Of a stretch of 64,000 bases of DNA, positions 1 through 64,000 are shown in pieces. Within the stretch, counting starts at the first letter, position 1. Each line of letters opens with the position of its first letter. The notes under the pieces were generated by a model. That model saw nothing but the letters and a program-made list of their open reading frames with translations. It did not search any database and was not told where the DNA came from. Position numbers and translations under genes: made by a program. Source of the stretch: Chloroflexota bacterium (GTDB taxonomy: Bacteria; Chloroflexota; Dehalococcoidia; JACPEP01); assembly GCA_016183425.1 (NCBI GenBank), contig JACPEP010000051.1:1-64000 (forward strand), in the 5' to 3' direction.

Positions 1-42
1 ACCCCCCTTGAGGTCCATCGCCAGTTCCTCTATGCTTTCCAT
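1..42 (-). CDS. 5' end of an unidentified gene (partial)
   Basis: Only the first 14 codons lie in the window, reading MESIEELAMDLKGG from an ATG at 42. A strong ribosome binding site (AAAGGAGGT on the - strand, about 48-56) precedes the ATG at normal spacing, which is why this is called a real start. The peptide is too short to assign a family. The gene is divergent from the solute-binding protein that starts at 363, so the 320 bases between them should carry promoters for both directions. Confidence 0.55.
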   Translation of the reverse strand, partial: MESIEELAMDLKGG

Positions 43-277
43 GAGAGACCTCCTTTCTATCCGGTCCTGTCCTTGAACCTGGATTCTAAGGGGTCTCTCG
101 TCTCTTTGCCACCCCCAACCAACGCAAATGTTACAGTAACGAACAAGGGCGTTAAAACAGGTTGTCAAGGACTCCCCATTTTCGGGGGATGGGGCGATAC
201 CCAGACTCAAGTATGCGGCATCGGGCTCAAATTTTTGGGGCGGGTTGAGTGGACAAAAGAGAACACCCTCCTGGGTA

Positions 278-306
278 TTGACAAAATCGGACATCTAGTT
301 TATGTT
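278..306 (+). promoter_or_regulatory. Predicted sigma70-type promoter of the first solute-binding protein
   Basis: TTGACA (278-283), a 17-base spacer, and TATGTT (301-306). It lies 57 bases upstream of the ATG at 363. Apart from this promoter I see nothing else supported in the 43-362 intergenic region; the 85-codon frame there has no ribosome binding site or recognisable sequence. Confidence 0.55.
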
Positions 307-362
307 AGCCGCACTCTACCCGGATTCTAAAGAAGATAGAACAGTAGAAGGAGGATTCGAGC

Positions 363-2066
363 ATGAGAGAGGAACGGAACTACTGGATAGACGTTTTGCA
401 GAAACGCCTATCGCGGCGCCAGGCGCTGCGGGCGGCAGCAAAAGCTGGTTTGGGTATGACAGGTATCACCCTTCTAGGGTGCGCCGCCGCTCCGGCCCCA
501 ACCCCCACCCCCGCCAAAGCCCCTTCGGCCGCCGCCACGCCGACGCCAAGGCCTCAACCTTCCCCCACCCCGGCGGTCACTGCCCCGGCGTCCGCGGTCC
601 TCTCCTATGCCGCGGACCCAACGAGCCTGGATACCCACCTGGATTCCACACGCTCCGGGGTAGGCATCCACGACCTTATCTACGACGGCCTCTTCCGGCG
701 CGGCCGGAACCCCAAGCTGGACCTCATCCCCTGCCTGGCCCTCAGCTACCGGACTGTGGACGACCTGACCTGGGAGTTCAAGCTCCGCTCCGGGGTGAAG
801 TTCCACAACGGGGAGGAGTTCAACGCCGAGGTAGTGAAGTTCAACGTGGAGCGGCAGCAGGACGCTGCCTTCAAGCCCCGCTACATCACCGACTTCAAGG
901 ACATCACCGAGGTCAAGGTGATGGATCCCCTTACGGTCCGTATCATCTCCAAGACTCCCGACCCCACCATGCCCCTCAAGTTTATCCAGTCCATGGTTGT
1001 CCCTATGAAATATGTGAAGGAAAAGGGAAATGCTATTCTAACCACCGACCCGGTGGGCACCGGCCCGTACCGGTTTCTCAAGTGGGTTAAGGATGAACGC
1101 ATTGAGCTGGAGGCCAACGAGGGGTGGTGGGGATGGCAGAAGGGCGCGCCCTGGGAGAAATCAGCGGTAATCAAGAAGCTTACTTTCCGGCCCATTCCCC
1201 AAGACGCGGGGCGGATTGCCTCCCTCAGAACCGGGGAGGTGGACATCTTTCACCCCATCAGCGTCGAGGGAGCCAAGGCCATTAAGGACGATCCCAACCT
1301 GGAGGCCCGCTACGTTCGTAGCGCCAGTTCCCCCTGGATCGGGATCAGCCAGTTGGAGCCGGGCCCGCTGCGGAACAAGCAGGTACGTCAGGCCCTGAAC
1401 TACGCTGTAGACGTAGACACCATGCTTAAGACTATCATGGCCGGCACCGCTGAGCGCCAGTATAGCGCCGTGGGCCCCTCTTATATGGGCTACGACCCCA
1501 ACCGCAAACCCTATCCCTACGACCCCAAGAAGGCCAAGGAGCTTCTGGCCGCCGCTGGCTATCCCAACGGCTTCGAGGTCGTGTTCGACAATCCTGAACG
1601 TGGCCACCCCTACCAGAAGGAAAACGTCCAGGCCATCGCTCAGTACTTGGCTGAGGTAGGTGTAAAGGCCAAGATCGTACCCCACGCCACGGCCGAGGAT
1701 TTCAGTGGCAAGGCCAAGCAGGCTGGAACGGGGCCGGTGGGCCTCATTTACGGCACCCGGGGCACCTCCACCCTGGACCCGGACTTCGTTCTCTACCAGT
1801 CCTTCCACAGCCAAGGTTCGGAGAACTACTCCTACTATAACAACCCCGAATTCGACCGGCTGGTGGAGGAGGGACGGCGGACCATGGATCAGGAGAAACG
1901 GGTCCCCATCTATCGTAAGGCCCTGGAACTGGCCTTTGATGACCCGGCGGCCATCTACCTCTGGCAGTGGACCTACGAGTTTGGCATTAACAAGAAGAAG
2001 TTGCCCTCCGCCCAGCCCCGACTGTGGCTCATGGGTCTCTACGACTACGGCCCTACCGGGCCTTGA
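363..2066 (+). CDS. ABC-type solute-binding lipoprotein, family 5 (peptide/nickel/opine type)
   Basis: This 567-residue extracytoplasmic solute-binding protein belongs to the DppA/OppA family (SBP_bac_5). The N-terminus combines a twin-arginine motif (SRRQ, residues 17-20), a hydrophobic stretch and a lipobox (LLGC, Cys40), then a Pro/Thr/Ala-rich linker to about residue 75; it is probably exported by Tat and anchored as a lipoprotein. The family landmark WEFKLRSGVKFHNGE follows at about residue 140, and GTGPY further on. The start at 363 has GGAGGATTCGAGC in front. No permease or ATPase gene is nearby. The ligand is unknown; the oxidoreductase genes downstream suggest an organic solute rather than a peptide. 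Family assignment is firm, substrate is not. Confidence 0.93.
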   Translation: MREERNYWIDVLQKRLSRRQALRAAAKAGLGMTGITLLGCAAAPAPTPTPAKAPSAAATPTPRPQPSPTPAVTAPASAVLSYAADPTSLDTHLDSTRSGVGIHDLIYDGLFRRGRNPKLDLIPCLALSYRTVDDLTWEFKLRSGVKFHNGEEFNAEVVKFNVERQQDAAFKPRYITDFKDITEVKVMDPLTVRIISKTPDPTMPLKFIQSMVVPMKYVKEKGNAILTTDPVGTGPYRFLKWVKDERIELEANEGWWGWQKGAPWEKSAVIKKLTFRPIPQDAGRIASLRTGEVDIFHPISVEGAKAIKDDPNLEARYVRSASSPWIGISQLEPGPLRNKQVRQALNYAVDVDTMLKTIMAGTAERQYSAVGPSYMGYDPNRKPYPYDPKKAKELLAAAGYPNGFEVVFDNPERGHPYQKENVQAIAQYLAEVGVKAKIVPHATAEDFSGKAKQAGTGPVGLIYGTRGTSTLDPDFVLYQSFHSQGSENYSYYNNPEFDRLVEEGRRTMDQEKRVPIYRKALELAFDDPAAIYLWQWTYEFGINKKKLPSAQPRLWLMGLYDYGPTGP

Positions 2067-2246
2067 GAGAGGCATTAGGCCATAAATTCGGAAACAAGAC
2101 CTAACTTGAGAAAAGAGAGAAATCAGTGGCCGAAGGCCTGGGGAGGGTGCTCGTCCCGGCGTTAGGGCCTACAGCTTAATATTTTTGCGAGCGTTGCCCG
2201 CAACCAAAAGGCCTCTTTTCCCAGGCAAAGAAAGAAGGACGGCGAG

Positions 2247-4997
2247 ATGGAAAAGGTCTGGTTCCTGCTCAACGGCAATATCCAGGAGTTGCAGGTGGAT
2301 CCAAAACGTCTCCTGGCAGACGTTCTCCGAGATGACCTTCGTCTCACCGGCACCAAGAGGAGCTGCGACTACACGGGAGAGTGTGGAGCCTGCACCGTGC
2401 TCCTGGACGGCAAGGCAGCCATGTCCTGCCGCCTGCCCGTGGGACGCGTCGTAGGGCGAGAGATAACCACCATCGAGGGCTTGAGCACACCTGACAAGCT
2501 GCATCCCCTCCAAGAGGCATTCATTCAATGCGGCGCCATCCAATGCGGCTACTGCACGCCGGGGATGATCATGCAGGCCCATGCCCTCCTCACTGCCAAC
2601 CCCAATCCTGGCCGCGAAGAGGTGGTTCGGAGACTGTCTCGAAACCTATGCCGCTGCACGGGCTACACAAAAATCATCGACGCCGTGCTCTACGCCGCCC
2701 ACCTCATGGCAGGCGGCCAGAGACGGCTCGCGCGCCCCGGGCATAAGCTGGTGGGGGAGAATGTAGAACGCATCGATGCCAGAGAGAAGGTCACTGGCCA
2801 GGCCAGGTTTGCCGGCGATTTATTTATAGAGGGGATGCTATACGCCAAAGTCCTGCGCAGCCCCCATCACCACGCCATGATTCGAGGCATCGACACCGCT
2901 GAGGCGGAGAAAGTACCAGGAGTAGTAGGAGTTTTCACTGCCAAAGACATCCCCGGTGTCAACAACCTGCCTGGGTCACGCCCCTCCGCCTACCTTTTCG
3001 CCCAAGATCGGGTGCGCTTCGTGGGGGAGGGAGTGGCGGTGGTGGCGGCGGAGACGGAAGAGGTGGCCACCCGAGCCCTCTCTCTCATAAAAGTAGACTT
3101 CCAGGTTCTCCCGGCTGTCTTCGATGCCGTAGAGGCTCTGAAAGAGGACGCCCCCCAGATCCACCCCAAAGGGAACCTAGATCTGTACCAGAGAACCATA
3201 AAGGGAGACATCGAAAAGGGCTTCGCTCAAGCCCATGTGATTGTGGAGGGTGTGTACACCACCCCTCACCAGGAGCACGCCTACCTGGAAACTGAGGCAG
3301 CCGTGGCCCACATAGATGAAGAGGGGAGGATAGTCATCCGCACCCCCATCGCCCATGCCTACCGGGGGTGGGAGGTGGTCGCCCGGGTTTTGGGTATCGA
3401 TAAGGACCGGGTGCGCATCATCTCCATCCACCCCGGAGGCAGCTTTGGTGGTAAAGGGGGAGAGTTCTACGTCGCCTCCTTGGCCGGGCTCATTACTCAC
3501 AAGACGGGCCGGCCGGTAAAAATAGTCTATACCCGGGAGGAATCCCTCCAGGCCACCTGCAAGCGACACCCCTTCTACATGCACTACCGTACCGGCGCCA
3601 CCAGGGAGGGCAAGCCCATCGCCGTCCAGGCGGATATCATCGGCAACTCGGGGGCCTACCCCACGGGCCTCAGCGCCGGAGGCGTTCTCACCTTCGCCGC
3701 CACCCACGCCACCGGCCCCTACCAGGTGCCCAATGCCTTCATAGAGGTTCGAGGGGTGTGCACCAATGCTCCCAAATCGGCCTCTTTCCGCGGCTTCAGC
3801 GGACCTCAGATCGCCTTTGCCGTAGAATCCCAGATGGACCAACTGGCAGAGAAGCTGGGGATGGACCCCTTTGAGTTTCGCCTCAAGAACGCCTTTGTTC
3901 TGGGCTCCGAGACCGTCACCGGGCAGATTCTGGACGAGAGCGTGGGCGCCCGCACTACCCTGGAGGCCCTGAGGAGCCACTATCTGGCGGCTCGAGAATC
4001 CCTGGCCCGCCATAGGTCTGACCCCACCAACCCCATCCGCCGTGGCATCGGCGTCTGCTGCACGTGGCGGGCCTACGGCCAGCAGAGCCTCAGCCCCGTG
4101 GAAGGAGCCGTGGAGTTGATGCCGGACGGCCGGGTGCAGATCCTCACTGGGGCCACGGAAAAGGGCATGGGTATTCACACCGTTCTGGCTCAGATGACGG
4201 GCGATGTGTTGAACCTACCCATAGAAGCCATGACCGTCACCGGTGCCGACACCCTTTTGGCCCCTTATCCCACCACTACCGGCGGCACCAAGGTTACCCA
4301 GTTATGCGGCAACGCCGTGGTGCATGCAGCCGAGGAGATGAAAAAGGTCCTACTTCAGGTGGGTGCCGAGCTTCTGGAAGAAAAAGAGACCGACGTGGAG
4401 CTTCGGGATGGATATATCGTCTCCGGCGCCGATTCGAGTCAGCGGGTGCACCTGTCCCGGATAGCCACCATCCTCCAGGCCAAAGGGCTACCCTTGCGCT
4501 ACAAGGGGAGCTACGGCTGGCGACTCTACGAGCCCATCAACTTTGAAACGGGTCAAGGGATAGTTTCTCAAATCTATTCTTATGCCAGCCAATTGGCCGA
4601 AGTGGAAGTGAATATCAAGACCGGCCAGGTGCGGGTGGTGCGTATTGTTCATGTGGCGGAGCCCGGGGTAGTCATCTATCCCCTGGGCCTGGAGGGGCAG
4701 ATAGAGGGAGGCATTGCCCAGGGCCTGGGCTTCGCCATCAAGGAGAAATTCGTTCCTGGAGAGAGCCGGAGCTACCGCTCCTATCCCATCCCCACCACCC
4801 AGGACATGCCGGAGATAGTCTCTATCTTTGTGGAAGACCCCGTGTCCTCGGGGCCCTTCGGTGCCAAGGGAGCCAGCGAGATACCGGTAGTGGCACCCGC
4901 CGCTTCCATCCCCAACGCCATCGCCAACGCCATCGGCAAACGGCTATTCAGCCTGCCCATCACCCCGGAGGTGGTGCGGCAGACCATGGGTTCGTAA
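2247..4997 (+). CDS. Mop-type molybdenum aldehyde oxidoreductase (2x[2Fe-2S] + Moco in one chain)
   Basis: This 916-residue xanthine-oxidase-family hydroxylase oxidises aldehydes or hydroxylates aromatic or heterocyclic carbon with water as oxygen donor. Residues 1-75 are a plant-type [2Fe-2S] ferredoxin domain (Cys40, 46, 49, 61). Residues 80-150 are the second [2Fe-2S] domain (Cys100, 103, 135, 137). The rest is the molybdopterin-binding domain, with GGSFGGKGG near residue 396 and the catalytic Glu878 in GAKGASE. No FAD domain or separate FAD subunit is present. That architecture and length match the Desulfovibrio aldehyde oxidoreductase (Mop), not the three-subunit CO dehydrogenase type. 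Electrons would leave through the iron-sulfur clusters to an unidentified acceptor. It is followed after 26 bases by the Dabb gene. The substrate cannot be read from sequence. Confidence 0.92.
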   Translation: MEKVWFLLNGNIQELQVDPKRLLADVLRDDLRLTGTKRSCDYTGECGACTVLLDGKAAMSCRLPVGRVVGREITTIEGLSTPDKLHPLQEAFIQCGAIQCGYCTPGMIMQAHALLTANPNPGREEVVRRLSRNLCRCTGYTKIIDAVLYAAHLMAGGQRRLARPGHKLVGENVERIDAREKVTGQARFAGDLFIEGMLYAKVLRSPHHHAMIRGIDTAEAEKVPGVVGVFTAKDIPGVNNLPGSRPSAYLFAQDRVRFVGEGVAVVAAETEEVATRALSLIKVDFQVLPAVFDAVEALKEDAPQIHPKGNLDLYQRTIKGDIEKGFAQAHVIVEGVYTTPHQEHAYLETEAAVAHIDEEGRIVIRTPIAHAYRGWEVVARVLGIDKDRVRIISIHPGGSFGGKGGEFYVASLAGLITHKTGRPVKIVYTREESLQATCKRHPFYMHYRTGATREGKPIAVQADIIGNSGAYPTGLSAGGVLTFAATHATGPYQVPNAFIEVRGVCTNAPKSASFRGFSGPQIAFAVESQMDQLAEKLGMDPFEFRLKNAFVLGSETVTGQILDESVGARTTLEALRSHYLAARESLARHRSDPTNPIRRGIGVCCTWRAYGQQSLSPVEGAVELMPDGRVQILTGATEKGMGIHTVLAQMTGDVLNLPIEAMTVTGADTLLAPYPTTTGGTKVTQLCGNAVVHAAEEMKKVLLQVGAELLEEKETDVELRDGYIVSGADSSQRVHLSRIATILQAKGLPLRYKGSYGWRLYEPINFETGQGIVSQIYSYASQLAEVEVNIKTGQVRVVRIVHVAEPGVVIYPLGLEGQIEGGIAQGLGFAIKEKFVPGESRSYRSYPIPTTQDMPEIVSIFVEDPVSSGPFGAKGASEIPVVAPAASIPNAIANAIGKRLFSLPITPEVVRQTMGS

Positions 4998-5023
4998 AGA
5001 AATAAACAGGGGAGAAAAGCTTT

Positions 5024-5740
5024 ATGTCTCTCACTGGAGCCCAGATCATCACCTTCGTCGATTTCAATCTAAAGGCGGATATAACCGAGGTCGAGAGGAA
5101 AGAGATAATAGACGCCTGCCATCGAATGGCACGTATCCGCGGCGTGATGGGGGTGGCGATCGGCCCCAACTGGACGCGGCCCCCCCGCCCCCCTTACGAT
5201 GGTCTCATTTACAAACATGCCGGGGTCATTTTCCACACCAACCGGCAAACCTTCGAGGAGTTCCATACCCATCCTTTGCAAAGGGAGTTCTTTGAGAAGT
5301 ATCTGATACCAAACCTGGAACAGGTACCTCCCGGCACAAAGGCTAACCAAAAGAATCCCGTCATCAACAACTTGCAGATCAAATACCACGCCCCCCGAGA
5401 GTACCTCCTGAGCCGAGGGCCAGGTTCCCCCTCTATAGGCCAATGTACCATCCTCCACCACTGGCTCTTCAACTTCAAGCCGGGAGTGACCGAGGAACAA
5501 AAGGAGATGTACTTTAGAATCGGGAGCGCCATCGAGCACGTGCCCGGGGTCATTGCCGCCGAATTCGGCCCCAACCTCTCCGGCGATCCCTACCAATATA
5601 CGGGAGTCTTCTACCACCTAAGCGAGGAGACCCAACGGGCCTACGTCACCCACCCTATTCACCGCTACTTCGTGGACAACTACCAGATGCCTTTAATTGA
5701 AGACGAAGACCGTATTACCATCAACACCATGTTAGAATAA
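5024..5740 (+). CDS. Protein with two Dabb (stress-responsive A/B barrel) domains
   Basis: This 238-residue protein is built from two related ferredoxin-like alpha/beta-barrel repeats. The second half is clearest: HHWLFNFKPGVTEEQ, then PGVIAAEFGPNLSG and a C-terminal THPIHRYFVDNY typical of Dabb domains. The first half repeats the pattern with ITFVDFNLKADIT, GVMGVAIGPNW and THPLQREFFEKY. Dabb domains normally dimerise to make one barrel; here both halves are in one chain, so a monomer could form it. Known members include small cyclases, olivetolic acid cyclase and stress proteins. Its place between an aldehyde oxidoreductase and a solute-binding protein suggests a catabolic role, but no reaction can be assigned. 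Confidence 0.8.
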   Translation: MSLTGAQIITFVDFNLKADITEVERKEIIDACHRMARIRGVMGVAIGPNWTRPPRPPYDGLIYKHAGVIFHTNRQTFEEFHTHPLQREFFEKYLIPNLEQVPPGTKANQKNPVINNLQIKYHAPREYLLSRGPGSPSIGQCTILHHWLFNFKPGVTEEQKEMYFRIGSAIEHVPGVIAAEFGPNLSGDPYQYTGVFYHLSEETQRAYVTHPIHRYFVDNYQMPLIEDEDRITINTMLE

Positions 5741-5884
5741 GGCGGTACGGTCATGGAGCGAAGAGCGTCATTAGCGAAGGGAGTATTGGCGACACTCGTT
5801 GCACAGTCTATCCTGGGGTGTTAAACTAGGGTTCGATTTCTCTCGGCAGGCGAACAAAGAGAAACTAATGAAAGGAGGCAAACC

Positions 5885-7552
5885 TTGGAAGGAGAGAACA
5901 ACTACTGGACAAGTGTTTGGCAACGGCGACTCTCCCGACGCCAGACCCTGACATTGGCGGGCAAAGTGGGGATGGGGTTGGCGGGAGCCACCCTCCTGGG
6001 CTGCGCCGCCGCCCCCGCCCCCACCCAGGCACCATCAGCAGGAACCCCCAGGGTAACCCCGGCTGCCCAGCCCACCCCCACTGCTGCAAAGCCCGTGTAC
6101 GGGGGCACCCTGATTCACGCCATCGGCAGCAATATGACCGAAGACCCGGGCATCTCGATAGGCGGCGGGTACGACCAAGTGACGGTCTACCACTTATACA
6201 ATACCCTCCTCCACCTATCCAAAAAAATCACCCTTGAGCCGGAGTTGGCCCTCTCTTGGGAGAATCCGGATAAAACTACCTTTATATACAAGCTGAGGAA
6301 GGGGGTCAAGTTCCACGACGGAGCCGATTTCAATGCCCAGGCGGTAAAGGCCAACTTCGACCGCCTCATAGACAAGGACTTCACGGGCACCGCCGCTAGC
6401 GAAGCCCGGAACAACATCAAAGCCATGGAGGTAGTGGACGAAGCCACCGTGAAATTCACCATCAAGGCGACCAACCCGGAGTTCGCCGCCAACGTTCTGG
6501 CGGGGACTTCTGGGGGCATCGTCTCCCCTCAGGCCCCCGCCAAATCCAACAACGACTTGAGACAACGGGGGGTGGGCTCCGGCCCCTTCCAGGCAGCGGA
6601 GTGGTCCATGGACAGCCACATCACTATGAAGAAGTTCCCCGGCTACTGGGACACCGGGCTGCCCTATCTGGATCAGATAACCTGGAAGATCACTCCGGAC
6701 GGCACGGTGAGGATGACCACCCTCCGCACCGGCGATGTCCAGTTCATCATGGATGTGGAGGTAAAGGATATCGCCAACCTCCAGGCGGACCCCAACGTTA
6801 CCGTGGTGGTGGAGCCGGGGGTCAAACGCAACGTTGTCCACTTCAACATGCGCAAAGAGCCCTTCTCCAAAAAGGCGGCCCGCCAGGCGGTGGCTTACGC
6901 CGTGGATCGACAGGCCATCTCCGACGCGGTGTACAAGGGCATCTTCAAGCCAGCGGAGGGGATCTACCCTCCCACCTCCTGGGCCCACGACCCCACCATC
7001 AAGAACTACCCCTACGACCTCCAGAAAGCCAAAGAGAAGCTGGCCGAGGCGGGCTATCCCAACGGTTTCGAGTTCAAGGCCGTCGTCGCTTCCGCCCGAC
7101 CTGACGAAGTTCAGACATCGGAGATCATAAAGGACCAGTTAGCCAAGGTGGGCATCAAGATGACCTTTAGTATCCATGACCAGCCCACGGTACTGGATAT
7201 CTGGCAGAAGGACATTGAAAAAACCGATGCCATAGTCACTAGCGCCGGCCATGCCATGGAGCCCATTCGCCTCATCGACCGCTACTACACCAAGAACGGC
7301 TCCTACGCCAACATCAAGGTGGATTTCCCGGAGTTGGAAGCCCTGGTGGCCAAGGCCAAAGAAACCTACGACCTAGAGGAGCAGAGGCGGTATCTGAACC
7401 AGGCGGACCGTCTGGTCACGGAGAATGTTTGGGCAGAGTGGGCTTGGGTCTATGAGGCCAAGATCTTTGCCTTCCGCAAGAACGTCATGAACTACGAACA
7501 CGGCCCTCACCCCTTTCATGCTCGCTTCCGGAAAGTATGGTTAGCTAAATAG
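5885..7552 (+). CDS. ABC-type solute-binding lipoprotein, family 5 (second copy)
   Basis: A 555-residue SBP_bac_5 protein. It starts at TTG 5885, chosen because GAAAGGAGG lies just upstream and because the residues then align with the other copies: YW at 7-8, SRRQ at 17-20 and the lipobox LLGC with Cys40. The linker (CAAAPAPTQAPS...) is followed by the mature domain with FIYKLRKGVKFHDGA at about 130-145. A weak promoter-like pair (TTGGCG, 17 bases, TATCCT, 5786-5814) precedes it. A strong hairpin terminator follows at 7564. Ligand unknown. It lies next to the FAD oxidoreductase array and is likely to feed the same pathway. Confidence 0.92.
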   Translation: MEGENNYWTSVWQRRLSRRQTLTLAGKVGMGLAGATLLGCAAAPAPTQAPSAGTPRVTPAAQPTPTAAKPVYGGTLIHAIGSNMTEDPGISIGGGYDQVTVYHLYNTLLHLSKKITLEPELALSWENPDKTTFIYKLRKGVKFHDGADFNAQAVKANFDRLIDKDFTGTAASEARNNIKAMEVVDEATVKFTIKATNPEFAANVLAGTSGGIVSPQAPAKSNNDLRQRGVGSGPFQAAEWSMDSHITMKKFPGYWDTGLPYLDQITWKITPDGTVRMTTLRTGDVQFIMDVEVKDIANLQADPNVTVVVEPGVKRNVVHFNMRKEPFSKKAARQAVAYAVDRQAISDAVYKGIFKPAEGIYPPTSWAHDPTIKNYPYDLQKAKEKLAEAGYPNGFEFKAVVASARPDEVQTSEIIKDQLAKVGIKMTFSIHDQPTVLDIWQKDIEKTDAIVTSAGHAMEPIRLIDRYYTKNGSYANIKVDFPELEALVAKAKETYDLEEQRRYLNQADRLVTENVWAEWAWVYEAKIFAFRKNVMNYEHGPHPFHARFRKVWLAK

Positions 7553-7563
7553 TGGCTTGTGCT

Positions 7564-7595
7564 AAGGACGGGCCGAGGTCTCGGCCCGTCCTTTC
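7564..7595 (+). terminator. Hairpin terminator after the second solute-binding protein
   Basis: A perfect 14-base-pair stem (AAGGACGGGCCGAG at 7564-7577, CTCGGCCCGTCCTT at 7580-7593) with a 2-base centre and a very short T tail. It lies between the solute-binding protein and the first FAD oxidoreductase, so it may attenuate rather than stop transcription completely. Confidence 0.65.
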
Positions 7596-7611
7596 TAGAT
7601 AAGAGGCAAAG

Positions 7612-8862
7612 ATGGCACGAGTAGTGGTCATTGGAGCGGGGGTAGGCGGTTGCTCCGCCGCCATTACCGCCGCCCAGGCAGGGGTGGAGGTCATTCTGCT
7701 AGAACGCTCTGACACCGTCTCTGGCATCGGCCCCTGGACGGGACAGCTCATGACCTGGGCCCTGCGCCAAGAGGTGAAGCTGACCGGGGGTGGGGCGGGG
7801 CAGATTGTGTCCCTCATGGAGTCCCTGGCCGTCCATGAAATGGAAGAGTTCGGCGTGCCTCGGGGCAATATAAGCTTCGACGTCGCTCCCCTGCCCCAGG
7901 GCATGGAAAAACTGGTGACGGCGGCCGGTGTCAAGCTGATGTTGCGCAGCCGGGTGGTGGATGTGGAGATGGAGGGCCACCGGATGGCGGCGGTAGCGCT
8001 GGCGGATGGGAGAAGGATCCAGGGGGATGTCTTCGTGGACGCCACGGGGAAAGGCGGCGGCTGGGACGTCTGCCAAAAATATGGTCAAGGATGCGTGCTC
8101 TGTATTCTCAAGTGCCCCACCTTCGGTGACCGGGTGGCCATCTCGGAAAGGGCTGGCATACCCGACGAAGAGGTGCCGGGGCGAGTGTACTTCTCCTGCT
8201 ACATGATCTATCCCGGCTCTCTATCCCCCTTAGTGCAACAAAAAGTGATGGAAACGCCGGGAGGCTATTCCTACCATCCCATTCCGGGGACCCTGATGGA
8301 ACACGATTTCACCTCCGATTGGCTCAATCCCCAGCGTCCGGTAACCACTCGCCTTACCCAGGATGAATTCCAGGTATGTCATGTGGGTTGGGCCAAAACC
8401 TGGCTTAATATCCCCCTCCCCTATCTACGTCAGGTGCCCGGTCTCGAAGACGCCTGGCTCTTGACCCCTCTCTCGGCCCAGGGCCAGACGGTTCAGCTCA
8501 ACGGCAGCGCCCCCCATGATGATAGCTTGCAAGTTAGTGGGATAGATAACCTTTTCGCCGCCGGCCTTAGATCCGGTCGTTATTCCGCCTTTGTGGAAGT
8601 GATGTACACCGGCGACCTGGCCGGCCACAACGCCGCCCGCTACGCCCTGGGCCTAAAGAACCTCCAGCTTCCCCAAAGCACTATGATGGGCTTCTTTACC
8701 GGTGTCATCAAACACGGGCGGTGTCCTACAGAGTGGCCACCAGGGCCGGGCGTCGATCCCCGGTTCAAAGAGCGGGGCTTCGATACCCAGGACTATGCTA
8801 CCATCCAGGGACGAATTCAAAACGCTGGATTGATGGGCATCTATGAACGACGGCTAACCTAG
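7612..8862 (+). CDS. FAD-dependent oxidoreductase, paralog 1 of the tandem array
   Basis: A 416-residue flavoprotein. The N-terminal Rossmann motif is GAGVGG with an acidic residue ending strand 2 (LLERSD). The C-terminal part carries LFAAGLRSGRYSAFVEVM and GDLAGHNAAR, a layout shared with GidA/TrmFO-like FAD proteins. A CxxCxxxC motif lies at Cys161, 164, 168 (GCVLCILKC), conserved in all seven copies of this window. It belongs to the subgroup with KTWLN (with paralogs 6 and 7), whereas 2-5 have KCxLN. RBS is GAGGCAAAG before ATG 7612. Substrate unknown; PF12831-like family by eye. Confidence 0.85.
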   Translation: MARVVVIGAGVGGCSAAITAAQAGVEVILLERSDTVSGIGPWTGQLMTWALRQEVKLTGGGAGQIVSLMESLAVHEMEEFGVPRGNISFDVAPLPQGMEKLVTAAGVKLMLRSRVVDVEMEGHRMAAVALADGRRIQGDVFVDATGKGGGWDVCQKYGQGCVLCILKCPTFGDRVAISERAGIPDEEVPGRVYFSCYMIYPGSLSPLVQQKVMETPGGYSYHPIPGTLMEHDFTSDWLNPQRPVTTRLTQDEFQVCHVGWAKTWLNIPLPYLRQVPGLEDAWLLTPLSAQGQTVQLNGSAPHDDSLQVSGIDNLFAAGLRSGRYSAFVEVMYTGDLAGHNAARYALGLKNLQLPQSTMMGFFTGVIKHGRCPTEWPPGPGVDPRFKERGFDTQDYATIQGRIQNAGLMGIYERRLT

Positions 8863-8894
8863 AGGCTCACGACAGATTTCGCGAAAGGAGGTTT

Positions 8895-10154
8895 ATGATG
8901 GAGAGGGTAGTGGTCATCGGCGGCGGTGTGGGGGGCTGTGCGGCTGCCCTGGCCGCCCGCAAGGCGGGATGCCAGGTAGAAATCATCGAGCGCATGGATT
9001 CCGTCTCCGGCCTCGCCCCCTGGACCGGGCAGCTCCTTACCTGGATGGTGCGCCAGGAGGCCAAACTCCTGGGAGGCGGGGCGGCGGACATCATCGACCT
9101 CATGGAGTCTCTGGCCATCCACATCATGCCCGAGTTCGACGTCCCGGACGGCAGGGTCACCTTCGATGTCACCCGGATCGAGGAGGGGATGCGCAAACTG
9201 GTGGAGGGAGCCGGGATAAAGGTGCGCTATCACAGCCGGGTGGTGGACGTGGAAATGGAAGGCCCCAAGATGGTGGCCGCCCTCCTTGAGGGCGGCACCA
9301 AGATAAAGGGCGACGCCTTCGTGGATGCCACCGGCCGCACGGGAGGCGTGGAGTGGTGCGAAAAGCTGGGCCAGGGCTGCGTGCAATGCATGCTTAAGTG
9401 TACTGTCTTCGGAGACCGGGTAAGCATCGCCGCCAAAGCCGGCGTGCCGGACCTGGAAGAGAATTGGAACTACTTTCCCATGCCCTATATCACCCTGGAA
9501 AGCCTCTCCAGCGAGGTACGGAGCAAGATCGAGGGCACCGAGGGGGGCTACTCATACCACCCCATTCCGGGCGAACTTTTGGAGCGGGACTTCACCAACG
9601 ACTGGCACCGCTCCGACCGCCCGGTGACTACGCGCATAAAGGGCAAAATACCGGGAATGCTGGAAGTGATCCACGTCCCCTTCGCCAAGTGCACCCTGAA
9701 CCTACCCTTGAGGTGGTGGCGGCAAATCACCGGCTTTGAAAATGCCTGGCTGGTTCAACCCCTTTCCGCCGAGGGGGAGACGGTGGGTACTGGCTTCTGT
9801 GCCCAGCGCGAAGAGACGATGCAAGTCAAGGGCCTGGCCAACCTTTTCGCCGGTGGCCTCCGCTCGGGACGCTACTCCGCCTTTGTGGAAGTAATGCTGA
9901 CCGGCGACCTGGCGGGCCATAACGCCGCCCGCCAGGTGCTCGGCCGAGATCTCGTCACCTACCCCAACTCCACCCTCATCGGCTACTTCGTGAATGTCCT
10001 TAAGTCCGGGCGCACCCCCACTGACTGGGGCGGCCCTATGTTGGATGACCCCCGTTTCAAAGAGCAGGGCTTGGCCACCACCGACTATCGGAAGATTCGC
10101 TATCGAATGGAGAACGCGGGGATGATCAACGCCTTTGCCAAACGGTTGAGTTAA
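8895..10154 (+). CDS. FAD-dependent oxidoreductase, paralog 2
   Basis: A 419-residue paralog with dinucleotide-binding GGGVGG, the cysteine motif at Cys162, 165, 169 (GCVQCMLKC) and the C-terminal LFAGGLRSGRYSAFVEVM segment. The start has a very strong site (GAAAGGAGGTTTATG). It belongs to the KCTLNLPL subgroup and shares GRTGGVEWCEKLGQGC with paralogs 3 and 4. Its C-terminal 50 residues (STLIGYFVN..., RMENAGM) resemble paralog 5 more than 3 or 4, which suggests past recombination. No other domain is visible; reaction unknown. Confidence 0.85.
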   Translation: MMERVVVIGGGVGGCAAALAARKAGCQVEIIERMDSVSGLAPWTGQLLTWMVRQEAKLLGGGAADIIDLMESLAIHIMPEFDVPDGRVTFDVTRIEEGMRKLVEGAGIKVRYHSRVVDVEMEGPKMVAALLEGGTKIKGDAFVDATGRTGGVEWCEKLGQGCVQCMLKCTVFGDRVSIAAKAGVPDLEENWNYFPMPYITLESLSSEVRSKIEGTEGGYSYHPIPGELLERDFTNDWHRSDRPVTTRIKGKIPGMLEVIHVPFAKCTLNLPLRWWRQITGFENAWLVQPLSAEGETVGTGFCAQREETMQVKGLANLFAGGLRSGRYSAFVEVMLTGDLAGHNAARQVLGRDLVTYPNSTLIGYFVNVLKSGRTPTDWGGPMLDDPRFKEQGLATTDYRKIRYRMENAGMINAFAKRLS

Positions 10155-10196
10155 TTCTCAGAAACCATTCAAGAGAAGAGGGACGAAATAGCACAA

Positions 10197-11444
10197 GTGG
10201 TGGTCATTGGGGGTGGGCTGGGCGGGTGTGCCGCCGCCCTGACCGCCCAAAGGGCGGGCGTAGAGGTAGAGATCCTCGAGCGTATGGACTCTCTCGCCGG
10301 CGTCGCTTCTTGGACGGGACAATTGCTCACCTGGATCCTCCGCCAGGAGGCCAAGCTCATGGGAGGCGGCGCGGCGGACATCGTCCACCTAATGGAATCC
10401 CTGGCCATCCATGTCACGCCCGAGTTCGACGTCCCTAAGGGCAACGTTACCTTCGATGTCACCCGGATCGAGGCGGGACTGCGCCATCTGGTGGAAGGAG
10501 CGGCGATAAAAGTACGCTATCGCAGCCGGGTGGTGGACGTGGAGATGGAGGGTAACAAGATGGTGGCCGCTCTCCTTGAGGACGGTACCAAGATAAAGGG
10601 CGATGCCTTCGTGGATGCCACTGGCCGCACCGGCGGCGTGGAATGGTGCGAAAAGCTGGGCCAGGGTTGCGTCCAGTGCATGCTCAAGTGTACCGTCTTC
10701 GGAGATCGAGTACCCATCTCTACCAAGGCTGGTGTGCCGGACCGAGAAGAAAAATGGAACTACTTTCCCATGCCCCTCATCGCCATGGAAAGCCTCTCCA
10801 GCGAGGTACGAAACAAGATCGAGGGTACCCCAGAAGGCTACTCCTACCACCCCATCCCAGGAGAGCTTTTGGAGCGAGACTTTACCAACGACTGGCGCCG
10901 CCCCGACCGCCCGGTGACAAAGCGTATAAAGAGCAATGTGCCGGGGATGCTGGAGGTGGTTCATGTCCCCTTCGCCAAGTGCACCTTGAACCTTCCTCTA
11001 AAATATTGGCGGCAGATTCCTGGCTTCGAGAATGCCTGGCTAGTTCAGCCCTTAAGCGCCGATGGCGAGACAGTGGGCACCGGCTTTTGTGCCCAGCGGG
11101 AGAAGACCATGCGCGTCACGGGCCTGGCCAACCTTTTTGCCGGTGGCCTGCGCTCCGGGCGTTACACCGCCTTCGTAGAGGTGATGATGGCCGGGGACTT
11201 GGCGGGCCACAACGCCGCCCGACACGCCCGGGGCAAGGATCTGGTTTCCTACCCCAGCTCTACCCTGGTTGGTTTCTTCTTAAACGAAATAAACACAGAA
11301 TGTACTCCTAATGAATGGCATGGCCCCCTGCTGGACGACACCCGTTACTATGCCAAAGGGTTCAGCACCACCGACTACGGGGAGATCCGAGAACGAGTAG
11401 TGGCCAGCGGCTGGCTAGGGGCTTTGGGACGAAAGCTAGCCTGA
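10197..11444 (+). CDS. FAD-dependent oxidoreductase, paralog 3 (altered start codon)
   Basis: A 415-residue paralog whose first usable conventional codon is GTG 10197. At the position of the ATG in the other copies (10188-10190) this gene has ATA, followed by GCA CAA GTG GTG just as in ATG GCG CAA GTG GTG of paralog 4. Upstream, AAGAGAAGAGGG is a weak ribosome binding site placed for the ATA rather than the GTG. Everything else is intact: GGGLGG, CxxCxxxC (Cys158, 161, 165 from the GTG), and the C-terminal FAD-binding segment. It may therefore be expressed poorly, or from a non-standard start. The coding frame joins the stop of paralog 2 without another stop between. Confidence 0.8.
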   Translation: MVVIGGGLGGCAAALTAQRAGVEVEILERMDSLAGVASWTGQLLTWILRQEAKLMGGGAADIVHLMESLAIHVTPEFDVPKGNVTFDVTRIEAGLRHLVEGAAIKVRYRSRVVDVEMEGNKMVAALLEDGTKIKGDAFVDATGRTGGVEWCEKLGQGCVQCMLKCTVFGDRVPISTKAGVPDREEKWNYFPMPLIAMESLSSEVRNKIEGTPEGYSYHPIPGELLERDFTNDWRRPDRPVTKRIKSNVPGMLEVVHVPFAKCTLNLPLKYWRQIPGFENAWLVQPLSADGETVGTGFCAQREKTMRVTGLANLFAGGLRSGRYTAFVEVMMAGDLAGHNAARHARGKDLVSYPSSTLVGFFLNEINTECTPNEWHGPLLDDTRYYAKGFSTTDYGEIRERVVASGWLGALGRKLA

Positions 11445-11490
11445 GGCAGGGACAGAAAAATCGGGGCTTAGCCGGGAAAGGAGGAGGGAA

Positions 11491-12747
11491 ATGGCGCAAG
11501 TGGTGGTTATAGGAGGAGGGGTAGGAGGCTGTGCGACGGCCCTGACCGCCCGCAAAGCGGGTTGCCAGGTGGAGATCATCGAGCGCATGGATTCCCTCTC
11601 CGGCCTGGGGCCCTGGACGGGACAGCTTCTGGGCTGGATCCTCCGCCAGGAGGCCAAGCTCATGGACGGCGGCACCTCCGATATAATTCAGCTCATGGAA
11701 TCCCTGGCCATCCATACCAAGCCTGAGTTCGACGTCCCCAAGGGCAATGTTACCTTCGATGTCACCAGGATCGAGGAGGGGACGCGAAAGCTGATAGAGG
11801 AAGCGGGGATAAAGGTTCGCTACCGCAGCCGAGTGGCGGACGTGGAGATGGCGGGCAACCAGATGGTGGCCGCCCTCCTAGAGGATGGCACCCAAATAAA
11901 GGCTGACGCTTTCGTGGACGCCACCGGCCGCACCGGTGGCGTGGAATGGTGTGAAAAGCTGGGCCAGGGCTGCGTTCAGTGCATGCTCAAGTGTACCATC
12001 TTCGGAGACCGGGTGAGCATCGCCGCCAAGGCCGGCGTGCCGGACCGGGAAGAGAACTGGAACTATTTCCCTATGCCCTTCATTGCCATGGAGAGCCTCT
12101 CGGGAGAGATGCGGGGCAGGATAGAAGGAACCCCGGGGGGCTACTCCTACCACTCCATCCCCGGCGAGCTCCTGGAACGAGACTTCACCAGCGAGTGGCG
12201 CCGCTCCGACCGCCCGGTGACGACGCGTATAAAGGGGAAACAGGAGGGGAAGCTGGAGGTGGTTCACGTACCCTTTGCCAAGTGTACCTTGAACCTGCCC
12301 CTGCAATGGTGGCGGCATATCACCGGCTTCGAGAATGCCTGGCTGGTTCAACCCCTATCCGCCGACGGTGAGACGGTGGGCACCGGCTTCTGCGCCCAAC
12401 GGGAGGATACCATGCGAGTCAAGGGCCTGGCCAACCTCTTCGCCGGTGGCCTCCGCTCCGGGCGCTTCTCTGCCTTCGTGGAGGTGATGATGGCCGGGGA
12501 TCTGGCGGGCCACAACGCCGCCCGACACGCCCTGGGCATGGAGCCTCTTCCCTACCCCAGTTCCATCATGGCTGGCTTCTTCTTCAACGAGGTAAACTCC
12601 GGCTGTACCCCCAACGACTGGATCGGTCTCGGTCTAGAGGACCCCCGATTCAAAGCTAAAGGGTTCAGCACCACTGACTACGGGAAGATCCGAGAGCGAG
12701 TAGTGACCAGCGGGTGGCTGGGGGCCTTGGGGCGAAAGCTATCCTGA
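11491..12747 (+). CDS. FAD-dependent oxidoreductase, paralog 4
   Basis: A 418-residue flavoprotein. Rossmann motif GGGVGG at the N-terminus, CxxCxxxC at Cys161, 164, 168, and LFAGGLRSGRFSAFVEVM near the C-terminus. RBS GGAAAGGAGGAGGGAA before ATG 11491. The C-terminal 25 residues (RERVVTSGWLGALGRKLS) are almost those of paralog 3, while the N-terminal half (DGGTSDII, HTKPEFDVP) matches paralog 5. The spacer before it (11445-11490) is visibly homologous to the spacer before paralog 5, so the duplication unit included the ribosome binding site. Confidence 0.85.
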   Translation: MAQVVVIGGGVGGCATALTARKAGCQVEIIERMDSLSGLGPWTGQLLGWILRQEAKLMDGGTSDIIQLMESLAIHTKPEFDVPKGNVTFDVTRIEEGTRKLIEEAGIKVRYRSRVADVEMAGNQMVAALLEDGTQIKADAFVDATGRTGGVEWCEKLGQGCVQCMLKCTIFGDRVSIAAKAGVPDREENWNYFPMPFIAMESLSGEMRGRIEGTPGGYSYHSIPGELLERDFTSEWRRSDRPVTTRIKGKQEGKLEVVHVPFAKCTLNLPLQWWRHITGFENAWLVQPLSADGETVGTGFCAQREDTMRVKGLANLFAGGLRSGRFSAFVEVMMAGDLAGHNAARHALGMEPLPYPSSIMAGFFFNEVNSGCTPNDWIGLGLEDPRFKAKGFSTTDYGKIRERVVTSGWLGALGRKLS

Positions 12748-12787
12748 GGCAGCGACCAAAAATCGGTACCGGAAAAGGAGGAAGGAA

Positions 12788-14044
12788 ATGGCACAGGTGG
12801 TGGTTGTTGGAGGAGGGGTGGCCGGATGCGCCGCCGCCCTTACCGCCCGCAAGGCGGGTTGCCAGGTAGAGCTTATCGAGCGCATGGATTCCCTCTCTGG
12901 CCTGGGGCCGTGGACGGGGCAGCTTCTCACCTGGATACTGCGCCAGGAGGCCAAACTCCTGGACGGTGGCACCTCAGACATAATTCATCTCATGGAATCC
13001 CTGGCCATCCACACCAAGCCGGAGTTCGACGTCCCCAAAGGCAATGTCACCTTCGATGTCACCAAGATTGAGGAAGGGATGCGCAAGCTGGTGGAGGGAG
13101 CGGGGATAAAGGTTCGCTTTCAAAGCCGGGTGGTGGACGTGGAGATGGCGGGCAACAAGATGGTGGCCGCCCTCCTGGCCGACGGCACCCGGCTGACGGG
13201 AGACACCTTTGTCGACGCCACCGGAGGCTGCGGCGGGGTGCCCGTTTGTGAACAGCAGGGGCAAGGCTGCGTCCTATGCATGCTCAAGTGCACTATCTTC
13301 GGTGATCGGGTAAGCATCAGCGACAAGTGCGGCGTCCCCGATGATACCACCATGCCCAACCACTACCTGCCCATGCCCTATATCGCCACCGAGAGCCTCA
13401 GCCCTGAGACGAGACGCGCCGTAGAGGAGGCGGAGGGCGGTTACTCCACTCACGCTATCCCCGAGGAGATGGTCGGCCGGGACTTCACCAACGACTGGCG
13501 CTACCCCCAGCGACCCGTGACCACCAAAATCGCTCGCCTTCATCCCGGCAACCGGTTCGAAGTAATACATGTTCCCTTTGCCAAATGCCTCCTCAATCTG
13601 CCCCTAGAATGGTGGCGGCGTATCACCGGCTTTGAGAATGCCTGGCTGGTACAACCCCTATCAGGGGACGGGCAAACGGTTTGGGTGGGCAACCAGGCAC
13701 CTCACGAGAACTCCTTCCGCGTGCCTGGCCTGGCCAACGTCTTCGCCGGAGGCAACCGAGCCGGTCGTTACACCGCCTTTGTGGAGGTGATGCTCTCCGG
13801 CGACCTAGCGGGGCACAACGCCGCCCGTTGTGCCTTAGGCGTACCCGAAATCGAGTTTCCCAACTCCACCCTCATCGGCTACTTCGTCAACACCATGAAG
13901 GTGGGGCGAACCCTCACTGATTGGTGGGGGCCTTACCTGGACGACCCCCGCTTTAAAGACTTCGCCTCCACCGATTACCAGAGGATAAAGCAGCGCATGG
14001 AGAACGCCAAGATGGTGGGCGCCTTTGGGCACAAGTTGGGGTAA
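12788..14044 (+). CDS. FAD-dependent oxidoreductase, paralog 5
   Basis: A 418-residue copy with GGGVAG, the conserved CxxCxxxC (Cys161, 164, 168) and KCLLNLPLEWW. The central segment (GGCGGVPVCEQQGQGC) differs from paralogs 2-4 and carries extra cysteines. The end (STLIGYFVN, RMENAKM) is paralog-2-like, while the beginning is paralog-4-like, a mosaic pattern. RBS GAAAAGGAGGAAGGAA. Same unknown oxidoreductase activity expected; a divergent central loop may mean a different substrate. Confidence 0.85.
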   Translation: MAQVVVVGGGVAGCAAALTARKAGCQVELIERMDSLSGLGPWTGQLLTWILRQEAKLLDGGTSDIIHLMESLAIHTKPEFDVPKGNVTFDVTKIEEGMRKLVEGAGIKVRFQSRVVDVEMAGNKMVAALLADGTRLTGDTFVDATGGCGGVPVCEQQGQGCVLCMLKCTIFGDRVSISDKCGVPDDTTMPNHYLPMPYIATESLSPETRRAVEEAEGGYSTHAIPEEMVGRDFTNDWRYPQRPVTTKIARLHPGNRFEVIHVPFAKCLLNLPLEWWRRITGFENAWLVQPLSGDGQTVWVGNQAPHENSFRVPGLANVFAGGNRAGRYTAFVEVMLSGDLAGHNAARCALGVPEIEFPNSTLIGYFVNTMKVGRTLTDWWGPYLDDPRFKDFASTDYQRIKQRMENAKMVGAFGHKLG

Positions 14045-14080
14045 CATCGATACTTAGAATGATGGGAAGAGAGGATTGAT

Positions 14081-15346
14081 ATGGCGCGTGTGGTAGTCAT
14101 CGGGGGGGGTGTTGCCGGTTGCTCCGCCGCCATCACCGCCGCTCAGACCGGAGTGGAGACCCTCCTCTTGGAGCGAATGGACACCCTTTCCGGCATGGGG
14201 CTATGGACGGGCCAGCTCCTCTCCTGGATAGCCCGCCAGGAGACCAAGCTCATGGGTGGAGGCGCCGGGCAAGTCATCTCCCTCATGGAGTCTTTGGCCC
14301 TTCACTACAAGGACGAGATGGGCGTCCCCGATGGCCATCTCACCTTCGACGTAGCTTTTTTGGACGCTGGCATGAAGCGGCTGGTGGAGAGAGCCGGGGT
14401 AAAGCTCCTCCTCCGCAGCCGGGCGGTGGACGTGGAGCGGCGCGGGAACAGGATAGAGGCAGTAGTTCTGGCCGACGGCACCCGGGTGGCGGGAGACGCC
14501 TTCGTGGATGCCACCGGCAACGTGGGCGGGATGGACATCTGCGAGCAGTACGGACAGGGTTGCGTCCTGTGCATCATGAAGTGCCCCATCTTCGGCGACC
14601 GAGTGGCCATAAGCGAGGCGGGAGGCATTCCTGCCATCCAGGGGACGGAGCTGCGCCCCTACCTCTCCTGCTACCTCATCTACACCCCCAGCTTCTCCCC
14701 GGAGGTGCGCCATCGCATCGAGCACTCCCCCAATGGCTACTACTACCACCCCATCCCAGAGGAGCTCCAGCGCTACGATTTCACCCACGAGTGGCGCCGA
14801 CCAGAGCAGCCCGTGACCACCGTGCTCAAGGCCAGCCACCTTCAGATCGCCCACATTAACTGGTCCAAGACCTGGCTCAACGTTCCCTTGAAGTTCCTGC
14901 GTTCAGTGCCTGGTTTTGAGAATGTGTGGGTTCTCAACCCGGGAGTTATCGCCGGCCAGGCAGTGCAGCGCACCTATCCCGCCCCCCATGACCTGGCCCT
15001 TCAGGTAACCGGGCTCGAGAATCTCTTTGCCGCCGGCCTCAGGTCGGGCAGATTCTCCGCCTTCGTGGAGGTGATGTACACCGGCGACCTGGCGGGATAC
15101 AACGCCGCCCGCCGTGCCCTCAATACGAATAGCTTGCTGGAGATACCCACCACCACCACGATGGGCTACTTCCTCAAGGAGGTGGGCAGAGACCGAACCA
15201 TATGCGACTACCCCGACGGCGCCGTCAACGACCCGCGCTTCGACCCCTATCGAGAACGGGGCCTTGACACCACAGACCCGGCCAGGATTAGGCGGCGCAT
15301 GGATGAGGCAGGGCTGTTGGGCATCTACCAGAAACCATTGACCTAG
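14081..15346 (+). CDS. FAD-dependent oxidoreductase, paralog 6
   Basis: A 421-residue member closing the array. GGGVAG at the N-terminus, GQGCVLCIMKCP with Cys161, 164, 168, WSKTWLNVPL, and LFAAGLRSGRFSAFVEVM with GDLAGYNAAR. It is closer to paralog 1 than to 2-5, so the array is flanked by the KTWLN subgroup and filled by the KCxLN subgroup. RBS GAAGAGAGG. It converges on the MBL-fold gene 47 bases later. Confidence 0.85.
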   Translation: MARVVVIGGGVAGCSAAITAAQTGVETLLLERMDTLSGMGLWTGQLLSWIARQETKLMGGGAGQVISLMESLALHYKDEMGVPDGHLTFDVAFLDAGMKRLVERAGVKLLLRSRAVDVERRGNRIEAVVLADGTRVAGDAFVDATGNVGGMDICEQYGQGCVLCIMKCPIFGDRVAISEAGGIPAIQGTELRPYLSCYLIYTPSFSPEVRHRIEHSPNGYYYHPIPEELQRYDFTHEWRRPEQPVTTVLKASHLQIAHINWSKTWLNVPLKFLRSVPGFENVWVLNPGVIAGQAVQRTYPAPHDLALQVTGLENLFAAGLRSGRFSAFVEVMYTGDLAGYNAARRALNTNSLLEIPTTTTMGYFLKEVGRDRTICDYPDGAVNDPRFDPYRERGLDTTDPARIRRRMDEAGLLGIYQKPLT

Positions 15347-15393
15347 CTCCCCCCATACTTGGAATCGTCAAAGAGGGGTTGGTTTACGGCAAG

Positions 15394-16035
15394 CTACCGG
15401 GCCGGTTGCAAGACCACCGTCTCCTGAGCCGCCGGGAGCACCTCAATCTCCACCTCACTCCCCTCTATCCGGCGCACGTTGCGCCGTAGGGCGACAAAGC
15501 CGTCCACACTGGAAATGGGCAGGTCAGCCTGAGGGGTTTTGAAGTGCATAGGAATAACCACTTTGGCCCCTAGCTGGTCACAGACCTTGGCCGCCGCCTG
15601 GGCGTCGATGGTAAAGTAGCCCCCCACCGGCGCCAGGAGCACATCCACCGGCCCCATCTCCGCCACCTCTTTATCAGAAAGGGGATGGCCTAGGTCCCCC
15701 AGGTGGCAGACCTTCATCCCATCCACAGTGAAGGTGAAAATAGTGTTGGGTCCTCGCTGGCTTCCCTGGGTGGTATCATGATAGGCGGAGACACCCTTGA
15801 ACTGAATTCCTTTGACTGCATGATCGCCTACTCCCCTCACCACCTGAGGCTTTCCCTTCACGCCAGCCACGTTATTGTGGTCGAAATGCTCGTGGCTGAC
15901 GGTGACGATATCCGCCGCCTCGTCGATGGCGCTGTAAGTAAGCCTTTCCCCTGGAGTATAGGGGTCGGTGATGATTCGAGTGCCATCCTGAGCGGCGATG
16001 AGGAAAGCCGCCTGGCCGTACCACTTGAGCTTCAT
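15394..16035 (-). CDS. MBL-fold metal-dependent hydrolase (UlaG/UPF0173-like)
   Basis: A 213-residue protein starting MKLKWYGQAAFLI, with the metallo-beta-lactamase metal motif as TVSHEHFDHNN (HxHxDH form) and later HLGDLGHPL. The compact form and N-terminal WYGQAAF resemble the UPF0173/UlaG-like hydrolases. The start at ATG 16035 is chosen over an upstream in-frame codon at 16113 because AGAGGAGGCGTT precedes it. Substrate unknown; members cleave lactones or phosphodiesters. It is transcribed towards the FAD array and has no obvious operon partner. Confidence 0.85.
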   Translation of the reverse strand: MKLKWYGQAAFLIAAQDGTRIITDPYTPGERLTYSAIDEAADIVTVSHEHFDHNNVAGVKGKPQVVRGVGDHAVKGIQFKGVSAYHDTTQGSQRGPNTIFTFTVDGMKVCHLGDLGHPLSDKEVAEMGPVDVLLAPVGGYFTIDAQAAAKVCDQLGAKVVIPMHFKTPQADLPISSVDGFVALRRNVRRIEGSEVEIEVLPAAQETVVLQPAR

Positions 16036-16242
16036 AACGCCTCCTCTTCTTTTTTGGCTATTATACTCCCCTTTCATATCTGAGGGCAGCCCTTCATTTT
16101 GGTCTGCTACCACCAGCTTGCCGATGAAGGAGTTAGTACTTGCCGTTTTGGGTGCCCTCGGAGATGACGATACCCCACAGCCTGACCACCTTGCCGTCGG
16201 CCGCCGCCAAGGAAGCCAGGCCTATGAGCAGATATTAGCTGG

Positions 16243-16617
16243 CTATTTCATATTCAGGTGGATTCTCAGCGCCTTCTCCACCTGGGGAAGGTATTGCGAG
16301 GGCAGTGAGCCTCTGAAGCTGACCATGCGACGCTTGTCCACCGTTCGAATCTGGTTGGCCTTTATTCGGGAATCTGCGGTAAGCCCCGCAACACCTTTAG
16401 GAACGAGAACTTCAAAAGGGTACTCTTTCCTGGCCGGCTGCCCGGTGATAGGAAGGACGGTGACGGTCTGGGAGAGCTCGTTGTTGATGTCGTTGGAAAC
16501 AACCAGCGCCGGCCGACGCTTACCAGTTTCAGACCCAACTACAGGGTCAAGGTTCACCTCGTAAATGTCTCCATATCGGGGAAAATCGGGGATGGGGTTC
16601 GGCTCACGCTGGGACAT
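16243..16617 (-). CDS. PemK/MazF-family endoribonuclease toxin
   Basis: A 124-residue protein with the family's features in order: GDIYEVNLDPVVGSETGKRR (basic loop and substrate contacts), PALVVSND, VTVLPITGQ, and IKANQIRTVDKRR. Known MazF proteins cut single-stranded RNA, usually mRNA, at short sequences. It starts 18 bases after the stop of the ribbon-helix-helix antitoxin, the classical antitoxin-first order. Length is normal (about 110-125). Confidence 0.9.
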   Translation of the reverse strand: MSQREPNPIPDFPRYGDIYEVNLDPVVGSETGKRRPALVVSNDINNELSQTVTVLPITGQPARKEYPFEVLVPKGVAGLTADSRIKANQIRTVDKRRMVSFRGSLPSQYLPQVEKALRIHLNMK

Positions 16618-16635
16618 GGTTGCCTCCCATCTCTA

Positions 16636-16875
16636 TCATCGTGGCCATCCCTCCCGCGTAGCCCCCTCCCATTCCTGGTCGACCTCAGCGTCCTCGGCTC
16701 GCCTTGCCTGGTAACCTTCCACAAGGGATTGTCTGAGCTGTTCCTGTTCCAGTTCCTTGAGCTTGTCCCGGACGGCCGCCGCCACGAAGGCGCTGCGCTT
16801 GCGTTTACTGACGCGAGCCTTTAATGCCTCAGCCACATCTTCAGGAACGGTAAAGTTAAGCTTCAAAGTTCTCAT
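16636..16875 (-). CDS. Ribbon-helix-helix antitoxin of the PemK/MazF toxin
   Basis: A 79-residue protein. MRTLKLNFTVPEDVAEAL is a beta-strand-helix start typical of ribbon-helix-helix DNA-binding antitoxins, followed by a highly charged helical tail that would wrap the toxin. ATG 16875 is preferred to the GTG at 16884 because AAGGGGG then lies at suitable spacing. It is expected to neutralise the toxin and repress the shared promoter in the AT-rich 16876-17080 region. Confidence 0.82.
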   Translation of the reverse strand: MRTLKLNFTVPEDVAEALKARVSKRKRSAFVAAAVRDKLKELEQEQLRQSLVEGYQARRAEDAEVDQEWEGATREGWPR

Positions 16876-17094
16876 GGCTAACACCCCCTTAGCGCTCTAG
16901 GCTAGCAGCCTATTTCCTCGTCACCATTCCTCAGTCTTATAACCATTTGTATGCCCCCTGGTTATCTCTACTAATAGTAAGTATAACATTCCTATTTACA
17001 GATGGGATAGGGGTGAATCAGCTTGAGAAAGATTGCTGGAGGCCACCGAGCGATGATATTATTATGACGGCAGATTTCCCTTTAGGAGGCATTG

Positions 17095-19272
17095 GTGGAT
17101 ATCCTTGACGGGCTAAACGACGCCCAGCGGGAGGCAGTGACGGTGACCCAGGGGCCTCTCCTCATCCTGGCCGGACCGGGGAGCGGCAAGACCCGGGTCA
17201 TCGTCTACCGCGTGGCCTATCTCATCAAGGTGTGCGGCCTAAGCCCTCGCCGCATCCTGGCGGTCACCTTCACCAACAAGGCCGCCCGGGAGATGAAAGA
17301 GCGGCTGAACCAACTCCTTCCCGGCTCGGCCCAGGAGCTCACCGTGGGCACCTTCCACGCCTTTTGCGCCCGGGTGCTCCGTACCCAGGGACAACACATC
17401 GGCCTGGATCACAACTTCGTCATCTACGACGATGAGGATCAGCTCAACCTGGTAAAACGGAGCCTCCTGGATTTAAACCTGGACCCCAAACACTATCCCC
17501 CCCGGCCCATCCTCTCCGCCATCTCCGCCGCCAAAAGCCAGCTTCAGAGTCCCGAGGACTTCGCTCAAGGGGTAAGCACCTACCACCAGGAGGTAGTGCG
17601 ACGGGTCTACACCCGATACCAGGAGCTACTGAGAGAGAGCAAAGGCGTGGACTTCGACGACCTGCTGATGCAAACGGTGCTTCTCTTCCAAAGCCAGCCA
17701 TCGGTGCTGGAGAGCTATCAGTCCCGCTATCTCCACATCCTCGTCGACGAGTTCCAGGACACCAACATCGTTCAGTACCTTCTGGCCAAGCAACTGGCTG
17801 CCAAGCACCAAAACCTATGCGTGGTGGGTGACCCCGACCAGTCCATCTACTCCTGGCGCCAGGCCGACCTACGGAACATTTTAAACTTCGAAAAGGACTA
17901 TCCTCAGGTCCGGGTGGTCTATCTGGAGCAGAACTATCGCTCCACTCAGAACATCCTTCAGTTGGCCCAGCACGTCATCGCCTCCAACCAGCAGCGAAAA
18001 CCCAAAAACCTGTGGACGCTGAACCCCTCCGGAACCCCGATTACCATGGTGCAGGCCTACAACGAAGACGAAGAGGCCCAGTTCGTAATCAGCGAGGTGG
18101 AGCGGCTTATGAAGGACGGCTTCCAGCCGAAAGATTGTGCTGTTATGTATCGTGTCAACGCCCAGTCCCGGTCTCTAGAGGAAGCCTTCTTGCGCTATGG
18201 CATGCCCTACAAACTGGTGGGGGGTATCCGTTTCTACGAGCGCCGGGAGGTCAAGGACATCATCGCCTATCTGCGCCTGATCCATAACCCATACGATAAC
18301 CTCAGCCTGGCTCGGGTCATCAACGTCCCTGGGCGGGGCATCGGGACGCGTACCGTGGAGCAGCTCTTCGCCTGGGCCAGGCAGAAGGGACTCCCCGTCT
18401 ACACCGCCCTCCAGCTCCTCGCCCAGGCCGAAGAAGGGCGAGAGGAGGAACTCAATATAGCCCAGGCGCCATCCCTCGCCCCCCGAAGCCACCGCGCCTT
18501 GATGGGCTTTCTCAACCTGGCAAACGAACTGATGACCCAAGGCGACACCCTGGACGTCCTCTCCCTGATGGATCTGATTCTGGAAAAAACGGGCTACCGA
18601 GAGTACCTTCTGGAGGCTGGAAATGAAGGGGAAGAGAGGTGGGACAACATCCTGGAGCTTCGCTCTGTAGCTCGGGAGCACGCCCACCTCCCCCCACAGG
18701 AAGGCCGGGCTTCTTTTCTGGAGAGCGTAGCCCTAGTATCAGACCAGGATGAGCTGGACGTGACAGCCAACGCCGTGACCCTCATCACACTACACGCCGC
18801 CAAAGGGCTGGAGTTCCCGGTGGTGTTCATAGTAGGTATGGAAGAAGGTCTCCTCCCCCACTTCCGCTCCCTGGACGATGTAGCCCAGCTAGAGGAGGAG
18901 CGCCGCCTATGCTACGTGGGAATGACCCGGGCCAAGAAAGAGCTCTACCTGGTACGAGCCCTGCGCCGCTCCCTCATCGGCTCCAGCGGCCCCACCCTCA
19001 CCTCTCGTTTCATAAAGGACCTACCCAGCAACCTGGTAAGATACCGTCGCGAGGGAGAAGAAAGGAAGGTCGCCGTGCCCTCCCGCCCGGCGCCGCGCCC
19101 GACCACTACCTTCAGCGCCGGGGATCGCGTGCGCCATTCCCGATTCGGTGAAGGAGTAGTCGTCAACTGCACTCCAGCGAGAGGTGACCAGGAAATCGTG
19201 GTGGCCTTTAAAGGGCCCGCCGGGATCAAGAAGCTTCTCCTCAGCTTTGCCCCCTTGGAAAAAGTGCCTTAG
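17095..19272 (+). CDS. pcrA: UvrD/PcrA-type 3'-5' DNA helicase
   Basis: A 725-residue superfamily 1A helicase acting in nucleotide excision repair, mismatch repair or displacement of RecA and RNA polymerase. Visible motifs: LNDAQREAV (Q motif), AGPGSGKT (Walker A), VTFTNKAAREM (Ia), DEFQDTN (Walker B), GDPDQSIYSWR (III), QNYRST (IV), LHAAKGLEF (V) and YVGMTRAKKELYL (VI). The C-terminal tail (GDRVRHSRFGEGVV) is the RNA-polymerase-binding Tudor-like domain of PcrA/UvrD. GTG 17095 is chosen over TTG 17092 because AGGAGG then sits 5 rather than 2 bases away. It is monocistronic, ending in a hairpin. Confidence 0.95.
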   Translation: MDILDGLNDAQREAVTVTQGPLLILAGPGSGKTRVIVYRVAYLIKVCGLSPRRILAVTFTNKAAREMKERLNQLLPGSAQELTVGTFHAFCARVLRTQGQHIGLDHNFVIYDDEDQLNLVKRSLLDLNLDPKHYPPRPILSAISAAKSQLQSPEDFAQGVSTYHQEVVRRVYTRYQELLRESKGVDFDDLLMQTVLLFQSQPSVLESYQSRYLHILVDEFQDTNIVQYLLAKQLAAKHQNLCVVGDPDQSIYSWRQADLRNILNFEKDYPQVRVVYLEQNYRSTQNILQLAQHVIASNQQRKPKNLWTLNPSGTPITMVQAYNEDEEAQFVISEVERLMKDGFQPKDCAVMYRVNAQSRSLEEAFLRYGMPYKLVGGIRFYERREVKDIIAYLRLIHNPYDNLSLARVINVPGRGIGTRTVEQLFAWARQKGLPVYTALQLLAQAEEGREEELNIAQAPSLAPRSHRALMGFLNLANELMTQGDTLDVLSLMDLILEKTGYREYLLEAGNEGEERWDNILELRSVAREHAHLPPQEGRASFLESVALVSDQDELDVTANAVTLITLHAAKGLEFPVVFIVGMEEGLLPHFRSLDDVAQLEEERRLCYVGMTRAKKELYLVRALRRSLIGSSGPTLTSRFIKDLPSNLVRYRREGEERKVAVPSRPAPRPTTTFSAGDRVRHSRFGEGVVVNCTPARGDQEIVVAFKGPAGIKKLLLSFAPLEKVP

Positions 19273-19359
19273 CTACCTGCTTACTTGGGGACGTGATATG
19301 GGCGGCGTATATCCCTCCCCTAGCTTCGTTTGCACGTCCCCCTCTGCTGAGTCCCCTAA

Positions 19360-19411
19360 CAAAGGTAAGGTGCTTTCCTTACGAGAAGCACCTTACCTTT
19401 GGGCAATTTTT
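19360..19411 (+). terminator. Intrinsic terminator after the helicase
   Basis: A perfect 16-base-pair inverted repeat (CAAAGGTAAGGTGCTT at 19360-19375 with AAGCACCTTACCTTTG at 19386-19401), 10-base loop, and a T-run at 19407-19411. It lies 88 bases after the helicase stop. The prepilin gene converges from the right. Confidence 0.75.
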
Positions 19412-19545
19412 GTGGAAGAGGAAACAGATGAACTCTTATGCCACTATTTTCATCCCTTATTGTCCCAATTAAGGTGTGCCAACGGTGTGAAAATGGTGTA
19501 GTTCCATTAACATAGTGGCGTCCAAAACGCTCCTCAAGTCTCAGG

Positions 19546-19986
19546 CTATGGGTAATTGCCCTCCTGGTAGCCCCGCCCTAAGTCGGAGTCGGAGGTCACT
19601 CGCCCTTTGGCATCTACGAACCAGCTATAGAAGCCGGTGCACCCGGAGCAGTTGTCGCCGTTGGCGGACTCGGGCAGCTTGTTCAGGTATCCCTCGTTTA
19701 TGAGATGCGTCATATTGATGTACACATTGGCGCTGGCGGCATCGCTGCCGGTGCCGTTCGCTGTCGGGTAAACCCTCTTGGTGGCCCGCTTGGTATCGGT
19801 GTAGTAGGCGTCCACCGCCGCCTGCACCACCCGCCGATCGCTCTCATAGGCCTGAGACTTGCCTCGACCCAGGAAGCCGGTGACGTTGGGCACCACAATG
19901 GCCACCAGGATGCCCAATAGGGCCAGGACGATGAGCATCTCAACCAGGGTAAAGCCCTTTTCCTGTCCTCCCCTTTTCACTTTCAT
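19546..19986 (-). CDS. Type IV prepilin / pseudopilin-like protein
   Basis: A 146-residue protein with a classic class III signal: short basic leader MKVKRGGQEKG, cleavage after Gly11, then FTLVEMLIVLALLGILVAIV with Glu5 of the mature protein. The C-terminal domain contains a small disulfide candidate (CSGC) and a C-terminal loop typical of pilin/pseudopilin folds. RBS AAAGGAGCGTGAA. No assembly genes (pilB, pilC, pilD) are in the window, so it depends on machinery elsewhere or is a minor pilin. Confidence 0.88.
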   Translation of the reverse strand: MKVKRGGQEKGFTLVEMLIVLALLGILVAIVVPNVTGFLGRGKSQAYESDRRVVQAAVDAYYTDTKRATKRVYPTANGTGSDAASANVYINMTHLINEGYLNKLPESANGDNCSGCTGFYSWFVDAKGRVTSDSDLGRGYQEGNYP

Positions 19987-20443
19987 TTCACGCTCCTTTG
20001 CGAAATATCGTCAGCGAATCATTGTCCCATCAATAATAAGTATACTCGCCCAGGCAGCCGCCATTCAAGTGGGCATGGATACCTCATCCTTTCCGTTATC
20101 TCAAAGAGATAAAAACCATAGAAAGTTGCTCAAGTCTACCTAACTACAATCTAGCCACTGGGCCTATTGCTACAAGGAATTGTAATGGAATTGTAAAGAG
20201 ATCGAAGGTGAACGAGGCGTAGAAGTGGTGTGGAAATAGTTTAGTTTCAAAGACTTGGCAAGGGCTTATGATTTGCAGAATATAGCCAATATCCGTAGCA
20301 TCCCGGAGAAAATCCTTTTCGAACCGATGAAGTCTACTGGCAAAAGGCACCTTTTGCCGGCATCCGATGCCAGATCAGCCAGCCCAAGGCTTTCCCAGAT
20401 GAGAAACCGACATCCTTATCAAGGGCTGGGGACTTCCCCCAGT
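19987..20443. other. 457-base gap between prepilin and ArsM genes
   Basis: No supported gene. It is AT-richer than the surroundings around 20030-20290. One perfect 9-base-pair hairpin (GGCAAAAGG at 20339-20347, CCTTTTGCC at 20350-20358) lies about 86 bases beyond the end of the ArsM gene and may be a weak terminator for it, though no T-run follows on the - strand. The long + frame here (20255-20833) is an antisense shadow of ArsM. Confidence 0.4.
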
Positions 20444-21202
20444 CTACAGTTTCCCGCCAGTGACCGTTATGCTGCTCAGTTGGTATCCCTGGTATTCCCG
20501 AGCCCGCCGTATCACCACCGAAACATCTTTGAAGCCAGCACTCTGGATCTTCTCCAGGTAAACTTCCTCCCTGAGGGCACCCGCCACACAGGCAGTCCAA
20601 GCTTCCCAGCTCTGTCTTATCTCATGAGGTATGTCCTCAGGAAGCACGATATCGGAGATCACCAGACGCCCCCCTGGTTTGAGCACCCGGAAAGCCTCGC
20701 GAAAAACGGCATCCTTATCCGGGGAGAGGTTTATGACGCAGTTGGATATGACCATGTCCGCCGACTCTTTCTCCAAGGGCAGTTTTTCCATCTCCCCGAG
20801 ACGGAACTCCACATTGGTCACCCCCATCTGTAGGGCGTTCTCCCGAGCCAGGCGAATCATCTCCGGCGTCATATCCACGCCGATGGCCCGTCCTTGAGGG
20901 CCGACCTTCTCCGCCGAAAGGAAGACATCTATGCCGCCGCCGGAGCCCAGGTCCACCACCACTTGTCCCGGCTGGAGAAGAGCCAGGGCGACGGGATTGC
21001 CACAGCCTGCCGATGCTCCGATTACCGCATCGGGCAGATGGCACAGCGCCTCTTGACCATATTGCTCCGCCGCCCGTTCCTGGCGCCTTTCCAGGCTATC
21101 TGGGGCGGCGGCCGAAGCCGGCGGGCAGCAGGAAGAAACAGAAACTGCCAACTGAGAGTACCTCTTCCGCACTACCCTCTTGATCTCTCTATCCCGATCC
21201 AT
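20444..21202 (-). CDS. arsM: Arsenite S-adenosylmethionine methyltransferase
   Basis: A 252-residue ArsM-like enzyme that methylates As(III), usually for detoxification. The SAM site is [15 protein letters not shown] followed by GVDMTPEMI. The family motif [12 protein letters not shown] contains the first arsenic-binding Cys; further conserved cysteines are in ISNCVINLS and WTACVAGAL. An extra CC pair lies near residue 24. No arsR or arsenite pump neighbours it. The - strand start is 21202. Confidence 0.88.
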
Positions 21203-21215
21203 GCCTCTCCTCCTT

Positions 21216-21776
21216 TTAGACCAGATCCTGGGAAAAGAAAAGAGCTATCTCTTTAGTGGGGTAGAGGTGGTCGTTGAAGCCACAGAAACGGAAGCCGCAC
21301 TTTTGAAAAAGGCGAATGGCAGGGTAGTTCTTGGTCTGAGTTTCGGCCATCAGGCCCACCAACTGCCTTTTCTTTGCCCAACGCTTAGCCTCGGCAATGA
21401 GCAAGGAGGCAATGCCTCGACGTCTCAGCAACCCCTGCACCGCCATGTGATTTACCCACCCTTGGCCCTTTTCCCACCCTATACCCAACTCCAGGTAGCC
21501 CACCACGTCCTTTACCGCCACTGCCACTAGAACCAACTCCCGCTTTTGCCAGTCGGCGAGCCACTTCCAATCTACGGGAGGGTCCACCTTTAGGGCCCGG
21601 GGCAGGCGCACGGGACGAAAAAGGGTACTGACCCCCTCGTCACTGGCCTTATATTCCATTTGCCACACCCACTGAGTTTCGAAGGACAGGCTAATAGTGG
21701 GAATGACCTGAGCATCGCCAGGGATCATAGAACGAACGTACACCTTGCCTTCCCCCATGGAGCCTGGCGATACCAT
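21216..21776 (-). CDS. GNAT-family N-acetyltransferase
   Basis: A 186-residue acetyltransferase. The acetyl-CoA loop is seen as LLRRRGIASLLI (R-x2-G-x-A form), then the C-terminal AIRLFQKCGFRFCGF typical of RimI-like members. ATG 21776 is chosen because GAGGAGGGTATA precedes it; the track-like upstream extension has no ribosome binding site. It lies 13 bases upstream of arsM on the same strand and may be co-transcribed. Acceptor unknown. Confidence 0.83.
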   Translation of the reverse strand: MVSPGSMGEGKVYVRSMIPGDAQVIPTISLSFETQWVWQMEYKASDEGVSTLFRPVRLPRALKVDPPVDWKWLADWQKRELVLVAVAVKDVVGYLELGIGWEKGQGWVNHMAVQGLLRRRGIASLLIAEAKRWAKKRQLVGLMAETQTKNYPAIRLFQKCGFRFCGFNDHLYPTKEIALFFSQDLV

Positions 21777-21931
21777 TATACCCTCCTCAAACAAACGGGG
21801 CAAAGTGCGACGGCCCCGGAACAGACCTGAGACTCCGATACAACGCTTTCACCGAGAACCGAACTGGGTCAGGCTACTAAACGCCTCACGAGGTGCCGCT
21901 TCCCCGATTCAAGAAGCGCCGACGGATCCGC

Positions 21932-23224
21932 TCACTTAAGACGCCGAATAAAGGGCATCCGCAGGGCGACGCCAGTGGCCACCACTACATTGACAGCCCC
22001 TAAAAAAGCCATGGTCAGGGGGGCGCCTGCCAACTCCGCCACGCCCCCAGCCATAAGGGCTCCGGCGGATTGCAGCCCCCGATCCAGGGCGTAAACACTC
22101 ATGACCCGGCCCCGAAAGTCGTCCGTTATGATGCCCTGCATTAGAGTCTGGTTAATCATAGTATAGCACTGGTCGGCAAAGCCAAAGGTAGCCATGAAAA
22201 GGACAGAACCAGCCAGCCAGGGCGAAGCAGAGAAGAGAACCAAGGAGCTTCCAGCCACCATCATGCCCGCCAAAAGCAGCTTTCCCTTGTGCTGAAAATC
22301 TCCCAGGCTGGCTACCACAACGGCACCCGTCAGCGAGCCAACGCCGGTGGCAGAGAGGAGCAACCCCATGCCACCGGCGCCGATCTCAAGAATATCCCGC
22401 GCGAAGACGGGCATAAGGGTGCGGTAGTTCATGCTGAAAAGCATGGGAACCACTGCCAACACCAGCAAGGTGAACACCGTCTGGTTGTTTCGAACATAGC
22501 TCAACCCGTCCACCATGTTCTTCCCTATCGATTCCCGGCGGGTGAATACCGACCTCTCTGGCGCCACCATCATGAAAAGCCCCAACAGGACGAAAACGTA
22601 GAGGAACCCCCTTGCATAGTAAGCCCCGGCGACGCCAAAAAAGGTGACCAAAAAGCCGCCAATGGCAGGACCGACAATTCGGCTGGAGTTTAGGGCGGCG
22701 GAGTTCAAGGCCACCGCGTTCATCAGTTTGTCACTCGGGACCAAGTTGGGGATAAGGGCGTTGCGGGCCGGTTGCTCGAAGGCCATGGCCATGCCGATGC
22801 CCACGGTGATAGCGAAGATATGCCACACCTCGATGCGCCCCATAGAGATGAGCACCGCCATAAGAAGGGTGAGGAGAAGATTTATCGTCTTGGTAACGAT
22901 AAGGATCTGGCGTCGGTTGACCACCATGTCGGCGACAACCCCACCAAAAAGTCCCAGAAAAATCATGGGCACCGCCCGGGCAGCGTTGATCAGGCCCACC
23001 ATCCAGGCGGAATCCGTCATCTGGTACACCAGCCAGTCTCGGGCCACATTCTCCATCCATTGACCCATAGAGGAGCCTACCTGGGTGTACCATAGGAGAC
23101 GGTAATCCCGGTAACCCAGGGCATCGAGTGTTCGCACGCGCTCTATCTTAGAAACAGCTTTTCCTGCAGGAAGCTTCGCAGCCATACCATTAGCCAATTT
23201 TTCCTTCTTCCGTGCGCCCACCAT
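21932..23224 (-). CDS. MFS transporter (EntS/MFS_3-like exporter)
   Basis: A 430-residue membrane protein with about 12 hydrophobic segments. After a charged N-terminus, RDYRLLWYTQVGSSMGQWM and the loop FGGVVADMVVNRRQ are typical of the MFS_3/EntS exporter branch (DRxxRR-like loop). An in-frame ATG 13 codons further (GMAAKL), with GAAGGAAAAATTGG upstream, is an alternative start because ATG 23224 has no clear ribosome binding site. Substrate unknown. The decayed insertion element begins just beyond its start. Confidence 0.85.
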   Translation of the reverse strand: MVGARKKEKLANGMAAKLPAGKAVSKIERVRTLDALGYRDYRLLWYTQVGSSMGQWMENVARDWLVYQMTDSAWMVGLINAARAVPMIFLGLFGGVVADMVVNRRQILIVTKTINLLLTLLMAVLISMGRIEVWHIFAITVGIGMAMAFEQPARNALIPNLVPSDKLMNAVALNSAALNSSRIVGPAIGGFLVTFFGVAGAYYARGFLYVFVLLGLFMMVAPERSVFTRRESIGKNMVDGLSYVRNNQTVFTLLVLAVVPMLFSMNYRTLMPVFARDILEIGAGGMGLLLSATGVGSLTGAVVVASLGDFQHKGKLLLAGMMVAGSSLVLFSASPWLAGSVLFMATFGFADQCYTMINQTLMQGIITDDFRGRVMSVYALDRGLQSAGALMAGGVAELAGAPLTMAFLGAVNVVVATGVALRMPFIRRLK

Positions 23225-23372
23225 TCTAGTTCACGGTCTTTTTAATGTCAAAGGCTTGCTGTGCGTTGTCCAGGACGTACTATACAGTTCATGGGTTATG
23301 GTTACCTGGAGTATATTGAGGGGGTGTGGAGACTAACAGGGGTAGACCCTTCAAAGATTGAGTGGGGGAGGT

Positions 23373-24516
23373 ATGAAGTCTGGACACCGTATCGATTACA
23401 AAGCTCTAAGGGAGATTAACCCAAAGACAGCAAGGCTGGCAGTGATCAAGTATTTAGAGAGTAGTGGCGGTAACATATCAGATACAGCCAGGGTATTCGG
23501 CATAGAGAGGGCAGTAGTTTATGACATTCTAAGAAAGCAGCAGCAAGGAGACCTAACCGATAGGAGTAGAGCGCCGAAGAGTTTTCCCAGAAGGACGCAG
23601 CCGGAGGTCGAGGAGAGGGTAATCGAGCTTAAGAACCAGATACACCTGGGTCCTAAGAGACTATCAATTCATCTGAAGAAGCACTGCGGCATTGCCGTCC
23701 CCTATGGGACAATCAGGCATATCCTAAGGAGGAACAAGTCGAAGCTGACCTACAAGCTCAAATCCCAGAGGACCAAGCTTGGCAAAAGGGAGTTTATTGA
23801 CTGGTATTCGGCCAAGCCCTTCGAGGTAGTGCCGGTAGATGTGAAGTATATAAGGGATCAGAAGGCACTAAGTAAGGAGCAGATAGTCCACCTGCATGGG
23901 ATACCCAACTATCAGTGGGATGCGCTTGATGTTAACTCCCGCTTTAAGCGGGTGGCCTATTCCAGGGAAAAGAGCTGGACTAACGGGCTCTGCTTTTACC
24001 GGTGGGCGATATCCTATATCTTAGAGCCAATGGGGTTAAGGCGAGAATTGCCTTTACAGTGGATCATGGGGAGGAGTTCGGTGGAAAATCCTGGCTTAAG
24101 GTAACCGAGCTAAGGAAGCTAATAGCAGGCTTTGGCTGCCGGCTTATTCAGAATCACAAGAGCCATCCAGGGGAGAATGCCCATATCGAGAGGTCGCATA
24201 GAACCGATGCTGTGCCCGCCTCAGGAGGGATGAGGAGCTCTATATACCGCGGGTGTTAGAGCTGCACTCGGAGCGTGACCTCTTAGCTGAGGCCCAGGCC
24301 TACACCTACTACTACAACAACCTGAGGGAGCACTCCTCACTTGATTACCTTACCCCCTTTGAGCACCTTAAGAGACAACTCCCAAACATAAGTGAAGCGA
24401 TCAAACTCGTTACACCCTTCATCCTCGATGACGTATCAGTAGCCTTAGGCCCCTGGAGTGGATACAATGTCTTGGCACAACACCACTGCGGTGAGAGGCA
24501 TCGTGTTCACTTTTGA
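23373..24516 (+). pseudogene. Decayed IS481-like transposase (two frameshifts)
   Basis: Three consecutive frames make up one transposase. Frame 1 (from ATG 23373, GGGGGAGGT upstream) has a helix-turn-helix (NISDTARVFGIERAVVYDIL), the RSRAPKSFPRRT linker and the first catalytic Asp in VVPVDVKY. The frame shifts near 24000-24040 into one with the second Asp (AFTVDHGEEFGG) and Glu (ENAHIERSH), and again near 24240 into AYTYYYNNLREHSSLDYLTP. All three catalytic residues survive but not in one frame, so it is inactive unless frameshifting occurs. Base composition is more AT-rich than neighbours, as expected of an insertion. No clear terminal inverted repeats were found. Confidence 0.85.
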
Positions 24517-24536
24517 GGCATCATCAGTTCACTTTT
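24495..24536 (+). repeat. Imperfect tandem repeat at the right end of the insertion element
   Basis: Two adjacent copies: GAGGCATCGTGTTCACTTTT (24495-24514) and a 22-base version with the same start and end, GAGGCATCA...GTTCACTTTT (24515-24536). They overlap the transposase stop codon and may be the right-end binding sites of the element. Confidence 0.6.
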
Positions 24537-24668
24537 CAGCCGTCGCCGACACCCCAGCCCAATTCATTGACTTCAAAGCTGAGAAATGAGAAACTGTTAT
24601 TAGTCTTGTATCTCTAACCATGTGCTATGGAACAGCTCATAGCCTAGTATCTTCAACAGAGGATCTGT

Positions 24669-25556
24669 ATGTGCCATCTTTGCACTGAGCACGGACGGAA
24701 CGAAAAGTGGTATCTCAATTTCGAGAACTTCCTCTTTGACAAGATCTTCGCCACCCCAGAAGCCCAGGAGACCGCCAAGGAGAAGATGATCGCCACCTTT
24801 GCTGAGACGGAGTGGCGCTATACCGACACCCAATACGTCAGAAACCCCGATTATCTCAACGCCCGGGCCCATAGTGGGTTCGGCGCTCAGATAGCTACCT
24901 ATGAAGAGGCGATGCAGATCCTAGAGCTAGCCAACGAAGCTACCCGACGAGAGGACAGCATGATGGTGGTCGGCCACTGCCCATGCACCCTGGTCTATCG
25001 AGGCACGCGGGATTATGTGTGTATCGGCTTTGGCATGCCGGTGAGTATGTCCATGAAGATAGGCTACGGCCGTTTGCCAAAAGAGGGACTCACCGAGTTT
25101 GGGGGCGCCGAGTGGCGAGAGCTCCGCCGCCAGTTGCGTCGAGATGCCAAAGTGCCCCTTAAGCTGGAAGAGGCCCGGACCCTCCTCAAAGAATGGGAGA
25201 GAAAGGGGCTGTGGCATCTGGTCATGGGGCGCGGCCGCCTGCCCCTCATCGAGGCCATTTGCAACTGTGAGCGGCCTTACTGTACCTACTGGCGCTACCG
25301 GGACGTATACGGCATCAAAGACTACTGCCTCAAATCCCATTACCTGGCCCGCATCGACCCGGAGCACTGCACCAACTGTGGCGCTTGCGTGGAGCAGTGC
25401 CAGTTTGGTGCTGTTCATACCTCTTTGATAGCAGACCTAACCAGCATCGATCCCACCAAGTGCTTCGGGTGCGGCATCTGCCGCGCCGTATGTCGACGGG
25501 ACGCCATTTCTATGGTATCTCGAGAGTCGGTGCCGGCGGCCAGGAACCTGTGGTAG
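24669..25556 (+). CDS. Cysteine-rich 4Fe-4S ferredoxin-domain protein
   Basis: A 295-residue protein ending in two classical 4Fe-4S binding motifs (CTNCGACVEQC and CFGCGICRAVC). Upstream of them it has further clustered cysteines: MCHLC at the start, GHCPC in the middle, and CNCERPYC just before the ferredoxin module. Together these could hold more metal. The rest of the chain has no signal peptide or membrane span. It precedes a second ferredoxin by 10 bases, so the two probably form one electron-transfer unit. Function unknown; the insertion remnant sits 150 bases upstream. Confidence 0.8.
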   Translation: MCHLCTEHGRNEKWYLNFENFLFDKIFATPEAQETAKEKMIATFAETEWRYTDTQYVRNPDYLNARAHSGFGAQIATYEEAMQILELANEATRREDSMMVVGHCPCTLVYRGTRDYVCIGFGMPVSMSMKIGYGRLPKEGLTEFGGAEWRELRRQLRRDAKVPLKLEEARTLLKEWERKGLWHLVMGRGRLPLIEAICNCERPYCTYWRYRDVYGIKDYCLKSHYLARIDPEHCTNCGACVEQCQFGAVHTSLIADLTSIDPTKCFGCGICRAVCRRDAISMVSRESVPAARNLW

Positions 25557-25566
25557 GAGGACGAGG

Positions 25567-25854
25567 GTGGAGACAGCCGGCGTAGAAATAACTATCGATA
25601 AGTCCCGCTGTCGCTATTCCATGTATGACCCCCTGGGGTGCAAGAGATGCCTGGCCACCTGTCCCCTGGCCATTTTCGCCACTCGTCCGGTGCAGAAGCG
25701 AGACTTCAACCGGCCTCTGGAAGAAGTAGTTGACCCCACCCTGTGGGAGCTATTGACTCCGTGGCAAGATATGTGCAACGGATGCGGCGCCTGTGTACGC
25801 GCCTGCCCTACTCAAGCCATAACAGTGAAGATAGACGGGAAGGCAATCTCCTGA
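25567..25854 (+). CDS. Small ferredoxin with two 4Fe-4S-like motifs
   Basis: A 95-residue protein. The first set is CRYSMYDPLGCKRCLATCP (spacing C-x9-C-x2-C-x3-C, unusual for the first cluster), the second is MCNGCGACVRACP (C-x2-C-x2-C-x3-C). The start is GTG 25567, with TAGGAGGACGAG in front. Its last codons lead into the methylmalonyl-CoA epimerase gene 11 bases later. It may pass electrons with the upstream 295-residue protein. Confidence 0.82.
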   Translation: METAGVEITIDKSRCRYSMYDPLGCKRCLATCPLAIFATRPVQKRDFNRPLEEVVDPTLWELLTPWQDMCNGCGACVRACPTQAITVKIDGKAIS

Positions 25855-25865
25855 AAGGAGAGAGG

Positions 25866-26285
25866 ATGACGTCGAAGACTCGCCGTGGAGAGAAGAAGCT
25901 TGATCATGTAGCAGTGGCAGTGAAGGACATGGCATCCACTTTACGCTTCTACCAGGAGGTCATGGGCATCAGCCCCAGCCACCAGGCCGTCCTTCCTCAA
26001 CAAGGGGTTAAGGTAGCCTTCCTCCCGGTGGGAGATAGCGCCATCGAGCTTTTGGAGCCCACGGATCCCCAGGGGGCGGTAGCCCGTTTCCTTGAGCGGC
26101 GCGGGGAAGGGCTGCACCATATCTGCTTCCAGGTAGCTGACATCGACGCCGAGCTGCGCTCCCTGGCCCAAAAAGGGGTGGAGCTCATCGACAAGGAGCC
26201 CCGCCCGGGCGCTGAAGGACGGGTGGGGTTTCTCCATCCCCGCAACGCCAGCGGCGTCCTCATCGAGCTGGTACAGAAGGACTAA
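25866..26285 (+). CDS. mce: Methylmalonyl-CoA epimerase
   Basis: A 139-residue VOC-fold enzyme that interconverts (S)- and (R)-methylmalonyl-CoA. Metal-binding positions are visible: [11 protein letters not shown] at the start, IELLEPT in the middle, [11 protein letters not shown], and SGVLIELVQ near the end. ATG 25866 is chosen over an upstream extension overlapping the ferredoxin because GAAAGGAGAGAGG precedes it. With the next two genes it makes a propionyl/methylmalonyl-CoA module. Confidence 0.9.
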
Positions 26286-26302
26286 CCAGAGGGTTTGTCT
26301 TC

Positions 26303-26710
26303 ATGGTATCAGAGAAAAAAATCCGTGTCCTCATTGCCAAGCCCGGACTGGATGGCCACGACCGAGGAGCTAAGGTGGTGGCCCGAGCCCTTAGAGACGC
26401 CGGCATGGAGGTCATCTATACCGGCATCCGCCAGACCCCGGATATGATCGCCGAGGCCGCCTTACAGGAGGATGTGGACATCATCGGCATTAGCATCCTG
26501 TCGGGAGCCCACATGGAGCTCCTCCCACGCGTCTTCGCCGCCTTAAAAGCCAGGGACCTGGAAGATACCCCCGTTTTTGCAGGAGGCATAATCCCTCAGG
26601 AGGATGTTGCCTTTCTTAAGGAGCTCGGCGTCAGGGTAGTCTTCGGGCCAGGCACCATCACGGGCGATATCATCCAATTCATTCGTCAGACAGTGGGGGA
26701 GAAAGAGTGA
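26303..26710 (+). CDS. Methylmalonyl-CoA mutase, B12-binding (small) subunit
   Basis: A 135-residue cobalamin-binding domain. The signature [16 protein letters not shown] contains the DxHxxG with the lower axial His, followed by the SILSGAHM and FAGGIIP segments typical of the base-off/His-on fold. The domain stands alone, as in two-subunit mutases; the large catalytic subunit is not in the window. Overlaps the start of MeaB. Confidence 0.93.
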
Positions 26711-27672
26711 CCAGAGAGCTAATAGAAAGGCTCCTAAAGGGAGACCGGCGTGCCCTGGCCCGACTCCTAAGCCTAGTGGAGAACGGGACGCCCGAAGGGA
26801 TGGAGGCTCTTCGCCGTATCCACCGCTTCACCGGACAGGCGGGGACGGTAGGGATAACCGGCGCCACCGGCAGTGGCAAAAGCACCCTGGTAAGCCAGAT
26901 AGCCAAGGAGTTCCACCGCCGCGGAAAGAAGGTGGGCATCATCGCCGTGGACCCCTCCAGCCCCTTCACTCAAGGGGCGCTACTGGGAGACCGGGTAAGG
27001 ATGCAGGAGCTATGCCAGGATGAGGACATCTTCGTCCGTAGCATGGCTAGTCGCGGGGCGCTGGGGGGGCTGGCAGAGACCACCATGGATGCCATGGCCC
27101 TTATGGATGCCTTCGGTAAAGAGGTCATCCTGGTGGAAACGGTGGGCGCCGGTCAAGACGAGGTGGCCGTTGTTCAAGCCACCCGTACCACTGTGGTTTT
27201 GCTCACCCCAGGCACGGGGGACGATGTTCAGATGATGAAGGCAGGTTTGATGGAGATCGGCCACATCTACGTAGTCAACAAGTCAGACCGGGAGGGCGCC
27301 CCGGGCCTGACCCAACAACTGAACCACGTTCTCAGCCTGGCTCCCTCTAAAGCTTGGAACCCCCCCGTGCTCAATACGGTGGCCACCACCGGCCAGGGCA
27401 TCGCCCCTCTAGTGGATGCCATTCAGCGCCATTGGAAGTTCCTGGCTGAGAGCGGGCTCGGAGCAGCGGATAACCGACAACGGATTCGCCACCATGTCCT
27501 CTCCCTGGTTCAGCAAAAGTTCCTCCAGCACACCTTGGCCCGTCTTCGAGCCAACGGCACTCTAGAAAGCCTGGTCAACGCGGTCACCCGGGGAGAGTTA
27601 GACCCTCAGTCCGCAGCGGAAAAGATTCTCGATAACCTATTTGCCCCCTCTAAAACTCAGCCATCCAACTAG
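26707..27672 (+). CDS. meaB: MeaB/ArgK-type GTPase (methylmalonyl-CoA mutase chaperone)
   Basis: A 321-residue G3E GTPase that protects and reloads the mutase cofactor. [12 protein letters not shown] is the P-loop, [17 protein letters not shown] is the family signature, [10 protein letters not shown] follows and NKSD is the G4 motif. It starts at GTG 26707 inside the stop codon of the B12-binding subunit, implying translational coupling. C-terminal dimerisation segment is present; length is normal. Confidence 0.95.
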
Positions 27673-27809
27673 AGTCGCCCCCACCTTCGTCATGAAGGAA
27701 TCCCCTCCATGTGCTATCATAGGTATGGTGAGAATTGTCCCAATGATACAGAAGCGGAGGAACATTTGCGCTTCCGGAAGGACACCTCTCAGAAGGGAAA
27801 ATCTATATT

Positions 27810-29078
27810 ATGGAAACAAGCAATGCCAACCTTCAGCTAAGCATCGTCCTTTTGCTGGTCAGCGTGCTGTGCGTCGCCTTTTTCAACAGCTCCGAAGCGA
27901 GCCTCATCTCCGTAAACAAGATCCGCATCCGCCATCGAGCTGAGGGGGGGAGCCGGGCGGCTCAAAGCGTGCAGAGGATTCTGTCCATCCCTGACCGACT
28001 CTTTGCCACCATCTCCATAATGGTTAACCTCTTCATTATCCTGGCCACCTCGGTGGGAACGGCGTTAACCTTCCAGCTTCTAGGAAATGAGGAGACCAGC
28101 GTTCTGGTGGCTACCGTGGGCATGACCGTTTTGGTGCTTCTATTTGGAGAGATCACACCTAAGACCCTGGCCCTTCAGACGGCAGAGCGGTACTCTTTGT
28201 TGGTAGCCCATGGCATTGAGGCGGTAATTAAGCTCCTCACCCCCTTTGTCTACCTCTTCACCCTCACCCCTAACCTTTTGCTGAGGGGGATCGGACGACG
28301 CCAGGCAAGGATACCCTTTGTCACCGAGGCGGAGATAAGGATGCTCATCGACATCGGCGAGGAGGAGGGCACCGTGACCCCTACTGAAGGGGAGATGCTG
28401 GACAAGGTCTTCCACTTCAAACACCGTTATGTCAAGGACGTTATGACCCCCCGTCCCGATATGGTGTGGGTTGAGGCAGGGAGCCGCTTCTCAGAGTTTC
28501 TCGCCACCTTTCAGACCACTCCCCACTCCCGGTTCCCCGTTTATCGGGATAGCGTCGACAACGTGGTGGGCATTCTAGGCATCAAAGACGTCCTCATGGC
28601 CCAGGCCTCGGGCTCTCAGTATCCTGAGGCAACCATCGATAGCTTCGTCCGCCCTGCCTATTTCGTACCCGAGACCAAGCCCATCGGCCAACTCTTCGCT
28701 GACATGCAAGCCGAGGGCATTCAGGTGGCCATCATAGTGGACGAGTTTGGAGGCACTGCTGGTATGGTCACCATAGAGCAACTTCTTGAGGAGATCGTAG
28801 GCCAGATCGGCGACGAGTTGACCAAAGGGGGGCGGGAGGTGCAAACCATCGATGAGAAGACGGTGGAGATTGACGGCAACATGCGCATCGACGAGGCCAA
28901 CAAAGAGCTAAATTTGCACCTCCCTCCGGGCGACTACGAAACGGTGGCGGGCTTCCTCCTTCACCTCCTGGGCCATATCCCCACCAAAGGAGAGCAAGTA
29001 AGATATGACAACCTGAGGCTTATGGTCACCGAAATGGAGGGGGTCAAGATAGAGCGCATCCTGGTCGCCCATGAATAG
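27810..29078 (+). CDS. CNNM/CorC-family membrane protein (DUF21-CBS-CorC)
   Basis: A 422-residue protein. Residues 1-180 are the DUF21 domain with about four membrane segments (LLLVSVLCVAFFNSSEASL; IMVNLFIILATSVG), residues about 200-320 two CBS domains (DVMTPRPDMVWVEAG; GILGIKDVLM), and the C-terminus the CorC/HlyC domain (DGNMRIDEANKEL). Known relatives take part in Mg2+/Co2+ efflux or are called haemolysin-like. The next gene overlaps its end by 8 bases. Confidence 0.9.
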   Translation: METSNANLQLSIVLLLVSVLCVAFFNSSEASLISVNKIRIRHRAEGGSRAAQSVQRILSIPDRLFATISIMVNLFIILATSVGTALTFQLLGNEETSVLVATVGMTVLVLLFGEITPKTLALQTAERYSLLVAHGIEAVIKLLTPFVYLFTLTPNLLLRGIGRRQARIPFVTEAEIRMLIDIGEEEGTVTPTEGEMLDKVFHFKHRYVKDVMTPRPDMVWVEAGSRFSEFLATFQTTPHSRFPVYRDSVDNVVGILGIKDVLMAQASGSQYPEATIDSFVRPAYFVPETKPIGQLFADMQAEGIQVAIIVDEFGGTAGMVTIEQLLEEIVGQIGDELTKGGREVQTIDEKTVEIDGNMRIDEANKELNLHLPPGDYETVAGFLLHLLGHIPTKGEQVRYDNLRLMVTEMEGVKIERILVAHE

Positions 29079-29730
29079 GATTTTGCAGCGCCTTCGGGTC
29101 ACCTTCAGCCGGGGCGAGGAGGTGAAGTATATTGCCCACCTGGACATCATGCGCCTCTGGGAGAGGGTCCTTCGCCGCGCCCAAATCTCCTTGGCCTACT
29201 CTCAGGGGTTCACCCCCCACCCCAAAGTCTCCATCGCCGCCCCCCTGGCCGTGGGGGTTACCAGCGAGGCAGAGCTGATGGACGTCTTTCTCACCCGCCG
29301 TATGTCCCCCTACTACTTCACCAAGGCGGTAAGCCCCCAATTGCCGCCGGGAATTGGCGTTCTGGCCGTTCAGGAGGTGGGCCTGAAAGTGCCCTCCCTC
29401 CAATCGATGGTGCGCTTCGCCGAGTATAATGTACTTGTATCCACAGACGGCAAGGGATTGCCCGATTTACAGCCACTGATAAGCTCCCTTCTGGAATCCC
29501 AAGAGCTTCCCTGGAGTCACAGCCGCGACAAGAGCCTGCGGAGCTACGACCTGAGAGCCCTTATCGACGACATATGGCTGATAGGCTGGCACGATACCTC
29601 CGGCACCCTGGGCATGAGGCTCAGGACGGATAGCGCCGCCACCGGCCGTCCCGAGCAAGTGGCCTTGGCCCTGGGCTTCACCGACCATCCCCAGGCCATC
29701 CACCGCACCAAGCTCATCCTGGGCAGGTAA
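29071..29730 (+). CDS. TIGR03936/DUF2344 radical-SAM-linked protein
   Basis: A 219-residue protein recognised by RLRVTFSRGEEVKYIAHLD and AYSQGFTPHPKVSIAAPLAVG. In many bacteria this domain follows or is fused to a B12-binding radical SAM protein that is not present here. Exact biochemical role is unknown. It overlaps the CNNM gene by 8 bases and is translationally coupled to it. Confidence 0.85.
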   Translation: MNRILQRLRVTFSRGEEVKYIAHLDIMRLWERVLRRAQISLAYSQGFTPHPKVSIAAPLAVGVTSEAELMDVFLTRRMSPYYFTKAVSPQLPPGIGVLAVQEVGLKVPSLQSMVRFAEYNVLVSTDGKGLPDLQPLISSLLESQELPWSHSRDKSLRSYDLRALIDDIWLIGWHDTSGTLGMRLRTDSAATGRPEQVALALGFTDHPQAIHRTKLILGR

Positions 29731-29769
29731 CCAAGATCTCTTTCCTCCCCTTTATGCTAACCAATGTAT

Positions 29770-29815
29770 TACGTGCCCGTAACCCCTTGACATTAACGTT
29801 AACCCCTAATATAAT
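29770..29815 (+). promoter_or_regulatory. Promoter P1 with composite operator, upstream of the frameshifted solute-binding protein
   Basis: TTGACA (29787-29792), 17-base spacer, TATAAT (29810-29815): a consensus promoter. A 16-base imperfect dyad TTGACATTAACGTTAA (29787-29802) covers the -35 and half the spacer, and a second dyad-like ACGTGCCCGT lies at 29771-29780. The same two motifs at the same spacing occur in P2 at 31570-31615, so they are likely operators, plausibly for the MerR protein nearby. Confidence 0.75.
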
Positions 29816-29853
29816 CCTGGCATCGTTAGTTGAAAAGCAGGAGAGGAGGAGTC

Positions 29854-31543
29854 ATGAAAGAGGAGCAAAACTATTGGGCCAGGATGTGGAGAGGGCAGCT
29901 ATCCCGCCGCCAGATGCTGCGGGGCGCCGCCCGAGCCGGCTTGGGCCTGTGCCGCCGCCCCCGCCCCCACCCCAATCGCCGCCCCGGCTTCCACCCCCAC
30001 CAAAGTTCCGGCCCCCCCCACCCCTAAACCGGCCCCTACCCCCACCCCAGCGCCTAAGATCCTGGACAAGATAGTTCAGGCCTTCCCTAGAAACATACCT
30101 AGCCCTGACCCTCAAGTACGCTGGAACGTGGAACATAAAAACTACTGGTATGGCCTGCTTACCGATACTCTGGTGGACTTGAGCCGCGAGGAAGTGGGCA
30201 TGAAGCTGGCACCCGGCCTGGCTCTGAGTTGGAAAGCTCTGGAGAATGACCCTAAAACCTGGGAGTTTAAGCTGAGACAAGGGGTCAAGTTCCACAACGG
30301 GGAAGATTTCGACGCTGACACGGTGGTCTTCAACATGGAGCGCAACCAGAAGCCAGAGCTTAAGCTGAACTTGATGATATATCTTAAGGAGGTCACCGCC
30401 AAAGCGGTAGACAAGTACACCGTGCGGCTGACCTGGCCTGAGCCATATCCTCTCGCCCCTGCCAGGTTGCAGCAACTGGCCATAGTCCCCCGGAAGTACA
30501 TCCAGGAGAAGGGGGATGAAATAATGAATACAGCCCCCATTGGCACCGGCCCCTACAAGTTTGTCAAATGGGCCAAGGATGAGTACGTGGAAATGGCCTG
30601 GGCAGGCAGCCACTGGCGGCTGAAGACGCCACCGGCAAAGACCATCATCCAGACCGTAGTACCCGACATCAGCGCCCGCGTTGCCGTCCTCAAGACGGAA
30701 GCAGCGGACATCATCTGGGGCGTGCCGGAGGACCAGGTAGCTGAGCTGACCAAGGATCCCATCGTCGGCATCTACAATGCTACCGGCGTCAGCGTCCCCA
30801 CCTTCGGCATCAGCCAGATGAAGGAAGGGCCCCTGCGTGACAAGCGGGTGAGGCTGGCCCTCAACCTGGCCATAGATAGAGAGAAGATCGTCAACACATT
30901 GTTTGGCGGCACCTATAAAGTGGCTGCTGAGACGGTGATCCCGGTGGCCTTCGGCTACGACCCCACTTTAAAGCCATATCCCTATGACCACAATAAGGCT
31001 AAAGCGCTCTTGGCAGAGGCCGGCTACCCAAATGGCTTTGAGACGGTGATCGACATGGGTAAAGTGAGCGACTCCCGCTACAAAGAGTCCACCCAGGCCA
31101 TCGCGGAGTACTTGAGGCAAATTGGGGTCAAGACCACCATCAGACCCCAAGAGGCGCATCCCAGTTGGGGTGACTGGGGCCGAGATCAGCGGGCGGCCAA
31201 CAAGGGGCCAGAGGGGATATATCTCATGGGCTATTGCGACTGCACCCTGGATGCCAGTGACACACTGGTGTATTACAGCAAATGGGACCCCAAAGCCGGC
31301 TCGGGTGGCCTCTCCTACATCGAGGATGATAAGCTGTTCAAGATGATAGACGAGAGCAATGTCACCACGAATGTGGAAAAAAGGGAGAAGCTGCTCCAGC
31401 AAATCATGAACTACATACATGAGCAAGCCTACGGCATCCCGCTATGGCACATAAGCCACCTCTGGGGCTATAACAAAAAGAAGATTAAGACCCTCCATTG
31501 TCGCTCCTCCAACGGGTTCACCTGGGACCTGGAGGTAGCCTAG
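29854..31543 (+). pseudogene. ABC-type solute-binding lipoprotein, family 5, frameshifted in the signal peptide
   Basis: ATG 29854 (GAGGAGGAGTC upstream) gives MKEEQNYWARMWRGQLSRRQ, aligned to the other copies, but the chain then runs into a wrong frame at GLGLCRRPRPH and stops near 30025. The continuation is in the frame starting TGT 29948 (CAAAPAPTPIAAP...), through an open stretch to the ORF that begins at ATG 30128 and ends at 31543. About 20 bases encoding the hydrophobic end and LLG of the lipobox seem to be deleted, changing frame. The mature domain (WEFKLRQGVKFHNGE, GTGPY) is otherwise intact. Either a pseudogene, or a sequencing error in a C-rich tract. Confidence 0.85.
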
Positions 31544-31569
31544 AGGAGGGACTGACAATAACCGGCTGA

Positions 31570-31615
31570 TACGTGCACGTAGTTAATTGACACTCACGTC
31601 AACACCTATTAAACT
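31570..31615 (+). promoter_or_regulatory. Promoter P2 with the same composite operator, upstream of the MerR gene
   Basis: TTGACA (31587-31592), 17-base spacer, TAAACT (31610-31615). The dyad TTGACACTCACGTCAA (31587-31602) has TTGAC/GTCAA arms. Perfectly palindromic ACGTGCACGT lies at 31571-31580. Their positions relative to each other are exactly as in P1 1800 bases upstream. Transcription would start a leader of about 165 bases before the MerR start. Confidence 0.72.
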
Positions 31616-31785
31616 AATACACAGTCTTGTGGCCAGGGATCGTCGGCGCCCTGTGGACGGCCGTCAAGCCAGGGCGATGGATAGTCCGCCTATAGTGAAG
31701 ACAGCCAACAGATTGAAGGCCCTTCCATGAGACGCAAAGTGGGAATAATCCCATGAGAGATGGCAATTAACAAAAGGTGGGTAAC

Positions 31786-32211
31786 ATGGAATCTCTTCTT
31801 CAGAGTGGTGAGTTGGCGAAACGGGCTCGGGTCAGTCCGCGTACCGTTCGCTACTACGACGAGCTGGGGCTATTGCCTCCCAGCCACGTTACCGAAGGCG
31901 GTATGCGCCTTTACACCCCCACCCAACTGACTCGCCTCCAGTTTATCCGCCAGATGCAGAAGGTGGGGTTATCCCTGGAGGACATAAAGGCGGCTCTGGG
32001 GGAACCGTACCAAGCATCGGGACGCCAGGAGCGGGTGGCACGGACGTTGAAATTGCTCCAGCTTCAGCAAGCCCACATCCAGGCCCAGATGGCCGAACTC
32101 CACCGATTGCAAAAGGAGATCGAAACCGCTCTGGAGACCATCATCGCCTGTTTCAGTTGCTACGAAGCAGAATGTCCCTCCAGTTGCCCCCAGGCAATTT
32201 GTCTACTATAG
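31786..32211 (+). CDS. MerR-family transcriptional regulator with a cysteine-rich tail
   Basis: A 141-residue regulator. The N-terminal winged helix reads GELAKRARVSPRTVRYYDEL, followed by GGMRLYT and the typical KVGLSLEDIKAAL. A long dimerisation helix leads to a tail with five cysteines (ACFSCYEAECPSSC...C), a possible metal or redox sensor. ATG 31786 is preferred to GTG 31777 for the spacing from AAAGGTGGG. By family, it should bind a dyad between -35 and -10 and activate by twisting DNA; the P1/P2 dyads are candidates. It is followed by the deiodinase-like gene. Confidence 0.9.
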   Translation: MESLLQSGELAKRARVSPRTVRYYDELGLLPPSHVTEGGMRLYTPTQLTRLQFIRQMQKVGLSLEDIKAALGEPYQASGRQERVARTLKLLQLQQAHIQAQMAELHRLQKEIETALETIIACFSCYEAECPSSCPQAICLL

Positions 32212-32309
32212 AAAGCGGCATAGAAAAAAGAGAGGAGGGTCGAAAGGGAGGATACTCTGGCCGATGGCGAAGATCCCTTTGAGTAGTGGCTAATTGAAAG
32301 GAGAAACTC

Positions 32310-32960
32310 GTGTTGAAGGTGGATGAATATAACTATGTCTCTTTGAGAAGGCCGGAGGAGTACGCCGAGCATGCCAAGCTCTATGCCCCCTTTCGGGAGA
32401 ACCTGAGGGCGGGGAGCAAGGCCCCCGACTTCACGGTGAAATCATTGGACGGCCAGGAGTTTTGTCTCTCCGACTACAAGAGGAAAAAGAACGTTGTCCT
32501 GGAGTTCGGCAGCGTCACCTGACCGCCCTTTGTGGCGAGGGTCTCGCCAATGGAGCAGCTCTACCAGGAATACAAAGACAAAGACTGCGAGTTTTTGGTC
32601 CTCTACACCCGGGAGGCCCACCCCAACGAAACCTACCCCCGTCACGTCTCCCATGAGCAGAAGCTTTCGTACGCACGCACCTGTCAGGAAAGATATGGCA
32701 TAACCCTTCTCCCGGTTCTTGTGGAAGATATTGATGGAGAGATTCATCAGGCCTATGGCTCCATGCCCAACATGGTCTACGTGGTTGACAAATCGGGGCT
32801 CATCGCCTATAAGGCGGCCTGGCTGGAGATGGATGAGCTGAGGTGCGTCCTGGAGAACCTGGTGTGGGCCGAGGCGCCCCGGCGGGCAGAGGAAAGGAGC
32901 AGCTACAAGGCCAAGTACTCTGAGATGCTGGTACGGCGTCGGATAAGCCTTGAGGAGTAA
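32310..32960 (+). CDS. Deiodinase-like selenoprotein (in-frame TGA read as selenocysteine)
   Basis: A 216-residue protein if the TGA at 32520-32522 is read as Sec71. GTG 32310 has AAAGGAGAAACTC in front. The sequence is a thioredoxin-fold redoxin (GSKAPDFTVKSLDG) containing LEFGSVT-Sec-PPFVARV, which is the signature around the active Sec of iodothyronine deiodinases (GSxT-Sec-P), followed by the family's LYTREAHPNE segment. Both halves are in one frame and both are conserved in type. A SECIS-like hairpin follows the TGA. Known eukaryotic relatives remove iodine from thyroid hormone; bacterial relatives have no proven substrate. The next gene is RdhA-like. Without selenocysteine insertion the product would stop at 70 residues. 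Confidence 0.9.
32520..32549 (+). promoter_or_regulatory. Selenocysteine TGA and bacterial SECIS-like hairpin
   Basis: The TGA at 32520-32522 is followed by a perfect 7-base-pair stem TGGCGAG (32533-32539) / CTCGCCA (32543-32549) with loop GGT starting 18 bases after the TGA. Bacterial SECIS elements have a short apical loop with a G in the first two positions about 16-37 bases after the UGA; this fits. It lies inside the coding sequence, as usual for bacteria. Confidence 0.8.
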
Positions 32961-32976
32961 GCTAAGGAGGCGCCTT

Positions 32977-34260
32977 ATGGTCGATTTGAAAACGCCCCAG
33001 GTTGCGGAGACGGTGGTTTCCAAGAGCGATAAGCTACTCAAGAACAAGGTGAACTTCTTTACCCGGCGCGCCCAGCGCCCCACCTATGAAGTGGTGGGAG
33101 AGCTGGAGCGCTTCGACGAGCGGGATAATATCTTCGCTCGCCGCTCTCTCAAACCAAACACTCCAGAGTACGAGGCCTATTACAACCTCCACCCTGAGCT
33201 GAGAGAAAAGGACGAAGACATTCGGGCATATGACGAGCCCCAGATGGTACGTACTCAGCGAGAAAAGCACTTCCCCCACAATCCCCTGGCCCGGGCTCTC
33301 GGCGCCGCCGTGCGCGTTTCCGATTACCTGGGGGACAAGGGGGATGGGCCGCTGGCCCCTGGAAGGGCGGAGGCCGACCCAGAGAGAATGGCCCGCAACA
33401 TCAAAGGCCTGGCCAGGTATTGGGGGGCAGATATGGTGGCCATCTCCACCCTCAACCCGGCCTGGGTCTACTCCCACAATGGCCGCTGGTTCTACCAGGG
33501 GGCCCGGTGGGGGGAGCCGGTGAACCTGGACCATCGTTACGCCATTACCCTGGGCTTCGCCCATCACTGGGATATGCTCCTGGCGGGACGGGGCAGCTCC
33601 ATGGCCGCCGCCTTCGAGACGCAACACATCTATTCCCTCATGTCCCTGATAGGCATCCGCCTCGCCTCTTATATTCGAGCCCTGGGCTACCCCGCCCGCA
33701 CTCAACACGTGACCAACTATCAGGTGCTCCAGGTGCCCATCGCCATCGACGCCGGCATGGGAGAGCTGGGACGCCTGGGATTTATGGTCACCAAGGAGTA
33801 CGGCCCCTCCATTCGCCTGGTTACAGTTACCACCGACCTGCCCCTGGCAACCGACGCGCCGGTGGACATCGGGGTGCAGGATTTCTGCCAGCGGTGCCGA
33901 AAATGCGCCGATGCCTGCCCCACCGGAGCCGTGCCCCATGATGACAAGGTGGTAGTGCGAGGGGTGCGAAAGTGGCAGATAGACCCCTACCGGTGCTACC
34001 GCTACTGGCACGTGCGGGGCGGCATCAGTTGCTATATGTGTATGAGCGTCTGCCCCTGGACTAAGCCTCGAAACTGGCTCCATCGCCTGAACGCCCAGGC
34101 TGCCGCCCGTTTCTCCCTGGCCCGCACCCTTCTTATTGGGGCCGACGACCTCATCTACGGCCGCAAACCCCGCCTGCACGCCTACCCCTCCTGGCTGCGC
34201 CACGGGGAAGAAGAACCCTCTTTGAAGGAAAACCTTTCCACCTTTCTCCATAACCTGTAG
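32977..34260 (+). CDS. RdhA-like reductive dehalogenase-family protein without Tat signal
   Basis: A 427-residue protein with the C-terminal double 4Fe-4S module of reductive dehalogenases and epoxyqueuosine reductase-like enzymes: FCQRCRKCADACP (Cys304, 307, 310, 314) and C-x11-CYMCMSVCP (Cys340, 352, 355, 359). The preceding DAGMGELGRLGFMVTKEYGP resembles the corrinoid-binding region of RdhA (GxLGRxGxLI). No twin-arginine leader or membrane segment is present, so it should be cytoplasmic; no RdhB anchor gene is adjacent. ATG 32977 (AAGGAGGCGCC in front) is chosen over GTG 32950. It follows the selenoprotein by 16 bases. QueG is the main alternative, but length and ends fit RdhA better. Confidence 0.83.
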   Translation: MVDLKTPQVAETVVSKSDKLLKNKVNFFTRRAQRPTYEVVGELERFDERDNIFARRSLKPNTPEYEAYYNLHPELREKDEDIRAYDEPQMVRTQREKHFPHNPLARALGAAVRVSDYLGDKGDGPLAPGRAEADPERMARNIKGLARYWGADMVAISTLNPAWVYSHNGRWFYQGARWGEPVNLDHRYAITLGFAHHWDMLLAGRGSSMAAAFETQHIYSLMSLIGIRLASYIRALGYPARTQHVTNYQVLQVPIAIDAGMGELGRLGFMVTKEYGPSIRLVTVTTDLPLATDAPVDIGVQDFCQRCRKCADACPTGAVPHDDKVVVRGVRKWQIDPYRCYRYWHVRGGISCYMCMSVCPWTKPRNWLHRLNAQAAARFSLARTLLIGADDLIYGRKPRLHAYPSWLRHGEEEPSLKENLSTFLHNL

Positions 34261-34308
34261 AATATCTTTGATGAGATAAACCAATTAACAAGCTTTATTA
34301 GCATCACT

Positions 34309-34331
34309 CAAGATAATGTCAATTTATCTTG
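34309..34331 (+). repeat. Inverted repeat at the start of the M48 protease gene
   Basis: CAAGATAA (34309-34316), 7-base spacer, TTATCTTG (34324-34331). It overlaps the first possible start codon (TTG 34329) and lies in an AT-rich stretch, so it may be an operator or an RNA hairpin controlling translation. Confidence 0.45.
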
Positions 34332-34334
34332 TTG

Positions 34335-35507
34335 ATGACCATAAAAGATATGTTTAAAAGATATATTCCTCCAGCTGACCAGCCCGATCCGGAACGTCAG
34401 GCAAAGGCCCGACGCTATGCCCGTACCCAAAGACAGCTCTTTTTTGCAGAGATGGCCCTGGGTGGCCTCTATCTGGCCGCTCTTTTGGCCGCCAGCAGGT
34501 ACGGATTGCTGCACATCGTCATCCCCCTCCCACCCCCAGGGGCCACGGTAGCCCTCTTCGTCCTCATTCTGTTGGGTTACACCCTGCTCAGCGCCCCGCT
34601 GAGCCTATACAGCGGCTTTACCCTCCCCCGCCGTTACGGGCTTCTGACCCAGGGGCTGGGGTCGTGGCTAAGAGACGCCATCAAGGGTATGGTCATCACT
34701 CTCCTCATGGGCGGGATTGTGGTGGGGATAGTGTACTGGATGCTGCAACGCTTCCCCTCAGTCTGGTGGCTCCTATCCGCCGGCTTCGTCATCCTTCTAG
34801 GCGTAGCCATGACGAACTTGACGCCCATCCTTCTACTACCCCTCTTTTTCAAGGTAGAGCCTTTGGACCGGCCGGAGCTAGTGGAGCGGCTCACCCGCCT
34901 GGCGGAGAGGACCGGGAAACGGGTGAAGGGAGTGTTCACCATGAATCTGAGCCACAAGGGGACGGCGGCCAACGCCGCCCTCATGGGTCTGGGCAACACA
35001 CGGCGCATTGTCCTCACCGATACCCTGCTGGATGCCTACACCCCGGAAGAGATAGAGGTCATCCTGGCCCACGAGCTGGCCCACCACGTTCACGGCGATG
35101 TGGCCAAGGCGTTACTAACGCAAGCCGTGACGGTGCTGGCGGGCCTTTACATCGCCCACCTGGTGTTGGGCTGGGGTGCTTCCTTCTTTGACTACCGGGA
35201 GTTATCCCAGCCTGCCACGTTGCCTCTCTTTGGCCTGGTTATGGGGATCATGGCCGTAGTCATGAAAACGCCGGTGAACGCCCTTTCTCGGCATACAGAG
35301 GCCAGAGCCGATGCCTACGCCCTAAAGCTGACCAACAACCCGGCCGCCTTCATAACCATGATGACCAAACTGGCGAACCAGAACCTGGCCGAGGAACGCC
35401 CCGCACCATGGGTAGAGTTTTTCTTCTACAGCCATCCCCCATTCTACAGGCGCATAGCCATGGCCAGGGGCCACGCCGCCGCCCACAACCAACCGCAGGA
35501 TGTTTAG
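34335..35507 (+). CDS. M48-family (Ste24/HtpX-like) membrane metalloprotease
   Basis: A 390-residue integral membrane zinc protease. VILAHELAHHVHGDV contains the HExxH zinc site, and EARADAYAL gives the third, glutamate ligand; hydrophobic segments occur at about residues 40-70, 75-100, 115-160, 265-285 and 300-325. Such proteases cut misfolded membrane proteins or CAAX-type peptides. ATG 34335 was chosen over the two TTG codons just before it; no ribosome binding site is visible for any of them. It follows the RdhA-like gene by 74 bases and may or may not belong to that unit. Confidence 0.88.
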   Translation: MTIKDMFKRYIPPADQPDPERQAKARRYARTQRQLFFAEMALGGLYLAALLAASRYGLLHIVIPLPPPGATVALFVLILLGYTLLSAPLSLYSGFTLPRRYGLLTQGLGSWLRDAIKGMVITLLMGGIVVGIVYWMLQRFPSVWWLLSAGFVILLGVAMTNLTPILLLPLFFKVEPLDRPELVERLTRLAERTGKRVKGVFTMNLSHKGTAANAALMGLGNTRRIVLTDTLLDAYTPEEIEVILAHELAHHVHGDVAKALLTQAVTVLAGLYIAHLVLGWGASFFDYRELSQPATLPLFGLVMGIMAVVMKTPVNALSRHTEARADAYALKLTNNPAAFITMMTKLANQNLAEERPAPWVEFFFYSHPPFYRRIAMARGHAAAHNQPQDV

Positions 35508-35542
35508 AGAACACCTACGCCAAAGGCGTACCCAAGCTAAAG

Positions 35543-37990
35543 TTATGGCACAACGATTTTCTGGATGATAGCCCGTCCCTCAGGCAGTTGCTTTCCTCCT
35601 GAAGCAGCTTGGAGGCGACGCCCCGAGGCGGGAAGATACACTCCCACTTCCAGGGTATACTCTCCTGGTGACAGGGCCTTCCCGGAAATACGTCGCCTAT
35701 CGGCCACCACCTCACCGGGTCGCCAGAAGGTAGTGGGGTAGCCCCCTCGTACCGGCTCCCCATCTAGCTGAGCCCTAATCCTGCCCTCGCCATCGTAGAG
35801 ATGAGTAAAAACAGTATAAGCCTCCTTCATCTCCCTTTGAGCTTGCCAGTAGAGGGTGAAATCCAGCCCCCCGTCAGGGCCTACCCCGGCAGGGTCAATT
35901 TCATAGCCCACCAGTGACAGCTCTCCCTGGAAGTCCACCGAGATGGGGTTCGCCGTTGCAGGCGGTGAAGAAAGGCGGGGACGCGCCAACAGTCGAGGTG
36001 TACCCGGGAGCAAGTCTTTTTGGGGGATGGACGCCACTCGGACCTGGTTCTGACCGGGTACCACCAGGTAGGCTTCTTCAGGAAGTCTGAGCTGAGGCGT
36101 CAGGCGCGCCGAAGGCGCCCATTCGTTCTCACCTCGAGCGACACCAAGGGCAAGCTCAATCTCCTGGCTCAGGTTCCCCAAGTAGATGGGAGGCCAGTAG
36201 TCAACCTTGACCGTTTCGCCCGGCACCCATTCAGAGGTCGGATACCACACCAGCCCCGGAGGATGACCCCGAGCCCCGACCATGGAGCCGGCGGTGTCAA
36301 AGTACAGCGAAGGAAGATACATATCGGAGGTGGGCTTCAACAAACGCCAATACCCCGCAACCAGCACCGTATCCGAAGTGTCGTTGAGAACGGTTCCGGG
36401 GCGGATGTCGAAGCCCAGAAGCTCGAACTCGTTGCCAAAGCGAATCGAGAGGGGGAAGGTAGGCGATGAGTTCGCTTTGGCGAAAGAGAAAAACTCCTTG
36501 GGGAGAGAAATACCCCGGTCGCCGCGACGAAGCAGAAGAACGCCATCCTTGCCAGCGATAACCCCAAAGTTCTCCTCGGCGATGAATCGGGTCACCTCCT
36601 GGTGGAGCTTCAGGGCATCATCCCCCCATCCATGGCGGAGTACATCAACTATGATGTAGTCAGCGGTAGCCGCCTTCGCATTGAACTGCTCAAAGTCGCC
36701 CTGGGAGGGCGACCGGAATTCATAGAGCTCTTTTCTCTTGGTGAGTTGGGGAAGAAGCTCGTGGGAGGCCGCCACCACGGCATCGGGTGGAATAAGGGCC
36801 ATTACATCCTGGGCCGCCCGGTGGTGATCCGTCAATTCTAGCCAATGAAAGCCCGGCCTCAGCGGCGTGAAGCCATGCTGGTACTGCCCGATAGCCATGG
36901 AGCCCCCCATCCACAGGAGCACCAGCCAGAGAACCGGACGACCCCACCCTGACCTCAGCCTCTCTCCTCCGGCCACCAGCAGCCCAGCCCCAGCGATGGC
37001 CGAGGCCACGAGCACCGGCACCAACTCGGCGTGATACTGCCGCAAACCCATGGTGTGCATATCACTGGCCGCACTCAAAAGGTTGACCCCCCAAGAGGGG
37101 GCGCTGATGAGGAAGGTGAACAATCCCAACGGCGATAGAAACCCCAGGGGCGCCAACATGTCCCGAACGTAGCTCAGACGCTCAGGGAGAAGGAGGACTT
37201 GCAGAACGTGGCCCGGATTGGTGACCATGGTTACCAACATGGGGCGGACTCCGCCCCCCAAATCCTGGTAGAGATACCAATGGGGAGACCTGCCTTGAAT
37301 ATTGAATGCCGGCATGACCACCCCCAACACCGCTGCGAACCAGAGCCCACCCAGAATGGTGGCGGCCAGGCCCCAGCGAAGCTCACGCTGGATCGCCATC
37401 TGATAAAAGCCCATGGCTATCACCACCAGAGGGATGTTCTCTTTGGTGCTCATGGCAAGCACGGCGAAGACGAGGAAAAGAACGTGCCGTCGCTGTCTCA
37501 GGTAGTAGAGGGCAAAAAGAAGAAACGGCGCCGCTAGAGTGACGCCGTGATACTCGAACAGAACTGCTCCCTGAAGGCCTGGGTGTAACAAGTACGCGGC
37601 GGCGAAGGCCAGACCGGCCAAATCGCTTCTCAAAGTGTCCCTGGCCAGCCAGAAGGCGGGCAGGGCCCCCAAGGCCACCACCACCGCCTGTACGATCAAA
37701 AGGACTTTCGGGTCAGCATAGATGAGATAGAGAGGAACCCAAAGGAAGGTGATGAACTCGGTATGATAGCCCAAAAGGGACATCTCAGATCCCCAGGTAG
37801 TAAAAACAAAGGGTTTGCCTTGGAGGGTATTCCACATGATCTGACCACGCCGGGCAAAATCGCCGGAGGCGGCGAAGAAGGTCTCGTAGCGGAGAATGGA
37901 TAAGAAGCTTAGGTACCCGATGTAGGCGGCGATGAGAAGGAACAGTATCAGCCAAGTGCGTCGGAAGCTCGACTCACCCTTGCCAACCAT
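35543..37990 (-). CDS. DUF2079 multi-spanning membrane protein
   Basis: An 815-residue protein. The first ~430 residues hold about 10-12 hydrophobic segments with FEYHGVTLAAPFLLFAL and MSTKENIPLVV typical of DUF2079; the C-terminal ~350 residues are a soluble beta-rich region. The start ATG 37990 is chosen because the 60-codon extension to 38170 would overlap the nitroreductase start on the other strand and shows no family similarity. Function unknown; the DUF2079 fold resembles membrane glycosyltransferases. It converges with the M48 gene 35 bases away. Confidence 0.8.
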   Translation of the reverse strand: MVGKGESSFRRTWLILFLLIAAYIGYLSFLSILRYETFFAASGDFARRGQIMWNTLQGKPFVFTTWGSEMSLLGYHTEFITFLWVPLYLIYADPKVLLIVQAVVVALGALPAFWLARDTLRSDLAGLAFAAAYLLHPGLQGAVLFEYHGVTLAAPFLLFALYYLRQRRHVLFLVFAVLAMSTKENIPLVVIAMGFYQMAIQRELRWGLAATILGGLWFAAVLGVVMPAFNIQGRSPHWYLYQDLGGGVRPMLVTMVTNPGHVLQVLLLPERLSYVRDMLAPLGFLSPLGLFTFLISAPSWGVNLLSAASDMHTMGLRQYHAELVPVLVASAIAGAGLLVAGGERLRSGWGRPVLWLVLLWMGGSMAIGQYQHGFTPLRPGFHWLELTDHHRAAQDVMALIPPDAVVAASHELLPQLTKRKELYEFRSPSQGDFEQFNAKAATADYIIVDVLRHGWGDDALKLHQEVTRFIAEENFGVIAGKDGVLLLRRGDRGISLPKEFFSFAKANSSPTFPLSIRFGNEFELLGFDIRPGTVLNDTSDTVLVAGYWRLLKPTSDMYLPSLYFDTAGSMVGARGHPPGLVWYPTSEWVPGETVKVDYWPPIYLGNLSQEIELALGVARGENEWAPSARLTPQLRLPEEAYLVVPGQNQVRVASIPQKDLLPGTPRLLARPRLSSPPATANPISVDFQGELSLVGYEIDPAGVGPDGGLDFTLYWQAQREMKEAYTVFTHLYDGEGRIRAQLDGEPVRGGYPTTFWRPGEVVADRRRISGKALSPGEYTLEVGVYLPASGRRLQAASGGKQLPEGRAIIQKIVVP

Positions 37991-38108
37991 GATGGACCGA
38001 GTATACCATATAGCCGAAACGAAGGATAACGAACCTGGTTGACAGGCCCTCGGTTGGCTGCTACAATGCCCCCATCGGAAATCAACTGCAATGGAGAGGA
38101 GGCAAACG

Positions 38109-38783
38109 ATGACTATGTCCCCGGAGAGGATCGCCATTCTAAGGACAGGAGTAGACGTGGAGGAGGCCATCTACGGGCGACGCAGCGTTCGCAAATACAC
38201 TGATGCTCCGGTTCCAGAAGAGGATATTCGACGTATCATCCAGGCCGCCAGCCGCGCCGCTAACGCGGGCAATCAACAGATGTGGCACTTCCTCATTATC
38301 CGGAACAAAGAAGTAACGCAGCGGATGCAGCAAGAGGTAATAACAGCCCTGCAGGAAGCGATGGCCTGGGAATCCAGTCGTCCCTGGGAGACCCACCTGA
38401 AGTCCCGGGTTCGCGGCTCTAGCTTCTTTACCGAGGCACCGGTAGTCATCGCCGTACTTAGCAAACCCTACGATACCGTCCTGGACAGCCAGGTGCTGCC
38501 GGCCCACGGCCTTACCTTTCAGGATATCTACGACCTGCGGGGCGACCCGGGGCGGCAAAGCGTAGGAGCGGCCATCCAGAACATGCTCCTCGCCGCCCAC
38601 GCCATGGGCTACGGGACGTGCTGGATGTGTGGCCCTTTGATTGCACGGCCCGGGCTGGAGCGGATTCTGGATGTGACGGAGCCGTGGCGACTGGTGGCCC
38701 TGGTTCCCCTGGGCGTACCAGCGGAGACCCCCAACCCCAGACCCCGGAAGCCCGTAGAGGAAATCGTCACCTGGATAGATTGA
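38109..38783 (+). CDS. Nitroreductase-family flavoprotein
   Basis: A 224-residue FMN-dependent oxidoreductase. AIYGRRSVRKYTDAPVPEED is the FMN-phosphate binding start, ASRAANAGNQQMWHFLII the second contact, and GAAIQNMLLAAHAMGYGTCW the C-terminal helix. ATG 38109 is chosen because GAGAGGAGGCAAACG precedes it. Members reduce nitro groups, quinones or flavins, and some dehalogenate; nothing here specifies which. Divergent from the DUF2079 gene. Confidence 0.9.
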   Translation: MTMSPERIAILRTGVDVEEAIYGRRSVRKYTDAPVPEEDIRRIIQAASRAANAGNQQMWHFLIIRNKEVTQRMQQEVITALQEAMAWESSRPWETHLKSRVRGSSFFTEAPVVIAVLSKPYDTVLDSQVLPAHGLTFQDIYDLRGDPGRQSVGAAIQNMLLAAHAMGYGTCWMCGPLIARPGLERILDVTEPWRLVALVPLGVPAETPNPRPRKPVEEIVTWID

Positions 38784-38850
38784 CTCCACACCAGCGTCTC
38801 CCTCACCAAAAGGACGACTACAAGGCCGTTCTAGGGGGGAAAAGAGAGCC

Positions 38851-39465
38851 ATGCTACGTCTGATCCTGGTTCGCCACGGAGAAACGGACCGAAACCACGA
38901 TAGTCGCACCCAGGGCCATAGCGATACCCCCCTCAACGATACCGGGCGGCGCCAGGCAAGAGCCGTCGCCCGAGCCCTGGAGAAAGAAAACCTGGACGCC
39001 GTGTACTCCAGTCCCCTGGCCCGCGCCCACGAAACGGCCAGCATCATAGCCCTCCCCCATCATCTCTCCGTGGAAAAAGAGGATGGGTTAATGGAGCTCG
39101 ACCTGGGGGAGCTGGACGGCCTGACCAACGATGACATAAAAGGCCAGTGGGGCCACGTCCTCCGTGAGTGGCGTCGAGATGCCGGCTCGGTGCAGCTCCC
39201 CGGCGGCGAATCCATGGCCCAGCTCCAGGAGCGGGCCTGGGCCACCATCGAAAAGATCGCCTCACGCCATCCTCAGGGAGCAGTGGTCGTAGTCAGCCAC
39301 AACCTGACGATACTGAGCGTAATTTGCAAGGCAATCCAGCTACCCCTGTCCGACTTTCGCGGGCTCCGACAAGGCGTAGCCGCCATTAGTGTTTTGAACT
39401 TCGACTCTGGCGGTCCCTACCTAAGTCTTCTCAATGACACCTGCCACCTGAGCCAACCAACCTAG
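38851..39465 (+). CDS. Histidine phosphatase-family protein (CobC/PhoE-like)
   Basis: A 204-residue phosphatase. RHGETDRN near the start holds the catalytic His and Arg, SSPLARAHETA the second Arg, ELDLGELDG the acid, and VVSHNLTI the second His. It could be an alpha-ribazole phosphatase of cobalamin synthesis or a broad-specificity phosphatase; no cobalamin gene adjoins it. The ribosome binding site is weak. Confidence 0.9.
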   Translation: MLRLILVRHGETDRNHDSRTQGHSDTPLNDTGRRQARAVARALEKENLDAVYSSPLARAHETASIIALPHHLSVEKEDGLMELDLGELDGLTNDDIKGQWGHVLREWRRDAGSVQLPGGESMAQLQERAWATIEKIASRHPQGAVVVVSHNLTILSVICKAIQLPLSDFRGLRQGVAAISVLNFDSGGPYLSLLNDTCHLSQPT

Positions 39466-39565
39466 CCACCCTGTCTCTAGCAACTTATGGGAGCGCGCGA
39501 ACCCCCCTTTCCCCATTAAGGACGAGGAGTTGTGCAGTCTTCACCAAAATGGGGCCGGCTTCTGG

Positions 39566-39594
39566 TTGACGATGGCCGCAAAGGAGGGTAAAAT
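39566..39594 (+). promoter_or_regulatory. Predicted promoter of the tRNA-Ala / 5S rRNA unit
   Basis: TTGACG (39566-39571), 17-base spacer, TAAAAT (39589-39594). It lies about 100 bases upstream of the tRNA. Except for this promoter, 39466-39695 shows nothing else. Confidence 0.6.
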
Positions 39595-39695
39595 AACAGC
39601 GTACCCTGGAGGTGGGTTGTTGCACTGGACATCAAAGCTTGGGAGGGGTACTATTACTATAAGGTAGTCTCACAGCGCAAACTGCCTGGTGAGAG

Positions 39696-39767
39696 GGGGC
39701 TGTAGCTCAGCGGGAGAGCACCTCCTTTGCACGGAGGGGGTCAGGGGTTCAAATCCCCTCAGCTCCA
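39696..39767 (+). tRNA. tRNA-Ala (anticodon TGC)
   Basis: A 72-base cloverleaf. Acceptor GGGGCTG/CAGCTCC, D-arm GCTC...GAGC, anticodon stem CCTCC/GGAGG with loop TTTGCAC (TGC anticodon), T-arm AGGGG-TTCAAAT-CCCCT. CCA is not encoded. It stands with a 5S rRNA gene 47 bases downstream and no 16S or 23S gene. Confidence 0.95.
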
Positions 39768-39814
39768 CGGCGGGCGACTAAGTAACAGAAGGATTCTTAA
39801 AAAGCGAGTATTCT

Positions 39815-39933
39815 TCCTGGTGGTCAGAGCGGAGTGGAACCACCCGTTCCCATCCCGAACACGGAAGTGAAACGCTCCAGCGCCGACGATACTGCCCTGG
39901 CAACGGGGTGGGAAAATAGGCCATTGCCAGGGA
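39815..39933 (+). rRNA. 5S ribosomal RNA
   Basis: Begins TCCTGGTGGTCAGAGCGG and contains the conserved CCCATCCCGAACACGGAAGT core, with helix I closing by pairing to CCAGGGA at the end. It is followed directly by a strong terminator. Exact ends are uncertain by a few bases. Confidence 0.93.
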
Positions 39934-39934
39934 G

Positions 39935-39970
39935 AAAAGGGCTCAGGGAAACCTGAGCCCTTTTCTTTTC
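39935..39970 (+). terminator. Rho-independent terminator after 5S rRNA
   Basis: GGGCTCAGG (39939-39947), loop GAAA, CCTGAGCCC (39952-39960), then TTTTCTTTTC: a text-book hairpin with T tract. Confidence 0.92.
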
Positions 39971-40030
39971 ATCCTAGCTATGATAGAATAGCCTTGAGAG
40001 CATTGTATTTCCCATATAGCGCCGAGGCTT

Positions 40031-40059
40031 TTGACCTTTCTGAAGACCGGTTTTATAAC
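40031..40059 (+). promoter_or_regulatory. Predicted promoter of the S1 gene
   Basis: TTGACC (40031-40036), 17-base spacer, TATAAC (40054-40059), 33 bases before the S1 start codon. Confidence 0.65.
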
Positions 40060-40091
40060 TAAAAAACAAAAAAGGGGAGAGACTTAAGAAC

Positions 40092-41234
40092 GTGGCCAAA
40101 AACACAGTGGGGGAAACGAAGACCCATACTGACGCCCTGGAATCGGGGATGAAGGAGTTGCTGGAGAAGGAAGCCTACGAACTGCGTACCCCTCATCGGG
40201 GCAGTATCGAGGATGGCGCCGTTGTCCGCGTGGATCGGGAAGGAGTATGGGTAGATATTGGCTACAAATCAGAGGGTCTCATTCCCCTCCATGAGATGCG
40301 CTCCATGGGGCCCCATGCCACGGATAAGATCGATGTGGGCCAAGAGGTGACCATCTACGTCTTGCAAGTGGACAACGACGAGGGGCGCATCATCCTTTCC
40401 CTGGATCGAGCGCTAGGAGAGAAGGGATGGCGCACCCTCCAGCAACGCTTTGAAAACAACGAAATCATCGAAGCGGATGTTATCGGATACAACAAAGGCG
40501 GCCTTCTGGTCAACGTAGAAGGGGTGCATGGCTTCGTACCCATCTCCCACCTGGTAGAGCTGCCGGTGGAAAAGGATGGCGACGGCCGGGACCGCCTGGG
40601 CCTCATGGTCGGTAAACACCTCCGTCTCAAGATCATCGAGATGAATCGGCGTCGCAATCGTCTCATTCTCTCAGAACGAGCGGCTCTTCAAGAATGGAGA
40701 ATGCAGCAACGAGAGCGCCTTCTGGAAGAGATTCATGAGGGAGAGATAAGACGGGGACGGGTCACCAGTATCCGAAACTTCGGTGCCTTTATTGATCTGG
40801 GGGGAGCCGATGGGCTAGCTCCAGTTTCTGAGCTGTCCTGGGAGCATGTGGACAACCCAGAGTCGGTGCTAAAGGTAGGTGAAGAGGTAGATGTTTACGT
40901 GATGCGGGTGGACCCAGAGACCAAGAAGATCGCCCTCAGCCTGCGCCGGGCATCTCCAGAGTCCTGGGAAGGTATCATTGATAAATATGACGTGGGGCAA
41001 CTGATCAATGGCACCATAACCAAATTGGCTAGCTTCGGCGCCTTCGCCCGCATCGAGGGGCCCGTGGAAGGGCTCATCCATATATCAGAGCTCAGCGACC
41101 ATCACATCGTTCACCCCAAGGAGGTGGTAAAGGAGGGCGATAGCCTGACTCTAAAGATTGTGCGTATTGAAAAGGAACGACACCGCCTGGGCCTCAGCTT
41201 GAAACAAGCCCAGGAGGAGGTCGGTCGGGAGTAG
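40092..41234 (+). CDS. rpsA: 30S ribosomal protein S1
   Basis: A 380-residue protein with four S1 RNA-binding repeats: VRVDREGVWVDIGYKSEGLI, NKGGLLVNVEGVHGFVP, VTSIRNFGAFIDLGGADGLA, and ITKLASFGAFARIEGPVEGL. Four repeats and about 380 residues are normal for Gram-positive/Chloroflexota-type S1. It begins at GTG 40092. It binds mRNA leaders and helps initiation. Confidence 0.93.
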   Translation: MAKNTVGETKTHTDALESGMKELLEKEAYELRTPHRGSIEDGAVVRVDREGVWVDIGYKSEGLIPLHEMRSMGPHATDKIDVGQEVTIYVLQVDNDEGRIILSLDRALGEKGWRTLQQRFENNEIIEADVIGYNKGGLLVNVEGVHGFVPISHLVELPVEKDGDGRDRLGLMVGKHLRLKIIEMNRRRNRLILSERAALQEWRMQQRERLLEEIHEGEIRRGRVTSIRNFGAFIDLGGADGLAPVSELSWEHVDNPESVLKVGEEVDVYVMRVDPETKKIALSLRRASPESWEGIIDKYDVGQLINGTITKLASFGAFARIEGPVEGLIHISELSDHHIVHPKEVVKEGDSLTLKIVRIEKERHRLGLSLKQAQEEVGRE

Positions 41235-41313
41235 TAGTTCCCCCCCAGAGAATCTGGTCGCTCTTTTCGCGGGGCCCCTGGCTAAGGCCTAAAACCTAAC
41301 CAGGAGGGGAAAA

Positions 41314-43779
41314 ATGGCAGATAGGTTTGACAAATTTTCGGAACGGGCTCGTAGAGTCCTAACCTTGGCGCAAGAAGAAGCGCAGCGTTTCAACCACAAC
41401 TACATCGGTACGGAGCACATCCTCTTGGGTCTGGTTCGGGAAGGGGATGGCGTAGCTGCCAAAGTGCTGGCCAACTTGGGCGTGGAGTTGAACAAGGTAC
41501 GTTCCGCCGTAGAGTTCATCATAGGTCGCGGTGAACGAACCTCTTCCGGAGAGATCGGCCTCACCCCTCGAGCCAAGAAGGTTATCGAACTGGCAGTGGA
41601 TGAGGCACGGCGCCAGAGCCACCATTACATCGGCACTGAGCACCTGCTGTTAGGACTGGTTCGCGAAGGCGAGGGCATTGCCGCCGGCGTGCTGGAGAGC
41701 CTGGGAGTGAACCTGGAGCGGGTGCGCGCCGAGGTCAGCCGCATCGTCAATGATAGTGCCCCCCACAGCCATCTGGGCACCCGGACCGCTAGTCGCACCC
41801 CTACTATCGACCAATTGGGTATGGACCTTACCACCGCCGCCCGGAACAACAAGCTCGACCCTGTCATCGGGCGCCACCGGGAGATCGAGCGCGTAATCCA
41901 GATCCTGAGCCGTCGCACTAAAAACAACCCTGTCCTCATTGGCGAGCCAGGCGTGGGCAAGACAGCCATCGCTGAAGCCCTGGCCCACCGTATTGTGGCC
42001 GGGGACGTGCCCGAAACCCTGCGGGGCAAACGGCTCCTCACCCTGGACATCGGCGCCCTGGTAGCGGGAACGAAATACCGGGGGGAGTTTGAGGAGCGCT
42101 TAAAGAAAGTCATCGAAGAGATAAGGGGAGCGGGCAACTGTATGCTCTTCATCGACGAGTTGCACATGTTGGTGGGTGCCGGCGCGGCGGAAGGAGCCGT
42201 GGACGCCGCCAACATCTTGAAGCCCTATCTGGCTAGAGGTGAGCTACAATGCATTGGAGCCACCACCCTGGACGAATACCGCAAACACATCGAAAGAGAC
42301 GCTGCCCTGGAGAGACGCTTCCAGCCGGTGCTGGTGGAAGAACCCAGCGTCGCGGAAACCGTAGAGATCTTAAGAGGCATTAAATCTCGCTATGAGGATC
42401 ATCATCACGTAGAAATTAGCGATGAGGCAGTAGTGGCTGCCGCCCAAACCGCAGCTCGGTACATTCCCGACCGCTTCCTGCCCGACAAAGCCATCGACTT
42501 GGTAGACGAAGCTTCCTCTCGATTGCGTATCAAACGGGCCTCCACCCCACCTACTCTCAAGGAAGCCATCAAAGGCCTGGAGAGCATTCGCCGCGAAAAA
42601 GAGGCCGCTATCGCCGCTCAGCAGTACGAGTACGCCGCCGATCTCAGGGATCGGGAGGTCAAGCTCTTAGAAAAGATAGACAGCCTGGAGACGGGCTGGC
42701 AGTCGGAGCAGGAGACCGAGAGACCAATCCTGACCCCGGATCACATCGCTGAGGTAGTGAGCATGTGGACCGGCATCCCGGTATCCCGTATCGCCAGCGA
42801 AGAGACCGCCCGCCTTCTCCACATGGAGGAGGCCCTCCACAAACGGGTGATAGGCCAGGACGAGGCCATCACCAACGTCGCCAAGGCGGTACGTCGTGCC
42901 CGGGCCGGTCTAAAAGACCCCCGCCGCCCCATCGGCGTCTTCATCTTCCTCGGCCCCACCGGAGTGGGGAAGACAGAGTTGGCACGGGCGCTATCGGAAT
43001 TCATGTTCGGCAGCGACGACGCCCTGGTTAGGTTGGATATGTCGGAATTCATGGAGCGCCACAACGTGGCCCGCCTGGTAGGCGCCCCACCAGGATACGT
43101 AGGCTATGACGAGGGGGGCCAGCTAACTGAATCGGTCCGCCGCAAGTCCTATTGTGCCATACTCCTGGATGAGATCGAAAAGGCCCACCCTGAGGTGTTC
43201 AACATCCTCCTGCAAATCTTCGACGACGGCCATCTAAGCGACGCTAAGGGACGCAAGGTGGACTTCCGGAACACCGTTGTTATCATGACCAGCAACCTGG
43301 GGGCGGAACTCATAAAGAGGGATACTACTTTAGGCTTCGCCATCCACACCGATGAGGTCAAAGACGCTCAAAAGGCCTACGAGAAGATGAAGGAGAAGGT
43401 ACTGGGGGAACTGAAGAGGGCCTTCCGCCCCGAGTTTCTCAACCGCATCGACAACGTGGTCGTCTTCCATGCTCTGAGTCGGGACCACATCCATCAGATA
43501 GTAGATCTGATGCTGCAACAGGTAGGCCAGCAATTGAAAGAGAAGAACATCAAGATGGAGGTCACCGACCAGGCCAAAGCCTTGCTGGGCGAGAAGGGGT
43601 ATGACCCCCAGTTTGGGGCTCGTCCTCTGCGTCGGGTGATTCAGAACCTGGTGGAGGACCCGCTGTCAGAGCTTATCCTGGAGGGACGCTTCCAGCCGGG
43701 CGAAACGGTGCTCATCGATTGCGAGGAGGATCAGATCCGTATTCGCGCCCTGGAGTTGGCCACTACCTCCCAGTCATGA
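41314..43779 (+). CDS. clpC: ClpC ATPase of the Clp protease
   Basis: An 821-residue Hsp100 unfoldase that feeds ClpP. Residues 1-145 are two Clp_N repeats, then the first ATPase domain (Walker A GEPGVGKT near residue 210), a middle region with the UVR motif ([18 protein letters not shown]), and the second ATPase domain (GPTGVGKTE near residue 547). GGAGGGGAAAA precedes the ATG. The ctsR/mcsA/mcsB genes usual in Firmicutes are absent here. Confidence 0.96.
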
Positions 43780-43960
43780 GCGAGATATGCGCCATCGCCT
43801 CAGAGATGGTTCTTTAGTTCCTTCCCGGTAACCCCGCCGTGGCCGGCCGGAGGCAGATAGCAGTGGGGAGGTTTTTATTTTCCCAGCCCTGAAACATGCC
43901 CCCGGCCCTACCCAGCCTGGGAAACTTTTCCCTGGTTGGTACATCGTAGCCGTAGGCTTT

Positions 43961-45190
43961 TTGGGGGAGTTTGCTGGCTCTAGCATCAGCCCTTCCACCT
44001 TCAGCATTTTCTTCAAGCCGATAACGGAAGGCCTAGGATGGAGCCGCTCTGTCTTCTCCACAGCCAACTCCTTGGGCCTGCTGTTTGAGGCCATATCAGG
44101 GCCCCTTATCGGCTCCCTCATCGACCGGCGGGGGGGACGCAGCGTTATGGCAACCGGAGGCCTGCTGGCGGGGGTGGGGTTCATCGCCCTCAGCCTGGTT
44201 CAAAGCCCATGGCACTTTTTTCTAGTCAGGGGCTTTTTGCTGCCTACTGGACGCGTGGGCATAAGCGGCTGGTCGGTTCGGGTAATCATCTCCAACTGGT
44301 TCGTCAGACTGCGGGGCCGGGCCATCGGTCTCAGCGTCATGGGCCTCTCCGCGGGCAACACTATCTTGCCCCTCTTCCTGACCCTAATCATCCCGTTCAT
44401 CGGTTGGCGTGCCTCCGTGCTGATAATGGGCGCCCTCGTCTGGGTTTTGGTCGTGGTGCCTGCAGCTATATTTGTGCGGCGCCGCCCTGAGGATATGGGC
44501 CTACACCCCGATGGCGCTGGCCCGCTGGAACAAAACAGAGAAGACGATCCCGCCCCACACCTCTTTGCGGATACGCAACGGGTGATTTGGAGCCGAAAGC
44601 AGGCTCTGGCGACTCCCTTCCTGTGGATTATCACCCTGGCAACCAGTCTAGAGATTTTCGAGCTTCAAGGACTTCACCTCCACCTGGTTCCCTACTTGAC
44701 AGACACGGGCCTATCTGCCACGCTAGCGGCAGGGCTCATCAGCATGAGAGCCTTTCTCACCACAGGAGGGAGGTTCGTCGCCGGATTCGCGGCCGAGCGA
44801 TACCAGCCTAAGTATTGCGTCATGGCCCAGGTTTTTGCCAAAGCCCTAGGCATCGGGCTTATGATCGCCACCACTAGAGTGGAACTGATAATCCTGGGAC
44901 TAATCATCTATGGCTTGGGCCAGGGAGGCAGCCCCATCTTCTGGGAAGTGATGTTGGCCAACTACTTTGGCCGGCTGTCCTTGGGTACAGTACGAAGCAC
45001 CACCCTGCCCGTCCAGGTTCTGTTCCAGGCGGCAGGGCCCCTCTTCGCCGCCTACGTATACGAGCAAACCCAGAGCTATCACCTGGCCTTCCTCCTCTTC
45101 GCAGTGGGCCTGGTGGCATCGGGCCTCCTAATTCTTCCTGGCCAACCGCCTCGCCCCACCGCCACCTTAGCTATCGGGAGACCCGGGTAG
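43961..45190 (+). CDS. MFS transporter (OFA/monocarboxylate-like); true start probably upstream
   Basis: From TTG 43961 the frame gives 409 residues and about 11 membrane segments. The same frame is open back to 43832 and reads FPGWYIVAVGFLGEFAG across 43961, which is the canonical first membrane segment of this family. So the gene really begins near 43877-43930, but no ATG, GTG or TTG lies there. GGGGAGG at 43865 would suit an ATT start at 43877; CTG 43889 is another option. FFKPITEGLGWSRS and RRPEDMGLHPDG are typical of the OFA subfamily. Substrate unknown. Confidence 0.8.
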   Translation: MGEFAGSSISPSTFSIFFKPITEGLGWSRSVFSTANSLGLLFEAISGPLIGSLIDRRGGRSVMATGGLLAGVGFIALSLVQSPWHFFLVRGFLLPTGRVGISGWSVRVIISNWFVRLRGRAIGLSVMGLSAGNTILPLFLTLIIPFIGWRASVLIMGALVWVLVVVPAAIFVRRRPEDMGLHPDGAGPLEQNREDDPAPHLFADTQRVIWSRKQALATPFLWIITLATSLEIFELQGLHLHLVPYLTDTGLSATLAAGLISMRAFLTTGGRFVAGFAAERYQPKYCVMAQVFAKALGIGLMIATTRVELIILGLIIYGLGQGGSPIFWEVMLANYFGRLSLGTVRSTTLPVQVLFQAAGPLFAAYVYEQTQSYHLAFLLFAVGLVASGLLILPGQPPRPTATLAIGRPG

Positions 45191-45203
45191 AGGGAAGGTC
45201 ATC

Positions 45204-46553
45204 ATGTCAGAAAGGACGTTTTTCTGTCGGGAGTGTGGATGGGAAAGCCCCAAGTGGCTGGGCCGCTGTCCTGGTTGCCAAAGCTGGAACAGCCTGGTGG
45301 AGAAAGACACTTCCAAAAGCACCCCGGCCTGGGTAATGGAGAGCCACCCCCAAGAGATGAAGGACATCACCTCGGAGGCCATGCCCCGCCTCATCACACC
45401 CTTCGCCGAGTTCAACCGGGTGTTGGGGGGCGGCATCGTCCCCGGCTCCCTGATATTAGTGGGAGGCGACCCTGGGGTGGGCAAGTCTACCCTTCTCTTA
45501 CAAGTGGCAGCAGCCCTGGCCGACGGGCAAGGAAAGGTGCTCTACGTCTCCGGGGAGGAATCCGGCCACCAGATTAAGCTGAGGGCAGAACGGCTGGGAT
45601 TACCGGGAGCGGGGCTTTACCTCCTAACGGAGACACGGCTGGAGGCCATACAAGGGCACATAGATGCTCTAGTACCGGCAGTGGTGATAGTAGACTCCAT
45701 TCAGACCGTCTACCTGGAACAAGGAGGCGGCCCTCCCGGCAGTCCCGGTCAACTGAGGGAATGTACCTTACGCCTCATGCAATGGGCCAAGTCTCGCCAC
45801 CTACCCATCTTCCTGGTAGGCCACGTGACCAAAGAGGGCATTATCGCCGGCCCCAAGATGGTTGAACACATAGTAGACGTAGTTCTCTACCTAGAGGGAG
45901 AGAACTTCAGCAGCTATCGTCTGCTGCGAGGGGTAAAAAATCGCTACGGGTCCACCAACGAGGTGGGCATCTTCGAGATAGGAGACGGTGGGCTGGTAGA
46001 GGTGGAAAACCCGTCCCAAGTACTCTTGGCCCACCGGGGAGAGAAGACAACAGGCTCGGCAGTAGTGCCCACTCTGGAGGGCACGCGACCTCTTTTGGTG
46101 GAGCTTCAGGCTCTGGCCACCCCCACCCCCTTCGGTCTGCCACGGCGCACCGTGAACGGTCTTGACCTGAGTCGTCTCCTCCTGATGATCGCCGTCCTTA
46201 CCAAGCGGGTGGGGTTGCCCCTTTCCAATCAAGATATTATCGCTAGCGTAGTAGGGGGACTTAAGATAGGCGAGCCGGCCGCGGACCTGGGCCTGGCCCT
46301 GGCTATCGCCTCCAGCCTTCGAGACGTCCCCCTGAACCCCCACCTAGTGGTTATGGGAGAGGTGGGGCTGGGGGGAGAGCTGAGAGGCGTAAGTCAAACG
46401 GCACGGCGTCTTACCGAGGCGGCCAAGCTGGGCTTCCAGACCTGCCTTATCCCCTCCCACCTTCGGGATCAAGTGCCCTCGCCACCCCCGCTGAAGATAA
46501 TAACCGCCGACTCGGTGGCGACCGCCATAAAACAGGCACTGCCCCGAAGCTGA
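45204..46553 (+). CDS. radA: DNA repair protein RadA (Sms)
   Basis: A 449-residue RecA-like branch-migration helicase. Zinc finger CRECGWESPKWLGRCPGC at the start, Walker A GGDPGVGKST, the RadA motif KNRYGST, and a C-terminal Lon-protease-like domain. It lies 13 bases after the MFS gene; end is overlapped by the hairpin at 46534. Confidence 0.97.
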   Translation: MSERTFFCRECGWESPKWLGRCPGCQSWNSLVEKDTSKSTPAWVMESHPQEMKDITSEAMPRLITPFAEFNRVLGGGIVPGSLILVGGDPGVGKSTLLLQVAAALADGQGKVLYVSGEESGHQIKLRAERLGLPGAGLYLLTETRLEAIQGHIDALVPAVVIVDSIQTVYLEQGGGPPGSPGQLRECTLRLMQWAKSRHLPIFLVGHVTKEGIIAGPKMVEHIVDVVLYLEGENFSSYRLLRGVKNRYGSTNEVGIFEIGDGGLVEVENPSQVLLAHRGEKTTGSAVVPTLEGTRPLLVELQALATPTPFGLPRRTVNGLDLSRLLLMIAVLTKRVGLPLSNQDIIASVVGGLKIGEPAADLGLALAIASSLRDVPLNPHLVVMGEVGLGGELRGVSQTARRLTEAAKLGFQTCLIPSHLRDQVPSPPPLKIITADSVATAIKQALPRS

Positions 46554-46563
46554 GGCAGTGCCT
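46534..46563 (-). terminator. Terminator at the convergent radA / rodA junction
   Basis: AGGCACTGCC (46534-46543) pairs perfectly with GGCAGTGCCT (46554-46563); the loop includes the radA stop. On the - strand it is followed by GTTTTA, so it probably ends the mre/rodA transcript, and is embedded in the radA coding end. Confidence 0.6.
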
Positions 46564-46565
46564 CG

Positions 46566-47681
46566 TCAAGCAAATTCGATTTTGCGATGGTGCAGCACGA
46601 TACTCTGTAGAATGCCCATGCCGGTGAGGAGAGAGATAAGGGAGCTGCCACCATAGCTAATAAAGGGCAAGGGCACGCCGGCCACGGGAATTAGGCCCAC
46701 GTTGGAGCCTACGTGAATGAAAATCTGCACCGCTACCGTTACTACCACGCCCACAGCTACTAACCTACCCAAGGGGTCGGCAGCCAATGCCGCTACCCTT
46801 AAGCTGCGGAAAAGGAGTAAGGCAAAGAGGGCGAAAAGAACCACCACCCCCACAAACCCCAACTCCTCCCCCAAAACACTGAAAACAAAGTCTGTGGTTT
46901 GCACTCTCAAAAAATATAATTGGCTTTGGGTTCCCTGTAGATATCCCTTACCCAATAGCCCGCCAGAACCAACGCTTATCTGCGCCTGAAGCATGTTATA
47001 GCCGACTCCCATCGGATCCGCCACCGGGTTGAGAAAAGCGCCTATCCGCTCCTTCATATACTCATGGAGGAGTTGGAAATAAGCAAAAGGACCCACCACC
47101 AAGGCGATTGCCGCCCCCACACCCAGATAGCGCCATCTTACTCCCGCCACCAAAACCATTCCCAACCAGAGGCTGAGGATAACCAAGACGGCACTTAGAT
47201 GGGGCTGAAAGTAAATCAGAGCTGCGGGCACCAAAGCCATCAGCCCCGAGAAAGCCAACCCCGATAAACTCTTTCCTTGGGTGTAATTGCCCGCCAGGAA
47301 CTTGGCCAAAACCAAGATCAGTACCAGCTTGGCCGCTTCCGAGGGCTGCAAAGGCAGGACAGAGATCTCCAACCAACGCCGGGCACCATAGGTGGTCTGG
47401 CCTAAAACAAGGATAACCGACAAAAGGCCGACCATTATCACATAGAGGGCTGGAGCCAGGCTGGCCAGTACCCGATAATCTACCAGCACCATAAAAAACA
47501 TGCCCATCAGTCCCACCAGGGCATAAATGGCTTGGCGAGCCACTGGCGTATCCCATATTTTCGCCTCCGAGGAAAGGGTAGCCATGGAAGCGCTGTATAT
47601 CATAGCCAAACCAAAGCCCACCAAAAGAAGACAGGCCACCAAAAGGAGATAATCAAAATGGCGCCACCAGCGGGCTTCCAT
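46566..47681 (-). CDS. rodA: Rod-shape peptidoglycan polymerase RodA
   Basis: A 371-residue SEDS glycosyltransferase with about ten membrane segments. ETKLVLILVLAKFL-like PSEAAKLVLILVLAKFLAGN, QSQLYFLRVQTTDFVFSVLGEE and VAGVPLPFISYGGSSL are characteristic. It acts with PBP2 in the MreB elongasome; gene order mreB-mreC-mreD-mrdA-rodA is the standard one. Confidence 0.95.
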   Translation of the reverse strand: MEARWWRHFDYLLLVACLLLVGFGLAMIYSASMATLSSEAKIWDTPVARQAIYALVGLMGMFFMVLVDYRVLASLAPALYVIMVGLLSVILVLGQTTYGARRWLEISVLPLQPSEAAKLVLILVLAKFLAGNYTQGKSLSGLAFSGLMALVPAALIYFQPHLSAVLVILSLWLGMVLVAGVRWRYLGVGAAIALVVGPFAYFQLLHEYMKERIGAFLNPVADPMGVGYNMLQAQISVGSGGLLGKGYLQGTQSQLYFLRVQTTDFVFSVLGEELGFVGVVVLFALFALLLFRSLRVAALAADPLGRLVAVGVVVTVAVQIFIHVGSNVGLIPVAGVPLPFISYGGSSLISLLTGMGILQSIVLHHRKIEFA

Positions 47682-47684
47682 GGT

Positions 47685-49622
47685 CTAGCGCCCTTCCTTC
47701 CCACGCTCAAAGTAATAGCGGATGATCTGACCGCCGATGGGGGCGGCAGTCTGCGCGCCCCGACCCTGCTCCACAAAGACCACCACTGCTATCTCCGGCT
47801 TGGGATAAGGGGCCATACCCACGAACCAGCCGTGGGTGGGATACTCGCCCGTGGCCGGGTCAATGGCCCCGTACTCCGATGTGCCCGTCTTGCCCGCCAC
47901 TACCACTCCCGGTACTTGAGCCAGAGTTGCGGTACCCCAGGCCACCGCTTGGCGCATCCCTTCCCCAAAAATGGCTAGGTTGTCCGAAGAAATGGCCACT
48001 TTCCTTCTTATCTTGGGAGTAAAGGGAGTCACCACCTTCCCCAGACCATCCACCACCTCGCGGACTATTTGGGGCTGCATAAGATTGCCACCATTGGCCA
48101 CCACGCCGAAAGCGTTGAGAAGCTGAAGGGGGGTCACCGCCACAAAGCCTTGGCCAATTCCGAAATGATAGGTATCGCCTATGAACCAAGGGTCACCAAT
48201 AACCTTCTGCTTCCATTCCGGATCGGGAACGATACCCGGCGTCTCCCCGATAAGGTCGACACCGGTGGGCTGGCCAAATCCCAGCTCCCGGGCATAGCGG
48301 GCCAACCGCTCTGCCCCCAGACCTCGAAAACCCTGATAGCCCCCCGCCAGATAATAGAAATAGACGTCTGAGGAACGGGCTACTGCCTCGTAAAAGTTTA
48401 AAAGGCCCAGGGCTGCCCAGTCCTTAAAGGTATACACCACGCTGGGGTCGTACTGGCTGAGGAGGCTAATCTGCCCCGTGCTCAAAATTTGGGTGTTGGG
48501 TCCGGCCACGCCTTCCTGAAGAGCACCCAACCCGGCAACCAGCTTGAACACACTCCCCGGCGGGTACATGCCTCCTATGGCGTGATCCATCAAGGGACGC
48601 CCGGGGTCCTCCAGCAAGATCGACAACTCGTTCGGGGCTATGGAATAGGAAAAGAGGTTGTTGTCATAGCTAGGCAGGGAAACCAGGCCAAGAATCTCTC
48701 CCGTCTGGGGATTCATGGCGATAGCCACCGCGTAGCCAGAGGCCCCCTTTCCCTGGGCTAAGTACTCCGCCATCTTCCGCTGAAGCTCGATATCGATGGT
48801 CAGAACAAGGTTGTTCCCCGGTACCGGAGCCTGGGTCGCCAGAGTGCGCAGCTCTCTACCGTCGGCATCCACCTCTATCTGATCCCACCCGGGCTGCCCC
48901 CGCAATTGAACCTGATACACCTTTTCAACGCCTGTTTTCCCCAGGCGATCGTTACGATCGTAGCCCGAACCTTTGAGAGCGTTGTATTCCTCAGGAGAAA
49001 TCCGCCCTACATAGCCCAGGGAATGAGAGATAAGGGCACCTTCGGGATAGTACCGCACCGGTTCCGTGAGGATCACTACCCCAGGCAGTTGGGCAGAGTG
49101 CTCCTCGATAAAGAAGGCCTTATCCTGGGAAATTCCCTCCGCCACCGGAATGGGAGTAAAAAAGCGCCGTTGCGTCCGCTCTTTGTCCACCAGTTGTCGC
49201 AATTGGTCCTGGGACACCCCTAGTATCTGTCCCAACTGAGAGAGGATCACCTCTTGCCTCGCCAGTGGCAGGTCGGCCAGCACCAGAGCGGCGGTAAAAC
49301 TGGGCACGTTCTGGACCAGAGAGACGCCATTCCTGTCGTAGATGAGCCCCCGCTGGGGAAGTCGCATTACCAAGCGCAGGGCGTTCCGCTCTGCCCGCTG
49401 ACGGTATTCTTCCCCCTGCACTACCTGCATCTGCCAAAGGCGACCCAGAAGGCCCAGGAACATGAGAGCCAAGACAAGGTGAAAGAATAAGAAACGATGC
49501 CTCAGCTCAGCAGCTTCATCCTTTTTGTGGTGTCGTTTACTGCTCCGCCAGCGTCTCACTAACTCCGCAACCTCAAGACAGTTCTCACACGCGTTGACCG
49601 ACCCACTGAAGAGGTCCATATA
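47685..49622 (-). CDS. mrdA: Penicillin-binding protein 2 (elongation transpeptidase)
   Basis: A 645-residue class B PBP from ATG 49622; GTG 49559, closer to the mreD stop, is an alternative giving 624 residues. A membrane anchor (HLVLALMFLGLLGRLW) is followed by the dimerisation domain and the transpeptidase domain: SVFK (SxxK nucleophile), SSD in ARSSDVYFYY, and KTGT near the C-terminus. Overlaps the mreD end by about 38 bases if the ATG is used. Confidence 0.95.
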   Translation of the reverse strand, partial: YMDLFSGSVNACENCLEVAELVRRWRSSKRHHKKDEAAELRHRFLFFHLVLALMFLGLLGRLWQMQVVQGEEYRQRAERNALRLVMRLPQRGLIYDRNGVSLVQNVPSFTAALVLADLPLARQEVILSQLGQILGVSQDQLRQLVDKERTQRRFFTPIPVAEGISQDKAFFIEEHSAQLPGVVILTEPVRYYPEGALISHSLGYVGRISPEEYNALKGSGYDRNDRLGKTGVEKVYQVQLRGQPGWDQIEVDADGRELRTLATQAPVPGNNLVLTIDIELQRKMAEYLAQGKGASGYAVAIAMNPQTGEILGLVSLPSYDNNLFSYSIAPNELSILLEDPGRPLMDHAIGGMYPPGSVFKLVAGLGALQEGVAGPNTQILSTGQISLLSQYDPSVVYTFKDWAALGLLNFYEAVARSSDVYFYYLAGGYQGFRGLGAERLARYARELGFGQPTGVDLIGETPGIVPDPEWKQKVIGDPWFIGDTYHFGIGQGFVAVTPLQLLNAFGVVANGGNLMQPQIVREVVDGLGKVVTPFTPKIRRKVAISSDNLAIFGEGMRQAVAWGTATLAQVPGVVVAGKTGTSEYGAIDPATGEYPTHGWFVGMAPYPKPEIAVVVFVEQGRGAQTAAPIGGQIIRYYFERGKEGR

Positions 49623-50061
49623 AAACGGGCATAACGATGACGTTAAGGAAAGCGGCGGGCAGCGCGATAACGGTGAGGCTAGAATACCAATCCCCCCCTC
49701 CCCGACCCACAAGCTGCGAGGCGAACCAGTAAAGGGAATAAAAGACCAGAGTGCCCCCAAAGGCAATACCCAGGCCGAGGGTCAGCCGATTCTCACCCAG
49801 TCTGGTTTCCCGCAGCCAGGGCAAAAGAGCAGCCACCACCATGGCCAGCACCCCACCCCCCAAAGGCCCGTTAGAGAAGATGCCTACTGCTAGAGCCCCC
49901 AGGAAGGCTATCACCAGGCCCTCCTTAACACCCCGCACCAACCCCCCTTAAAAAACCCCCCAAAAAACCCCATCGGGCTTTACGTTCATGACCACTGGGC
50001 CCACCCCCCCCTGTATCACTGCCAAAACAACGAAGGCAAGGACGACCAGATAATACGTCAT
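49585..50061 (-). pseudogene. mreD: Rod-shape protein MreD, interrupted by an in-frame TAA
   Basis: From ATG 50061, which comes 2 bases after the mreC stop, the frame reads MTYYLVVLAFVVLAVIQGG...VKPDGVFWGVF, then TAA (49948-49950), then continues in the same frame as GGLVRGVKEGLVIAFLGAL to 49585. The combined 158 codons is the usual MreD length and all parts look like MreD. The stop lies in a homopolymer run (G4 T6 G6 T6 AA G6). It may be a sequencing error, a true nonsense mutation, or a case of restart at TTG 49941 behind AAGGGGGG. MreD is normally essential for rod shape. Confidence 0.85.
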
Positions 50062-50063
50062 AC

Positions 50064-50876
50064 CTATTCAACGGCGGCGGGGCGAAAATCGGTGGTAATC
50101 ATAACCTCTTCCAGATGGTCCAAGGACACCGCTGCTCTCACCCTCACCTCTCGGAACATATCGCGCTTGTCACCGCGGAGCCATACTACCTGTCCGATGA
50201 GAAGCCCTTTAGGGAAGCCACCCCCTAGACCGGAGGTAACCACCAAGTCGCCTACCTTTACCTCGTCCTGCTGAGAAACATACTTCATTTCCAGGTCTTC
50301 GCTCCACTGACCCACCACCACCCCCGGCACCCGAGAGGGCTGCACCAGGGCATTGACGGAGGAGGCCGGATCGGCAATGAGAAGGACCCGGGCATAGGAG
50401 TCCAGAACCTGGCTTACCTTGCCCACCAACCCCCCCTGAGCCACTACCACCATCCCCACCTCCAAACCGTCCTGGCGGCCTCGATTCACCATGATGGAGC
50501 GTCTCAGATTATTGGTGTCCCTTCCCACTACGGAAGCAACAACAAATTTTTGCCCCGGCTGATCTCGTTGAAAGTTCAAAAGCTGGCGTAACCTCTGGTT
50601 CTCTTGTTCCAACTCCCATAGGCGAGCCACCTCAGCCCGGAGACGCTGGTTTTCTTGGACCAGTCCGCCAGGGGCGGACCGCCCCCCAGCCCCTTCCCCC
50701 CCCATGGGCAGGTTGGACAAAAAATCGAAGGCCTGGGTCAAGCCTTGTTGCACAGGGGCCAGAAGGGGCAAGGCCGCGTCCTCCCCCGAGGCTATCCATC
50801 CCTCCTCCCACAGTAGAAGGGCGACCACCCCCAGGCTCAGACTCAACCAGAACCAGACACGGGCTCTCAACAGCAA
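50064..50876 (-). CDS. mreC: Rod-shape protein MreC
   Basis: A 270-residue bitopic membrane protein: N-terminal membrane segment (VWFWLSLSLGVVALLL), coiled coil (VQENQRLRAEVARLWELEQE), and the beta-rich MreC domain with VVGRDTNNLRRSIMVNRGRQ and LVVTSGLGGGFPKGLLIG. It sits between MreB and MreD in the operon. Confidence 0.95.
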   Translation of the reverse strand: MLLRARVWFWLSLSLGVVALLLWEEGWIASGEDAALPLLAPVQQGLTQAFDFLSNLPMGGEGAGGRSAPGGLVQENQRLRAEVARLWELEQENQRLRQLLNFQRDQPGQKFVVASVVGRDTNNLRRSIMVNRGRQDGLEVGMVVVAQGGLVGKVSQVLDSYARVLLIADPASSVNALVQPSRVPGVVVGQWSEDLEMKYVSQQDEVKVGDLVVTSGLGGGFPKGLLIGQVVWLRGDKRDMFREVRVRAAVSLDHLEEVMITTDFRPAAVE

Positions 50877-50929
50877 GCCCTCCGGGAACTCACTTCTTCA
50901 CCCAGAACGGACTGGCCCAATTCAAGATA

Positions 50930-51991
50930 CTAGCGGGGTGGCTTTCGCTCCTTGAGACGAATCAAAATCTTGTGGTGACGGTCTAGCTCTTCCAGAACAA
51001 GGCCAGTTCCCCGAACAACACAGGTGAGAGGGTCTTCCGCCACATACACAGGAAACTTTGTATCTTGAGCTAAACGTTGATCCAAACCGCGCAGTTGAGC
51101 GCCTCCCCCAGTGAGAACAATGCCCTGATCCATTAGATCGGACACCAGCTCCGGCGGAGTGGCTTCCACAGTGCTTTTCACTGCATCGACGATAGCTCCC
51201 ACGGAGCCGGAAAGGGCTTCCCGCAACTCGACGCTGCTTAGCTCCACCGCCTTGGGCAGTCCGGTAACCAAATCCCGACCCCGTAATACTACCTCCACCT
51301 CCTCCTCTAAGGGATAGGCAGATCCCGCCTCCATCTTGACTTGTTCCGCCGTCCTTTCCCCAATAAGAAGGTTGTACCGCTGTCGGGCATAGTCCGCTAT
51401 CTCCTGATCCATCTCGTCGCCAGCGACCCGGATCGATGTCCGGGTGACGATGCCTCCCAAAGAGATGACGGCTACCTCCGTGGTGCCGCCCCCAATGTCC
51501 ACTACCATATTCCCCACGCCCTCATGGATGGGTAGCCCGGCGCCAATAGCAGCAGCTACCGGCTCTTCCACCAAATAGGCTTCCCGCGCGCCGCCGCTGA
51601 GACAGGCATCGTGGACAGCTCGTTTCTCTACCTCCGTCACCCCGCAGGGCATGCCGACGACCACCCGGGGCCGGGGAATGGGAAAACTGTGGCGCTCATG
51701 CACCTTATGGATGAAGTAACGAAGCATCTGTTCTGTTATGTCAAAATCCGAGATGACGCCGTCTTTAAGAGGGCGAATAGCCACAATGTTGGCCGGCGTC
51801 CGCCCCACCATGCGCTTCGCTTCTATACCGATGGCCATAATCTTGTGGCTGGGACGGTCTATGGCCACCACCGAAGGCTCGTTGATAACGATGCCCTTCC
51901 CCTTCACCAAAACCAGTGTGTTGGCCGTGCCTAGGTCAATGCCCACATCATGAGAAAACCAGCCTAAAACAGTGTCAATAGGATTGAACAC
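50930..51991 (-). CDS. mreB: Rod-shape determining actin MreB
   Basis: A 353-residue actin homologue. DLGTANTLVLVKG is the phosphate-1 motif, VVDIGGGTTEVAVISLGG the phosphate-2 motif, and GIVLTGGGAQLRGLD the adenosine motif. It begins at GTG 51991 with TAGGAGGTTGGG in front and heads the mre operon. Confidence 0.97.
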   Translation of the reverse strand: MFNPIDTVLGWFSHDVGIDLGTANTLVLVKGKGIVINEPSVVAIDRPSHKIMAIGIEAKRMVGRTPANIVAIRPLKDGVISDFDITEQMLRYFIHKVHERHSFPIPRPRVVVGMPCGVTEVEKRAVHDACLSGGAREAYLVEEPVAAAIGAGLPIHEGVGNMVVDIGGGTTEVAVISLGGIVTRTSIRVAGDEMDQEIADYARQRYNLLIGERTAEQVKMEAGSAYPLEEEVEVVLRGRDLVTGLPKAVELSSVELREALSGSVGAIVDAVKSTVEATPPELVSDLMDQGIVLTGGGAQLRGLDQRLAQDTKFPVYVAEDPLTCVVRGTGLVLEELDRHHKILIRLKERKPPR

Positions 51992-52242
51992 CCCAACCTC
52001 CTACCCCAAGGCTGACCACCAGGAGACACAAAATTATACCACATCTTGATTCACTTAAAAAACGCTTCCCTTTCTCAAAAGGTAGGAAGGGGGAGTTAGC
52101 TTCCGCGGCCATCAACCTCTAGGGGCAAGCCCCGCCCGGGATAATGCCTGCGGGTTGGCCATAAGATAGGGCTCTTTGCCAGAGGGCACCAGCCGAGAGG
52201 TGGCAAACACACCTTAACCGCTTTTTGGCTCTCCATGATGCC

Positions 52243-52617
52243 TCAATAGCTCCGGGAGACCACGAAGACGCCCATCATGATGACGCCCACTCCCACTATA
52301 CGCATCAGATTGACGTGCTCCCCCAAAAATATCCACGAGCCGACCACCACCAACAAGTAACTGAGACTGACCATAGGATAGGCCACACTCAGAGGCACCC
52401 GGGAGAGCACGGAAAGCCAAAAGATAAGGCTGACCACAATGCTGCTCAGCCCGAGGATAATGTACGAGGTGGTGAAGGTTCGCACCAAGGTAGGAAGAAA
52501 CGTATCCAGATTGAAAGCCAGTAGCCCCACCTTGTTCATGCCCATTTTGAGCAAAAGCTCTCCGGTCACACTGAAAAAGATAGCCACCAAGAGGAGAAGA
52601 ACCGATACAAACATCAT
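52243..52617 (-). CDS. Small DMT/EamA-like membrane protein
   Basis: A 124-residue protein with four membrane segments; EamA-like ending SVAYPMVSLSYLLVVVGSWIFLGEHV and VGVIMMGVFVV resembles one half of an EamA transporter or an SMR-type protein. It starts at ATG 52617 overlapping the CoA-transferase stop by 4 bases, suggesting translational coupling. Substrate unknown. Confidence 0.78.
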   Translation of the reverse strand: MMFVSVLLLLVAIFFSVTGELLLKMGMNKVGLLAFNLDTFLPTLVRTFTTSYIILGLSSIVVSLIFWLSVLSRVPLSVAYPMVSLSYLLVVVGSWIFLGEHVNLMRIVGVGVIMMGVFVVSRSY

Positions 52618-53918
52618 AACAGTTTCTGGGCCTCCTTCCTCAGCTCAGCTCTGAAATCAGGATGGGCGATAGCTATCAATTCTTCGGCTCGCTGCCGCTG
52701 GGACTTGCCCAGAAGACGGGCGACGCCATATTCTGTGACCACTAAGTCGGCAAAGGAGCGCGGGACGGTGACGATGGTGCCCGGCTCCAGCGTAGCCACG
52801 ATGCGAGAAACATAGCCATCTAAAGCGGTAGCGGGAATTACGGTGATGGAGCGACCTCCTTTAGAAAGCAAAGCCCCCATGGCGAACTCCGTCTGACCCC
52901 CAGCTCCGCTCCACATCCGAGACCCCACCGACTCCGAGGCGATCTGCCCCGTCAGATCCACTGCCATGGCGTTGTTGATGGCCACCATATTGTCATGGGC
53001 AGAGATGACCCGAATGTTGTTGGTGTACTCCACATCCTTGAGCTGAAACATAGGATTGAGGTGGACAAACTTCATATCCTCCTCGTCCCCTCCCCCGAAG
53101 TTGGTAGCGACGAACAATCCCTGGTTCATTGTCTTTCGCTTACCAGTAATGACCCCTTTCTTCACCAGCTTGTGGATGCCGTAAGGCGTCACCTCGGAAT
53201 GCCACCCCAGGTCGTTCTTGTCGGCAAAGAGGCCCATGGGCACCATGGGCCGAGTGGTGCCCCCGGTGCCGATCTGTATGGTATCTCCATCATTGACCAG
53301 GGAGTTGACCAACTCCATGATAGGTTTAACATGGGGGCCAGCCTCTCGAATATGGGCTTCCCACGCCTGCTCTGGGGTGTGCTCCACAAAGTAGGCTATT
53401 TGGGAGACGTGAATGTAATTATCACCGTAGGTACGCACCTGGCGGGCATCTACCTCTGCCAGAACGTAATGGGCTGCCCGACAGTAGCTTCGCTTGTTCC
53501 ACAGGCTGGCACCAAAGCTGCAAAAACCATGCTCGTCGGGAGGGCTGACCACCACCATAAACACATCCACCGGCCTCTCCCCCCGCTCCGTCACTGTTTT
53601 GGGGATGAGGGTAAAGAGATTGGGGGAATAGTCGGCCCGCTTGTAGTCCAGAGCAGTACGCCCCAGCTCAGCGAAAAAGCTCTCAATGTTCACCTGAAAG
53701 GAGTCCTGCCACCCCTCCTGAAACCAGCCGAAATCGGTTCGCGGCAGCCCCACCAGGATCTCTACATTTCTCAACTCACCCTTGCGCGCCGCCAGAGCGG
53801 CGGGGAGCGCCCGAGGCTCATCACCCAGCGTCATAACCACCCGGTCCCCGGGCTTGACCACCCTCACCGCCTCCTCGGCGGTCACCAGCTTCCTGCGATA
53901 CTCCTCTTTAGAATCCAT
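52614..53918 (-). CDS. Acetyl-CoA hydrolase/CoA-transferase (Cat1-like), copy 1
   Basis: A 434-residue class I CoA-transferase. The conserved C-terminal catalytic region contains GQIASESVGSRMWSGAGGQ, with the Glu that forms the CoA thioester, and the glycine-rich FAMGALLSKGGRS. Members move CoA between acetyl-CoA and 4-hydroxybutyrate, succinate, propionate or similar acids. The adjacent paralog has the same length and layout. Start at ATG 53918. Confidence 0.9.
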   Translation of the reverse strand: MDSKEEYRRKLVTAEEAVRVVKPGDRVVMTLGDEPRALPAALAARKGELRNVEILVGLPRTDFGWFQEGWQDSFQVNIESFFAELGRTALDYKRADYSPNLFTLIPKTVTERGERPVDVFMVVVSPPDEHGFCSFGASLWNKRSYCRAAHYVLAEVDARQVRTYGDNYIHVSQIAYFVEHTPEQAWEAHIREAGPHVKPIMELVNSLVNDGDTIQIGTGGTTRPMVPMGLFADKNDLGWHSEVTPYGIHKLVKKGVITGKRKTMNQGLFVATNFGGGDEEDMKFVHLNPMFQLKDVEYTNNIRVISAHDNMVAINNAMAVDLTGQIASESVGSRMWSGAGGQTEFAMGALLSKGGRSITVIPATALDGYVSRIVATLEPGTIVTVPRSFADLVVTEYGVARLLGKSQRQRAEELIAIAHPDFRAELRKEAQKLL

Positions 53919-53933
53919 AGCTCTCTCCAGCCT

Positions 53934-55238
53934 CTAAAACAGCTTCTGGGCCTCTTCCCCCAACTGAACTCTGAAGTCGGGATGGGCGATGGCAATAAGG
54001 GCCTCGGCCCGCTGCCGCTGAGACTTGCCCATTAGGCGGGCGATACCGTGCTCCGTGACCACCATATCGGCGTAGGAGCGGGGGATGGTGATGACAGTGC
54101 CCGGCTCCAGCTTGGCTACGATGCGGGAGACGTAACCACCCAGGGCAGTGGAAGGCAGAACGGTTATGGAACGCCCCCCCTTAGACATCACGGCCCCGAT
54201 GGCGAACTCCGGCTGCCCTCCCGAGCCGTTCCACGTTCGAGGCCCCACCGACTCGGCCCCGATCTGGCCCGTTAAGTCAATGGCCATGGCCTGGTTTATA
54301 GCCACCATGTTGTCGTGGGCCATGATAGTGCGTATATCGTTGACATAGTTGACGTCATGGACTTCGAACATGGGGTTGTGGGCCATAAAGGCCACATCCT
54401 CATCGTCACCCTCCAGTTGGGTAGCCACCACCTTTTCCTGATGCAAGGTCTTCCGGCTGCCGTTGATAACTCCCCGCCGCACCAGCTTAACGATGCCGTA
54501 GGGGGTCACCTCAGAGTGCCACCCCAGGTCGTTCTTGTCATTGAAGACGCCCAAGAGAGACAAGGGCCGAGTGAAGCTGCCATGGCCGACCTGGATAGTA
54601 TCCCCATCCTGTATCAATGAGGAGACATATCCGGCGATAGCTCGAGTGCGGTGATCTATGGGATACTCGCGGCGGGGACGGGGAGGCACGGTATTCTCCA
54701 CAAAGTAGTCCACCCGGGAGACATGAATGAAGTTGGTGCCATAAGTACGCACCTGGTTGGCGTCCACTTCCACCAACACCTTCTTGGCCCGCAAAGCGTA
54801 GGCTCGCTTGTTCCACACCCTCAGACCGAAGCTACAAAAGCCGTGGTCATCGGGGGGCGAGACCACCGTCATGACCGCATCAATATCCCTGACCAGGGGG
54901 CGACCCTCGTCATAGACCTTAAAGTTCAAGGAGAAAAGGTTGGGGTAATAGTCAGCTCGCTTCTCATCCAGGGCATAACGCCCCAGGTCGCCAACGAAGG
55001 TCTCCAGGGCTACTTTGAAAGAGTCGTGCACCTCCTCTCGCCAGAAGCCAAAATCGTTCATCGGGAGGCAAAGGAGTAATTCCACATCCTCCAACTCTCC
55101 CGCCCGCTGCGCTAAGGCATGGGGGAGAAGGGTAGGCTCGCCACCGATGGGTATCACCACCCGATCCCGGGAACGGACTATTTTGACCGCCTCTTCCGCG
55201 GTGACCAGCTTCTTTTGGTAGTCCTCTCTCCAGTCCAC
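53934..55238 (-). CDS. Acetyl-CoA hydrolase/CoA-transferase (Cat1-like), copy 2
   Basis: A 434-residue paralog of the previous gene, 15 bases upstream of it, with GQIGAESVGPRTWNGSGGQ for the catalytic Glu region and FAIGAVMSKGGRS. N-terminal MDWREDYQKKLVTAEEAV is clearly related to MDSKEEYRRKLVTAEEAV of copy 1, so it arose by tandem duplication. Differences in loops suggest different acid substrates. It follows the synthetase chain after a short gap. Confidence 0.9.
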   Translation of the reverse strand: MDWREDYQKKLVTAEEAVKIVRSRDRVVIPIGGEPTLLPHALAQRAGELEDVELLLCLPMNDFGFWREEVHDSFKVALETFVGDLGRYALDEKRADYYPNLFSLNFKVYDEGRPLVRDIDAVMTVVSPPDDHGFCSFGLRVWNKRAYALRAKKVLVEVDANQVRTYGTNFIHVSRVDYFVENTVPPRPRREYPIDHRTRAIAGYVSSLIQDGDTIQVGHGSFTRPLSLLGVFNDKNDLGWHSEVTPYGIVKLVRRGVINGSRKTLHQEKVVATQLEGDDEDVAFMAHNPMFEVHDVNYVNDIRTIMAHDNMVAINQAMAIDLTGQIGAESVGPRTWNGSGGQPEFAIGAVMSKGGRSITVLPSTALGGYVSRIVAKLEPGTVITIPRSYADMVVTEHGIARLMGKSQRQRAEALIAIAHPDFRVQLGEEAQKLF

Positions 55239-55245
55239 GTTAACA

Positions 55246-56688
55246 TCAGTCCTGGCGATGAAAAGAGTAGTAGTCCACCATCTTTCGCAAGGCTACCGCC
55301 GCCCGCTGAAAGCTGGGAAAGACGGCGATTTCCCGCTCCACCAGCCCCGCCTCTGCCTGCTGCGCCATCTCTTCCATATGAAGAGGCCGCACCACAGCCA
55401 TAAAAGGCTTGGGACTACGATCTCTATAATAGGCCATAGTATCTAAGATACGAGCCATGGTCTCCGGTTCTCTTTGCCAGCGACGGGCCATGAAGGGTAC
55501 CGCCAACTCCATGGTCACCACATCTACGTTGGCGTCCTCCCCCATTATGTCTAGAAGCTGACCCAGAACACGTAACAGCCCGTCCAGATTGGCGTCCATC
55601 CCCAGGGTGCTGCCCATGTCCAGAGGGTTGCGATAGCTCCCCCCTATGACGTTGAAAAAGGAGGCCAGCTTATCATAGGACTCCTGAGTCAGAGCGGGAA
55701 CTTCCAGGTCGGCCCGGGCAAAGTCATCGGTTATGACTACGGACGGACCGCCCGTGTGGGCCATGAGACCCACTCGCCGCCCCGTCCCATGTTTTATGTA
55801 AAGTAAAGCCCTGACCACATCTATGGTCTCCTCCAGGCTCTCCACTGGGATGGCTCCCGCCTGACGCACCATGGCCTGCCACAGTCGGTAAGGCTGAGCC
55901 AGGGATGCCGTGTGAGAGGCCGCAGCCCTTGCCCCCGCCTCCGTCTGCCCCCCCTTCCAGATAACCACCGGCTTGCGGGGAGTCACCGCTTTCAGACACT
56001 CAAAGAGGCGCCGCCCCTCCTTAGCCCCCTCAATGTACATGGCAATAATCCGGGTCTCTTCGTCCTGGGCAAGATACTCCACATAGTCGGGGCTATCCAG
56101 CACCACCGCGTTGCCGTAGCTTACCGACTTGCTGACCTTGACGCCGTGACGGGCTCCCATCAGGCTGAAGAAGGCGGCGTGGGTACCACTCTGGGAAATG
56201 AACCCCACGCACCCTCCCGGGCCGCAATATTGCTCCTGGTTGTGGCGCAGGCCGATGCTGGGATTGAAAATGCCCATGCAGTTGGGGCCGATGAGATTCA
56301 ATCCCCACTCCTGGGCCAGTTGCCGAACTTCCTCCTGGAGCCTCATCCCCTCCTCGGTACCCGTCTCGGCGAAGCCGGAGGTGAAGAGGGTCACCCCCCC
56401 CACCCCCTTGGCAATGCAATCCTTGACAACCTTGGGGGTCACCGCCCGGGGCACGGCCACGATGACGTAGTCCACCGGCCCAGGAATATCCAAGAGACTG
56501 GAGTAATTCTCTACCCCCAGGGCAGCGATGCCTGGCGACTCTCCCTCGTCTATCTGCACCGAATACACCTTACCCTGAAAGGTGAGGACATTCCTCAACC
56601 ACATATGGTTATTGGCCGCCTTGGACCCTATTACGGCCACCGTTCTCGGGTTGAACACCCGCTCCAGCCTGTGCCCCACCCTTTGCAC
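55246..56688 (-). CDS. ADP-forming acyl-CoA synthetase, alpha-type chain
   Basis: A 480-residue protein. Residues about 10-130 are the CoA-binding Rossmann domain (PRTVAVIGSKAA), then the succinyl-CoA-ligase domain with GFISQSGTHAA and the phosphohistidine in AASHTASLA, then the second ligase domain. It works with the ATP-grasp chain encoded just upstream (56696-57376) to make acyl-CoA with ATP or run in reverse to gain ATP. Gap 7 bases. Confidence 0.9.
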   Translation of the reverse strand: MQRVGHRLERVFNPRTVAVIGSKAANNHMWLRNVLTFQGKVYSVQIDEGESPGIAALGVENYSSLLDIPGPVDYVIVAVPRAVTPKVVKDCIAKGVGGVTLFTSGFAETGTEEGMRLQEEVRQLAQEWGLNLIGPNCMGIFNPSIGLRHNQEQYCGPGGCVGFISQSGTHAAFFSLMGARHGVKVSKSVSYGNAVVLDSPDYVEYLAQDEETRIIAMYIEGAKEGRRLFECLKAVTPRKPVVIWKGGQTEAGARAAASHTASLAQPYRLWQAMVRQAGAIPVESLEETIDVVRALLYIKHGTGRRVGLMAHTGGPSVVITDDFARADLEVPALTQESYDKLASFFNVIGGSYRNPLDMGSTLGMDANLDGLLRVLGQLLDIMGEDANVDVVTMELAVPFMARRWQREPETMARILDTMAYYRDRSPKPFMAVVRPLHMEEMAQQAEAGLVEREIAVFPSFQRAAVALRKMVDYYSFHRQD

Positions 56689-56695
56689 CTGCCTA

Positions 56696-57376
56696 TTACC
56701 TCATCACCACGCGAGCATCCACCACCAGGGCCTGCTCAGGGTAGGCGATAACCGGGTTCAAGTCCACCTCCCGCACCTCTGGGTTATCCTCCATAAACCG
56801 AGACAAAAGTAATATCATCTCCTCCATAAAGGGAATGTCCACACCTGGCTGCCCCCGATATCCTTCCAAAAGGGGATAGCCGCGTATCTCTCGCACCATG
56901 TCCCGAGCATCCCTAGCCTCAAGAGGAACGAGGCGGAAAGCGACATCCTGCAACACCTCCACCCACAAACCTCCCAGCCCGAACATGAGCACCGGCCCGA
57001 AAGACGCATCTCTGAAGCCGCCCATGACCACTTCGACCCCGGGCGGAGCCATCCTCTGCACTGCCATTCCCTGGACTTCGGCTTCAGGAAGCCTGGCCTT
57101 CACGGCAGCTAAAATCTCTTCATATGCCTGGGCTGTCTCATGAGCACCGGCCAAGTTCAGCCTGACCCCACCCACATTGCTCTTGTGAACCACCTGGAGA
57201 GAGACCACCTTTAGCGCCACCGGAAAACCCAACTCTCTACCCATGGCGGCCGCCTCCTTAGAAGAGCGGGCGAGGCGGGTTTCCACCACATTGAACCCCA
57301 CCCTTCGCAGAAGATCCTTGGCCTCTACTTCCGTCATAGGGCCAGCGTGAGACAAAGACTGTTTCACTTTTTGCAT
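56696..57376 (-). CDS. ADP-forming acyl-CoA synthetase, beta-type ATP-grasp chain
   Basis: A 226-residue ATP-grasp domain. LGFPVALKVVSLQVVHKSNVGG is the ATP-binding start and VDLNPVIAYPEQALVVDARV the metal-binding end typical of ACD beta chains. ATG 57376 is used rather than TTG 57406. The first gene of a - strand unit with the alpha chain and the two CoA-transferases. Confidence 0.9.
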   Translation of the reverse strand: MQKVKQSLSHAGPMTEVEAKDLLRRVGFNVVETRLARSSKEAAAMGRELGFPVALKVVSLQVVHKSNVGGVRLNLAGAHETAQAYEEILAAVKARLPEAEVQGMAVQRMAPPGVEVVMGGFRDASFGPVLMFGLGGLWVEVLQDVAFRLVPLEARDARDMVREIRGYPLLEGYRGQPGVDIPFMEEMILLLSRFMEDNPEVREVDLNPVIAYPEQALVVDARVVMR

Positions 57377-57465
57377 ATTTAAACTGGCCTCACCTCTTCT
57401 TCCCAAAAGCGGCGAACACGATACCGTTCATGATGGGGCTGATTTTAGACCAAAGGAGGGAGAAC

Positions 57466-57506
57466 TGTCAATGAGCATTGACAGAAGCCACTAACTTGTC
57501 TATGTT
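57466..57506 (+). promoter_or_regulatory. Predicted promoter of the first VOC gene with a perfect palindrome over the -35
   Basis: TTGACA (57478-57483), 17-base spacer, TATGTT (57501-57506). A perfect inverted repeat TGTCAATG-AG-CATTGACA (57466-57483) ends on the -35. It is in a good place to be a repressor operator. The promoter lies 131 bases before the start codon. Confidence 0.65.
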
Positions 57507-57636
57507 AGTTCCATCTTTTCCTCAGCCTTCCCAAGCGGCCGAGGAACCCTAGAAAGGAGACCCCAAAGCTGACCGACAGGCTATCCATCAGGTCATTTAC
57601 CTTTGGAAGGGACAATGTATTTAGAAAGGAGCTAAC

Positions 57637-58092
57637 ATGAAACCTGTGGAAAAGTTCGGCTTTGTCGTCATCTGCTGTGAAAACCTGGAACGCTCTCTTC
57701 ACTTCTACCAGGACCTTCTGGGCCTGAGGCTCACCAACTCTTACGAAAGTGTCAACAAACCAGAGAACGTTCGCTACCACGAGCAGTTATTCAATATCCC
57801 CAACCTTAACTACAAAACGGCCCGCCTGGAGTCAAGGAACGGGATTGGGGTAGAACTGGTTCAGTACTTAAACCCCCCCTCCAAGCCCCGTCCCCGGGAA
57901 TGGAACCTCACCGATGTGGGCTTCATCCGCCTGGCCTTCCAGGTGGAAGACGTGAACACAAAGTACGAGGAGCTAACGAAAGAAGGGGTAAAGTTTCTCA
58001 ATACACCGGCAAGACGTCCCACCGGCGGCGGCAACGTCATGGCCCTGGACCCCGATGGCAACATAATACCTCTGCCTCAACCAGCTCCTTAG
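57637..58092 (+). CDS. VOC-superfamily protein (glyoxalase fold), copy 1
   Basis: A 151-residue protein with two VOC repeats: SLHFYQDLLGLRL and IGVELVQYL in the first, GFIRLAFQVEDV and LDPDGNIIPL in the second. Positions normally occupied by metal-binding His/Glu hold Val/Arg/Pro here, except the Glu of VELVQ. AGAAAGGAGCTAAC precedes ATG 57637. Family certain; function unknown. Confidence 0.85.
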   Translation: MKPVEKFGFVVICCENLERSLHFYQDLLGLRLTNSYESVNKPENVRYHEQLFNIPNLNYKTARLESRNGIGVELVQYLNPPSKPRPREWNLTDVGFIRLAFQVEDVNTKYEELTKEGVKFLNTPARRPTGGGNVMALDPDGNIIPLPQPAP

Positions 58093-58150
58093 TGGGGGGT
58101 AGTGCCTTTTGCCCACCCGCCCCCCTGGAAATTTGTCCCCGCCTTCGCTC

Positions 58151-58179
58151 TTGACATCTTGGAAAATAAGGTAAACAAT
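58151..58179 (+). promoter_or_regulatory. Predicted promoter of the second VOC gene
   Basis: TTGACA (58151-58156), 17-base spacer, AACAAT (58174-58179), about 215 bases before ATG 58394. The 301-base gap 58093-58393 contains only this and an open extension of the VOC frame without supporting similarity. Confidence 0.5.
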
Positions 58180-58393
58180 ACCCCTAAGTTTTCCAAAGTA
58201 TGAGGAAGAAGGCTCAGCGGACAGGGGTATCCGGCACACCTAGGATCTGAGGTGGGAAGAGAAGGAGGTGATTGGCCAGAAACATCTGAGGAAAAGGGGT
58301 TCTTCTTCCACCAGTGAAGAGGACAGAAAACAGAAGTGGGAACGTTTGTGGGTGTCGGTAGCTGCGAAAGGGAGTAAGGTAGGAGCGAGAGCC

Positions 58394-58855
58394 ATGGAAA
58401 TAGAACGGGTTGCCAACATAATTCGGGCAGTAAGTGATCTCGACAAATCCATACATTTCTATTGCGATATCCTGGGCATGAAACTGGAGCGCGTTATTGA
58501 TACCGAGGATAACCCAGCCTCCCAGGAGTTCCACCGCAAACTATACAACACAACGGCTCATATCAGGTATCGGGATGCCTTCGTCACCGCCGCCGACGGC
58601 GCCCTGGTGATAGAGCTTGTTCAATACATGGTGCCCGCAGCCCGACCTATGCCACCAGAGGTCAAATTCACCGATGCGGGCGTTACCCGCTTCACCCTCC
58701 GAGTAAAAGACATAAAGGCCGCCTACGAGGAGCTATCGGCAAAGGGGGTCCGGTTCCAGGGCCCACCAGCCCTCCGCCCCGCCGGCGGGGGCAACGTCCT
58801 TTGCTATGACCCGGACGGCAACATCGTCGGCCTGACCCAGCCCCAACCCCAATAA
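58394..58855 (+). CDS. VOC-superfamily protein (glyoxalase fold), copy 2
   Basis: A 153-residue paralog of the gene at 57637. SIHFYCDILGMKL, LVIELVQYM, VTRFTLRVKDI and DPDGNIVGLTQ mark the repeats, again lacking the usual His and final Glu metal ligands. ATG 58394 is chosen because TAGGAGCGAGAGCC precedes it and because the alignment with copy 1 begins there; the extension to 58268 has no family similarity. It is followed by RidA. Confidence 0.85.
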   Translation: MEIERVANIIRAVSDLDKSIHFYCDILGMKLERVIDTEDNPASQEFHRKLYNTTAHIRYRDAFVTAADGALVIELVQYMVPAARPMPPEVKFTDAGVTRFTLRVKDIKAAYEELSAKGVRFQGPPALRPAGGGNVLCYDPDGNIVGLTQPQPQ

Positions 58856-58907
58856 GCTAAGGCAAAAGTCTCTTTAAAGAGTTGAACAAAAAGAAGGGAG
58901 CGTTATC

Positions 58908-59294
58908 ATGGCAAGACAGATTATCAATCCGCCCAACATAGTATCCATGCCCGCCGCCTACTCTCAGGCGGTCAAGGTGGGCAACATGGTGATTATTTCC
59001 GGGCAGGTGGCCTGGGACAAGGACGGCCACGTGGTAGCAGTGGGGGATGCCAGAGCCCAGGCGGAAAAAGCCTATGAGAACATGGCCGAGGTTCTCAAAG
59101 CTGCTGGCGCCACTTTCAAAGACATAGTGAAAATAACCACCTTTGTAGTAAACCCCGATGACCTGGGGAAGCTTCGAGGGGTCAAGGACCGCTTCTTCGA
59201 AGGGAACGTGCCCGCCAGCACCACGGTGTGCATCAAGCAACTGGCCCGGCCGGAGCTCCTCATCGAGATTGAAGCGATAGCGGTTATAGAGTAG
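58908..59294 (+). CDS. RidA/YjgF-family protein
   Basis: A 128-residue protein with the family features VIISGQVAWDKDGHVV, AQAEKAYENMAEVLKAAGA, and PASTTVCIKQLARPELLIEIEAIAV. RidA relatives hydrolyse reactive imines/enamines; others take part in catabolic pathways of aromatic or heterocyclic compounds. In this context, downstream of VOC proteins and upstream of a flavoprotein, a catabolic role is possible. RBS GAAGGGAGC. Confidence 0.9.
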   Translation: MARQIINPPNIVSMPAAYSQAVKVGNMVIISGQVAWDKDGHVVAVGDARAQAEKAYENMAEVLKAAGATFKDIVKITTFVVNPDDLGKLRGVKDRFFEGNVPASTTVCIKQLARPELLIEIEAIAVIE

Positions 59295-59315
59295 CTTCCT
59301 GGGGAAAGGCCACCA

Positions 59316-60608
59316 ATGGTTCATATCGTCGTCATCGGCGGCGGCTTCGCTGGCTGCGCCGCCGCCGTAACTTCGGCTCGCCTGGGGGCTAGAGTCACCC
59401 TCCTGGAAAAGATGAACTCCCTATCCGGGCTAGGGCCCTTAACCGGGCACCTCATTACCTGGGTAGCCCGTGAAGAAACCAGGCTAATGGGGGGTGGTGG
59501 TAAAGACTGCATCGAGGCCTTGGAAAAACTAGCTATTTTCTACCAGCCCGAGTTCGAGCTGCCCCAGGGCAACATCATCTTCGATGTGACTAAGGTAGAA
59601 GAGACTATGTACCAGGTCGTCCAGGCGGCGGGTGTGGAAATCAGGCTACGCAGTCGGGCGGTGGATGTGGTCAAAAAGAACCACCGGGTAGAAGGGATAA
59701 TCCTGGAAAGTGGCGAAATCATAACGGGCGATGCCTTCGTGGACGCTACCGGTTCCACCGGCACTCTCCATGAATGTGAAACGTACGGCCAGGGCTGTGC
59801 TTTGTGCATCCTGAAATGCCCCATCTATGGCAGCCGGGTGAGCATCGCCGCTAAGGCCGGCGCTCCCGACACCACCAGGGACAAAGCCATGTACTCACCC
59901 TGCATCTACATCGCTCCCGAAAGCGTCGCTCCCTGGCTGCTCAAGGACATCCAATCAGAGGCCACGGGATACTACTTCTACCCGGTGCCTGAAGAGCTAC
60001 TGAGCACAGACTTTACCAACCACTGGCCCCACCCCCAGAACGCCCCCGCTTCCCCCTTCAGCGCCGGACGCAGTGCCTCCCTCTTTCCAAAAGGAAAGAT
60101 CCTCATCTATCTAATACCCTTCCTAAAAACCTGGGTAAACATGCCCCTGAGATTTCTCAGAAGCATGCCCGGCTTTGAAAACGCCTGGCTGGTGAGCCCC
60201 TTGACCTCTGATGGCAACTATGTGAAACTGGGAGCGGTAGCCCCTCGAGACAACACCCTGAAAGTCCCGGGAATCGACAACCTCTTCTGCGGCGGGGAGC
60301 GGACGGGGCGCATCGGCGCCCTAGTGGAATGCCTCTTCACCGGCGACCTGGCGGCCTACAATGCAGTGAGATGGGCCTTGGGGAAAGCCCCTATTGAAAT
60401 CCCCAGCTCCACCATGGTGGGCCTCTTCACAAACGAGATAAAAGACGGCCACACCATGACAGACTTTCCCTTAGGTCGTCCTAAAGGACAAATCTACGTA
60501 GAACACGGGGTGGAGGTACTGGACAACAAGGTGGTATACCGACGCCTTTCCGCCCTTGGCCTGGTGGATATCTACGCCCGGCCCATGGTGCAAATAGCGC
60601 TCCACTAA
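59316..60608 (+). CDS. FAD-dependent oxidoreductase, paralog 7
   Basis: A 430-residue relative of the six-gene array at 7.6-15.3 kb. GGGFAG at the N-terminus, GQGCALCILKCP with Cys161, 164, 168 in the same place, and KTWVNMPLRFLRSMPG as in paralogs 1 and 6. The C-terminal segment is LFCGGERTGRIGALVECLFT. It has a longer insert after residue 215. It starts 21 bases after ridA. Substrate unknown. Confidence 0.85.
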   Translation: MVHIVVIGGGFAGCAAAVTSARLGARVTLLEKMNSLSGLGPLTGHLITWVAREETRLMGGGGKDCIEALEKLAIFYQPEFELPQGNIIFDVTKVEETMYQVVQAAGVEIRLRSRAVDVVKKNHRVEGIILESGEIITGDAFVDATGSTGTLHECETYGQGCALCILKCPIYGSRVSIAAKAGAPDTTRDKAMYSPCIYIAPESVAPWLLKDIQSEATGYYFYPVPEELLSTDFTNHWPHPQNAPASPFSAGRSASLFPKGKILIYLIPFLKTWVNMPLRFLRSMPGFENAWLVSPLTSDGNYVKLGAVAPRDNTLKVPGIDNLFCGGERTGRIGALVECLFTGDLAAYNAVRWALGKAPIEIPSSTMVGLFTNEIKDGHTMTDFPLGRPKGQIYVEHGVEVLDNKVVYRRLSALGLVDIYARPMVQIALH

Positions 60609-60692
60609 GCCTCATGAAGGCGTGAGAGGTCGACAGAAGGCAGCATTTTCTTGCCCCTACGCCGGAGACCCGGGTGAGGAAAGGAGACAAGT

Positions 60693-62018
60693 TTGCCAGA
60701 CATACACGACTTAGAGAAGAAGGTCTTTGCCAAGATTGAGGAGCTGGAGCCGGAGCTAATCAAGGTCGCCCTGGACCTGGGAGACATGGACACCCCACAG
60801 CCATACGAAAAGATAGCGGGCGACTATGTTTACGGCTGGTTCGAGGAGAATGGTTTCCGACCTAAGAAAATAGGGACCCCTCAGCGGTTCAACGTCCTCG
60901 CCAAACACCAAGGAATCGGCAACGGACGCAGCTTGATCTTCTGCAGCCATTTGGACGGCGGGGGTAGATATGAGGGGATGGAATGGAAGATACGGCATTG
61001 GGACGCGCCCATACGCACCAGGGCCTGGAGAGACGGGGATACTTTGGTGGGAGCCGGCATCGCCAACTGCAAGGGGCCCATGGCCTGCTGGATGATCGCC
61101 ACCAAGGCCATTAGGGAGGCCGAGGCCCCCCTTCTGGGCGACATACTCCTCGCCCCGGTGGTGGGAGAGACGGGGGGTTCTCCGGTGGATGAGTTCGAAT
61201 CGCCAAAGCACGATTCCCACGAACTGGGGGCTAGATACCTGGTGAGCCACGGCGGTATGGCCGACTACGCCCTGGTCGCCGAGGCCACCGGCTTCACCAT
61301 CGTCCCTTGCATGACCGGCTTCGGCTATTACAAGGTCACCATCTACTCCGGACCCGCCTCCTACACCCCCTTCTTCCGCCGCCCTGAGCCCGCCATGGAA
61401 AAAAGCGTGAACGCCGTGGTGAGGATGGCCAAGTTCGTGGAAAGGTTCGAGCAGTACGCCTACGAATACATGAAGAGAGACACTTACTCTTTCGACGGCG
61501 GCACCATGACCCCCAACGCTATTATCGGGGCCATCCGGGGAGGACTGCCCTTCAAGCCAGCCTCTACGCCAGAGGTGTGCAGCCTCTACTGCGACTTCCG
61601 AATCCGGCCGGGAAGGAATCCCCTGGATATGAAGCGAGACCTGGAGGGAATTCTGGATGAGCTGGGGATGGAAGGCACCGTGGAGATATACAAGTACCTC
61701 CGCGGCTACGACGCGTGGCAAAACCAGGGGTTCGACACCTTGAAGCAGGCCATGGTGAAAGCCCACCACAGCATGTTCCCCCAGCCTCCCCAAAAGGTTC
61801 CCTCCCAGTTCGTCAGCATGTGGCGAGATGTCAACCCATTCAACGAGCTGGGAGTGCCCGCCATATCCTACGGCTTCCCCACCGGGTACACCCATGAAGG
61901 CGCCCCTTATGACATAAACCTGTTTCGAGTGAGGGTCGCCGATATGGTGACAACGGCCAAGATATATGCTACGCTAGCCATCGACCTCTGCAACAGGCCC
62001 TTGAGTGGGCCCGTGTAA
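60693..62018 (+). CDS. M20-like peptidase/deacylase family protein, copy 1
   Basis: A 441-residue protein with the M20 layout (ArgE/DapE/CPG2 type). SHLDGGG supplies the first His/Asp. The bridging-Asp position is Asn (ANCKGPM), and the usual Glu-Glu pair is Gly-Glu (VGETGGS). The His of the lid domain is also not where expected. So one or both zinc sites are likely altered. TTG 60693 with AAGGAGACAAG in front is the start. Expected activity is amide or carbamate cleavage, unproven. Confidence 0.82.
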   Translation: MPDIHDLEKKVFAKIEELEPELIKVALDLGDMDTPQPYEKIAGDYVYGWFEENGFRPKKIGTPQRFNVLAKHQGIGNGRSLIFCSHLDGGGRYEGMEWKIRHWDAPIRTRAWRDGDTLVGAGIANCKGPMACWMIATKAIREAEAPLLGDILLAPVVGETGGSPVDEFESPKHDSHELGARYLVSHGGMADYALVAEATGFTIVPCMTGFGYYKVTIYSGPASYTPFFRRPEPAMEKSVNAVVRMAKFVERFEQYAYEYMKRDTYSFDGGTMTPNAIIGAIRGGLPFKPASTPEVCSLYCDFRIRPGRNPLDMKRDLEGILDELGMEGTVEIYKYLRGYDAWQNQGFDTLKQAMVKAHHSMFPQPPQKVPSQFVSMWRDVNPFNELGVPAISYGFPTGYTHEGAPYDINLFRVRVADMVTTAKIYATLAIDLCNRPLSGPV

Positions 62019-62048
62019 TAGTGGCCTGGGATGGAAAAGGAGTCACGA

Positions 62049-63383
62049 ATGGCGAACCAAACCGAAGTGGAAAAGCAGGTTCTCAAGAAGGTTGAGGAGC
62101 TAGAGCCGGAGCTAATCAAAGTGGCTCTGGATCTGAGCACTATGGAGACTGCCCAGCCCAACGAAAAGCCCGCCGGCGACTACGCCTATGCCTGGTTTGA
62201 GGAAAACGGCCTTAGGCCAAAAAGGGTCGGCGCTCCCGACCGATTCAACGTCCTCGCCAAGTATGAGGGCTCAGGCAAAGGCCGCAGCCTGATATTTTGT
62301 AGCCACCTGGATGGCGGCGGTAGGTTCGAAGGCATGGAGTGGAAGTACCGATACCCCAACGCCCCTTTCCGACTCAGCGCCTGGCGGGAAGGCGATGCCT
62401 TGGTGGGCCAAAGCATCGCCAACTGTAAGGGCCCTATGGCCTGCTGGATGATCGCCACCAAGGCCATAAAGGAATCGGGGGTCAAGCTCCTGGGGGATAT
62501 CCTCCTCGCTCCGGTGGTGGGAGAGACGGGCGGCTCGCCGGTAGATGAGTACAAATCCCCTGAACACGATTCCCACGAGTTGGGAGCCCGCTACCTGGTC
62601 AGTCATGGTGGAATGGCCGACTATGCCATGGTGGCCGAAGCCACCGCCTTCTCCATCGTCCCCTGCATGACCGGCTTCGCTTATTACAAGATCACCATAT
62701 ACGGCGGAGCCGCTTCCTACACCCCCTTCCTGCGCCGCCCTCAGCCGGCCATGGAGAAGAACCAAAACGCCATTGTCAGAATGGCCAAGTTTATCGAGAA
62801 ATTTGAGGAATACGCTGAGAAGTACATGAAGGAGAACACCTACTCCTTCGACGGGGGCACCATGGTGCCCAACGCGGTCATCGGCGGTATAAGGGGAGGG
62901 ACACCCCCGAAACCCACTACTACTGCCGAGGTCTGTAGCGCCTATTGCGACTTCAGGGTTCGCCCGGGCAAAAACCCCTTGGACATGAAACGCGACCTGG
63001 AGCGGATACTGGAGGAGATGGGCACCGAAGGCGAGGTGGAAATGTTCAAGTACCTCCCCGGGTTCGAGGCGTGGCAAAATAAGGGCTTCGATACCTTCAA
63101 AAAAGCCCTGGTGGCCGCTCACCAAACGATGTTCCAGGAACCTCCTAGAAATGTAGCCACCCAGTTTGTCAGCATGTGGCGCGATGTCAATCCCTTCAAC
63201 GAATTGGGAGTGCCCGCGCTGTCTTACGGCTTCCCCACCGGATATACTAAGGAAGGGGCTACCGCCACCATGAGCTCCTCCGCCGCCGTCACGGTGAAGA
63301 TCGCCGATATGGTTCGGGCAGCCAAAGTATATGCCCTGCTGGCCCTGGACCTCTGCAACCGGCCTTTGAGCCAGCCGTTATAG
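62049..63383 (+). CDS. M20-like peptidase/deacylase family protein, copy 2
   Basis: A 444-residue tandem paralog of the preceding gene with the same SHLDGGG, ANCKGPM and VGETGGSPVDE motifs. The C-terminal segment YGFPTGYTKEGA lacks the His seen in copy 1 (YTHEGA). ATG 62049 is chosen over ATG 62031 because AAAAGGAGTCACGA precedes it. Two similar proteins side by side suggest a heteromer or two related substrates. Confidence 0.82.
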   Translation: MANQTEVEKQVLKKVEELEPELIKVALDLSTMETAQPNEKPAGDYAYAWFEENGLRPKRVGAPDRFNVLAKYEGSGKGRSLIFCSHLDGGGRFEGMEWKYRYPNAPFRLSAWREGDALVGQSIANCKGPMACWMIATKAIKESGVKLLGDILLAPVVGETGGSPVDEYKSPEHDSHELGARYLVSHGGMADYAMVAEATAFSIVPCMTGFAYYKITIYGGAASYTPFLRRPQPAMEKNQNAIVRMAKFIEKFEEYAEKYMKENTYSFDGGTMVPNAVIGGIRGGTPPKPTTTAEVCSAYCDFRVRPGKNPLDMKRDLERILEEMGTEGEVEMFKYLPGFEAWQNKGFDTFKKALVAAHQTMFQEPPRNVATQFVSMWRDVNPFNELGVPALSYGFPTGYTKEGATATMSSSAAVTVKIADMVRAAKVYALLALDLCNRPLSQPL

Positions 63384-63528
63384 CATTGGATACTGGCCTG
63401 CGTGGTGATAAGGAGGAAAGAGGACGGTTCGCTCTCTCGATTAGATGAGGGCCATTTCGGGCTGCTAACCCGGAATGCTTGACTTACGTGTGGATATTGG
63501 CATGGAGGATTGAGATATGGAGGGATCA

Positions 63529-64000
63529 ATGGGCCCAGAAGCTGACTACTGGCGAGCCGCCTTGGGGAAGCGCCGTTCCCGCCGCCAGGTCTTGGGGATG
63601 GCAGCCAAGTTGGGCCTCGGCTTGGCCGGGGCTTCTTTATTAGCCTGTGCCCCCGCCGCCGGAAAGGCGCCGGAGAAGCTTACCTACGGCTATATCAAGG
63701 AAGGGGTCACCCTAGACGGCCACATCGATTTCCAGATCGGCAGCATGTCTATGGGTGACGCCCTCTACGATGCCCTTACCTACCAGAGCTCCAAGAGAGA
63801 ACTAGAGCCCGGTTTGGCCGAGAGCTGGCGATCCATCAATGATAAGACCTGGGAGTTCAAACTGCGGCGGGGGATCAAGTTCCATAACGGAGAGCCGTTC
63901 AATGCAGAGGTAGTCAAGTGGAATGTGACCCGCATCCAGAACCCCAAGCACACTGGCCGCCTACGCGCCATCTTGTCTACTATTCAAGGGGTTGAGGTGG
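63529..64000 (+). CDS. ABC-type solute-binding lipoprotein, family 5 (partial, runs off the window)
   Basis: The first ~157 codons of another SBP_bac_5 protein. MGPEADYWRA...SRRQ with Cys40 in LLAC aligns position by position with the copies at 363, 5885 and 29854, which supports ATG 63529 (GGAGG five bases upstream) over ATG 63517. The mature part reads WEFKLRRGIKFHNGE. It continues past the window end. Confidence 0.9.
   Translation, partial: MGPEADYWRAALGKRRSRRQVLGMAAKLGLGLAGASLLACAPAAGKAPEKLTYGYIKEGVTLDGHIDFQIGSMSMGDALYDALTYQSSKRELEPGLAESWRSINDKTWEFKLRRGIKFHNGEPFNAEVVKWNVTRIQNPKHTGRLRAILSTIQGVEV

Follow-up and report, generated by a model that had tools for sequence, protein, structure and literature searches.

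A probable deiodinase-family selenoprotein encoded next to a reductive dehalogenase-like gene in a Dehalococcoidia genome

The window analysed here, a stretch of 64,000 nucleotides from a draft genome of a Chloroflexota bacterium of the class Dehalococcoidia (GCA_016183425.1, contig JACPEP010000051.1), contains a gene whose reading frame runs from a GTG start codon at 32310 to a TAA stop at 32958-32960. The frame is open on both sides of one in-frame TGA and has no other in-frame stop. Translation thus bore out the initial annotation, which had described a single frame broken solely by this TGA and a joined protein of 216 residues with selenocysteine (Sec, U) at position 71. In the read-through product, Sec71 lies in the context FGSVT-U71-PPF, and YTREAHPNE follows 30 residues further on. 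The features of the locus, together with two related genes elsewhere in the same genome (G000), are collected in Table 1.

Table 1. Features of the selenoprotein locus and related genes of the same genome.
Feature	Position	Strand	Description and basis
MerR-family regulator, Cys-rich tail	31777..32211	+	Just upstream of the selenoprotein gene; PF13411, 76.9 bits
Shine-Dalgarno GGAG	32300..32303	+	6 nt upstream of the GTG start; direct sequence reading
Deiodinase-like selenoprotein gene (predicted)	32310..32960	+	216 codons and TAA, Sec at codon 71; translation with TGA as U, PF00837 match
In-frame TGA, predicted Sec71	32520..32522	+	Translation; TGA conserved among relatives
Bacterial SECIS hairpin	32533..32549	+	7-bp stem UGGCGAG/CUCGCCA, loop GGU at 32540-32542; recoding test (p = 0.002), covariation
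EAH motif (Glu102-Ala103-His104)	32613..32621	+	Equivalent to DIO3 Glu200-His202; alignment to 4tr3 and relatives
Cys125 codon, candidate resolving cysteine	32682..32684	+	Helix after the EAH loop; alignment of relatives
Reductive dehalogenase-like gene, 427 aa	32977..34260	+	16 nt past the selenoprotein stop, AAGGAGG ahead; TIGR02486
Second deiodinase-like gene	G000:C52:58478-58867 = L061:8482-8865	-	Decayed, with frameshifts and additional stops near the site where the TGA once stood
SelD gene with in-frame TGA (ARCAG-U-AAKFG)	G000:C34:35317-36237 (L060:7207-8172 and upstream)		

The joined protein falls within the family to which it had been provisionally assigned, scoring 75 bits on T4_deiodinase (PF00837), for which the cut-off is 27. 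Weaker matches were obtained to AhpC-TSA (PF00578, 49.7 bits) and Redoxin (PF08534, 42.3 bits), and the NCBIfam model NF038285 (deiodinase_rel) gave 105 bits, under its cut-off of 250. The top matches in a sequence search of the PDB were mouse DIO3 (4tr3, 8.6e-16) and then DIO2 (9h48, 8.6e-10). Homology shows the predicted product to have a thioredoxin fold. A structure prediction from three sequences reached a mean pLDDT of 56, with the active site below 50, and gave no usable Sec71-Cys125 distance; the fold search with this low-confidence model returned ResA-like thioredoxins and peroxiredoxins, i.e., the thioredoxin fold only. The likeness to TlpA/ResA thioredoxins and peroxiredoxins lies in the fold and in the PF00578 and PF08534 matches, whereas the window protein has Sec for the catalytic Cys, carries the EAH insert and lacks CxxC.

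A 7-bp hairpin with a G-starting loop had been noted at the distance expected of a bacterial SECIS element, and we confirmed its presence, with the loop 17 nt after the UGA. In the model of bacterial SECIS elements, the loop has 3-9 nt and the stem 4-16 bp, with a G in the first two loop positions, a spacing of 16-37 nt and an energy of at most -7.5 kcal/mol (PMC13188914, Fig. 2); the hairpin lies within these limits, including those on spacing and loop G. Nine TGAs of the window are preceded by 70 or more open codons and followed by 140 or more; of these, that at 32520 alone is accompanied by a SECIS-like hairpin with an energy of -7.5 kcal/mol or lower, and a hairpin matching it in stability occurs at just 39 of the 1777 TGAs overall. 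Its stability exceeds that of 99.8% of 500 synonymous recodings of the same peptide (about 1 in 500 matches it). Compared with plain dinucleotide shuffles, the total folding energy of the 48-nt stretch was not significant (z = -0.73), and the synonymous-recoding and covariation tests were therefore used in its place. The covariation test drew on a gap-free alignment of 13 relatives, in which 90% of cells are paired and both sides have changed in six of the seven pairs. The covariation score of 0.516 (shuffled mean 0.206) was reached by none of 500 shuffles, and it fell to 0.09-0.23 when the partner was shifted by one to three columns. Nearly all Sec relatives have a SECIS-like hairpin, with 15 of 28 recoding p-values below 0.05, and of four non-Sec relatives three lack the hairpin and one has a weak one (-2.9 kcal/mol). 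The hairpin p-values combined by Fisher's method give approximately 1e-16, which is overstated because the relatives are not independent, and approximately 1e-11 after thinning to 15 representatives. The SECIS signal resides in the position, type and covariation of the hairpin, total folding energy alone being insufficient.

Scanning 393 genomes of the class for PF00837 placed 32 above the cut-off, and nearly all matches contain one TGA. Some 30 of the 393 genomes carry a homologue with the TGA, which stands at the same codon in those that were aligned. The initial annotation had considered that the TGA might be a sequencing artefact, which is contradicted by its recurrence in about 30 other genomes; the codon is not a read error. 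The expectation of Sec or Cys at this position in homologues also held, with Cys (TGC or TGT) in three relatives and a single exception with Thr (ACG). In the Thr form (L019, G002:C110 about 50-589) the frame is intact, and either the catalytic residue has been lost or the protein has a different function.

Absence of selB or selC from the genome had been named as evidence that would speak against a selenoprotein. Both genes were found, as was selD; of the four genes to be looked for, only selA was not found. The tRNA-Sec scores 76.6 bits and is also called by ARAGORN, SelB reaches 354.8 bits with both winged-helix domains present, and SelD reaches 396.6 bits, its own in-frame TGA being accompanied by a SECIS-like hairpin of -12.0 kcal/mol. 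The SelD gene adjoins TusA- and DsrH-like genes, and a rhodanese gene lies close by. Neither TIGR00474 nor PF03841 matched a selA in the draft genome (95% complete, 52 contigs), and archaeal-type SepSecS had no match in four genomes, this one included. The missing selA is most simply read as a gap in the assembly, though this is not proven. The best SelA-like match, an aminotransferase class-V gene at C45:10468, was rejected as a SelA candidate; it is probably SufS, since a SufU-like gene adjoins it. Among nine TGA-form genomes tested, SelA was found in seven and not found in two, namely this genome and G136. SelB is present in 30 of 31 TGA-form genomes and in 234 of the remaining 362 (Fisher p = 8e-5, a value overstated by genome kinship), and the sole TGA-form genome without it (G259) is 73% complete.

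Given that a covarying SECIS hairpin follows the UGA and that the genome has tRNA-Sec, SelB and SelD, we read the codon as Sec71. Comparative evidence shows Sec insertion at this predicted site (UGA 32520), and we consider it highly probable that the TGA is so read and that the product is a deiodinase-like selenoprotein of the PF00837 family. A pseudogene, a frame-broken gene or a sequencing error, in which the TGA would be a true stop giving two short proteins, could find some encouragement in the selA missing from the draft assembly and in the second, clearly decayed copy held by the same genome. Such an explanation is very improbable given a TGA shared by some 30 genomes, a hairpin that covaries, a frame intact both 5' and 3' of the TGA and a Sec-type SelD encoded in the same genome, and we discarded the pseudogene or read error on the strength of TGA conservation and hairpin covariation.

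We also compared the predicted selenoprotein to the animal deiodinases, whose active-site residues have been named for DIO2 and DIO3 (PMC11592359; PMC9141512). In the alignment to 4tr3, the network of DIO3 has its counterparts in Ser68, Thr70, Sec71, Tyr99, Glu102, His104 and His112. Shared with DIO1-3 are the thioredoxin-type domain, FGS-x-T-Sec-PPF, Tyr-x-x-Glu-Ala-His and a second His. The deiodinase active-site signature claimed initially is thus only partly retained: EAH is present, but in the substrate loop ETY takes the place of DGW, and the D-loop is about nine residues shorter than in DIO1-3. Further differences from DIO3 are Val69 in place of the proximal Cys168 (Cys in DIO1 and DIO3, Ala in DIO2), the absence of a distal Cys at the place of Cys239, and Tyr109 and Pro153 for Trp207 and Phe258, respectively. 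The N-terminal membrane anchor of DIO1-3 is not evident here, the first 35 residues being largely polar (translation read by eye). The selenoprotein may work chemically like a deiodinase, though it falls short of several tested DIO features, and iodine removal is at most a candidate activity.

Bacterial deiodinase-like selenoproteins of PF00837 were first reported in 2005 from the Sargasso Sea (PMC1088965), and later reviews list them with the motif UxxC (PMC9312934; PMC13188914). The window gene adds a new member to this family. Like the known bacterial members, it has an active-site in-frame UGA, a SECIS element just downstream and Cys forms in other bacteria; it differs from them in its U-PPF with a Cys in a later helix, as against the reviewed UxxC, and in the adjoining reductive dehalogenase (RDH) gene. 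UxxC is absent from the window protein (UPPF), and many further Sec relatives of the class are also UPPF, so that UxxC is not a strict feature of the family. In the open-licence literature searched, we found no description of a bacterial class with PPF and a helix Cys, nor of the RDH neighbour.

A family tree built with the trait columns excluded split the proteins of the class into two sides. One comprises EAHxxDG proteins, and animal DIO2 and DIO3 group there on long branches, a placement to be taken with caution. The other comprises short-loop proteins, among which the window protein and a relative from G023 are early branches. Nearly all short-loop Sec proteins are Sec-PPC, whereas these two are Sec-PPF. 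A helix Cys, here Cys125, occurs in all aligned Sec-PPF relatives and in none of the alignable Sec-PPC relatives; by alignment and residue count it corresponds to Leu232 of DIO3. This pattern suggests that Sec-PPF with the helix Cys and Sec-PPC represent two alternative resolving cysteines. Because it rests on two to three changes on the tree, we treat the cysteine swap as a hypothesis rather than a tested correlation; an independent-contrast test had at most two independent pairs and no power. The contrast between PPC and PPF plus helix Cys provides a direct mutational handle on the resetting of Sec enzymes with this fold.

The neighbouring RDH-like protein scores 182.6 bits with TIGR02486 (cut-off 160.35) and contains two 4Fe-4S motifs, CxxCxxCxxxCP and CxxCxxxCP. 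By sequence, its nearest relatives in the PDB are NpRdhA (4ras, 5.2e-51) and PceA (4uqu, 9.2e-38). Aligned by eye, its Tyr219 lies at Tyr426 of NpRdhA and an Arg at Lys488, which we take to correspond to Arg305 of PceA, while the Arg552 region is uncertain. The likeness to NpRdhA, JtRdhA and PceA, which concerns the RDH-like gene only, thus consists of the two 4Fe-4S motifs, the corrinoid-domain region and the catalytic Tyr. Unlike catabolic RdhAs, the protein has no duplicated N-terminal domain or reductase domain, and in the comparison with NpRdhA, JtRdhA and PceA no twin-Arg signal was seen in it. Some sister genomes of the class contain dozens of RDH candidates.

The pairing of the two genes was met in this genome only. 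No close RDH stands beside the other deiodinase-like loci examined, the nearest other case being a distant RDH-like gene approximately 2 kb off on the opposite strand in G275, and no deiodinase-like neighbour accompanies the closest RDH relatives (48-53% identity). A conserved operon with the RDH, MerR or M48 peptidase genes was rejected, as none was found in the relatives examined. It is possible that the MerR-family gene regulates the selenoprotein gene. At the G023 locus, the selenoprotein gene is preceded by genes for a molybdopterin oxidoreductase and its Fe-S subunit. The decayed deiodinase-like copy has immediately upstream of it a gene for a small membrane protein with a DUF6789 match (L061:9009-9512), and a homologue of that gene (L071:1012-1491) occupies the same place beside a Cys-form relative in G136.

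To our knowledge, no substrate has been established for bacterial deiodinase-like proteins. The product would be a soluble member of PF00837, a selenoenzyme with the thioredoxin fold. For it we propose a catalytic cycle, held with less certainty than the selenoprotein and family identity. The conserved residues suggest that the Sec71 selenolate would attack an electrophilic substrate, either at the halogen of an activated aromatic compound or at the oxygen of a peroxide, to give Se-X, and that the network of Ser68, Thr70, Tyr99, Glu102, His104 and His112 would pass a proton to the leaving group as in deiodinases. From the presence/absence pattern described above, Cys125 in the neighbouring helix would resolve Se-X, giving a selenenyl sulfide, after which the enzyme would be reset by a thioredoxin-type reductant. 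As to the type of substrate, judged from sequence, a peroxide is the leading though tentative candidate, followed by a halogenated aromatic, whose standing is raised because an RDH gene adjoins, with another, disulfide-type substrate the least likely of the three.

Sec71 may simply reduce peroxides, with Cys125 resetting it as in two-Cys peroxiredoxins, in which case the likeness to deiodinases would reflect common descent only. We regard such a thiol peroxidase as a tentative possibility: the AhpC-TSA and Redoxin matches, the ResA-like thioredoxins and peroxiredoxins returned with the low-confidence model and the redox role proposed for bacterial deiodinase-like proteins in the 2005 discovery paper (PMC1088965) are consistent with it, but GSVT-U-PPF and EAH form the active-site arrangement of a deiodinase, and PF00837 outscores AhpC-TSA and Redoxin. 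Alternatively, the protein may be a dehalogenase, the selenoprotein and the RDH forming an operon that would remove I or Br from halogenated phenols, with the selenoenzyme taking the halogen as Se-X in the manner of animal deiodinases. The two genes share a strand, the gap is 16 nt and a ribosome-binding site precedes the second; the RDH match is above cut-off, with NpRdhA as best PDB relative and Tyr219 and the Arg at the Tyr426 and Lys488 positions; and the proton-relay residues of deiodinases are retained. Characterised catabolic RdhAs, moreover, prefer ortho-halogenated phenols, and JtRdhA also converts iodophenols (PMC10463259). Since neither the other deiodinase-like loci nor the closest RDH relatives repeat the pairing, and the long deiodinase D-loop and its Trp are absent, we nevertheless consider this unlikely. 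That the selenoenzyme and a corrinoid RDH act on the same halogenated phenols as a two-gene operon, with Cys125 replacing the missing resolving Cys residues, is decidedly doubtful; if true, bacteria would possess an equivalent of the deiodination known from animals.

One family unites the deiodinases of animals with these bacterial proteins. A soluble, bench-sized member of it, with proton-relay residues and an RDH neighbour, offers a test case for whether halogen removal preceded thyroid hormone.

Several observations were made on relatives of the deiodinase-like selenoprotein. No relatives were found on phages, and among the matches listed one plasmid record, in Mycolicibacterium, is annotated as deiodinase-like. 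Several deiodinase-like copies each are present in G275 and G341, and in the latter two divergent Sec-PPC genes adjoin (L143:1-2982, G341:C20). A TlpA/ResA-like gene with an active-site in-frame TGA (KST-U-PAC; L040, G038:C8:16091-16282) is likely a separate selenoprotein. One relative (L091, the same as L025; G142:C129 about 6042-6584, minus strand) contains a second in-frame TGA, reading EAHPIDGW-TGA-LGKG where its neighbours have DGWWLGGG, with Trp at that position; this TGA may encode another Sec, may have arisen by mutation of a Trp codon to a stop, or may be erroneous.
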